35,762 nt of DNA, taken from positions 1 through 35,762 of the forward strand of contig CAMATN010000041.1 in assembly GCA_945861155.1 (NCBI GenBank), given 5' to 3'. The position numbers and the translations under genes are program-made. Positions 1 to 35,762 of this stretch are shown here, in pieces. Source of the DNA: Rhizobium sp. Q54. Lineage in GTDB: Bacteria; Pseudomonadota; Alphaproteobacteria; ATCC43930; CGMCC-115725. Position 1 is the first letter of the stretch; the number at the start of each line of letters is the position of its first letter. A model generated the notes under the pieces. That model saw only the letters and a list, made by a program, of their open reading frames with translations, did no database searches and was not told the origin of the DNA.

Positions 1-382
1 CCCGTAAGCTGCCAAACCGCGATGCTTCAGTCATCATCCTGATGGACTCTGTGCTCCACCCGCGCTCCGCACCGTCGTTCTCGGCTTGCCCTTTCGCCGC
101 TTCGTATGCTCGGTGAATTATCTGAGCCGCCCGTTCCAGCGCATCCCCGTTGGGTGCGGCTTGGGAGCGCAGCCGGGCTTCGTTATGGGCTAGCGCCGCG
201 TCAAAATTGTCCAGGAACGCCTCTGTTTTGTTTGCCTCTCGCAGCCGGGCGATCTCCGCGTCGCGCTCGGCGATCAGGCGCAGCAGGAAATACCCGTCGG
301 TGTCAGCGATGCGCAAAGCACCGACATCGGCGTGCTGACGCATACCTTCCAGCCGCTCGGCGTCGCTATCGGGCGCGGTCAT
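1..382 (-). CDS. Phage-like coiled-coil protein, 3' end off the window edge
   Basis: An open frame runs from an ATG at 382 down to the window edge with no stop, so at least 127 residues are encoded and the C-terminus is missing. The start is well supported: a GGAGG lies 8 bases upstream. The product is charged and largely helical, with a heptad-like stretch (RLIAERDAEIARLREANK) at about residues 36-53, and has no signal peptide or membrane segment. I do not recognise a catalytic domain. Its start overlaps the end of the small membrane-peptide gene by 17 bases, the tight packing typical of phage operons. It probably belongs to a phage or phage-like element together with the next two genes upstream. 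Function unknown. Confidence 0.6.
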   Translation of the reverse strand, partial: MTAPDSDAERLEGMRQHADVGALRIADTDGYFLLRLIAERDAEIARLREANKTEAFLDNFDAALAHNEARLRSQAAPNGDALERAAQIIHRAYEAAKGQAENDGAERGWSTESIRMMTEASRFGSLR

Positions 383-485
383 CGGGGCCTCCTGCGTTCC
401 AAAAGCGCATGAACACCCGCCAGAGCACCGGCGCGCCCAGCGCGATTATCGGCAGCAACGCCAGAAGATATTCCGGGTGCCTCAT
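366..485 (-). CDS. Small single-span membrane peptide (39 aa), phage-like context
   Basis: The ATG at 485 has a good GGGAGG ribosome binding site 7 bases upstream, which favours it over a longer reading beginning at 581. The 39-residue product has one hydrophobic span (YLLALLPIIALGAPVLW, about residues 5-21) followed by a basic, polar tail (RFWNAGGPDDRAR). Size, topology and position between an HNH endonuclease gene and a coiled-coil protein gene would fit a small phage lysis or accessory membrane protein. There is no diagnostic motif, so a holin role is only a guess. The stop overlaps the start of the following gene by 17 bases, suggesting translational coupling. Confidence 0.5.
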   Translation of the reverse strand: MRHPEYLLALLPIIALGAPVLWRVFMRFWNAGGPDDRAR

Positions 486-549
486 CGGGAGCCTCCCGAA
501 CGCCGCAGGAACACCCCGTGCCGCTGCCGTGTCAGGCGATGGCGTGCGT

Positions 550-1107
550 TCATAGCAAGCGACCCTGAGATTGCGGCACAACCGGCGGGGCTGACTCGTG
601 ATCCGCCTCCCGATCTGGCGTTTCTCTGGCGATCGGCGGCGCAGGAGGCCGGCATTGTTGCCGATACCGTTCGCTGCGATACCATTTCACCTGGTCGATC
701 GTCGCGCCGTGCAATGCGGCAATCTCCGCCAGCGTGCCCGCGGCTGCGGCGACCGTTGCTATGGTCTCGGGCGATAGGCTTGAGCGCTGTCCGATTGATC
801 TGCCTCTCGCCACCATGTCGGCCACGTTGCTCGCTTGTGTTCCGGCCAGTAGATGCGCCGGATTGCAGCATGGCGGGTTGTCGCAGCGATGCCGGACAAC
901 AGCGCCGTGATAGCCCGGCATGTCGGGGATCTGGCCGAAGAAATATTCATATGCAAAAACATGGGCCGAAACCAACTTACCGGCGATTTTAAACCGCCCG
1001 TGACCCTTGTCGCCGTGCCCGCCCGTCCACGGCCAGCACTCGGTCGGCCGCTCGACGCGGACCTTCGACCAGAATCTTGCGATGATGTAGGCTCTGTTTT
1101 CAGCCAT
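550..1107 (-). CDS. HNH endonuclease with C-terminal helix-turn-helix-like region
   Basis: This 185-residue protein carries the typical HNH homing-endonuclease pattern: CWPWTG near residues 20-25, then the AHVFAYE segment, then a zinc/ββα-metal core RHRCDNPPCCNPAHLLAGT at about residues 75-93, then N..DMVARGR. The family makes a single- or double-strand DNA cut and is common in phages, either as free-standing homing endonucleases or as packaging-associated nicking enzymes. After the nuclease domain comes a region with SPETIATVAAAAGTLAEIAALHGATIDQV, split here as SPETIATVAAAAG and LAEIAALHGATIDQV, which resembles a DNA-binding helix-turn-helix of the kind that ends many phage HNH proteins. The ATG at 1107 is preferred over an upstream GTG at 1197 because residues before it are low-complexity and unlike the family. 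It is upstream of and co-oriented with the two small phage-like genes, and 130 bases from the 3' end of tRNA-Pro. Confidence 0.8.
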   Translation of the reverse strand: MAENRAYIIARFWSKVRVERPTECWPWTGGHGDKGHGRFKIAGKLVSAHVFAYEYFFGQIPDMPGYHGAVVRHRCDNPPCCNPAHLLAGTQASNVADMVARGRSIGQRSSLSPETIATVAAAAGTLAEIAALHGATIDQVKWYRSERYRQQCRPPAPPIARETPDREADHESAPPVVPQSQGRLL

Positions 1108-1237
1108 GACCGCGCCCTCCAGCGTGGAACTGGTTAGGCCCGGTTCGATGCGTCCAACATCGGGCCGGGCCGGAGCCTCCAGGTTCAAATGAACCAAAAG
1201 GCACTGTCCAAGAGTGGCGCTAAATATCTGAGGCAGT
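1108..1237. other. Intergenic gap between phage-like genes and tRNA-Pro
   Basis: No gene is visible. An imperfect stem (GCCCGG at 1138-1143 with CCGGGC at 1165-1170, extended inward by CGATG/CATCG) and a small palindrome GGTTCAAATGAACC at 1182-1195 are present. Neither is followed by a clear T tract on the minus strand. I saw no second copy of the tRNA 3' end, so no attachment site can be called inside the window. Confidence 0.4.
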
Positions 1238-1314
1238 TGGTCGGAGTGCCGAGATTCGAACTCGGGGCCCCTGCCTCCCGAAGACAGTGCTCTACCAGGC
1301 TGAGCTACACTCCG
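1238..1314 (-). tRNA. tRNA-Pro (anticodon CGG), CCA encoded
   Basis: The minus strand folds into a standard cloverleaf. The acceptor stem CGGAGTG pairs with CACTCCG, the D arm is AGCTCAGCCTGGTAGAGC, the anticodon stem CTGTC/GGCAG encloses loop TTCGGGA with anticodon CGG, and the T arm contains GTTCGAATC. The discriminator A and 3' CCA are encoded. It reads proline codon CCG, which is frequent in this GC-rich genome. The 3' end points towards the phage-like genes at 1-1107, so this tRNA is a plausible integration site. Confidence 0.95.
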
Positions 1315-1384
1315 CCGACCGGCCGCGATATATAGGCAAGATGCGGTCGCGGCGCAACCGGATCTCGCGCCCTGCTCGGCGCGG

Positions 1385-2404
1385 TCAGAAGCCGCGCGCG
1401 GTGGCGAAGGCGGCGGTCTCTATCAGAGCGCGGCGCAACGGCCCGTCCGGGAACGGCGCCAGCGCCGCTGCCGCCTCGGCAGCATAGAGACGGGCGCGCG
1501 CCAAGGTCTCGGCCAAGGCGCCCCGGCGCTCGACCAGCCGCATCGCCCGTTCGAGATCGCCGTCGTCCTGGTCGCTCTGTTCGAGCGTGCGCCGCCAGAA
1601 GGCGCGCTCCTCCGCGTCGCCCCGGGCAAAGGCGATCAGGATCGGCAAGGTGATCTTGCCGTCGCGGAAATCGTCGCCGACCGACTTGCCGAGCTCGCTC
1701 TGACGCGCCGAAAAATCCAGCATGTCGTCGATCAGCTGATAGGCGATGCCGAGGTTGCGGCCAAACCGATCCAACGCCGCCTCCTCGGCCGCCGGGCGCT
1801 CGGCGATCACCGCGCCGATCCGGCTCGCCGCGGCGAACAGCGCGGCGGTTTTGGCTTCGATGATTTCGAGATAGGCGCCCTCGGTCGTCGCGGTGTCGTT
1901 GGCGGTGACCAGCTGGCCGACCTCGCCCTCGGCGATCACCGCGGCGGCGCGCGACAGGATCTCCAGGATGCGCAGCGAGCCGTCCTCGACCATCAGCTCG
2001 AACGACCGGGCAAACAGGAAATCGCCGACCAGCACGGCCGGCTTGTTGCCCCACACGGCGTTCGCCGTGTCGCGGCCGCGCCGCAGATCGCTCGAATCGA
2101 CAACATCGTCGTGCAGCAGGGTCGCGGTATGGATGAATTCGACCGCGGCGGCGAGCGCGATGTGCCGGTCGCCGCGATAGCCGCACAGCCCGGCGCAGGC
2201 CAGGGTCAGCATCGGGCGCAGGCGCTTGCCCCCGGCCGCGACGATGTGCCCGGCGAGTTGCGGGATCAGCGCCACCGGGCTGTGCATGCGCTGGACGATC
2301 AGCGCGTTGACCCGGTCGAGATCGGCGGCGAGCAGGCGGAACAGCGGGTCAAGCGACGGTTGGGACGTTTCGAGGTCGCGGTCGATACCCGTCACCGGCG
2401 CCAA
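1385..2404 (-). CDS. ispB: Polyprenyl (octaprenyl/decaprenyl) diphosphate synthase
   Basis: This trans-prenyltransferase adds isopentenyl diphosphate units to an allylic primer to make the long side chain of ubiquinone. At 339 residues it has the family's normal length. Visible signatures are GGKRLRPMLTLA (about residues 58-69), the first aspartate-rich motif LLHDDVVD (about 97-104), GDFLFARSFELM, and the second aspartate motif LIDDMLDFS (about 217-225), followed by GDDFRDGKITLP. Alphaproteobacteria usually make decaprenyl chains for Q10, but chain length cannot be read here. The start is a TTG at 2404: GGAG lies 6 bases upstream, and no ATG is available near the conserved N-terminus. A COQ9 gene, also for ubiquinone synthesis, is elsewhere in the window. 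The gene is divergent from the DUF2007 gene. Confidence 0.9.
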   Translation of the reverse strand: MAPVTGIDRDLETSQPSLDPLFRLLAADLDRVNALIVQRMHSPVALIPQLAGHIVAAGGKRLRPMLTLACAGLCGYRGDRHIALAAAVEFIHTATLLHDDVVDSSDLRRGRDTANAVWGNKPAVLVGDFLFARSFELMVEDGSLRILEILSRAAAVIAEGEVGQLVTANDTATTEGAYLEIIEAKTAALFAAASRIGAVIAERPAAEEAALDRFGRNLGIAYQLIDDMLDFSARQSELGKSVGDDFRDGKITLPILIAFARGDAEERAFWRRTLEQSDQDDGDLERAMRLVERRGALAETLARARLYAAEAAAALAPFPDGPLRRALIETAAFATARGF

Positions 2405-2551
2405 AGGGGTCTCCTATGCTTGAGCTCTGCCGTCGCGCGGCGGGCCGACGAGCTTGACGCGCCGGAGCGCGAGCGAGCATAGAATGACCTGAGATGTCAA
2501 GTGCCGGACATAAGCCGGTACATAAGCCGGCGTGAGACCGATGGGCGAGGA

Positions 2552-2764
2552 ATGCGGGAATTGCTGCGCACCAACGACCCTGTCCGCCTGTCCTGGGCAC
2601 AGGTCCGGCTGCGTGATTCCGGCATCGACAGCCTTGTTCTCGATCATCATACCAGCCTTGTCGAAGGCAGCATCGGGGCGATCCCGCGCCGATTGATGGT
2701 TGCGGAAGGCGATCATCGCCGGGCTCGCGCGGTTATCGCGGCGGCCGAGGAGGAGCTGCGCTGA
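2552..2764 (+). CDS. DUF2007 domain protein (70 aa)
   Basis: A small soluble protein beginning MRELLRTNDPVRLSWAQVRL, followed by DSGIDSLVLDHHTSLVEGSIG and IPRRLMVAEGDHRRARAVIA. This pattern (a short ferredoxin-like fold with a hydrophobic VLDHH...G core and RLMVAEGD near the end) matches the DUF2007 family, sometimes annotated as putative signal-transducing protein. No biochemical role is firmly known. The ATG at 2552 has GAGGA immediately upstream and fits the family N-terminus; an in-frame ATG at 2501 would add 17 unlike residues. Its TGA stop overlaps the proposed CTG start of the methyltransferase gene, so the two are probably translationally coupled. Confidence 0.75.
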   Translation: MRELLRTNDPVRLSWAQVRLRDSGIDSLVLDHHTSLVEGSIGAIPRRLMVAEGDHRRARAVIAAAEEELR

Positions 2765-3531
2765 CCGCGCCCGAGTTTGGTGCAGCCATCACAGACGCCG
2801 CCATCACCGAGGGCACCCTCCTCGGCGGGCGCGTCCGCTTCAGGCAGCCGGCTAACGGGGCTCGCGTCTCGATCGATCCGATCTTTCTGGCCGCCGCGGT
2901 TCCCGCCGAGCCGCACCAGCTGGTTCTCGACATCGGCTGCGGCGCCGGTGCGGCAATGCTGTGCCTGGCCGCGCGGGCGCCGGATTGCCGCATCGTCGGG
3001 CTCGACATGCAGCGCGATCTGGTTCGGCTGGCCGGCGACAATGCGGCGCTCAACGGCATGGGCTCGCGCGTCTCGGCGATCGCCGGCGCTCTGTTGCAGC
3101 CGCCGCCGCAGCTCAGCCCCGGCATGTTCGATCATGTGATGGCGAACCCGCCGTTCCTCCCGCGCGGCCGCGGCACGCCGGCGCCCGACCCGGCGAAGGC
3201 GGCGGCGACGATCGAAGGCGACGCCGATCTCGGCGACTGGGTGCGGTTCGCGCTCGCGATGGTGCGGGGCAAGGGCACGCTGATTTTTGTGCACCGGGCC
3301 GACCGGGTCGACGCGCTGCTCGGCCATCTCGCCGGCCGCGCCGGAGACATCGCGATCTTTCCGCTGTGGCCGGCCGCCGGACGGGCGGCCAGCCGCATAT
3401 TGGTTCGCGCGCGCAAGCAGGTCGCAACGCCGGCGCGGCTCCTGCCCGGGCTGGTCTTGCACGATGCCGACGGCCGGTTCACCGCCGGGGCGGAAGCGGT
3501 GCTGCGCGGCGGCGAGGCGCTCGCGCTGTAG
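2761..3531 (+). CDS. TrmN6/YfiC-like SAM-dependent N6-adenine methyltransferase
   Basis: Class I methyltransferase of about 256 residues. SAM motif I is VLDIGCGAGAAMLCLAAR, and the acidic end of strand β2 is IVGLDMQ. The catalytic NPPF motif (MANPPFLP) marks amino-methyltransferases acting on adenine or glutamine. The N-terminal segment (GTLLGGRVRFRQP...GARVSIDPIFLAAAVPA) is typical of the tRNA1(Val) adenine-37 N6-methyltransferase group, so a tRNA modification role is likely but not proven. The first in-frame ATG, at 2956, lies after motif I and would destroy the SAM site, so the true start is upstream. The best candidate is CTG at 2761: AGGAGG sits 7 bases before it and CTGA overlaps the DUF2007 stop. 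The TAG stop lies in the left arm of a palindromic repeat. Confidence 0.8.
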   Translation: MTAPEFGAAITDAAITEGTLLGGRVRFRQPANGARVSIDPIFLAAAVPAEPHQLVLDIGCGAGAAMLCLAARAPDCRIVGLDMQRDLVRLAGDNAALNGMGSRVSAIAGALLQPPPQLSPGMFDHVMANPPFLPRGRGTPAPDPAKAAATIEGDADLGDWVRFALAMVRGKGTLIFVHRADRVDALLGHLAGRAGDIAIFPLWPAAGRAASRILVRARKQVATPARLLPGLVLHDADGRFTAGAEAVLRGGEALAL

Positions 3532-3602
3532 GGCGGAAAAGCGCAGCGCATTCCGCCGCGATGCGAGAGCGCTGGCGGAATGCGCTGCGCTTTTCCGCCC
3601 TA
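3529..3602. repeat. Palindromic element, family A (29-bp perfect inverted repeat)
   Basis: Two perfectly complementary 29-base arms, 3529-3557 and 3574-3602, surround a 16-base loop. The arms contain GGGCGGAAAAGCGCAGCGCA. The left arm begins with the TAG stop codon of the methyltransferase gene. Elements of this sequence type occur repeatedly in alphaproteobacterial genomes. It could form a very stable hairpin between the methyltransferase and the S49 protease gene, and might end transcription or protect mRNA, but it lacks a following T run. Confidence 0.9.
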
Positions 3603-3636
3603 CGCATATGTCGCGGCAATCCCCATCTTGCCAGGC

Positions 3637-4506
3637 ATGAACCTGCGCGACCTCCTGAAACTGCTGCCGATCGAGCGCCTGCGCAACCCGCCGCCGGTCG
3701 TCACGGTGTTGCGCTTTGACGGGGTCATCGCGGCGCGGCCGTCGCGCGACGGGTTGTCGCTGGCGAGCCACGCCGCCGCGCTGGAAAAAGCCTTTGCTGC
3801 CTCCCGCCTCAGTGCGGTCGCGCTGGCGATCAACTCGCCCGGCGGGTCGCCGGTGCAATCGGCGCTGCTGTTCCGCCGCATCCGCCAGCTGGCCGACGAG
3901 CGGGGCGTGCCGGTCGTCGCCTTCGCCGAGGATGTCGCCGCGTCGGGCGGCTATTGGCTGGCGCTGGCCGGCGACGAAATCTATGCCGAGGACGCCTCGC
4001 TGGTCGGCTCGATCGGGGTCGTCACCGCGAGCTTTGGCGTCCACCGGTTGATCGAGCGCTTCGGCATCGAGCGCCGGCTGCACACCGCGGGCGACAACAA
4101 GGCGATGCTCGATCCGTTTCTGCCCGAGGACCCCGCCGACGTCGCGCGCCTGATCGCTTTGCAGCAGGACATCCACGACAGCTTCAAGGAGCATGTCCGC
4201 CGCCGCCGCGTCGGCAAGATCGACGCGGCGGACGAGGCCCTGTTCAGCGGCGAGGTGCTGACCGGCCGCATGGCCTTGGCGCGCGGCCTGATTGACGGCA
4301 TCGGCGATCTGCGCTCGGTGATGCGGGCGCGTTTTGGCGAAAACGTCAAGCTGGTGGTGATCGCGACCGAGCGCCGGCGGCGCTGGTGGCTGCCGCGGTT
4401 GCGGCCGTTTGTCGGGCGCGAGCCGCACGGCGCGATGGCGGCGCCGGTCGCCGATTTCCTCGACTGGCTCGAAGCGCGGGCATTGTGGGCCCGCTTCGGC
4501 CTATGA
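3637..4506 (+). CDS. S49 family serine peptidase (SppA/SohB-like)
   Basis: A 289-residue protein of the signal-peptide-peptidase S49 family, which uses a Ser-Lys dyad to digest leftover signal peptides or membrane-protein fragments. Visible signatures are LAINSPGGSPVQS (about residues 65-77), the nucleophile region EDVAASGGYWLALAGDEIYA (serine in ASGGYW, about residue 105), SLVGSIGVV, and the probable general-base lysine in AGDNKAMLDPF (about residue 152). Single-domain length fits the short bacterial form. No N-terminal membrane anchor or signal peptide is evident, unlike E. coli SppA or SohB, so it may be cytoplasmic or peripheral. The ATG at 3637 is chosen because an upstream ATG at 3580 lies in the palindromic repeat. 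It is followed after 38 bases by a small membrane-protein gene. Confidence 0.85.
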   Translation: MNLRDLLKLLPIERLRNPPPVVTVLRFDGVIAARPSRDGLSLASHAAALEKAFAASRLSAVALAINSPGGSPVQSALLFRRIRQLADERGVPVVAFAEDVAASGGYWLALAGDEIYAEDASLVGSIGVVTASFGVHRLIERFGIERRLHTAGDNKAMLDPFLPEDPADVARLIALQQDIHDSFKEHVRRRRVGKIDAADEALFSGEVLTGRMALARGLIDGIGDLRSVMRARFGENVKLVVIATERRRRWWLPRLRPFVGREPHGAMAAPVADFLDWLEARALWARFGL

Positions 4507-4544
4507 ATGTTGACCGCCCCACCCCGCTCCCATACACCTGACCG

Positions 4545-4772
4545 ATGCTGTCCACCCCCAAAATCCTGCTGATGATCCTGTTGGGGTTCGTGGTGTGGTA
4601 CGCAATCCGCTGGTTCGATCGATTGCCGCCCCGGGCCGTGCGCCAACGCGACGCGCCAGCGCCGCAGCCGCAAGCCGCGATCGAGGATCTGGTCGCCTGC
4701 CGCAGCTGCGGCGCCTATGTCGTGGCCAGCGCCCGCGGCTGCGGCAAGACCGGCTGCCCGCAACCGCTCTGA
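4545..4772 (+). CDS. Small membrane protein with C-terminal zinc-ribbon-like cysteines (PP0621-like)
   Basis: The 75-residue product has one N-terminal membrane span (ILLMILLGFVVWYAIRWF, about residues 7-24), a proline- and arginine-rich linker, and a C-terminal cysteine cluster with CRSCGAYV followed by GCGKTGCPQPL. The four cysteines in CxxC and CxxxxC spacing may bind a metal such as zinc. This architecture resembles short PP0621-type proteins, whose function is unknown. The gene sits between the S49 protease gene and glyQ on the same strand, with 24 bases to glyQ, so it is probably part of the same transcript. Confidence 0.65.
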   Translation: MLSTPKILLMILLGFVVWYAIRWFDRLPPRAVRQRDAPAPQPQAAIEDLVACRSCGAYVVASARGCGKTGCPQPL

Positions 4773-4796
4773 TCTCCCGGAAACCCAGGTCATGCG

Positions 4797-5687
4797 ATGA
4801 TTGCCCCCGCCGCCGGGTCGAGCTTCCAGTCGCTGATCCTCGGATTGCAGCGCTTTTGGGCGGATCAGGGCTGCGTGATCTTGCAGCCCTACGACGTCGA
4901 GATCGGCGCCGGCACGTTTCATCCGGCGACGGCGCTGCGCTCGCTCGGACCGAACCCGTGGCGCGCCGCCTATGTCCAGCCCTCGCGACGCCCGACCGAC
5001 GGCCGCTACGGCGAGAACCCGAACCGGCTGCAGCATTATTACCAGCTGCAGGTCATCCTGAAGCCGGCGCCGGCGGACAGTCAGGAGCTCTATCTGCGCA
5101 GCCTCGCCGCGCTCGGCATCGACGCCGCGCGGCACGACATCCGCTTTGTCGAAGATGATTGGGAGAGCCCGACCCTCGGCGCCTCGGGGCTCGGCTGGGA
5201 AGTGTGGCTCGACGGCATGGAGGTCAGCCAGTTCACCTATTTCCAGCAGGTCGGCGGCATCGAGTGCGACCCGGTATCGACCGAATTGACCTATGGGCTC
5301 GAACGCCTGGCGATGTACGTGCAGGGGGTCGAGAGCGTCTACGACCTCGATTTCAACGGCAGGACCGGTCCCGAGCGGATCACCTATGGCGACGTGTTCA
5401 AGCGCGCCGAGCGCGAGTTCTCGGCCTATAATTTTGAGGCCGCCGACACCGGCCGGCTGTTCGCCCATTTCGCCGATGCCGAGGCCGAGTGCCAAGCGCT
5501 GATCGCCCGCGCGATCGCGTTGCCGGCCTATGACCAGTGCCTGAAGGCGAGCCATTTGTTCAATCTGCTCGACGCGCGCGGCGTGATCAGCGTCACCGAG
5601 CGCGCCGCCTATATCGGCCGGGTCCGCGCGCTGGCCCGCGCCTGCTGCGAAGCCTGGCTCGCCGGGACGGACAAGGCACGCCCATGA
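4797..5687 (+). CDS. glyQ: Glycyl-tRNA synthetase alpha subunit
   Basis: The catalytic subunit of the α2β2 bacterial glycyl-tRNA synthetase. It activates glycine with ATP and charges tRNA-Gly in the cytoplasm. At 296 residues it matches the family. The N-terminus reads [20 protein letters not shown], followed by [16 protein letters not shown] and the class II motif region [20 protein letters not shown]. Further conserved blocks are [56 protein letters not shown] and [14 protein letters not shown]. No key residue is obviously missing. It is followed by a gap of about 140 bases that holds a strong inverted repeat, then glyS. Confidence 0.97.
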
Positions 5688-5709
5688 CCATCCGCGCTCG
5701 CCCCCTGCT

Positions 5710-5809
5710 CCCCGTCATGGCCGGGCTTGACCCGGCCATCCACGAGGGTTCGCTCCAGCTCTTGCCGAGTGGCTCCTGGATGGCCGGGTCAAGCCCGGCC
5801 ATGACGGGG
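5710..5809. repeat. Palindromic element, family B (33-bp perfect inverted repeat) between glyQ and glyS
   Basis: The arms at 5710-5742 and 5777-5809 are perfectly complementary over 33 bases and enclose a 34-base loop. The core ATGGCCGGGCTTGACCCGGC is itself nearly palindromic, so each arm can also fold alone. This is a dispersed alphaproteobacterial repeat type. It fills most of the glyQ-glyS gap, so any co-transcript would carry a very stable hairpin between the genes for two subunits needed in equal amounts. Confidence 0.9.
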
Positions 5810-5828
5810 TGGGGAGAAGGCGGCTAGC

Positions 5829-8096
5829 GTGGGCGAATTGCTTCTCGAATTGCTGTCGGAGGAAATCCCGGCGCGGATGCAGCGCCGCGCGATCGAGGAT
5901 CTGAGCGCGCTGATCCGCGACAAGCTCGCCGCCGCCGAAATCCCGGCCGCGAATTTGCGCGGCTACGTGACGCCGCGCCGGCTGACGGCGATCGCCGACG
6001 GCATCCCCGAGCGCCAGCCGAACCGCAGCGAGGAGCGTCGCGGCCCCCGGGTCGGCGCCCCGCCGACCGCGCTCGACGGCTTTGTGCGCGCCGCCGGCCT
6101 GGCCTCGATCGAACAATGCGAGGTTCGCGACACCGGTCGCGGCGAATTTTATTTCGCGGTGGTGCAACGGCCGGGCCGCCCCGCCGCCGAGGTGCTGCCC
6201 GAGTTGCTGCACGCCGCGATCACCGAGCTGCCCTGGCCGAAATCGATGCGCTACCCGGCGTCGTCATTGCGCTGGGTGCGACCGCTGGTTTCGGTCATCT
6301 GCCTGTTCGACGGCGCGGTTTTGCCCCTGCCGCTCGCCAAGGGAGATGGGCGCGTTCCGGTCGGCCGGACGACGCGCGGCCACCGTTTTCTATCCACCGA
6401 CGAGATCGCTGTCGCCAACGCCGCCGATTACCTGGAGCGCCTCGAAGCCGCCCACGTAATCCTCGACCATGACCGCCGCCGCGGCCTGATCGCGGCCGAC
6501 CTCGACGAGCGTGCCGCGACCGAGGGGCTCACCGTTAAGCCCGATCCCGGGCTTCTCGACGAGGTGACCGGGCTGGTCGAGTTGCCGGTCGTGCTGATGG
6601 GGGCGATCGACGCCGCCAGCATGGAATTGCCGGCCGAGGTGCTGGCGACCGCGATGCGCACCCACCAGAAATATTTCTCATGCCTGACCGCCGACGGCAC
6701 CCCGGCGCCGCGCTTCCTGTTCGTCGCCAACAACCGGACCCCCGACGACGGCCGGACGATCGTCGCCGGCAACGAACGGGTCCTGCGCGCCCGCCTCGCC
6801 GACGCCCGCTTTTTCTGGGAGCAGGACCGCAAAATTCGGCTCGAAGATCGTGTCGAAGCGCTGAAGGATCGCGTCTATCACGCCAAGCTCGGGAGTGTGC
6901 GCGACAAGGTGCTGCGAATGGAGCACCTGGCGGCTTTTCTCGCGGAGCAGCTGTCGCGGCCTGCGGCCGCGGCCCCCACCCTGCCCTCCCCCGCTAGCGG
7001 GGGAGGGTTTGATAAGGGGAACGCCGCGCCGCACGCAATCCCCTCCCCCGCAAGCGGGGGAGGGTTAGGGTGGGGGCTTGCCGGCGCAGAGTTGGCCCGA
7101 TTGGCGCAACGAGCCGCACACCTGGCGAAAGCCGACCTGTCGACCGGCATGGTCGGCGAGTTTCCCGAATTGCAAGGCGTCATGGGCCGCCATTACGCGC
7201 TCAATGACGGCGAGGACCGAGCCGTCGCCGATGCCATCGCCGACCACTACAAGCCGCAAGGGCCGAACGACACCTGCCCGACTGCGCCGGTGAGCATTAT
7301 TGTCGCGTTAGCCGACAAGATCGATAGCCTCGCTGCGTTTTTCGCGATCGACGAGAGGCCGACCGGCTCGCGCGACCCATTCGCGCTGCGGCGCGCGGCG
7401 CAGGGCGTGATCCGGCTGATATTGGAAAATGAGCTGCGGCTCCCGCTGCGTGGTTGCTTGCAGGGCGCAGTTCAAACCCTAAGGCGAACCGCTGGCTCCC
7501 GTGACGAGCAGCCCCCAGACAATTTGATGCTCGATGAGGCGCTAATCGATTTCATTTTCGATCGACTTCGCGTCCATGTCCGGGAGCAAGGCATTGGTCA
7601 CGACTTGATCGAGGCTGCACGGCGACCAGGTCGGGTCGAAACGGGACCCCAATTCCGCGAAGTCATACACGAGGACGATCTTACCCGTTTCATCAGACGA
7701 GTTCGGGCCTTGCAGGAATTTCTTGAAACCGAGGACGGCGCCAATCTATTGATCGCGTACCGGCGCGCCTCGAATATCGTTGCAATCGAGGAGAGGCGGG
7801 ATAATTGCTCTTATGGCAGAGCGGTTCTTCGAGATCGGCTGCGCCAACCCGAGGAAACCGTGCTTGAGCGCTCTCTTCGTGAGGTGACCCCGCGAGCCGC
7901 TAGCGCTCTCGAAGCAGAGCGGTTTGACGACGCTATGGCCGCGCTGGCCTCCCTGCGAGCGCCGGTTGACGCATTTTTCGACAAGGTGACCGTTAACACC
8001 GACGATCCGGAGCTGCGCGAGAATCGGCTGCGGCTGCTCTCGCGCATCCGCGCGGTGATGAACCAGGTCGCCGATTTTTCCCAAATCGAGGGATGA
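5829..8096 (+). CDS. glyS: Glycyl-tRNA synthetase beta subunit with in-frame repeat insertion
   Basis: The tRNA-binding subunit of α2β2 glycyl-tRNA synthetase. It starts at GTG 5829 with LLLELLSEEIPARMQ, the usual family start, and continues with GYVTPRRL, FLFVANN, GNERVLRARLADARFFWEQD, YHAKLGSVRDKV, then KADLSTGMVGEFPELQGVMG and HYALNDGEDRAVADAI. The C-terminal anticodon-binding part ends at FFDKVTVNTDDPELRENRLR. At 755 residues it is longer than E. coli GlyS (689). About 35 extra codons come from a palindromic element in frame (6973-7076), read as SPASGGGFDKGN and SPASGGGLGWG, just before the KADLSTGMVGEF block. From about 7260 to 7980 the codon use changes sharply to more A/T-ending codons, as if this part came from another source. 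The protein nevertheless looks full length and functional. Confidence 0.95.
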   Translation: MGELLLELLSEEIPARMQRRAIEDLSALIRDKLAAAEIPAANLRGYVTPRRLTAIADGIPERQPNRSEERRGPRVGAPPTALDGFVRAAGLASIEQCEVRDTGRGEFYFAVVQRPGRPAAEVLPELLHAAITELPWPKSMRYPASSLRWVRPLVSVICLFDGAVLPLPLAKGDGRVPVGRTTRGHRFLSTDEIAVANAADYLERLEAAHVILDHDRRRGLIAADLDERAATEGLTVKPDPGLLDEVTGLVELPVVLMGAIDAASMELPAEVLATAMRTHQKYFSCLTADGTPAPRFLFVANNRTPDDGRTIVAGNERVLRARLADARFFWEQDRKIRLEDRVEALKDRVYHAKLGSVRDKVLRMEHLAAFLAEQLSRPAAAAPTLPSPASGGGFDKGNAAPHAIPSPASGGGLGWGLAGAELARLAQRAAHLAKADLSTGMVGEFPELQGVMGRHYALNDGEDRAVADAIADHYKPQGPNDTCPTAPVSIIVALADKIDSLAAFFAIDERPTGSRDPFALRRAAQGVIRLILENELRLPLRGCLQGAVQTLRRTAGSRDEQPPDNLMLDEALIDFIFDRLRVHVREQGIGHDLIEAARRPGRVETGPQFREVIHEDDLTRFIRRVRALQEFLETEDGANLLIAYRRASNIVAIEERRDNCSYGRAVLRDRLRQPEETVLERSLREVTPRAASALEAERFDDAMAALASLRAPVDAFFDKVTVNTDDPELRENRLRLLSRIRAVMNQVADFSQIEG
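6973..7076. repeat. Palindromic element, family C, inside the glyS coding sequence
   Basis: Terminal 10-base inverted repeats (CCCCCACCCT at 6973-6982, AGGGTGGGGG at 7067-7076) enclose two hairpins, CCTCCCCCGCTAGCGGGGGAGG near 6986-7007 being described as CCTCCCCCGC pairing with GCGGGGGAGG, and a like one near 7041-7064. The same family occurs between ppdK and ygfZ. Here it keeps the glyS frame open and adds a low-complexity Pro/Gly/Ser peptide. Confidence 0.85.
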
Positions 8097-8103
8097 ACAG
8101 CCC

Positions 8104-10785
8104 ATGACCAAATGGGTCTACCGCTTTGGCGGGGGGGCGGCGGAGGGGCGGGCCGGGATGAAGGATCTGCTCGGCGGCAAGGGCGCCAATCTGGCCGAGA
8201 TGAGCAATCTGGGGCTGCCGGTGCCGCCCGGCTTTACGATCACGACCGAGCTGTGCACCCATTTTTATGCCAACGGCAATACCTATCCGGCCGAGCTGGA
8301 GGCGCAGGTCGCCGACGCGCTGGCCGCGATCGAAGAGGCCATCGGCGCCCGCTTCGGCGACCCGCAAAAGCCGCTGCTCGTCTCGGTGCGTTCGGGGGCG
8401 CGCGCCTCGATGCCCGGCATGATGGACACCGTCCTCAATCTCGGGCTCAACGACGAGACCGTCGCCGGCCTCGCGCGCCAGAGCGGCGACCAGCGTTTCG
8501 CCTATGACAGCTATCGCCGCTTTTTGCAGATGTACGGTCAGGTCGTGCTCGGCATCGAGCACCATTATTTCGAGGCGCTGATCGAGAACCATAAGATCGA
8601 GACCGGCGCGGTGCTCGACACCGAACTCGGCGCGCAGGATTGGCAGGCGATCGTCGCCGGCTTCAAGGACGTGGTCGCGGCCCACACCGGCAAGCCCTTC
8701 CCGCAGGATATCCACCAGCAGCTATGGGGCGCGATCGCGGCGGTGTTCGGCTCGTGGATGAACACGCGCGCCGTGACCTATCGGCGGCTGCACAACATCC
8801 CCGCCGATTGGGGTACCGCGGTCAGCGTCCAGGCGATGGTGTTCGGCAATAGGGGCGAGGATTGCGCGACCGGCGTCGCCTTTACCCGCAACCCGTCGAC
8901 CGGGGTCAACGAGTTCTACGGCGAATACCTGGTCAACGCGCAGGGCGAGGACGTCGTCGCCGGCATCCGAACCCCGCAGCACCTGACGATCGCCGGCAAA
9001 ATGGCGGGCCATTCGACGCTGCCGGCGATGGAGGAGGTCATGCCCGAAATGTTCGGCGAGCTGCTCCAGGTGAGGCAAATCCTCGAAGACCAGTACCGCG
9101 ACATGCAGGACATCGAGTTCACCGTCGAGCGCGGCAAATTGTGGATGCTGCAGACCCGCACCGGCAAGCGCACCGCACAGGCGGCGCTCAAGATCGCGGT
9201 TGCGCTGGTCGAAGAGGGCCGGATCAGCCGCGAGGAAGCCATTTTACGCATCGCGCCCGATTCGCTCGATCAACTGCTGCACCCGATGCTCGACCCGAGC
9301 GCCAAGACCACGGTACTGGCGCGCGGCCTGCCAGCGTCGCCCGGCGCCGCCTCGGGCAAGGTCGTGTTCTCCGCCGACGAGGCCGAGGCCGCCGCCAGCC
9401 GCGGCGAAAGCGTGATCCTGGTGCGGATCGAGACCAGCCCCGAAGACATCCACGGCATGCACGCCGCAAGGGGCATCCTGACCACGCGCGGCGGCATGAC
9501 GAGCCACGCCGCCGTCGTCGCGCGCGGCATGGGGCGGCCCTGCGTCTCGGGCGCCGGCGATCTGCGCATCGACTATGCCGCCGGCACGCTGACCGTGCGC
9601 AATCACCTCGTGCGGGCCGGCGATCTGATCACGCTCAACGGCTCGACCGGCGAGATCATGGCCGGCGAAGTACCGACGATCCAGCCCAGGCTGTCGGGTG
9701 ATTTCGCGATGCTGATGGGCTGGGCCGACGGGGTGCGCAAGCTCAAGGTCCGCGCCAATGCCGAGACCGCGGTCGACGCCCGCGCGGCGCGCGGCTTCGG
9801 CGCCGAGGGGATCGGGCTGTCGCGCACCGAGCACATGTTTTTCGAGGCCGACCGCATCGGCGCGATGCGCGAGATGATCATGGCCGACGAGGAGCCCGGC
9901 CGCCGCGCCGCGCTCGCCAAGCTGCTGCCGATGCAGCGCGCCGATTTCACCGAAATCTTCCGGATCATGCGCGGCCTGCCGGTGACCATCCGGCTGCTCG
10001 ACCCGCCATTGCACGAATTCCTGCCCAAGACCGAGCCCGAGTTCGAGGAGCTGGCGCGGCTGACCGGCAGAAGCATCGCCGAGGTGCGCCACCGCACCCA
10101 CGCGCTGCACGAAACCAACCCGATGCTCGGCCATCGCGGCTGCCGGCTCGGCATCACCTATCCCGAGATCTACGAGACCCAGGCGGTGGCGATCTTCGAG
10201 GCCGCGGTCGCGGTGATGCGCGAGACCGGCGAGGCGGTCGAGCCCGAAATCATGGTGCCGCTGATCGCGACCCGGCGCGAGTTCGACATCCTGAAGGCGA
10301 TCGTCGACCGGGTCGCCGGCGAGGTCATGACCAGGGAAGGAGTCACGCTGCCTTATCTGGTCGGCACGATGATCGAATTGCCGCGCGCGGCGCTGCTCGC
10401 CGGCCAGATCGCCGAAAGCGCCGAATTCTTCAGCTTCGGCACCAACGATTTGACGCAGACCGTCTACGGCATCTCGCGCGACGATTCGGCGAGCTTTATC
10501 GGGGCCTACCAGAAAGCCGGGATTTTCGAGCACGACCCGTTCGTGACGCTCGACACCGAGGGGGTCGGCGAGATGATAAAGATCGCCACCGAACGCGGCC
10601 GCGCGACCCGGCCCGACATCAAGCTCGGCATCTGCGGCGAGCATGGCGGCGACCCGGCGTCGATCCATTTCTGTCGCCGTATCGGGCTCGATTACGTGTC
10701 GTGCTCGCCCTACCGCGTGCCGATCGCCCGCCTCGCCGCCGCCCAGGCCGAACTGGCCGGCGAATCGGGCGGCGGCACGGCGTAA
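8104..10785 (+). CDS. ppdK: Pyruvate, phosphate dikinase
   Basis: Converts pyruvate, ATP and phosphate to phosphoenolpyruvate, AMP and pyrophosphate, reversibly, linking glycolysis and gluconeogenesis. The 893-residue length fits the bacterial enzyme. Domains in order: the N-terminal nucleotide-binding domain with LLGGKGANLAEMSNLGLPVP and SGARASMPGMMDTVLNLG; the central phosphohistidine domain with ILTTRGGMTSHAAVVARGMG, whose His carries the phosphate; and the C-terminal PEP/pyruvate TIM barrel with EGIGLSRTEHMFF, GHRGCRLGITYPEIYE, FFSFGTNDLTQTVYG and the catalytic cysteine in LGICGEHGGDP. The start is ATG 8104, only 7 bases after the glyS stop, so it is almost certainly co-transcribed with glyS. 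A family C palindromic element begins just after its stop. Confidence 0.97.
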   Translation: MTKWVYRFGGGAAEGRAGMKDLLGGKGANLAEMSNLGLPVPPGFTITTELCTHFYANGNTYPAELEAQVADALAAIEEAIGARFGDPQKPLLVSVRSGARASMPGMMDTVLNLGLNDETVAGLARQSGDQRFAYDSYRRFLQMYGQVVLGIEHHYFEALIENHKIETGAVLDTELGAQDWQAIVAGFKDVVAAHTGKPFPQDIHQQLWGAIAAVFGSWMNTRAVTYRRLHNIPADWGTAVSVQAMVFGNRGEDCATGVAFTRNPSTGVNEFYGEYLVNAQGEDVVAGIRTPQHLTIAGKMAGHSTLPAMEEVMPEMFGELLQVRQILEDQYRDMQDIEFTVERGKLWMLQTRTGKRTAQAALKIAVALVEEGRISREEAILRIAPDSLDQLLHPMLDPSAKTTVLARGLPASPGAASGKVVFSADEAEAAASRGESVILVRIETSPEDIHGMHAARGILTTRGGMTSHAAVVARGMGRPCVSGAGDLRIDYAAGTLTVRNHLVRAGDLITLNGSTGEIMAGEVPTIQPRLSGDFAMLMGWADGVRKLKVRANAETAVDARAARGFGAEGIGLSRTEHMFFEADRIGAMREMIMADEEPGRRAALAKLLPMQRADFTEIFRIMRGLPVTIRLLDPPLHEFLPKTEPEFEELARLTGRSIAEVRHRTHALHETNPMLGHRGCRLGITYPEIYETQAVAIFEAAVAVMRETGEAVEPEIMVPLIATRREFDILKAIVDRVAGEVMTREGVTLPYLVGTMIELPRAALLAGQIAESAEFFSFGTNDLTQTVYGISRDDSASFIGAYQKAGIFEHDPFVTLDTEGVGEMIKIATERGRATRPDIKLGICGEHGGDPASIHFCRRIGLDYVSCSPYRVPIARLAAAQAELAGESGGGTA

Positions 10786-10791
10786 GGTCTG

Positions 10792-10915
10792 CCCCTCACC
10801 CCAGCCCTCTCCCCGCAAGCGGGGAGAGGGAGACAAACGGCGCCACGTGTTTACCCTCGCCCCGCTTGCGGGGAGAGGGAGGGACCCGCGCCGTCAGGCG
10901 CGGGAGGGTGAGGGG
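10792..10915. repeat. Palindromic element, family C, between ppdK and ygfZ
   Basis: Terminal inverted repeats CCCCTCACCC (10792-10801) and GGGTGAGGGG (10906-10915) flank two near-perfect hairpins, CCCTCTCCCCGC with GCGGGGAGAGGG at 10805-10830 and a second one near 10860-10876, plus a short GCGCC-type stem. It is the same design as the element inside glyS. It lies between two convergent genes and contains the ygfZ stop codon (10894-10896), so the last six or seven YgfZ residues (ending SPSPSRA) are repeat-encoded. It may serve as a shared terminator. Confidence 0.85.
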
Positions 10916-11808
10916 CTTTCGGCCTCGATCCGCATCCAATCCGGGCGCAGCGGAACGAGCGTCGCGGCGTCTGCGGATAGAGTGCGGCTTTCCGACACCG
11001 CGTCGAGGCGTAAGAGGGCGATACCGAAGCCTTCATGGCTGGACCGGATCTCGCCGGCGTCGCGCCCCTCCATCATCACGATAGTGCCGGGTGGCGGCGC
11101 CGGGCCGTCGATGCGCACCGGGAACAAGCGCTTCTTGATCAGGCCTCGGTATTTGGTGCGCGCGGTCAGCTCCTGGCCGATATAGCAGCCCTTTTGCCAG
11201 TCGACGCCGTTCAATTCGTCGAAGCCGCTTTCGAGCAGGATCGATTTGTCGATAACCAGGTCGCGGCTGCCGTCGGGGATGCCTAGGGCAAGGCGGTGGC
11301 GGTCATAGTCCGCGAAATCGGCCTCGGCCAGCGGCAACCGGGCCAGCGCCGGAAGCAGCGCCTCGCGCGGCAGGATCATGCGCGCGCCAAGCGCCGCCAG
11401 CCGCGGGTCGACCAGCATCACCCCGCCGTTCCATCCGAGCGCGGCTCCGGGCTCCTCCGGCAGTCCCAGCGCCGACAATGCGCCGTCGCCGAATACCGCG
11501 GCGACCGCGAGATCGGGCCGCTCGGCAAGCTCGACCTTGGCGCGCAGCCGGTAGAGCGACAGCCGGCGCTTCAGATCGGCGAGCCGCGCCGCCTCGGCGT
11601 CGAGCCAGATCGCATCACCCTCCTCGACCATGATGAAATCGTGCAGATATTTGCCCTGCGCGGTCAGCAGCGCCGCGTACACGGCCCGGTTCGGTCCGAC
11701 CTTCTCCACATCGTTCGACACCAGCCCTTGCAAAAAGCCGCGACGGTCGGGCCCCGACACGGCGACGATCCCGCGCTGTTCAAAGAGAACGAAGCTGGCG
11801 TTGAGCAT
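10894..11808 (-). CDS. ygfZ: YgfZ/GcvT-like folate-binding Fe-S cluster assembly protein
   Basis: Member of the YgfZ/IBA57 family, folate-dependent factors that help build or repair iron-sulfur clusters in a subset of enzymes. At 304 residues it fits the family. The diagnostic motif K-G-C-Y-x-G-Q-E is present as WQKGCYIGQELTART (about residues 198-212), and the N-terminus FVLFEQRGIVAVSGPDRRGF, followed by LQGLVSNDV, matches the folate-binding domain. The ATG at 11808 fits the family start; a longer frame to 12027 adds residues unlike the family and overlaps the divergent MFS gene. The last residues are encoded by a palindromic repeat. It converges on ppdK and is divergent from the MFS gene. 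The 100-base gap to that gene must hold both promoters; none is clear by eye. Confidence 0.9.
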   Translation of the reverse strand: MLNASFVLFEQRGIVAVSGPDRRGFLQGLVSNDVEKVGPNRAVYAALLTAQGKYLHDFIMVEEGDAIWLDAEAARLADLKRRLSLYRLRAKVELAERPDLAVAAVFGDGALSALGLPEEPGAALGWNGGVMLVDPRLAALGARMILPREALLPALARLPLAEADFADYDRHRLALGIPDGSRDLVIDKSILLESGFDELNGVDWQKGCYIGQELTARTKYRGLIKKRLFPVRIDGPAPPPGTIVMMEGRDAGEIRSSHEGFGIALLRLDAVSESRTLSADAATLVPLRPDWMRIEAESPSPSRA

Positions 11809-11911
11809 CGGCTGAGACCCCGCAACGGCTGTGACACCCGGCGTTAGGGCGCATATCCTATTTAATGGTTTGCGATGATACGCATTGCGAGGGTTGGAGC
11901 AGCAACCACCG

Positions 11912-13084
11912 ATGACGAGCGATACCGGCGTCCGGGCCGTGCCGATGCCCGGCGTACCGCCGGAAGCCGCCGATCGGGCCTCGCGCCATGCCTCGCTGAC
12001 GCTGGGGCTGACGCTGCCCGGCGACACGGTGCTCTATCTGCTGCTGCCGCTTTACGCCGACGGCTTTGGCGTGACCTTGCCGGAAGCGGGACTGCTGCTC
12101 GCCGCCAATCGGCTGGTGCGGATCGCCGGGTATGGCTGGGTCGCGCGCGGCTACGAGCGGTTTGGGCCGCGCGCCGCCTGTGTCGCGGCGACATTGGGCG
12201 CGACCGGGGCGACGTTGGGCTACGCGGTCTTGTCCGGGGTCGGGCTGCTGCTGCTGACCCGCCTGATGTGGGGCTTGTCCTTCGCCGCGCTCAACATCGC
12301 GACGCAGGCTCAGGCGACCAGCGAAGCGCACCGCGCCTCGTCGCGCAGTGGACGGTCGCGGGCGATCATCGCGGCGGGACCGATGCTCGGCCTCCTTGGC
12401 GCGGCGGCGCTGACCGAGACCGTGGGCCCGCGCGCGGTGTTCCTGGCGCTGGCCTGCGTCGCCGTATTGGCGCTCCCCTTCGCGGCCCGGCTGCCGGGCG
12501 GGCCTGGGCAGAGATTGCGCGTCGGGGGGCGCCGGCTCCGCCCGCCGTCGCCGCTCGATCTGTGGTCCTTCATCCAGGGCCTGACGCTCGACGGCATATT
12601 CGTGATCGGCCTGGCGGTGCTGGCGAGCGCCGCGTCGCCCGACAGCGCCGTTGTGGCCGCCGGTTGCGCGCTCGCGCTGCGCTACGTCGCGGAAATCGCG
12701 CTCGGCCCGGTGAGCGGCGCCATCGCCGAGCGCTGCGGCGCGGCGCGCTCGCTGATCGTGCTGTCCTTGGCGTCGGCCGTCGCCTATGCCGCTATCAGCA
12801 TCGGGATCTTGTGGGCCGGCGTCATCGCCGTCCTGTTGCTGCGCGGCATGCTGGCGCCCCTCGCCGCGCCCGTTGCCGCCCTCGCCAACCCCGGCGGGCA
12901 GCGTGTGCCGGCGATCGCGCGCATGGCCACCTGGCGCGATCTCGGCGCGGGGATCGGGCCGCTATTGGCCGGGTTATTGCTGCCGATTGCGCCATTCGGG
13001 CTTTATGCCGCCGCCGCCGCCGCGCTCGCGGCCGCGACGCTCGCGCTCGCCATCTTGGATTTGGGCGCATGGCGGCGTCGCTGA
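11912..13084 (+). CDS. MFS-type transporter
   Basis: A hydrophobic 390-residue protein with about twelve predicted membrane spans, such as AGLLLAANRLVRIAGYGWV, GYAVLSGVGLLLLTRLMWGL and IGILWAGVIAVLLLRGMLAP. The overall 6+6 layout, with a basic loop (PGQRLRVGGRRLRPP) near residue 205, indicates a major facilitator. The substrate cannot be told. The ATG at 11912 is chosen over a TTG at 11885, because the residues before it are not membrane-like. It overlaps the next gene, a lipid A-type acyltransferase, by 16 bases, so the two are probably co-expressed and the transporter may act in envelope glycolipid or small-molecule export. That is inference from context. Confidence 0.8.
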   Translation: MTSDTGVRAVPMPGVPPEAADRASRHASLTLGLTLPGDTVLYLLLPLYADGFGVTLPEAGLLLAANRLVRIAGYGWVARGYERFGPRAACVAATLGATGATLGYAVLSGVGLLLLTRLMWGLSFAALNIATQAQATSEAHRASSRSGRSRAIIAAGPMLGLLGAAALTETVGPRAVFLALACVAVLALPFAARLPGGPGQRLRVGGRRLRPPSPLDLWSFIQGLTLDGIFVIGLAVLASAASPDSAVVAAGCALALRYVAEIALGPVSGAIAERCGAARSLIVLSLASAVAYAAISIGILWAGVIAVLLLRGMLAPLAAPVAALANPGGQRVPAIARMATWRDLGAGIGPLLAGLLLPIAPFGLYAAAAAALAAATLALAILDLGAWRRR

Positions 13085-14007
13085 AAGCCGGGAGCGGAGC
13101 TGCCCGGGTGGAGTGGCGGCATCGCGTCGAGGCTTGGGGCGCCGCGGTCCTGTTCGGCGTTCTCGGCGCCGTGCCGCTCGACGTCGCCTCCGGCGTCGGC
13201 GGCTGGCTCGGACGCCGGATCGGCCCCCGTCTCGGGATATCCAAGCGGGCGCGCCACCACATCGGCGCCGCGCTACCGGACTTGTCGGCGAGCGAGATCG
13301 AGGCGGTGCTGCGGGGGATGTGGGACAATCTCGGCCGCGTCGCCGCTGAGTATCCGCACCTGCGCCGGATCCGAATCCTCGCATCCGTCGGCGGCGTGGA
13401 GACCGGCCGCGTGGAGACCAATCGGGTCGAAATCCGCGGCCTGGAGCATGTCGAGCGGGCGATTGCCGCGGGCCGGCGGCTCATCCTCTTTTCCGCCCAT
13501 CTGGCGAATTGGGAAATCGCCGCGCTCGCCGCCGCCCAATACGGCGCGGACATCGCCCAGATCTACCGCTCCGCGAACAATCCGCTGATCGACCGGATGA
13601 TTCTGCGGTTCCGCGGAGCAGAGGGGGAGTTCATCCCGAAGGAGGCGGTCGGACGCCGTGCGATAGCGGCGTTGCGGCGCGGCGCGCTTCTGACGATCCT
13701 CATTGACCAGAAGCTCAATGAGGGGATCGCGGTCCCGTTTTTCGGCCGGCCGGCGATGACCGCGCCGACGCTGGCGCTGCTCGCGCTGCGGTTCGATTGC
13801 GACGTTTTACCGGCGCGGGTCGAGCGGCTTCAGGGCGCGCGCTTCCGCCTCACCCTCTATCCGCCGCTGCCCTCGCCCGATACCGGCAGAAGGGGCGGCG
13901 ACGTCGCGGCCTTGATGCTCGACGTCAACGCCACTCTCGAAGGCTGGATTCGCGAGCGGCCCGAACAATGGTTCTGGTTGCATCGCCGCTGGCTCGACGA
14001 GACATAA
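13069..14007 (+). CDS. Lipid A biosynthesis acyltransferase (LpxL/HtrB family)
   Basis: A 312-residue member of the late lipid A acyltransferase family, which moves a fatty acyl chain from acyl-ACP to Kdo-lipid A or a similar glycolipid at the inner membrane. Seen: an N-terminal hydrophobic stretch (AAVLFGVLGAVPLDVASGVG), the catalytic HX4E box in FSAHLANWEIAALAA (about residues 143-157), a following QIYRSANNPLIDRMI block, and LTILIDQKLNEGIAVPFFGR with PAMTAPTLALLALR. The C-terminal REEP-type end is RPEQWFWLHRRW. The start ATG 13069 lies inside the end of the MFS gene (16-base overlap). A longer open frame upstream in the same phase is only an artefact of the GC-rich MFS gene. It heads a string of sugar-transfer genes, consistent with lipopolysaccharide assembly. 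Confidence 0.9.
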   Translation: MAASLKAGSGAARVEWRHRVEAWGAAVLFGVLGAVPLDVASGVGGWLGRRIGPRLGISKRARHHIGAALPDLSASEIEAVLRGMWDNLGRVAAEYPHLRRIRILASVGGVETGRVETNRVEIRGLEHVERAIAAGRRLILFSAHLANWEIAALAAAQYGADIAQIYRSANNPLIDRMILRFRGAEGEFIPKEAVGRRAIAALRRGALLTILIDQKLNEGIAVPFFGRPAMTAPTLALLALRFDCDVLPARVERLQGARFRLTLYPPLPSPDTGRRGGDVAALMLDVNATLEGWIRERPEQWFWLHRRWLDET

Positions 14008-14175
14008 TGTGGTTCCCAGTCGGCGCCCATGACGCCGCACCGCGGTCGGGAGTTGCTGAAAAGGGTTGCCGAGACCGGGGATTGCTGCTTCCGTGACCGC
14101 TGGAGGGGGCAATGCGCATACCGAATGAGGTTGTCGGCAAGCTCCGCTTCGCTCTCGTTGAGGAATCGCCAAGGT

Positions 14176-14979
14176 ATGCATGATGTGACCGGGCGCGTTG
14201 CGATTCCGGGCGCGCATCGCCGGGATGTTTCAGCGCCCGACGCGAGCCGGAATGGTCCCGTCCCGCGCTTGGCGGCCAAAGACCGTTCGGGCAGCGCCGC
14301 ACGCAACGACGCTGATGCCCCGCCTCCACGCAAGGCCGCCGCGCTGCATCCGACCTATCCGTTGCTGGACAATTACGCCAGGAGCCCCGAGGGGGTCATC
14401 TATCAGGTAACCTACGACAAGTTCGTCTATGACGAGACCTATATCGGGCGCGCCTACGCGGCGGCGCCGCGCGAGGCGATGTCCAATTTGCGTTTCGGCT
14501 ATGTTGTCGGATCGATCGGTCATGTCCCCAAGTCGCTGCTCGACGTCGGCTATGGCGGCGGAGATTTCCTCCGGGTGGCGCAGCGCGCGGTCCCCGAAAT
14601 TTATGGGTACGACATTGCCCCGATATATCCGCTGCACGATATTCCGGTCCTCGACTCGATGTTCGATCGGCCGGTCGAGGTCGTGACCTTTTTTGATTCC
14701 CTCGAACATTTCGAGGACATCGCCGTCGTTCGCGATCTCCGGGCAAAATTCGTCTGCATCAGTTTGCCATGGTGCCATTACCCGTCGAACGACTGGTTCG
14801 AAAACTGGAAGCACCGCAAGCCAAACGAACATTTATGGCATTTCAATCACCAATCGCTGACGCTTTTTATGAAAAAAATGGGGTTTGAGCTGTTGAATTT
14901 CTGCAATATCGAAGATGGCATCCGCAAGCCCGACGATGGCTTGAGCAACATCCTCAGCGCCGTCTTCGCAAAGGTGTGA
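14176..14979 (+). CDS. Class I SAM-dependent methyltransferase, envelope-cluster type
   Basis: About 267 residues from ATG 14176, which has AAGG just upstream; the frame is open further up to an ATG at 14029, so the start is uncertain. Motif I is LLDVGYGGGDFL, an unusual DVGYGGG in place of DIGCGxG, with YGYDIAP as the acidic β2 end and VVTFFDSLEHFEDI as the motif typical of Methyltransf_23-like enzymes. The end part, CISLPWCHYPSNDWFENW then NEHLWHFNHQSLTLFMKKMG, is of the kind seen in methyltransferases from polysaccharide clusters. Between acyltransferase and glycosyltransferase genes, it may methylate a sugar. The 3' half is richer in A/T than its neighbours, which hints at transfer. Substrate unknown. 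Confidence 0.7.
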   Translation: MHDVTGRVAIPGAHRRDVSAPDASRNGPVPRLAAKDRSGSAARNDADAPPPRKAAALHPTYPLLDNYARSPEGVIYQVTYDKFVYDETYIGRAYAAAPREAMSNLRFGYVVGSIGHVPKSLLDVGYGGGDFLRVAQRAVPEIYGYDIAPIYPLHDIPVLDSMFDRPVEVVTFFDSLEHFEDIAVVRDLRAKFVCISLPWCHYPSNDWFENWKHRKPNEHLWHFNHQSLTLFMKKMGFELLNFCNIEDGIRKPDDGLSNILSAVFAKV

Positions 14980-15016
14980 GGTCCCGCACGGCCGATCTGG
15001 CGGCGGCAGTAACGAT

Positions 15017-16075
15017 ATGAAGATCCTGTTCGTCACCGCGACGCGGGTCGGCGATGCCGTGTTTTCGATGGGGCTGCTGGCCTATCTGGTCGATCGCTAT
15101 CCCGGCGCGCGCTTGACGATTGCCGCCGGCCCGATCTCGGCCCCGCTCTTTGCGGCCGTCCCCGGTATCGAGCGCCTGATCGCGGTGCCGAAGCGGCGTT
15201 TCGGGCTGCACTGGGCGCGGCTGTTCGCGCTTGTCGCCGGCCAGCGATGGGACCTTGTCGTCGATTTGCGCGGTTCGGGGCTGGCTTGGCTGTTGCGCGC
15301 CAATGAGCGCCGGGTCATGGCAAAGGGCGACCCCGATCAGCACCGGGTCCAGCAGCTTGGTCAACTCTTCGGGCTTGATCCGCCCCCGAGCCCGCGCCTG
15401 TGGACCGCGCCGCATCACGACCGAGCCGCGGCGATCCTGCTCCCGGCTGGCTCCCCGGTGGTGGCGATCGGCCCGGCAGCCGCCTGGATCGGCAAGGAAT
15501 GGCGGCCCGAGCGGTATGCCGAACTGGCGCTGCGCCTGATCGCTCCGACCGGGCCCTTCGCAGGAGGCCGGGTAGCCGTCTTGGCGGAGGAGCATGAACG
15601 GGCCAAGGCCGCGCCGATCCTGTCTGCTATACCGCCCGCTCGCCTGATCGACCTGGTCGGCCGCACCGATCTTCCGACGGCGGCCGCGGTGATGCGGCGC
15701 TGCGCGCTGTTTGTCGGCAATGCCAGCGGGTTGATGTGTCTCGCCGCGGCGGCCGGCACCCCCACCTTGGGCCTGTTCGGTCCGAGCCCGGTCGAGCAAT
15801 ACGCGCCCTGGGGTCCCGGCACCGCGGTGGCGCGCACGTCGCTGGCGCCCGAGGCGATGTTTGGGCCGGGCTTCGACCATCGCACGACCGGCACGCTGAT
15901 GGACAGCCTGTCGGTCGACATGGCCGAGGCCGCGGCGCGCCTTCTATGGCGGCAATGCGCCGCGAGCGAAGCCGCTCCTTCCGTCGCACCAGGGCATGCA
16001 CACATCCCCAAGACAGCTGCACGGGCGCCATGCGTCCTTCGAGACGCGCCCCTTCCGGGGCGCTCCTCAGGATGA
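15017..16075 (+). CDS. Glycosyltransferase family 9 (heptosyltransferase-like)
   Basis: The family transfers ADP-heptose to the lipopolysaccharide inner core at the cytoplasmic side of the inner membrane. The GT9 N-terminal signature is KILFVTATRVGDAVFSMGLL (residues 2-21), with an R/xGD loop for phosphate. The C-terminal donor-binding part has VGRTDLPTAAAVMRRC, then LFVGNASGLMCLAAAAGTPT and LGLFGPSPVEQYAPWG. The ATG start at 15017 is clear. The last 14 or so residues (APCVLRDAPLPGRSSG) are encoded by a family D palindromic element, which also supplies the TGA stop. The original protein probably ended elsewhere, but the added tail is outside the enzymatic core. First of five glycosyltransferase genes in a row. 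Confidence 0.88.
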   Translation: MKILFVTATRVGDAVFSMGLLAYLVDRYPGARLTIAAGPISAPLFAAVPGIERLIAVPKRRFGLHWARLFALVAGQRWDLVVDLRGSGLAWLLRANERRVMAKGDPDQHRVQQLGQLFGLDPPPSPRLWTAPHHDRAAAILLPAGSPVVAIGPAAAWIGKEWRPERYAELALRLIAPTGPFAGGRVAVLAEEHERAKAAPILSAIPPARLIDLVGRTDLPTAAAVMRRCALFVGNASGLMCLAAAAGTPTLGLFGPSPVEQYAPWGPGTAVARTSLAPEAMFGPGFDHRTTGTLMDSLSVDMAEAAARLLWRQCAASEAAPSVAPGHAHIPKTAARAPCVLRDAPLPGRSSG

Positions 16076-16150
16076 GGAAGGGTTTGTCTGTGGCATTAGA
16101 TACTAACCTCATCCTGAGGAGGGCGCGCAGCGGCCGTCTCGAAGGACGCA
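16031..16150. repeat. Palindromic element, family D, copy 1
   Basis: Outer arms TGCGTCCTTCGAGACG (16031-16046) and its complement (16135-16150) and inner arms CTCCTCAGGATGAGG (16063-16077) and its complement (16107-16121) are all perfect. The whole element of 120 bases can fold into a long hairpin. It contains the stop codon of the upstream GT9 gene. A second copy lies at 18115-18232; the pair flanks two glycosyltransferase genes. Confidence 0.92.
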
Positions 16151-16226
16151 CCAGCGTCTATCCGAGACCACTGTCCCGGCCCCCCAAGCCATTGAAATGC
16201 CCTGGCGCGATCGCGGGAGCGGGACC

Positions 16227-17042
16227 GTGACGCTTGCCATACCCGAGCCGGTGTCGGCTGTCGTAACGGTCGACCCGCCGGTTCTCCGGCCACCGCAACT
16301 CTCCGCCCTCGTCGTCGCCCGCAACGAGGAAGCGCAATTGGCCGACTGCCTGTCCCGCCTTGCCTTCGCCGACGAGATCGTCGTCGTGCTCGACCGCTGC
16401 GAGGACCGCTCGCGCGAGGTCGCGCGCGGGTTCACCGAGCACCTTGTCGAGGGCGCCTGGGAGCGCGAGGGGCCGCGCCGCAACACCGGCATCGCCCATT
16501 GCGGCGGCGCGTGGATCCTCGAAATCGACGCTGATGAACGGGTCGGGCCGGAGCTCGCAGCCGAAATCCGCGCCGTCGTGGCGGGTTCACCGGCGGCGTG
16601 GCATCTGATCCCGGTCGACAATTACATCGGCGACCGGCTGGTGCGCTGGGGCTGGGGCGCCTCGTTCGGCCGCTCGGCGCATGCCGGGCTGTTCCGCCGC
16701 GATGCCAAGAAATGGGGTGATCAGCGCGTCCATCCGGCGATCGCCCTGTCCGGCGCCCAGGGCCCGACGCTGCGGGCGCGGCTGGTGCACCATATCGACC
16801 GCGACATCTCCGACATGCTGCGCCGGCTCGACCGCTACACATCGGCGCGGGCGCGGGATTTGCGCGAGAGCGGCGACATCGGCAGCTTCGGCGCCAATCT
16901 GCGGCGCATCGCGTCGCGCTTCTGGAAATGCTACATCGGCCGCCGCGGCTATCGCGAGGGACCGTACGGCTTTCTGATCGCGCTGTGCGCCGCGCTGTAC
17001 CCGATCCTCTCTTATCTGAAGGCGCGGCTCGAGCCCGATTGA
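16227..17042 (+). CDS. Glycosyltransferase family 2 (WaaE/KdtX-like)
   Basis: A 271-residue GT-A fold glycosyltransferase. The N-terminus LSALVVARNEEAQLADCLSR is followed by ADEIVVVLDRCEDRS, the VEGAWEREGPRRNTGI block, and the metal-binding DxD box in WILEIDADERVGPEL. Together with the later GLFRRDAKKWGDQRVHPA, this pattern is that of the WaaE group, which adds a glucose to the inner core heptose of lipopolysaccharide. The C-terminus has a hydrophobic membrane-association stretch (YGFLIALCAALYPILSYL). I choose GTG 16227, with GGGAG 8 bases upstream, over ATG 16197, which has no ribosome binding site. The donor and acceptor are not known. Confidence 0.85.
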   Translation: MTLAIPEPVSAVVTVDPPVLRPPQLSALVVARNEEAQLADCLSRLAFADEIVVVLDRCEDRSREVARGFTEHLVEGAWEREGPRRNTGIAHCGGAWILEIDADERVGPELAAEIRAVVAGSPAAWHLIPVDNYIGDRLVRWGWGASFGRSAHAGLFRRDAKKWGDQRVHPAIALSGAQGPTLRARLVHHIDRDISDMLRRLDRYTSARARDLRESGDIGSFGANLRRIASRFWKCYIGRRGYREGPYGFLIALCAALYPILSYLKARLEPD

Positions 17043-17056
17043 CCTCCGGGGTGGCG

Positions 17057-18088
17057 ATGGCGGATGTGGTGATGGCCGATGACGGCATCGCCTTCGACGG
17101 CAGGACAGCCGAGGCGGAGCCGCTCGGCGGGGCCGAAACCGCGTTTGTCGCGCTCGCCGAGGCGCTGGCCGCTCGCGGCCATCAGGTCGAAGCGCGCAGC
17201 CGGTGTCGCGCGACCCTGCGCCACAACGAGGTCGGGTGGGCGCCGCTCGCCGAGGGCGTGCCCGAGAGCTGCGATCTCTATATCGGCAATCGCGGTCATC
17301 GGATGATCGGGCTCGCGGCGCGGGCGCGGCGGCGCCTGCTGTGGCTGCACAACCCGGCGGGATATCTGAAAAAGCCGCGCATGCTGTGGCCGCTCGCCCG
17401 CTACCGCCCGACCCTGGTGGTCAGCGGCGCCTACCATGCGCGGACGGTTCCCGAGTGGGTGCCGCGCGGCGGGGTCGAGATCATCCCCTACGGCGTGCTC
17501 GACCGGTTCCGCGACGCCATCGAACGCGAGCCCCCGGCGCCGCGCGCGATCTTTACCTCGAACCCGCTGCGCGGCCTCGACTGGCTGCTCGATCTGTGGA
17601 CGGCGCGGATCGCCCCCGAGATGCCCGACGCCGAACTGCACATCTATGCCGGCCCGGCCGTCTATGGCGGCCTTTCGGGTCCGACCGCGGACCGCATGGA
17701 GGCAGTGCTCGCCCGCGCCGACGCGCTGCACGAGTTGGGGGTGCGGCGCTACCAGCCAGTCGGGCGCGACAGGCTGATCCCATTGCTCGCCGGCGCGCGC
17801 GTGATGCTTTACCGCGGCGATCCGGGCGAGACGTTCTGTCTGGCGCTCGCCGAGGCGCAGGCGATGGGCGTGCCGGCGGTGGTCCAGCCGCTCGGCAGCG
17901 TCACCGAGCGGGTGGTCGACGGGCAGACCGGCCGCATCGCGGTCAGCCCCGGCGAGTTCGCCGAGACCGCGATCGCGGTGCTGCGCGACGACGATCTGTG
18001 GCGGCGGTGGCACCGCGCCGCGCTCGCGACGCAGCGCGGCCTGAGCTGGGACGCGGTCGCCGCCCGCTACGAGGCGCTGCTCGAATGA
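17057..18088 (+). CDS. Glycosyltransferase family 4 (GT-B)
   Basis: About 343 residues. The N-terminal domain begins with DGIAFDGRTAEAEPLGGAET, where the GGAET loop is typical of GT4 donors or acceptors, and continues with LAARGHQVEARSR. The C-terminal Rossmann domain has IFTSNPLRGLDWLLDLW, AELHIYAGPAVYGG, and the EX7E-type motif GETFCLALAEAQAMGVPAVV, then GSVTERVVDGQTGRIAV. Start choice is between GTG 17051 and ATG 17057; the longer frame from 16928 overlaps the GT2 gene and is unlikely. It follows the GT2 gene by 14 bases, so the two are co-transcribed. Sugar specificity is not visible. Confidence 0.82.
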   Translation: MADVVMADDGIAFDGRTAEAEPLGGAETAFVALAEALAARGHQVEARSRCRATLRHNEVGWAPLAEGVPESCDLYIGNRGHRMIGLAARARRRLLWLHNPAGYLKKPRMLWPLARYRPTLVVSGAYHARTVPEWVPRGGVEIIPYGVLDRFRDAIEREPPAPRAIFTSNPLRGLDWLLDLWTARIAPEMPDAELHIYAGPAVYGGLSGPTADRMEAVLARADALHELGVRRYQPVGRDRLIPLLAGARVMLYRGDPGETFCLALAEAQAMGVPAVVQPLGSVTERVVDGQTGRIAVSPGEFAETAIAVLRDDDLWRRWHRAALATQRGLSWDAVAARYEALLE

Positions 18089-18114
18089 GCCAGTGGTGCG
18101 CGGGACAATGGCGA

Positions 18115-18232
18115 TGCGTCCTTCGAGACGCCCGCTTCGCGGCCTCCTCGGGATGAGGTAAGCCATTTATGCCACACACAAAAATCCCTCATCCTGAGGA
18201 GCGTCCCGGAGGGGCGCGTCTCGAAGGACGCA
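18115..18232. repeat. Palindromic element, family D, copy 2
   Basis: Same outer arms as copy 1 (TGCGTCCTTCGAGACG at 18115-18130, complement at 18217-18232) and similar inner arms (CCTCCTCGGGATGAGG at about 18143-18158, with a CCCTCATCCTGAGGAG-type partner at 18186-18201). It lies between the two GT4 genes. An in-frame ATG at 18169 inside the element opens into the second GT4 gene and could give that protein a repeat-coded N-terminus. Confidence 0.92.
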
Positions 18233-18315
18233 GGGCGCCCGTGCCAGCCACCTCTTGCGATTCGGAAGATAGGCCAACCCTAGCAATCAGCCCGAATTCC
18301 CAGCCTCGCGACACT

Positions 18316-19437
18316 GTGCTGGTCTATCGCCACCGATTGGCGCCGCTGTCGGAAGTCTCGTTTCTGCGCCGCTTTTATGTCGGCTTCGAGCTTCTGTCGC
18401 CGGTCTGGCTCGGCTGTCACCTCGACCAGGGCGCGAGCGCGCTGACCGATGATCCGCTGATTGTCGGGCGCGCCGGCCCGATCGGCGCGATCGAGCGGAG
18501 CCTGTTCCGACATTGCGGAGTATTGCCCGCCACACCCGATCTGCGGGCGTTGCGTCCGCGCCTGGTGCACGCGCATTTCGGCCGCGGTGGCGCGCTCGCC
18601 CTGCCGATCGCCCGCGCGCTCGGGATCCCGCTGGTCGTGACCTTTCTCGGCGCCGACGCGACCAAGGAGACACATTACCGCCGGCGCCTCGTGCCGCAAA
18701 TCTATGCCCGTCGGCTTGCCGCGTTGCAGCGCGAAGCGGCGCTGTTTGTCTGCGTCTCGGAATTCGTCCGCGAACGGCTGTTGGCGCGCGGCTTCCCGCC
18801 CGACAAGCTGGAAGTCATCCATCAGGGGGTCGAGATCGATGAGCCGATACCGCATCGAGCGATCCAAACGGTCGAGCCCTATGTCCTTTTCGTCGGGCGC
18901 TTTGTCGAAAAAAAGGGCGGCGCCGACCTGATCGAGGCAATGCGGCTGCTCGAAAGCTGCGGCAAGGCGATCAGTCTGGTGCTCGTGGGCGACGGACCGC
19001 TTGCCGCCGCACTCAAGGAACAGGCCCGCGGGCTGCAACAGGTATCCTTCCCTGGATGGTTACCTGGTCCCGAGGTTCGCCGGCGGATGCGGGGCGCCGT
19101 CGCGGTTTGCGTCCCCAGCGTGACGGCGCGAACGGGCGATTCCGAGGGCTTGCCGAACGTCGTCGTCGAGGCAATGGCGGAGGGTGCGCCGGTCGTCGGC
19201 ACGCGCCATGCCGGCATCGCCGAGGCGGTCGAGCATGGCCGCACCGGGCTTCTTGTTCCCGAGGGCGACCCGGGCGCGCTGGCCGATGCGCTCGAAAGCC
19301 TGATCGCGCGCCCCGAATTGGGCCGGCGCCTCGGCGCGGCGGGTCGCGTCGTCGCCGCCGACCGCTTCAGCGCTATCGGGCAATCGCGCCGGCTCGAAGC
19401 GGCATTGCTGCGCGTCATCGGCGACCCCCCGCGATGA
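18316..19437 (+). CDS. Glycosyltransferase family 4 (GT-B)
   Basis: Family GT4 with a clear two-domain layout. The N-terminal part has VYRHRLAPLSEVSFLRRFY, RLVHAHFGRGGALALPIARA and LVVTFLGADATKE. The C-terminal part has YVLFVGRFVEKKGGADLIEA, LVLVGDGPLAAALKE, FPGWLPGPEV and the EX7E motif GDSEGLPNVVVEAMAEGAPV, then GLLVPEGDPGALADAL. I place the start at GTG 18316, because VLVYRHRL is the family N-terminus (373 aa). The frame is open to ATG 18169, but the first 20 or so codons there are palindromic-repeat sequence (PHPEERPGGARLEGR). There is no strong ribosome binding site for either. Its TGA overlaps the ATG of the next gene as ATGA, so translation is coupled. Confidence 0.82.
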   Translation: MLVYRHRLAPLSEVSFLRRFYVGFELLSPVWLGCHLDQGASALTDDPLIVGRAGPIGAIERSLFRHCGVLPATPDLRALRPRLVHAHFGRGGALALPIARALGIPLVVTFLGADATKETHYRRRLVPQIYARRLAALQREAALFVCVSEFVRERLLARGFPPDKLEVIHQGVEIDEPIPHRAIQTVEPYVLFVGRFVEKKGGADLIEAMRLLESCGKAISLVLVGDGPLAAALKEQARGLQQVSFPGWLPGPEVRRRMRGAVAVCVPSVTARTGDSEGLPNVVVEAMAEGAPVVGTRHAGIAEAVEHGRTGLLVPEGDPGALADALESLIARPELGRRLGAAGRVVAADRFSAIGQSRRLEAALLRVIGDPPR

Positions 19438-20663
19438 AGTTGACCGCGATGCGGCTGACCGCACGCGATTTCCCGACCGGCACGCCGCTCCGTCATTTCT
19501 TCGCCTGGAACGAGGCGCGGTGGTGGCCCGACCGTCGCTACAAGCGCATGCGCCACCCGGACCGCCTGCCGAAACCGGTCGCCGAAAGTCTCGATGCCGC
19601 GGTCGGCAATCCCGATATCGCGGCGCACGCGGCAGTATTCGCGGCTCTCGAACAACTCGACCCGCCGCCGCTTGCGACCCCACGCCGCATTCTGGTGATC
19701 CGGCTCAGCGCGTTCGGCGATTTGATCCAGGCGCTCGGGCCGTTCGTGGCGATCCGCCGGCGCCACGCCGACGACCGGCTCACCCTGCTGACCACCGCGC
19801 CCTATGCCGGCTTCGCGCACGAGCTTGGCTTGTTCGATCAGGTGCTGGTCGACGAGCGGCCGGGGCCGTTCGCTTTGAACGGCTGGCTGGCGTTGCGCCG
19901 GTTGTTGCGGCAGGGCGGCTTCGATCGCGTCTACGATTTGCAGACCTCGCAACGCTCGGGCGGTTATGCCTGGCTGTGTCGTCCGGGCCTGCCGCAATGG
20001 TCGGGCGTCGCGTGGCGCTGTTCGCATCCGCACGCCAATCGCGACCGCGACCGCCAGCACACGATCGACAAGCAGGCCGAGCAGCTGCTGATGGCCGGCA
20101 TCTACCCGACACCGTTGCCGGCGCTGCCGCCGCTCGGCCGCGCCTTGCCGGATGGGCTGGAAAGCCGTGATTTCGTGCTGCTGGTCCCGGGATCGTCACC
20201 CCGGCATCTCGAAAAGCGCTGGCCCGCGACGCGCTTCGCGGCAGTGGCGCGGACACTGAGTGAGATCGGCTATCGGCCGGTGGTGGTCGGCGCCGCGCCC
20301 GAAGCCCCGCTCGCCGCGGTGATCCACGAGGCATGTCCCGAGGCGCTCGACCTGGTCGGACGGACCGATCTGGGCCTCCTCGCCCGGCTGGCCCAGCACG
20401 CCGCGCTGACGATCGGCAACGACACCGGGGTTTGCCACCTCGCGGCGGCGGCCGATTGTCCGGTGCTGGTGCTGTTTTCGGGCGATACCGACCCCGCCCT
20501 CTGCGCGCCGCGCGGCCGGGTGGTCCGGGTCCTGGCCGCGGCCGAACTGGGCAACCTCGCCGTCGACACGGTAATCGCCGAAGCGCTCGCCGTACTTGGC
20601 CGGCACGCTCGCGAAATCCCGCCGGCCACCACAGATTTGGCCCAAGAATTCCGCGGCAGCTGA
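19434..20663 (+). CDS. Glycosyltransferase family 9 with N-terminal extension
   Basis: A 409-residue heptosyltransferase-like protein. The GT9 core starts late, at about residue 84, with RRILVIRLSAFGDLIQALGP. Donor-binding motifs follow: FVLLVPGSSPRHLEKRWPA, LVGRTDLGLLARLAQHAALT, IGNDTGVCHLAAAADCPVLV and LFSGDTDPALCAP. Before the core are about 83 residues rich in arginine and tryptophan (HFFAWNEARWWPDRRYKRM) that are not part of the standard GT9 fold. In length and composition they could help membrane or partner binding. The ATG overlaps the stop of the GT4 gene (ATGA). The gene ends the cluster; a heptose-type sugar transfer in the lipopolysaccharide core is the best guess. Confidence 0.88.
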   Translation: MKLTAMRLTARDFPTGTPLRHFFAWNEARWWPDRRYKRMRHPDRLPKPVAESLDAAVGNPDIAAHAAVFAALEQLDPPPLATPRRILVIRLSAFGDLIQALGPFVAIRRRHADDRLTLLTTAPYAGFAHELGLFDQVLVDERPGPFALNGWLALRRLLRQGGFDRVYDLQTSQRSGGYAWLCRPGLPQWSGVAWRCSHPHANRDRDRQHTIDKQAEQLLMAGIYPTPLPALPPLGRALPDGLESRDFVLLVPGSSPRHLEKRWPATRFAAVARTLSEIGYRPVVVGAAPEAPLAAVIHEACPEALDLVGRTDLGLLARLAQHAALTIGNDTGVCHLAAAADCPVLVLFSGDTDPALCAPRGRVVRVLAAAELGNLAVDTVIAEALAVLGRHAREIPPATTDLAQEFRGS

Positions 20664-20764
20664 TCGGGTATTTACCCTGCCGGCGGCTTTGTCGCCTGCA
20701 TCGACGGGAGCTGCTCGACCTGGTTGTTGCTGGTCGCGCTTGTTAGGGCGCGCCGTTTTCCGTA

Positions 20765-21214
20765 ATGATGGCGCTGATCGGATCACCCAATCGCAACATG
20801 GCCGCCTCGCTCGACACATTGGAAATTTCCAAACGGCTGCGGCAGGCCGGGTTCAGCGAGCCCCAGGCCGAGGTCGTAACCGCGGTACTGCGCGAGACCC
20901 GCGAATTCGATCTGGCACAACTCGCGACCAAGGCCGATCTAACGGTGCTCCGAGCGGATATGGCGCTGCTCGCGACAAGGGCGGATCTGGCTCTCCTCCG
21001 AGCCGATATGGAAAAAGAGATCGGTCTCCTTCGCTCCGAGATCGGTACTCTGCGGCGTGAATTTGAAGCACGCACCGACTCGCTCAAATCCGACTTGCTG
21101 GCGCGTATCGAGGCGGCGAAATCGGACACGATCAAGTGGGTGGTCGGTATCGGTTTTGCCCAGGTCGCGATGATCGTCGCCCTGTTGCGCTTTTTTCCCG
21201 GCGCTCACCCATAG
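20765..21214 (+). CDS. DUF1640-like coiled-coil protein with C-terminal membrane anchor
   Basis: A 149-residue protein resembling the DUF1640/CCDC90 group. The N-terminal part LEISKRLRQAGFSEPQAEVV, followed by TAVLRETREFDLAQLATKADL, is typical. A coiled coil follows with repeating KADLTVLRADMALL-type heptads and LLRSEIGTLRREFEARTDSL. One membrane span closes the protein (WVVGIGFAQVAMIVALLRFF). Mitochondrial relatives sit in the inner membrane; the bacterial role is not known. The start may be ATG 20765, 20768 or 20798, as no strong ribosome binding site distinguishes them. It stands alone, 100 bases after the glycosyltransferase cluster. Confidence 0.75.
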   Translation: MMALIGSPNRNMAASLDTLEISKRLRQAGFSEPQAEVVTAVLRETREFDLAQLATKADLTVLRADMALLATRADLALLRADMEKEIGLLRSEIGTLRREFEARTDSLKSDLLARIEAAKSDTIKWVVGIGFAQVAMIVALLRFFPGAHP

Positions 21215-21254
21215 GGGAGCGGCCGGTCGAGCACCGGCCGCAGCGCGCGCTCTA

Positions 21255-21985
21255 TTACTTCAGGGTGCGGCCCCACATCGCGAACATCTTGTCCCAGGTT
21301 TCCTCGGCGGCGAGCGTGTTGTAGATCGCCCGCTCGGGGAAGGCGAAGCCGTGTTCGGTGCCGGGGAACACCGTCGATTCGTGCTTGATGCCGTGCTTTT
21401 CGAGCAGCCCCTTCAGCTCGCCCGGAATGTGCGGCGGCACGCTGCGGTCGGTCTCGGCGAAGGCGTAATAAAGCTCGCCCTTGATCCGATCGAGGAACAG
21501 ATGCGGCGAATCTTCCTTGTCGGTGATGATGCCGACGCCATAGAGCGAGGCCGCCGAGGCGATGCGGTGCGGGAAGAACGCCGCCGCGTTGGTGATGTGC
21601 TGGCCGCTCATGCAATAGCCGACGCAGCCGAGCGGGCCGGGCTTGGCCTTCTCCTGGGCGTCGAGAAAGCCAATGAGGCCCCCGGTGTCGTCCATCACCA
21701 TCTGGTTGGTCAGGCTGTTCATCGCGCCGCGGATGCACTGGAACATCGCGTCGTCGCGGCGATGCACGTCGAAGCGCAAATTGCCAAGCCGGTAATACAT
21801 GTCGGGCAACAAGCAGAAATAACCCTGCCGGGCGATGCGCCGCGCCATGTTGCGCAGTTCCTCGCGAATGCCCGGCGCATCCATGTAGAAAATGATGCCG
21901 GGTACTGGCCCAGCCCCTCTGGGCAGACCGCGAAAGTCGGCATCTGGCCGTATTTGGTCGTGACGATCACGTCCTGTTCGATCAT
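21255..21985 (-). pseudogene. Dienelactone hydrolase family protein, single frameshift near the 5' end
   Basis: An α/β-hydrolase of the dienelactone hydrolase type. Most of the protein is intact in one frame: FYMDAPGIREELRNMARRIA, the nucleophile cysteine in GCVGYCMSGQH, acid region FAETDRSVPPHIPGE, and catalytic histidine in PGTEHGFAFPERAIYN. The correct N-terminus, MIEQDVIVTTKYGQMPTFAV then CPEG, is in a different frame, starting at ATG 21985 with GGAGG 9 bases upstream. Joining the two needs one added base at the G run on the minus strand (plus-strand CCCC at 21914-21917), giving PEG-x-GPVPGIIFYMDAPG, which aligns with the family. So there is one missing base, either a real mutation or a sequencing error in a homopolymer. 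Substrate unknown. Confidence 0.8.
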
Positions 21986-22087
21986 CGCGGGGATCCTCCG
22001 GTTCAGGCAAAGCGAGAGCGCCGCAGCCTCGGTCGATCGCACCGCGATGTCACGCGGTTTCGCCCGGTCTGACGCCAGGGGGAAGAC

Positions 22088-22726
22088 CTAACGCGACGGG
22101 CGCAGCAGCCGCAGCGGGTTCGGCAGCCGGTCGGCGGTGGCGGCCAAGCGCTCGCGCCAGCCGGTCAGGCGGTGCAGATCGGCAAGCCGGCGGTCGATAA
22201 AGGCCTGGGTGTCGGCGAAACCGGGCGAGCGATCGTCCAGCCAATACAGCGTCGCGGCGGCTTGGATGCCGGCCAGGCTGACGCGCTTCGTATAAAAGCT
22301 GAAATCGGTCGGATGATCGCCGACCCCGCGCCAGACGGCGTCGACCGTGTCATAGAGCAGGCGCAGTCCGAGCGGGGCGTTGTGCGGCATTGCCAGCACC
22401 GACAACCCGCGCCGCGCCGCCTCGCGCCACGGCAGCAGCACCTCAAAGCGCAGCCGCAGCGCGAGCTGAACCCGGCGCGACAGGCTGACCGGGTCGGCGA
22501 ATGCGTTCTCCAGCCCCTCCAGCATCTGGCGATCGGCCCAATGGCTGAACGCCGCGACCAAATCGGGCGCGCCACCCGGAAACAGCGCGATCGCCTGCTC
22601 GGCCGGAATGTCGGCGCGGCGGGCGGCGTGGCGCAGCGCACGCAAGGTCCACCCGTCGAACGCGACATCGGGCAGGATCGCCGCGATCAGCCGCTCGCGC
22701 TCGCGCTCGGCGAGGGGGCTCCTCAA
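22088..22726 (-). CDS. COQ9 family protein
   Basis: COQ9 proteins bind isoprenoid lipids and help COQ7-type hydroxylases reach ubiquinone intermediates; the bacterial ones have a TetR-like helical fold. Seen: ERERLIAAILPDVAFDGWTL near the N-terminus, then FPGGAPDLVAAFSHWADRQM, the conserved WREAARRGLSVLAMPHNAPL and YDTVDAVWRGVGDHPTDFSF with YTKRVSLAGIQAAATLYWLD. Length is 212 residues with a TTG start at 22726: its TTGA overlaps the stop of def, and a GAGGAGGGG is just upstream. No ATG is near the conserved N-terminus. It is thus the second gene of a def-COQ9 operon. With the polyprenyl synthase gene it points to ubiquinone-dependent respiration. Confidence 0.87.
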   Translation of the reverse strand: MRSPLAERERERLIAAILPDVAFDGWTLRALRHAARRADIPAEQAIALFPGGAPDLVAAFSHWADRQMLEGLENAFADPVSLSRRVQLALRLRFEVLLPWREAARRGLSVLAMPHNAPLGLRLLYDTVDAVWRGVGDHPTDFSFYTKRVSLAGIQAAATLYWLDDRSPGFADTQAFIDRRLADLHRLTGWRERLAATADRLPNPLRLLRPSR

Positions 22727-23286
22727 ATCCCCTCCTCGCCGGCCAGAAAGGCCGCCAGGTCGATCGGATGGCGCTGCAACTCCTCGACGAAGACGAGGAG
22801 GCGATGGTCGGTCATGCGCTGCGGGTACAGAATGCCGTCGAGGTGGTCGCATTCATGCTGCACGACCCGGGCGTGGAACCCGGCCGCCTCCCGTTCGATC
22901 GCGCTGCCGTCGACGCCGAGCGCGCGGTAGCGGATACGCAGGTGGCGCGGCACGACCCCGCGCAGCCCCGGCACTGACAGGCAGCCTTCCCAGCCAAGCG
23001 CGCGCTGATCGCCGACCGGCTCGATTACCGGGTTGACGAGGATTGTCAGCTCCTGCTCCACATCGCCGGGCAGATCGCTCAGCCGCTCGCCGCCGACCCG
23101 GAACACGACGATGCGGTGCGCGGCATGGACCTGCGGCGCCGCGATGCCGGTGCCGCCGGCATCCTCCATCGTCTCGATCATGTCCGCGACGAGGCGGCGC
23201 ACCCAGGGCGCGGTCGGGTCGTCCACCGTCTTGGCCGGCGCGCGCAGCACCGGATGCCCCATGCGGGCGATTTTCAGCAGAGCCAT
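22723..23286 (-). CDS. def: Peptide deformylase
   Basis: Removes the formyl group from the N-terminal methionine of new proteins at the ribosome exit. All three family motifs are present: GTGIAAPQV (motif 1), WEGCLSVPG (motif 2, metal-binding Cys) and VQHECDHLDGILY (motif 3, HExxH). The 187-residue length is typical. The ATG at 23286 fits the family start ALLKIARMGHPVLRAPAKTV; the frame above it runs into a palindromic repeat and is not real. The conserved GIGLAAPQ glycine-leucine pair is here TGIA. It overlaps COQ9 by 4 bases. A palindromic element lies about 90 bases upstream. Confidence 0.95.
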   Translation of the reverse strand: MALLKIARMGHPVLRAPAKTVDDPTAPWVRRLVADMIETMEDAGGTGIAAPQVHAAHRIVVFRVGGERLSDLPGDVEQELTILVNPVIEPVGDQRALGWEGCLSVPGLRGVVPRHLRIRYRALGVDGSAIEREAAGFHARVVQHECDHLDGILYPQRMTDHRLLVFVEELQRHPIDLAAFLAGEEGI

Positions 23287-23371
23287 GCCGCCAATATGCG
23301 GCGCCGTCCGGCCTTGGTAAAGCACCGCTTGGCGCTGTCGAATATGAACCGGGCGCTTGCCACTCCAACTC

Positions 23372-23432
23372 GTCGTCCCGGCGAAGGCCGGGACCCATGT
23401 CGGCCATGGATACCGGCCTTCGCCGGTATGAC
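23372..23432. repeat. Palindromic element, family F, short copy
   Basis: Two arms, GTCGTCCCGGCGAAGGCCGG at about 23373-23392 and TACCGGCCTTCGCCGGTATG at about 23411-23430, each a hairpin, complement one another imperfectly around the CCATG/CATGG centre. It lies between pntB (convergent side) and def, and is related to the element at 30089-30213. It lies just past the end of pntB and could act as an mRNA stabiliser or weak terminator there. Confidence 0.75.
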
Positions 23433-23466
23433 AAAGTGTTGGGTGCAATTTATTAGAAGTAATCCG

Positions 23467-24861
23467 CTAATCCAGCGCCTTGACGATTTCCTCGCACATT
23501 TTCTTGGCGTCGCCGAACAGCATCATCGTGTTGTCTCGGTAGAACAACTCGTTCTCGACCCCGGCATAGCCCGAGGCCATCGAGCGCTTGATAAACAGCA
23601 CGGTCTTGGCGCGCTCGACATCGAGGATCGGCATGCCGTAGATCGCCGAGGTTCGGTCGGTCTTCGCCGCCGGGTTGGTCACGTCGTTGGCGCCGATCAC
23701 GAAGGCGACATCGGTCGAGGGGAAATCGCGGTTGATCTCGTCGAGCTCGCAAACCTCGTCATAGGAGACATTGGCCTCGGCCAGCAGCACGTTCATGTGC
23801 CCGGGCATGCGCCCGGCAACCGGGTGGATCGCGTAGCGCACCCGCACGCCGTCTTTTTTCAGCATGTCGGACATCTCGCGCAGCGCGTGCTGGGCCTGCG
23901 CCACCGCCATGCCGTAGCCCGGCACGATGACGACCGAGCCGGCGTTCTTTAGGATGAAGGCGGCGTCCTCGGCGCTCCCTGATTTGACGAGCCGGTCGCC
24001 GCTCCCCGCCCCGGCCGGCGCGACGCCGCCATCGGTGCCGAACCCGCCCAGGATCACGTTGAAGATCGAGCGGTTCATCCCCTTGCACATGATGTAGCTG
24101 AGGATCGCGCCCGACGAGCCGACCAAGGCGCCGGTGATGATCAGCAGGCTGTTCGACAGCGTGAAGCCGATGCCCGCGGCGGCCCATCCCGAATAGGAAT
24201 TCAGCATCGAGATCACGACCGGCATGTCGGCGCCGCCGATCGGCACGATCAACAGAAAGCCGAAAACGAGCGACACCAGCACCAGCATCGCAAAGATGCC
24301 GGCCGACTCGGTAATCACGAAAATGATGATCAGCAACACCAACGAGATGCCGAGCCCGGCATTGAGCCAGTGCTGGCCCGGAAAAATCAGCGGGCGGCCG
24401 GAAACGAGGCCCTGCAATTTGGCGAAGGCCACGACCGAACCGGTGAAGGTGATCGCGCCGATCGTCAGCCCGATCGCCAGCTCGGCGAGGCTCGCGCCGT
24501 GGATCGCGCCGCGAATGCCGATGCCGTAGGCCTCGGGCGCGGCGAAAGCGGCGGTCGCGACGCACACCGCGGCGAGGCCAACAAGGCTGTGAAACGCGGC
24601 GACCAGCTGCGGCAAGGCCGTCATCTGGATCTGCCGGGCGATATAGGTGCCGACCGCGCCACCGATCACGAGACCGAGGATGATCAGCCAAAAGCTGACG
24701 ACATGCGGCGTCAGGAACGTCGTCAGCACGGCGATCGCCATGCCGGCGATACCGTAGAGGTTGCCGCCCCGCGCCGTGTCGGGCGAGGACAGGCCGCGCA
24801 AGGCCATGATAAAGCATACCGAGGCGACCAGGTACAGGAGAGCCGAAAGGCTGTCGCTCAT
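23467..24861 (-). CDS. pntB: NAD(P) transhydrogenase subunit beta
   Basis: The membrane and NADP-binding subunit of proton-translocating transhydrogenase, which uses the proton gradient to drive NADH + NADP+ to NAD+ + NADPH. At 464 residues it is typical. The N-terminal two thirds are membrane spans (ALRGLSS, VSFWLIILGLVIGGAVGTYI, GLGISLVLLIIIFVI). The C-terminal domain III has NADP-binding signatures VVIVPGYGMAVAQAQHALRE, then HPVAGRMPGHMNVLLAEANV, GANDVTNPAAKTD and the KRSMASGYAGVENELFYRDN end. The start is ATG 24861. It is 20 bases after the pntAB stop, so the three subunits form one operon. Confidence 0.96.
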   Translation of the reverse strand: MSDSLSALLYLVASVCFIMALRGLSSPDTARGGNLYGIAGMAIAVLTTFLTPHVVSFWLIILGLVIGGAVGTYIARQIQMTALPQLVAAFHSLVGLAAVCVATAAFAAPEAYGIGIRGAIHGASLAELAIGLTIGAITFTGSVVAFAKLQGLVSGRPLIFPGQHWLNAGLGISLVLLIIIFVITESAGIFAMLVLVSLVFGFLLIVPIGGADMPVVISMLNSYSGWAAAGIGFTLSNSLLIITGALVGSSGAILSYIMCKGMNRSIFNVILGGFGTDGGVAPAGAGSGDRLVKSGSAEDAAFILKNAGSVVIVPGYGMAVAQAQHALREMSDMLKKDGVRVRYAIHPVAGRMPGHMNVLLAEANVSYDEVCELDEINRDFPSTDVAFVIGANDVTNPAAKTDRTSAIYGMPILDVERAKTVLFIKRSMASGYAGVENELFYRDNTMMLFGDAKKMCEEIVKALD

Positions 24862-24880
24862 GGTTGGACCCTGGCGCCCG

Positions 24881-25288
24881 CTATTTCTTGCGTTGGAACA
24901 TTTGCAGCATCCGGTGGGTCACGATGAAGCCGCCGAAAATGTTGACCGCCGCGAGCGTCACCGCGACGAACCCCATCACCTTGGCAAAGCTGATCCCCAC
25001 CGGCCCGGCGGCGATCAGCGCGCCGACGATGATCACGCTCGATACCGCGTTGGTGACGCTCATCAGCGGCGAATGCAGCGCCGGCGTCACCCGCCACACG
25101 ACGTAATACCCGACAAAGATCGCGAGCACGAACACTGTCAGCTGAAACACGAAAGGCGTGCCGTCAGGGGCGCCCTGCTGCGTCGCCAGCGCCAGCTGCT
25201 GCGCCAGCGCATCGAGCTTGCGCGCCAGCGCGCCGGCGTCGCCGGCAAGTTCGCCGGCCTGTTGCGCGAGCGATGCGGGGTCCGCCAT
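24881..25288 (-). CDS. pntAB: NAD(P) transhydrogenase subunit alpha part 2
   Basis: The small membrane part of the alpha subunit, as in the three-gene form known from Rhodospirillum rubrum. The 135-residue protein has an N-terminal helical stretch ([20 protein letters not shown]) and three or four membrane spans: [39 protein letters not shown] and [20 protein letters not shown], ending [12 protein letters not shown]. The conserved [10 protein letters not shown] is part of the proton channel region. The ATG at 25288 has a GGAGGAG just upstream and begins 11 bases after the pntAA stop; an upstream GTG at 25405 would overlap pntAA with unlike sequence. Confidence 0.93.
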
Positions 25289-25298
25289 GACTCCTCCG

Positions 25299-26522
25299 TC
25301 AGCCGGTGGCGCCAGGAGTGGCGCCAGGAGAGACGCCGGGGGTAGCGCCGGAGGTGGCCGGCGCGAGCACCGGCTCCGCAGCGAGCGCCGGGTTGACCAC
25401 CGCACCGTCGCGGGTCAGCAGAGCGGCCTTGACGATCTCGTCTTCCGTGTCGATCCGCAACTGGCCCTCTTTGTCGACGATCAGCGCGAGGAAGGCCAGC
25501 AGGTTGCGGGCGTAAAGCTGGCTCGCATCGACCGCGATGCGCGAGGGCATGTTCAAATGACCGACGATCCGGACCCCGTTCGCGGTGGTCGCGATCTCGC
25601 CGGGCCGGCTGCCCTCGACATTGCCGCCGGCCTCGACCGCGAGGTCGACGATGACCGAACCCGGCATCATGCCGGCGACCATCGCCTCGGTCAGCAGCAC
25701 CGGCGCGGCGCGGCCCGGGATCAGCGCGGTGCAGATAACGATGTCGGTACGGCGCAGCGCCTCGCTGATTTTGTCGCGTTGCCGGCGCTGATATTCCTCG
25801 CCCATTTCGCGCGCATAGCCGCCGGTGGTCTCGGCGCCGCGCGCCGCCTCGTCGTCAACCGTGATAAAGCTCGCGCCGAGGCTCTCAACCTGCTCCTTGG
25901 CGGCGGCGCGCACGTCGCTCGCGCTGACGATCGCGCCGAGCCGGCGGGCGGTGGCGATCGCCTGCAAGCCGGCGACCCCGGCGCCCATTACGAGGACCCG
26001 CGCCGCCTTGATCGTGCCGGCCGCAGTCATCATCATCGGGAAGGCACGGCCGAATTCGGCGGCGGCTTCGAGCACCGCCTTGTAGCCGGCGAGGTTGGCC
26101 TGCGAGGACAGGACGTCCATCGTCTGCGCCCGGGTGATGCGCGGGATCAGCTCCATCGCGCACGCGGCAATCCCGGCGCGGGCATACGCCTCCAGGTCTT
26201 CGGGATGCCGCAAGGGCCGCAGCAGGCCGATCAGCGCCGCCCCGCGCTTGATCAGCCCCAGTTCGTCGGTCCCGTCCCCTCCGCCGATCAGCGGGCGCTG
26301 CACCTTGAGGACGATATCCGCGTCAGCCAGCGCCGCCGCCGCGTCCGGGACGATCGCCGCTCCGGCCGCGCCATAGGCGGCATCGCCAAAATAGGCCTCG
26401 GCCCCGGCGCCGCTTTCGACGACCGGCTCCAAACCCATGCCGACCATGTGCTTGACGCTGTCGGGCGTGGCCGCGACGCGCCGCTCATGCGCGCGCCGCT
26501 CCTTGATGATGGCGACCTTCAT
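25299..26522 (-). CDS. pntAA: NAD(P) transhydrogenase subunit alpha part 1
   Basis: The soluble NAD(H)-binding subunit (domain I). At 407 residues it is close to the family length. The N-terminus [20 protein letters not shown] is diagnostic of the alanine dehydrogenase/PNT family. The NAD-binding Rossmann fold is at [20 protein letters not shown], followed by [20 protein letters not shown]. Other family blocks include [13 protein letters not shown]-like [20 protein letters not shown] and [20 protein letters not shown]. The C-terminus is an Ala/Pro/Gly-rich tail ([12 protein letters not shown]) that probably links to domain II. The first gene of the pnt operon; its promoter must be in the gap to the divergent sigma-factor gene. 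Confidence 0.96.
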
Positions 26523-26971
26523 CGCCGGATGATCCCTCGGTCTGCGGGCTCTTCAGGACAACAACGCATCGGTCTCGCGGGTCTCCCGTTGCGATATCCG
26601 CGGCGCGGCGTCAGGGCCGGGTGAAATACACGCGATGGTGTTCCGCCGGAAGTTTCGTAGCGCGCTTTGCCTCCTGGCACAATGCCGGGCGGGCGATTTT
26701 TGGGAAGTTCAAGGCTCGCGAGCCGATTCGCCCTCCCTGTCGCCCTCCCCCGGCGGCCTGCCCCGCTCGCGCCGTTCGGCACCCGATTCGGTGCCCGTTC
26801 AGCCGATTTGGAACGACCCACGCGGCGTGGTAAGGTGCGACGATGCGTCCGCACTCGGCTTGGGGCGTCCCGCGCACCATTTTCGATGGCAGCGGGGCTC
26901 GGCACCGCGGCGCGACAGGCCGCACGCTCTCCCCGCGGGTCGCACAGGGGAATAATCGACGAGGAGGCGCG
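26523..26971. other. Divergent intergenic region between pntAA and the ECF sigma gene
   Basis: About 450 bases without a supported gene. It must hold the promoters for the pnt operon (minus) and for the sigma-factor gene (plus). Several short open frames cross it on both strands, but all are low-complexity and unlike any family, so I reject them. A GGAAC at 26810-26814, followed 15 bases later by GTAA, resembles an ECF-type promoter reading towards the sigma gene. Confidence 0.5.
26810..26834 (+). promoter_or_regulatory. Candidate ECF-type promoter (autoregulation)
   Basis: GGAAC at 26810-26814 matches the -35 element of many group IV sigma promoters. GTAAG follows after 15 bases, which is a poor but possible -10. 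It faces the ECF sigma gene. Many ECF sigma factors control their own operon. The match is short and the spacing is at the low end, so this is a tentative call. Confidence 0.25.
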
Positions 26972-27556
26972 TTGTCGGTGCGTTGGAAGCATGCAGAAGC
27001 GCCGGGCCGTGCGGCTGAACGCGGCGATCCGGTGAGTACTGGGTTCAGCGATCAGCTGATCGCGGTGCTGCCGAGGCTTCGCCGGTTTGCCCGGGGCCTT
27101 ACCGGAGCGGCTGCCGAGGCGGACGATCTGGTTCAGGCTGCCTGTGAGCGCGCGCTGGCGCGGGCGCATCAATTTCAGGAGGGCACCCGGTTCGACAGCT
27201 GGATGTTCCGCATCGTGCAGACGATCTGGATCGACCAGCTTCGGGCACGCGAGGTCCGCAAGGAGGACGGCGATGTTGCCGAAGATCGGTTGGGATCCGA
27301 CGCCGCGGTTCGCGGCATCGAAGCGCGGATTGCCTTGGCCGAAGTGCGGCTGGCGATCGACCGGCTGCCACCGGACCAGCGGGCGACGCTGATGCTCGTG
27401 ACGGTGGAGGGCCTGACCTACAAGGAGGCGGCGGTGGTGGCGGGCGTGCCGGTCGGCACGATCATGAGCCGCCTCGCGCGGGCCCGCATCGCCTTGCAGC
27501 AGCACCTCGACGCCGGCGGCGGGATCCGCAGGAGTGCGAAGAATGCAGAAGCATAG
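26972..27556 (+). CDS. ECF-type RNA polymerase sigma factor
   Basis: A sigma-70 family group IV factor with region 2 (AEADDLVQAACERALARAHQ, then FDSWMFRIVQTIWIDQLRAR) and region 4 (LPPDQRATLMLVTVEGLTYK, then EAAVVAGVPVGTIMSRLARA). It directs core RNA polymerase to a small set of stress or envelope genes. The start is unclear. TTG 26972 has a GAGGAGG 4 bases upstream (194 aa), GTG 26978 shares that site, and GTG 27032 gives the compact family N-terminus (STGFSDQLIAVLPRLRRFAR, 174 aa) but lacks a good site. The ATG at 26843 is unlikely. It overlaps the next gene, an anti-sigma factor, by 14 bases, the usual sigma/anti-sigma pair. Confidence 0.88.
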   Translation: MSVRWKHAEAPGRAAERGDPVSTGFSDQLIAVLPRLRRFARGLTGAAAEADDLVQAACERALARAHQFQEGTRFDSWMFRIVQTIWIDQLRAREVRKEDGDVAEDRLGSDAAVRGIEARIALAEVRLAIDRLPPDQRATLMLVTVEGLTYKEAAVVAGVPVGTIMSRLARARIALQQHLDAGGGIRRSAKNAEA

Positions 27557-28427
27557 TGACGAGGCGCTCGTCGCCTATCTCGACGGCGAGCTCGATCATA
27601 CCGAACAGCGCCACGTCGAGGCTTGGCTCGACGCCGATCCGGCGGTGCGCGACCGGCTGGCCTCTCTCGTCCAATCGGCCGAGCTGGTGCGCGGCGCCTT
27701 TGCCGAAATCGTCAACGAGCCGGTTCCCGAGCGCCTGATCGCGGCGGCGCGCGGCGAAACAAGCGCCGGTGGGGACACCGCGGCGGCGCCACAGGAAGCC
27801 GAGATTCTGGTGTTGCGGCCGGACAAGTCGGTCGCTTTCTCGCCGCCCCGGCGATGGCATTTCGGGCTCGCCGCCGCGGCCGGGATGTTCGGCCTGATGT
27901 TCGGTGGCGTCGGCACCTATGTCGGGATCGGCATGCTAAACCCGCCCGCCCCCGCCGCCGATCGCCAAGTCGCGGCCTCCAGCGCCACCGGCATCTGGCT
28001 CGACAACGCGGCGGCCTCCTTCAAATTGGCCGTCAATGCCGGCGACAGCATGCTGGTTGACGTTCCGGCCAGCAACGACCCGCGCGAGGCGTTGCACAAG
28101 ATCAGCCAGAGTCTGCCGCAGCAGGTGCGGGTGCCTGATCTGAAACCCTGGGGGCTGAACTTTCGCGGTGCCCGTCTGGTAGCGGTGGACGGGCGGCCGG
28201 CGGCGCAGCTCGTCTACGTCACCGACAACAAGGCGATCGGCCCGTTGACCCTGGTCATCGGCGCGACGAAGCAGCCCGACATCGCCCGGACCGTCGATAG
28301 GCGACAGGACGTCAACCTGCTCTATTGGCGTCACCAGGGCCGCGCCTATGCCCTCGTCGGCCATACCGATGTCGGCTATCTCTGGGGCATCGCCAACGAC
28401 GTCGCCTGGCAGCTCGACGCGATCTGA
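27543..28427 (+). CDS. Membrane anti-sigma factor
   Basis: The likely partner that holds the upstream ECF sigma factor inactive at the inner membrane. The N-terminal domain DEALVAYLDGELDHTEQRHV, followed by EAWLDADPAVRDRLASL, has the helical pattern of the anti-sigma domain. The zinc-binding HxxxCxxC motif of ZAS-type factors is absent; there are no cysteines in this domain. One membrane span is near residues 105-125 (FGLAAAAGMFGLMFGGVGTY). The 170-residue part outside the membrane contains FRGARLVAVDGRPAAQLVYV and YWRHQGRAYALVGHTDVGYL, probably the periplasmic sensor. ATG 27543 has AGGAG upstream and overlaps the sigma gene, so the two are coupled. The inducing signal is unknown. Confidence 0.82.
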   Translation: MQKHSDEALVAYLDGELDHTEQRHVEAWLDADPAVRDRLASLVQSAELVRGAFAEIVNEPVPERLIAAARGETSAGGDTAAAPQEAEILVLRPDKSVAFSPPRRWHFGLAAAAGMFGLMFGGVGTYVGIGMLNPPAPAADRQVAASSATGIWLDNAAASFKLAVNAGDSMLVDVPASNDPREALHKISQSLPQQVRVPDLKPWGLNFRGARLVAVDGRPAAQLVYVTDNKAIGPLTLVIGATKQPDIARTVDRRQDVNLLYWRHQGRAYALVGHTDVGYLWGIANDVAWQLDAI

Positions 28428-28578
28428 CCGCCGCGGCATTTGCGCCGAAGGGAACTCCCCGCGTCGAACCGTCGCAGCCGCACGGTTGAGTCGCCCGGCG
28501 CAATCCTTCCGTCGCACGGCGGCCCGCGAACGGCTATGCTCTCCGCAACCGACCAATCCCCAGCGGAGGAAACCGACG

Positions 28579-29136
28579 ATGGCCGAGACCCCGACTTTCG
28601 GACGCTATGCCGAAATCCCCTACGACCAGATGACGCCGGAGCAGCAGGCCGGCTACCGCTCGCTGATCGAGACCCGCGGCCGGCTGCCCGGCCCGAACAA
28701 GATCTACGTGCACAACCCCAAGCTGGCGAACGTCATGGGGCCGCTCGGCGCGCATTTCCGCACCGGCTATTCGCTCAGCGAGCGCGAGCGCGAGATCGCC
28801 GTCGTGATCATCAACAGCAAGTGGCATTCGATCTATCCGACCAATGCGCACGAACGCGCCGGCAAGGCGGCCGGGCTGCCGGACGACAAGGTCGAGGCGC
28901 TGCTGTCGGGCCTGCCGACCGCGTTCGACGACAAGCGCGAGCAGATCGTCTACGAAATGGCGATTTGCCTATCCAATTCGCGCTGGGTGTCGAAGGGCCT
29001 CTATGATCGCGCGGTCGAGGCGCTCGGGCATGTCGGCATCACCGATGTCATTTGCCTGATTGGCTTTTACACCAGCGTGTCGATGACCCTCGCCTTCTAC
29101 GACGTGCCGGCCGGCGCCGAGGGCATGGCGCGCTGA
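28579..29136 (+). CDS. Carboxymuconolactone decarboxylase-like protein (CMD/AhpD fold)
   Basis: A 185-residue all-helical protein of the CMD family. Seen: YDQMTPEQQAGYRSLIETRG at the N-terminus, LGAHFRTGYSLSEREREIAV, then WHSIYPTNAHERAGKAAGLP with the conserved histidine, and later EQIVYEMAICLSNSRWVSKG and ICLIGFYTSVSMTLAFYDVP. AhpD members have a redox-active CxxC before the histidine. Here this position reads YPTNAH, so a thiol reductase role is ruled out and a decarboxylase or isomerase-like role is more likely. The ATG at 28579 has GGAGG 8 bases upstream. The two amidohydrolases downstream suggest a shared catabolic route for an aromatic or lactone substrate. Confidence 0.82.
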   Translation: MAETPTFGRYAEIPYDQMTPEQQAGYRSLIETRGRLPGPNKIYVHNPKLANVMGPLGAHFRTGYSLSEREREIAVVIINSKWHSIYPTNAHERAGKAAGLPDDKVEALLSGLPTAFDDKREQIVYEMAICLSNSRWVSKGLYDRAVEALGHVGITDVICLIGFYTSVSMTLAFYDVPAGAEGMAR

Positions 29137-29150
29137 CATCGCATAAAGGC

Positions 29151-29238
29151 TTGTCATTGCGAGGAGCGGAGCGACGAAGCAATCTCGACCCGTGAGTAAA
29201 AGCGGGACGAGATTGCTGCGCGTCGCTCGCAATGACAA
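29151..29238. repeat. Palindromic element, family E
   Basis: Outer arms TTGTCATTGCGAG (29151-29163) and CTCGCAATGACAA (29226-29238) are perfectly complementary. Inner AGCAATCTCG and CGAGATTGCT are complementary too, so the 88 bases fold into a long hairpin. This sequence type is widespread in Proteobacteria. It sits between the CMD-like gene and the first amidohydrolase gene, and its right end lies 18 bases before that gene's ATG. Confidence 0.9.
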
Positions 29239-29256
29239 ATGTAAAGGGAGAACAAA

Positions 29257-30078
29257 ATGAAGATCGTCGACGCGCAGATTCACCTGTGGCACCAGGGCCT
29301 GCCGACCAACCCGGCCCACCGTCAGATCACGTCGTGGTCGGCCGAAGATTGCCTGAAGGAAATGGATGCGGGCGGGGTCGACGCGGCGCTGATCCATCCG
29401 CCCGGCTGGGACCCCAATTCGGGTGCGATCGCCGAGGCGGCGGCAACGAAATATCCGGACCGCTTCGCGATCCTCGGCAATTTCCCTCCCGAAAAGCCGG
29501 AGAGCCGTGACCTCATTGCGGGATGGAAGAACCGGCCGGGGATGCTCGGTCTGCGCTGGGCCTTTACGCAGCCGCATCAGCAGAGCTGGATGACCGACGG
29601 CACGATGGATTGGATCTGGCCGGCGTGCGAGAAGGCGGGCATCCCGATCGCGCTGATGGCGTCGAATTTCCTGCCGCAGGTGCAGGGCGTCGCCGAGCGT
29701 CACCCGGGCCTCAAGCTGATAATCGACCATTTCGGCCGGGCCCGCGGCGGGCAGGACGATGCGGCGTTCTCCAATATCGCGGAGGTTGCCGCCCTCGCCA
29801 AATTCCCCAATGTCGCGCTGAAGGCGACCGGCGGGGCAGGCGAGTCGAGCCAGCCCTATCCCTACGGCAACATCCATAAACACGTCCGGCAGCTCTACGA
29901 CGCCTATGGCCCGAACCGGTTTTTCTGGGGCACCGACATCACCCGGATGCCGGCCTCGTGGAAACAATGCGTGACGATGTTCACCGAGGAATTGCCCTGG
30001 CTCAAGGGCAACGACCTCGAACTCGTCATGGGCCGCGGCCTGTGCAATTGGCTCGGGTGGAAATTGCCGGGAGTGTAA
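29257..30078 (+). CDS. Amidohydrolase family 2 protein, paralogue 1
   Basis: A 273-residue TIM-barrel metal hydrolase or decarboxylase of the amidohydrolase-2 (ACMSD-like) superfamily. The N-terminal metal site reads VDAQIHLW; the usual HxH pair is QxH. Further probable ligands are in KLIIDHFGRA (His) and FFWGTDITRMPASWKQCVTM (Asp near the barrel end). Members open lactones or decarboxylate aromatic acids; the substrate here is unknown. ATG 29257 has GGGAG 7 bases upstream. The next gene is a close relative, in tandem, with FTQPHQQSWMTDGTMDW shared almost exactly. The CMD-like gene upstream may act in the same pathway. Confidence 0.85.
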   Translation: MKIVDAQIHLWHQGLPTNPAHRQITSWSAEDCLKEMDAGGVDAALIHPPGWDPNSGAIAEAAATKYPDRFAILGNFPPEKPESRDLIAGWKNRPGMLGLRWAFTQPHQQSWMTDGTMDWIWPACEKAGIPIALMASNFLPQVQGVAERHPGLKLIIDHFGRARGGQDDAAFSNIAEVAALAKFPNVALKATGGAGESSQPYPYGNIHKHVRQLYDAYGPNRFFWGTDITRMPASWKQCVTMFTEELPWLKGNDLELVMGRGLCNWLGWKLPGV

Positions 30079-30091
30079 AGTCTCATTGTCG

Positions 30092-30208
30092 TCCCGGCGA
30101 AAGCCGGGACCCACGGTTGAGCCGGCCAAGACCATGGCGCCTCGGCAAAACGCCGGCGCTGCCGAGGATCGAGACCCGCACATCGGTGGATCCCGGCTTT
30201 CGCCGGGA
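30092..30208. repeat. Palindromic element, family F, long copy
   Basis: TCCCGGCGAAAGCCGGGA (30092-30109) and its exact complement TCCCGGCTTTCGCCGGGA (30191-30208), each also a hairpin, are 81 bases apart. This places a repeat in the gap between the two amidohydrolase paralogues. The stretch between the arms is not conserved in the short copy at 23372-23432. Confidence 0.85.
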
Positions 30209-30240
30209 TGACACGGGAGATTGAGGGAGGGGACACCGCG

Positions 30241-31053
30241 ATGCTGATCGTCGATGCGCAGGTTCATATCTGGTCGAGCGGGATGCCGTCGGGCCAGCAC
30301 CGGCAGGTGTCGTCGTTTTCGGCCGAGGAATGCCTTCAGGAAATGGCGGCGGCCGGGGTCGATGCGGTGGTGCTGCATCCGCCGGGCTGGGATGTAAACG
30401 GCGTCGACGTCGCGGTCGCGGCGGCGACGAAATATCCGGACAATTTCGCGATCCTCGGCCATTTCCCGCTCGACAAGCCGGAAACCCGCGGGCTGATCGA
30501 CAATTGGAAGAGCCGGCCGGGCATGCTTGGGCTGCGCTATGCCTTCACCCAGCCGCACCAGCAAAACTGGATGACCGACGGCACGATGGACTGGCTGTGG
30601 CCGGCCGCCGAGCGCGCCGGGGTCCCCATCGCGCTGATGGCGTCGAACTACCTGCCGCAGGTCGCGCAGATCGCCGAGCGCCATCCTGGCCTGAGGCTGT
30701 TGATCGACCATTATGCAAGGGCGCGCGACGCCAGCGACGATGCGGCGCACGCCAACCAGCCGGCCTTGCTGGCGCTCGCCAGATTCCCAAACGTCGCGGT
30801 CAAGGCGACCGGCGCGCCGGGCAATTCGAGCGCGCCCTACCCCTATCGCAACATCCACAAATACACCGAGCAGATCTTCGACGCGTTCGGGCCCACCCGG
30901 ACATTCTGGGGCACCGATATCACCCGCATGCCGTGCTCGTGGAAGCAATGCGTGACGATGTTCACCCAGGAGATGCCGTTCCTCAAGGGACGCGACCTCG
31001 AACAGGTCATGGGCCGGGCGGTGTGCGCCTGGATCGGCTGGAAACTGCCGTAG
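30241..31053 (+). CDS. Amidohydrolase family 2 protein, paralogue 2
   Basis: A 270-residue paralogue of the gene before it, with the same order of blocks: IVDAQVHIWSSGMPSGQHRQ, GVDAVVLHPPGWDVNG, AILGHFPLDKPETRGLIDNW, AFTQPHQQNWMTDGTMDWLW and FWGTDITRMPCSWKQCVTMF. The first histidine of the metal HxH is again glutamine (DAQVH), so this is a feature of the subfamily, not a chance mutation. LLIDHYARARDASDDAAHAN marks the second metal-binding region, with a slightly different loop from paralogue 1. The ATG at 30241 has GGGAGGGG about 9 bases upstream. A tandem duplication gave two enzymes, perhaps with different substrates. Confidence 0.85.
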   Translation: MLIVDAQVHIWSSGMPSGQHRQVSSFSAEECLQEMAAAGVDAVVLHPPGWDVNGVDVAVAAATKYPDNFAILGHFPLDKPETRGLIDNWKSRPGMLGLRYAFTQPHQQNWMTDGTMDWLWPAAERAGVPIALMASNYLPQVAQIAERHPGLRLLIDHYARARDASDDAAHANQPALLALARFPNVAVKATGAPGNSSAPYPYRNIHKYTEQIFDAFGPTRTFWGTDITRMPCSWKQCVTMFTQEMPFLKGRDLEQVMGRAVCAWIGWKLP

Positions 31054-31072
31054 CCCGGCCGGATCGCGTCCG

Positions 31073-31463
31073 ATGATCCCGGCATTTCCAGCGCTTGTCG
31101 TCGCGCTCGCTCTGCTACTCTATGTCGGCACGTTCGTCGCGGCCGGGCGCGCCCGCCACCGCTACGACATCAAGTCGCCGGATCGTCACCGGCCCGCCCG
31201 AATTCGAGCGCGCGCTTCGCGTGCAGCAGAACACGCTCGAACAGTTGGTGTGGTTCGTGCCCGCGCTATGGCTGTTCGCGCTTTATGTCTCGCCGTTGTG
31301 GGGCGGGATCATCGGCCTCGTCTGGATTGCGGGGCGGGCTCACTATGCGGTGTCGTATTACCGCGACCCGGAAAAGCGCGGACCGGGCTTCCTGAGCGGA
31401 TTCGCAAGCGCCGCGGTGCTGCTGATCGGCGCACTTATCGGGATCGTCGCGGACCTGCTCTGA
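31073..31463 (+). pseudogene. MAPEG family membrane protein, single frameshift
   Basis: The MAPEG family comprises small four-helix membrane proteins linked to glutathione or eicosanoid metabolism in eukaryotes, and of mixed function in bacteria. The N-terminus is in one frame from ATG 31073 (IPAFPALVVALALLLYVGTF, then RARHRYDIKSP). The rest is in the next frame: VTGPPEFERALRVQQNTLEQ, LVWFVPALWLFALYVSPLWG and AGRAHYAVSYYRDPEKRGPG. Skipping one G at 31180-31181 joins them as YDIKSP-IVTGPPEFERA, which is the family pattern. So there is one extra base, from a real mutation or a sequencing error. It follows the second amidohydrolase gene by 19 bases. Confidence 0.78.
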
Positions 31464-31474
31464 GACCGGTTTCG

Positions 31475-32470
31475 CTAGGTGCGTTCGGCGAGCCAATCGG
31501 CGATCAGCCGGCGCGCGATCGAATCGAGGCGCGGCAGGCGGAAGCTGTCGTCGTCAACGTGCGACATCAGCCAGTCGCGCTCGAACCAGCGCGCGTCGGC
31601 CAATTCGCCGTAATCGACCGTGATCTCGCTCGATACCGCCTCCGCGTAGAAGCCGAGCATGATGTTGGCCGGGAACGGCCAGGGCTGCGACGAGTGGTAA
31701 TGCACCGCGCCGACCTCGATCGCGGTTTCCTCGCGGACCTCGCGCGCGACCGCGTCCTCGAGGCTTTCGCCGGGCTCGACGAAACCGGCCAAGGTCGAAT
31801 ACATGCCGGGGATGAAGTTCTTGTTGCGGCCGAGCAGCACGCGGTCGCCGTCGGTCACCAGCATGATGACCGCCGGGTCGGTGCGCGGGAAATGCATCGT
31901 GTTGCAGGCGGCATCGGTGCAGCGCCGCATGTGCCCGGCTTCCTCGCTGCGCGTCGGAGCGCCGCACAAGCCGCAGAAGCGATGGCGCGAATGCCAGAAC
32001 ATCATCGCCCGGGCGAGCGCCAAGAGCGCGCTCTCGTGGCGTTCGAGCCGGCCGCCGAGCTGCCGCAAATCGGCGAAGCGCACCGCCTCTTGTGCAATAG
32101 CGGCCCCTTCGATGCCCGCGGCGGCGAGCGTGGGCGAGCGCAGCATGTCGAGCGGCGCCTCGATTCCCGACACGTCGAGCGCGAAATGGGCGCGCTCGTC
32201 GATCACGCCGAGAAAGACGAATTCGCCGCGGCCGAGCCGCTCCTCGAAATCGCCTTCGCTCAACCCGCCGAGTAGCGGGGCGACGGCCTCGACCGCGAGT
32301 ATCGCGGCACGCGAGTCGCCTTCCCGTTCGATGACCAGGTTTTGGGTGCGCCAGACCGGGATAAAGAGGCTGTCCCGGTCGAACACCCGGGCGCGGATCC
32401 ATTCCGGCTCGCGCCGGCGCAGCCCGGCCCGCTCGAAGCCCGGATGGGCGTAGTAATTGGACGCTCGCAT
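31475..32470 (-). CDS. nudC: NADH pyrophosphatase / RNA decapping Nudix hydrolase
   Basis: NudC hydrolyses NADH to NMNH and AMP and removes NAD caps from RNA 5' ends. At 331 residues it fits. The zinc ribbon is FCGLCGAPTRSEEAGHMRRC followed by C at the ACNTMHFPR region. The Nudix box is GFVEPGESLEDAVAREVREE followed by TAIEVG, with all catalytic glutamates in REVREE. The NudC-specific motif SQPWPFPANIMLGF follows directly. An N-terminal domain (residues 1-150) carries the family's regulatory part. ATG 32470 is the first clear start. It is convergent with the MAPEG gene, with stops 11 bases apart, and lies on the same strand as uvrA. Confidence 0.96.
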   Translation of the reverse strand: MRASNYYAHPGFERAGLRRREPEWIRARVFDRDSLFIPVWRTQNLVIEREGDSRAAILAVEAVAPLLGGLSEGDFEERLGRGEFVFLGVIDERAHFALDVSGIEAPLDMLRSPTLAAAGIEGAAIAQEAVRFADLRQLGGRLERHESALLALARAMMFWHSRHRFCGLCGAPTRSEEAGHMRRCTDAACNTMHFPRTDPAVIMLVTDGDRVLLGRNKNFIPGMYSTLAGFVEPGESLEDAVAREVREETAIEVGAVHYHSSQPWPFPANIMLGFYAEAVSSEITVDYGELADARWFERDWLMSHVDDDSFRLPRLDSIARRLIADWLAERT

Positions 32471-32559
32471 CGCAGTAGACTGGCACGCCCGCGCCGGCGC
32501 CGCAAGCGGTGGCTAAAGACGCTTGTGGCTGACTCGTGATGTGTCCGGTTTTTGTAGCG

Positions 32560-32575
32560 GCGGGCGAACGCCCGC
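32560..32575. repeat. Short hairpin between uvrA and nudC
   Basis: GCGGGCG and CGCCCGC pair around a two-base loop in the 120-base gap between the uvrA stop and the nudC start. There is no T tract after it on the minus strand, so it is not a typical terminator. Confidence 0.45.
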
Positions 32576-32593
32576 GGTCCCTCCAGGGCGCAA

Positions 32594-35449
<2,856 letters not shown>

Positions 35450-35651
35450 GGATGCGAACTTAGCGTGCCGCCTCGGGGGATGCTACGGGCACCGCCGAAT
35501 GGCGGAGATTCGCAGGAAAACCAGTTATTTAACGCGACGGACGGTAAGTGGGGCAAAAGGGCGGGCGATCAGGCGGATTGGCAGCGACTGGAGATCGAGC
35601 TGCTCGGAGATTTAGCCGGAATCCTGGCGCTTGCGGCCAGACAGCAAGAAA
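35450..35651. other. Intergenic region between uvrA and tRNA-fMet
   Basis: About 200 bases with no supported gene. Short open frames on both strands lack any known motif. It must carry the uvrA promoter (minus strand). I see no GAACN7GTTC-type SOS box, and no conserved RNA. A terminator is at its right edge. Confidence 0.45.
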
Positions 35652-35675
35652 CCCGCCCCGGATAAGCGGGGCGGG
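35652..35675 (-). terminator. Rho-independent terminator after tRNA-fMet
   Basis: CCCGCCCCG (35652-35660) pairs exactly with CGGGGCGGG (35667-35675) around a six-base loop. On the minus strand the stem is followed by TTTCTTGCT, so it ends the tRNA-fMet transcript. The 9-bp GC stem is strong. On the plus strand the stem is followed by CTTTATG, so some two-way use is possible. Confidence 0.8.
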
Positions 35676-35682
35676 CTTTATG

Positions 35683-35759
<77 letters not shown>

Positions 35760-35762
35760 GGG

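Follow-up and report, generated by a model that had tools for sequence, protein, structure and literature searches.

A dispersed palindromic repeat in frame within glyS, at a GlyRS loop occupied by different repeat families in Alphaproteobacteria

Introduction

How does a dispersed palindromic repeat come to lie inside the coding sequence of a tRNA synthetase, and what does its presence mean for the enzyme? The question is raised by the window, the whole stretch of 35,762 nucleotides analyzed here, which belongs to a 4.88-Mb alphaproteobacterial draft genome (226 contigs, about 97% complete) from a soil bacterium. Its glyS gene (5829 to 8093, plus strand) encodes a glycyl-tRNA synthetase beta subunit (GlyRS beta) of 755 residues, part of an essential tRNA-charging enzyme. 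The protein matches PF02092 over its full length (E = 6e-181), retains the conserved residues, and also has a DALR match. Upstream lies glyQ, encoding the alpha subunit (4797 to 5687, plus strand; PF02091, E = 9e-145), and downstream a pyruvate phosphate dikinase (PPDK) gene (8104 to 10785). A profile of the HD segment matched the genome at this site alone, with the insert dividing the match, making this the sole glyS copy found.

Two other features of the window are recorded for their own sake. Neighboring PF04909 amidohydrolase genes (29257 to 30078 and 30208 to 31053), 981 bp apart with about 79% DNA identity, are to judge by sequence a local tandem duplication. An open reading frame at 11875 to 14007 (710 residues) has a lipid A acyltransferase domain at residues 419 to 707, and its 400-residue N-terminal part has no Pfam match.

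Results

The repeat occupies positions 6973 to 7076, as the first-pass annotation had it, and is a 104-bp bipartite element in which two 24-nt palindromes (CCCTCCCCCGCNNGCGGGGGAGGG) are enclosed by inverted ends (CCCCCACCC...GGGTGGGGG). It comprises a left end (CCCCCACCCTG, 6973 to 6983), a left palindrome (CCCTCCCCCGCTAGCGGGGGAGGG, 6984 to 7007), a spacer (7008 to 7040) encoding FDKGNAAPHAI, a right palindrome (CCCTCCCCCGCAAGCGGGGGAGGG, 7041 to 7064), and a right end (TTAGGGTGGGGG, 7065 to 7076). Both palindromes read PSPASGGG here, and the spacer is variable, with the distance between palindromes differing among copies. Copies align with sharp ends, and because conservation of their outer flank stops after about 12 bp (TT[AG]GGGTGGGGG) and gives way to random sequence, the ends are well defined. 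The strand of the element folds at -99 kcal/mol (z = -8.6).

Across the insert the glyS frame continues uninterrupted, and residues 382 to 416 (..PTLPSPASGGGFDKGNAAPHAIPSPASGGGLGWG; codons 6972 to 7076) contain no stop. The palindrome itself lacks a stop in all three frames, which read PSPASGGG, NPPPxAGEG, and TLPRxRGRE, each found in real genes. From YHAKLGS to KADLSTGMVGEF, both anchors counted, the linker spans 96 residues in the window GlyS versus 52 to 55 in most relatives. The proposal that the repeat adds about 35 residues in frame holds for the open reading frame and for residues 382 to 416, but not for the arithmetic of the event: about 8 of the 43 extra linker residues fall outside the element, and as the strict length of 104 bp is not divisible by 3, at least one junction base must have been gained or lost. 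A clean one-step in-frame insertion is therefore not demonstrated by the length of the element. Because the frame is open and glyS is present in a single copy, the repeat probably does persist in the GlyRS protein, as had been suggested.

AlphaFold2 modeling with the window GlyS and 42 relatives gave a mean pLDDT of 89.9 and placed the insert as a disordered loop (pLDDT 38 to 52) between two HD-domain helices, one formed by residues 357 to 376 (6897 to 6956, plus strand) and the other by residues 419 to 432 (7083 to 7124, plus strand), the latter starting with the motif ELARLAQ. The loop of Sphingobium lactosutens GlyS, which carries another repeat family, is likewise predicted to be disordered. 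The best solved matches to the window model are GlyRS beta structures, including the Escherichia coli tRNA complex 7yse, in which the loop corresponds to about residues 381 to 385. As the HD-domain contacts to tRNA in E. coli involve residues 439, 473 to 476, 481 to 482, and 531 (PMC9908026), the loop lies apart from the tRNA-contacting residues.

The repetitive nature of the element is evident throughout its own genome, where a search for the 24-mer allowing up to 3 mismatches gave 189 hits, compared to 1 for a reversed control pattern, and BLAST with the whole element returns dozens of copies. In 1.15 Mb of this genome, taken from stretches partly picked for carrying elements and so unsuited to estimating rates for the whole genome, we counted 141 palindromes with at most 5 mismatches; they form 77 clusters, 47 of which hold paired palindromes, mostly 45 to 53 bp from start to start. 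The intergenic repeat after the PPDK gene (10793 to 10916), first described as being of the same kind, is related but not identical; it is a composite variant that joins CCCTCTCCCCGC arms to another palindrome. A target site duplication would show as an excess of matching flanks at lengths of 2 to 10 bp, and no such excess was seen in 63 matches, a set that includes single palindromes. A PF01797 search of the genome, about 97% complete, found no RAYT-type Y1 transposase, so RAYT was rejected as the mobilizer here, and across 15 genomes the presence of Y1_Tnp does not follow the presence of inserts. The missing transposase and target site duplication weaken the case for movement, and the element is best described as a dispersed, non-autonomous, putatively mobile REP/MITE-like palindromic dimer.

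In-frame copies of the window's element were also found in some twelve further genes of the same genome, all conserved and Pfam supported: mfd, uvrC, lhr, ligD, cobW, COX15/CtaA, an amidase-containing open reading frame, an APH-type kinase gene, a radical-SAM (UPF0004) gene, a dienelactone hydrolase-like gene, an aldolase/dehydrogenase fusion, and a CofGH-like gene. Two further candidates (L076 and L086) without a Pfam match were dropped, and in a call at ileS/lspA the element sits at the gene junction. At that locus (L073, 2232 to 5699) a single open frame runs from isoleucyl-tRNA synthetase into signal peptidase II. The interhelical loop of COX15 (heme A synthase) holds the window's element in its own genome and a different repeat-like sequence in a congener (G004), is partly lengthened in G003, and is empty in G002 and G005 (loci L305 to L310). 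Occupation of this loop by different repeats in congeners suggests that repeats land again and again in permissive loops of conserved proteins.

Comparison with close relatives gave the same picture for GlyS. Four members of the genus (G002, G003, G004, and G006) have a glyS loop that is ordinary or slightly longer and lacks the window's element, and all four carry that element elsewhere in the genome. In two other congeners (G001 and G007) and one further member of the family (G037), the GlyS loop is occupied by palindromes of another family, the VTPAEAGVQ...RGND type, and four genomes of the window's family hold long inserts there. The linker of G007 (L004) contains a palindrome, CCCGGGCTTGATCCGGGGATCA, apparently nested inside VSPAKAG...RGND.

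The normal length of the loop is about 5 residues, and among 80 named GlyS loci the anchor-to-anchor linker measures 52 to 55 residues in Azospirillum, Dongia, Niveispirillum, and similar genera and 82 to 104 in Rhizorhapis, Sphingobium, Sphingopyxis, and Novosphingobium. A class-wide search showed no insert among its best 150 matches, and the survey proper covers the window's family and the Sphingomonadaceae. Within the latter, about 58 of 142 members with a match (approximately 40%, as read from match spans) have inserts of at least 15 residues. The 40 insert loci inspected all keep the reading frame, and palindromes of various dispersed repeats are present in nearly every one, with L207 and L215 having no assigned palindrome type. 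In all, 51 Sphingomonadaceae rows are counted as holding palindromes other than the window's at this loop. At least six unrelated palindromic families occupy the loop. The types comprise PAKAG...RGND (CGTC-type REPs), PGESRDP...GVRRGD, PELVEG...STSSAR, SSEVETR...SLGTNG, SSPxxGGGP...PPPxxGE, LPGGEGPGVG/LRGEG...PSRE, and TPDLIRGPA...RVKPGVT. The CGTC tag is present in the insert of L121, which reads CGTCACCCCCGCGG...CGCGGGAATGACG, and was seen by eye in several others, uncounted. Four such inserts, searched in eight genomes, are repetitive there. Alignment of 14 congeneric pairs revealed both filled and empty loops, and species of one genus often differ.

GlyS has a second in-frame repeat site in its C-terminal part, after the AYRRAANI helix (L014/L281 from G054, L191, and L199), occupied by at least two families. 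Sphingobium lactosutens GlyS has its second repeat insert here, at residues 667 to 691, and the second GlyS insert of G054 lies in the same region.

Discussion

We hold with good confidence that the glyS insert is one copy of the dispersed REP/MITE-like dimer, which entered the gene in this lineage and was tolerated there as a near-neutral change. The element would have spread through a transposase or a replication-linked process, and its insertion would be tolerated because the palindrome is free of stops in three frames and would encode a flexible loop of Pro, Gly, Ser, and Ala. At a landing point between two HD helices, the chain could bulge into solvent and leave the tRNA-contacting loop undisturbed, and the net effect on the enzyme is likely to be close to neutral. 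Permissive loops of this kind would act as repeated landing sites, where unrelated families would have come and gone many times in the Sphingomonadaceae and in the window's family, and the neighboring helix would tend toward a different start, with ELxxLA replacing an ADP-type cap.

That altered helix start is also the argument for a different history, in which a single ancestral long-linker allele, the product of one or a few lengthenings, was followed by palindrome replacement, deletion, and recombination of glyS alleles between lineages rather than by repeated fresh insertion. Of 55 long linkers, 51 have the seam ELxxLA[EDQ] after the loop (48 of the 51 from Sphingomonadaceae and 3 of the 4 other filled rows), versus none of 46 short ones, and an ADP-type cap opens the helix in empty forms. 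A long loop may go together with an extension of the helix, or long-linker alleles may be of common ancestry; for the Sphingomonadaceae, the common seam could mean the latter and so count against repeated fresh insertion. However, the window's family has this seam too, and there filled rows are mixed among empty close kin (L003 with L008 and L004 with L010). A GlyS tree also interleaves filled and empty rows. Loop state requires no fewer than 24 changes on it, and starred (strongly supported) branches force 11 or more of these; the tree was built by a quick method with the linker left out, and 39 of its 98 inner branches are weakly supported. Moreover, the congeneric G566 and G504 have the rare flank DLTTGMVGEF in common across filled and empty states. 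A single ancestral allele is conceivable, but we consider it doubtful.

Another possibility is that the loop is a favored or selected target, and that the insert is useful, for example as an mRNA hairpin or long loop that tunes GlyRS, and is kept and renewed. Some 40% of Sphingomonadaceae are filled at this one loop, whereas all genes in a 0.8-Mb sample of G054 together have just a few in-frame inserts, and the helix beside the loop looks coadapted. Against such a role, many close relatives do without the insert, the inserts are unrelated in family, sequence, and length, models predict a disordered loop, and both the COX15 loop and the second GlyS site behave alike. We judge selection of this kind to be improbable. 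We would give similarly little credence to the bolder proposal that the HD loop is a true docking site in Alphaproteobacteria, where mobile palindromes of unrelated kinds enter again and again by a route favoring the site, with the long loop or its mRNA hairpin put to use by the cell and the helix readapted each time. An assembly or binning artifact, or a glyS pseudogene, hardly deserves consideration: a draft in 226 contigs may misassemble at repeats, but the 755-residue frame is open and single copy with its conserved residues retained, and like arrangements with other repeats occur in one-contig genomes such as G054.

Tolerated insertion of a dispersed dimer, the reading we prefer, places the window's glyS among many natural replicates, as filled and empty loops within a genus allow inserts to be judged as neutral, costly, or used. 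Because unrelated families meet at one loop of an essential enzyme in two alphaproteobacterial groups, GlyS also offers a chance to catch the moving agent of REPs without RAYT. For annotation there is a warning: PAKAG, PELVEG, SPASGGG, and RGND peptides in annotated proteins are repeat derived.

In-frame palindromes were presented first as a specialty of Rickettsia, whose palindromic elements (RPE) reportedly go back to Ogata et al. in 2000 and 2002, and later as scattered REP cases. RPEs remain the classic example (reviewed in PMC10969869 and PMC2229807) and, like the window's element, are dispersed palindromes, of about 100 to 150 bp, that lie in frame in conserved genes and are predicted to be compatible with structure. 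The consensus differs as far as is known, the two being set apart by description rather than by sequence comparison, and the window's case differs in its free-living, GC-rich host group and in one loop common to several families. The first-pass annotation was right to name RPEs as the well-known case, but intragenic REPs are also described elsewhere, tRNA synthetase genes included. In the text of Di Nocera et al. (2013; PMC3733652), GTAG and CGTC REPs lie within genes of many species, often repair genes; they are found inside tRNA synthetase genes of Erythrobacter litoralis and Sphingopyxis alaskensis, and in two Xanthomonas, recB holds different REPs at roughly one position. The synthetase may itself be GlyS, and the main text of that paper, its gene table aside, does not present the GlyS loop as a site of many families. 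These REP dimers resemble the window's element in their in-frame position within genes for repair and RNA-binding proteins, tRNA synthetases among them, and CGTC REPs are described there as having no dedicated transposase. The window's element differs in that neither tag is present on either side, the outer flank consensus being TTGGGGTGGGGG.

REPINs and RAYT-mobilized REPs share with the element two inverted REP-like palindromes and a spacer, a size of about 100 bp, and no target site duplication, but the window's genome differs in its lack of a detectable RAYT. Bacterial MITEs (Correia/NEMIS, ERIC, and QMITE) have in common with it terminal inverted repeats, a non-autonomous nature, and occasional in-frame fusions; unlike them, it has no target site duplication and no identified parent IS. 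Our literature search, which mostly covered papers outside subscription, found no report of glyS inserts in sphingomonads. An in-frame repeat in a tRNA synthetase gene is already a known phenomenon; the window's repeat family is new, and so, as far as we have found, is a single loop filled by many unrelated families.
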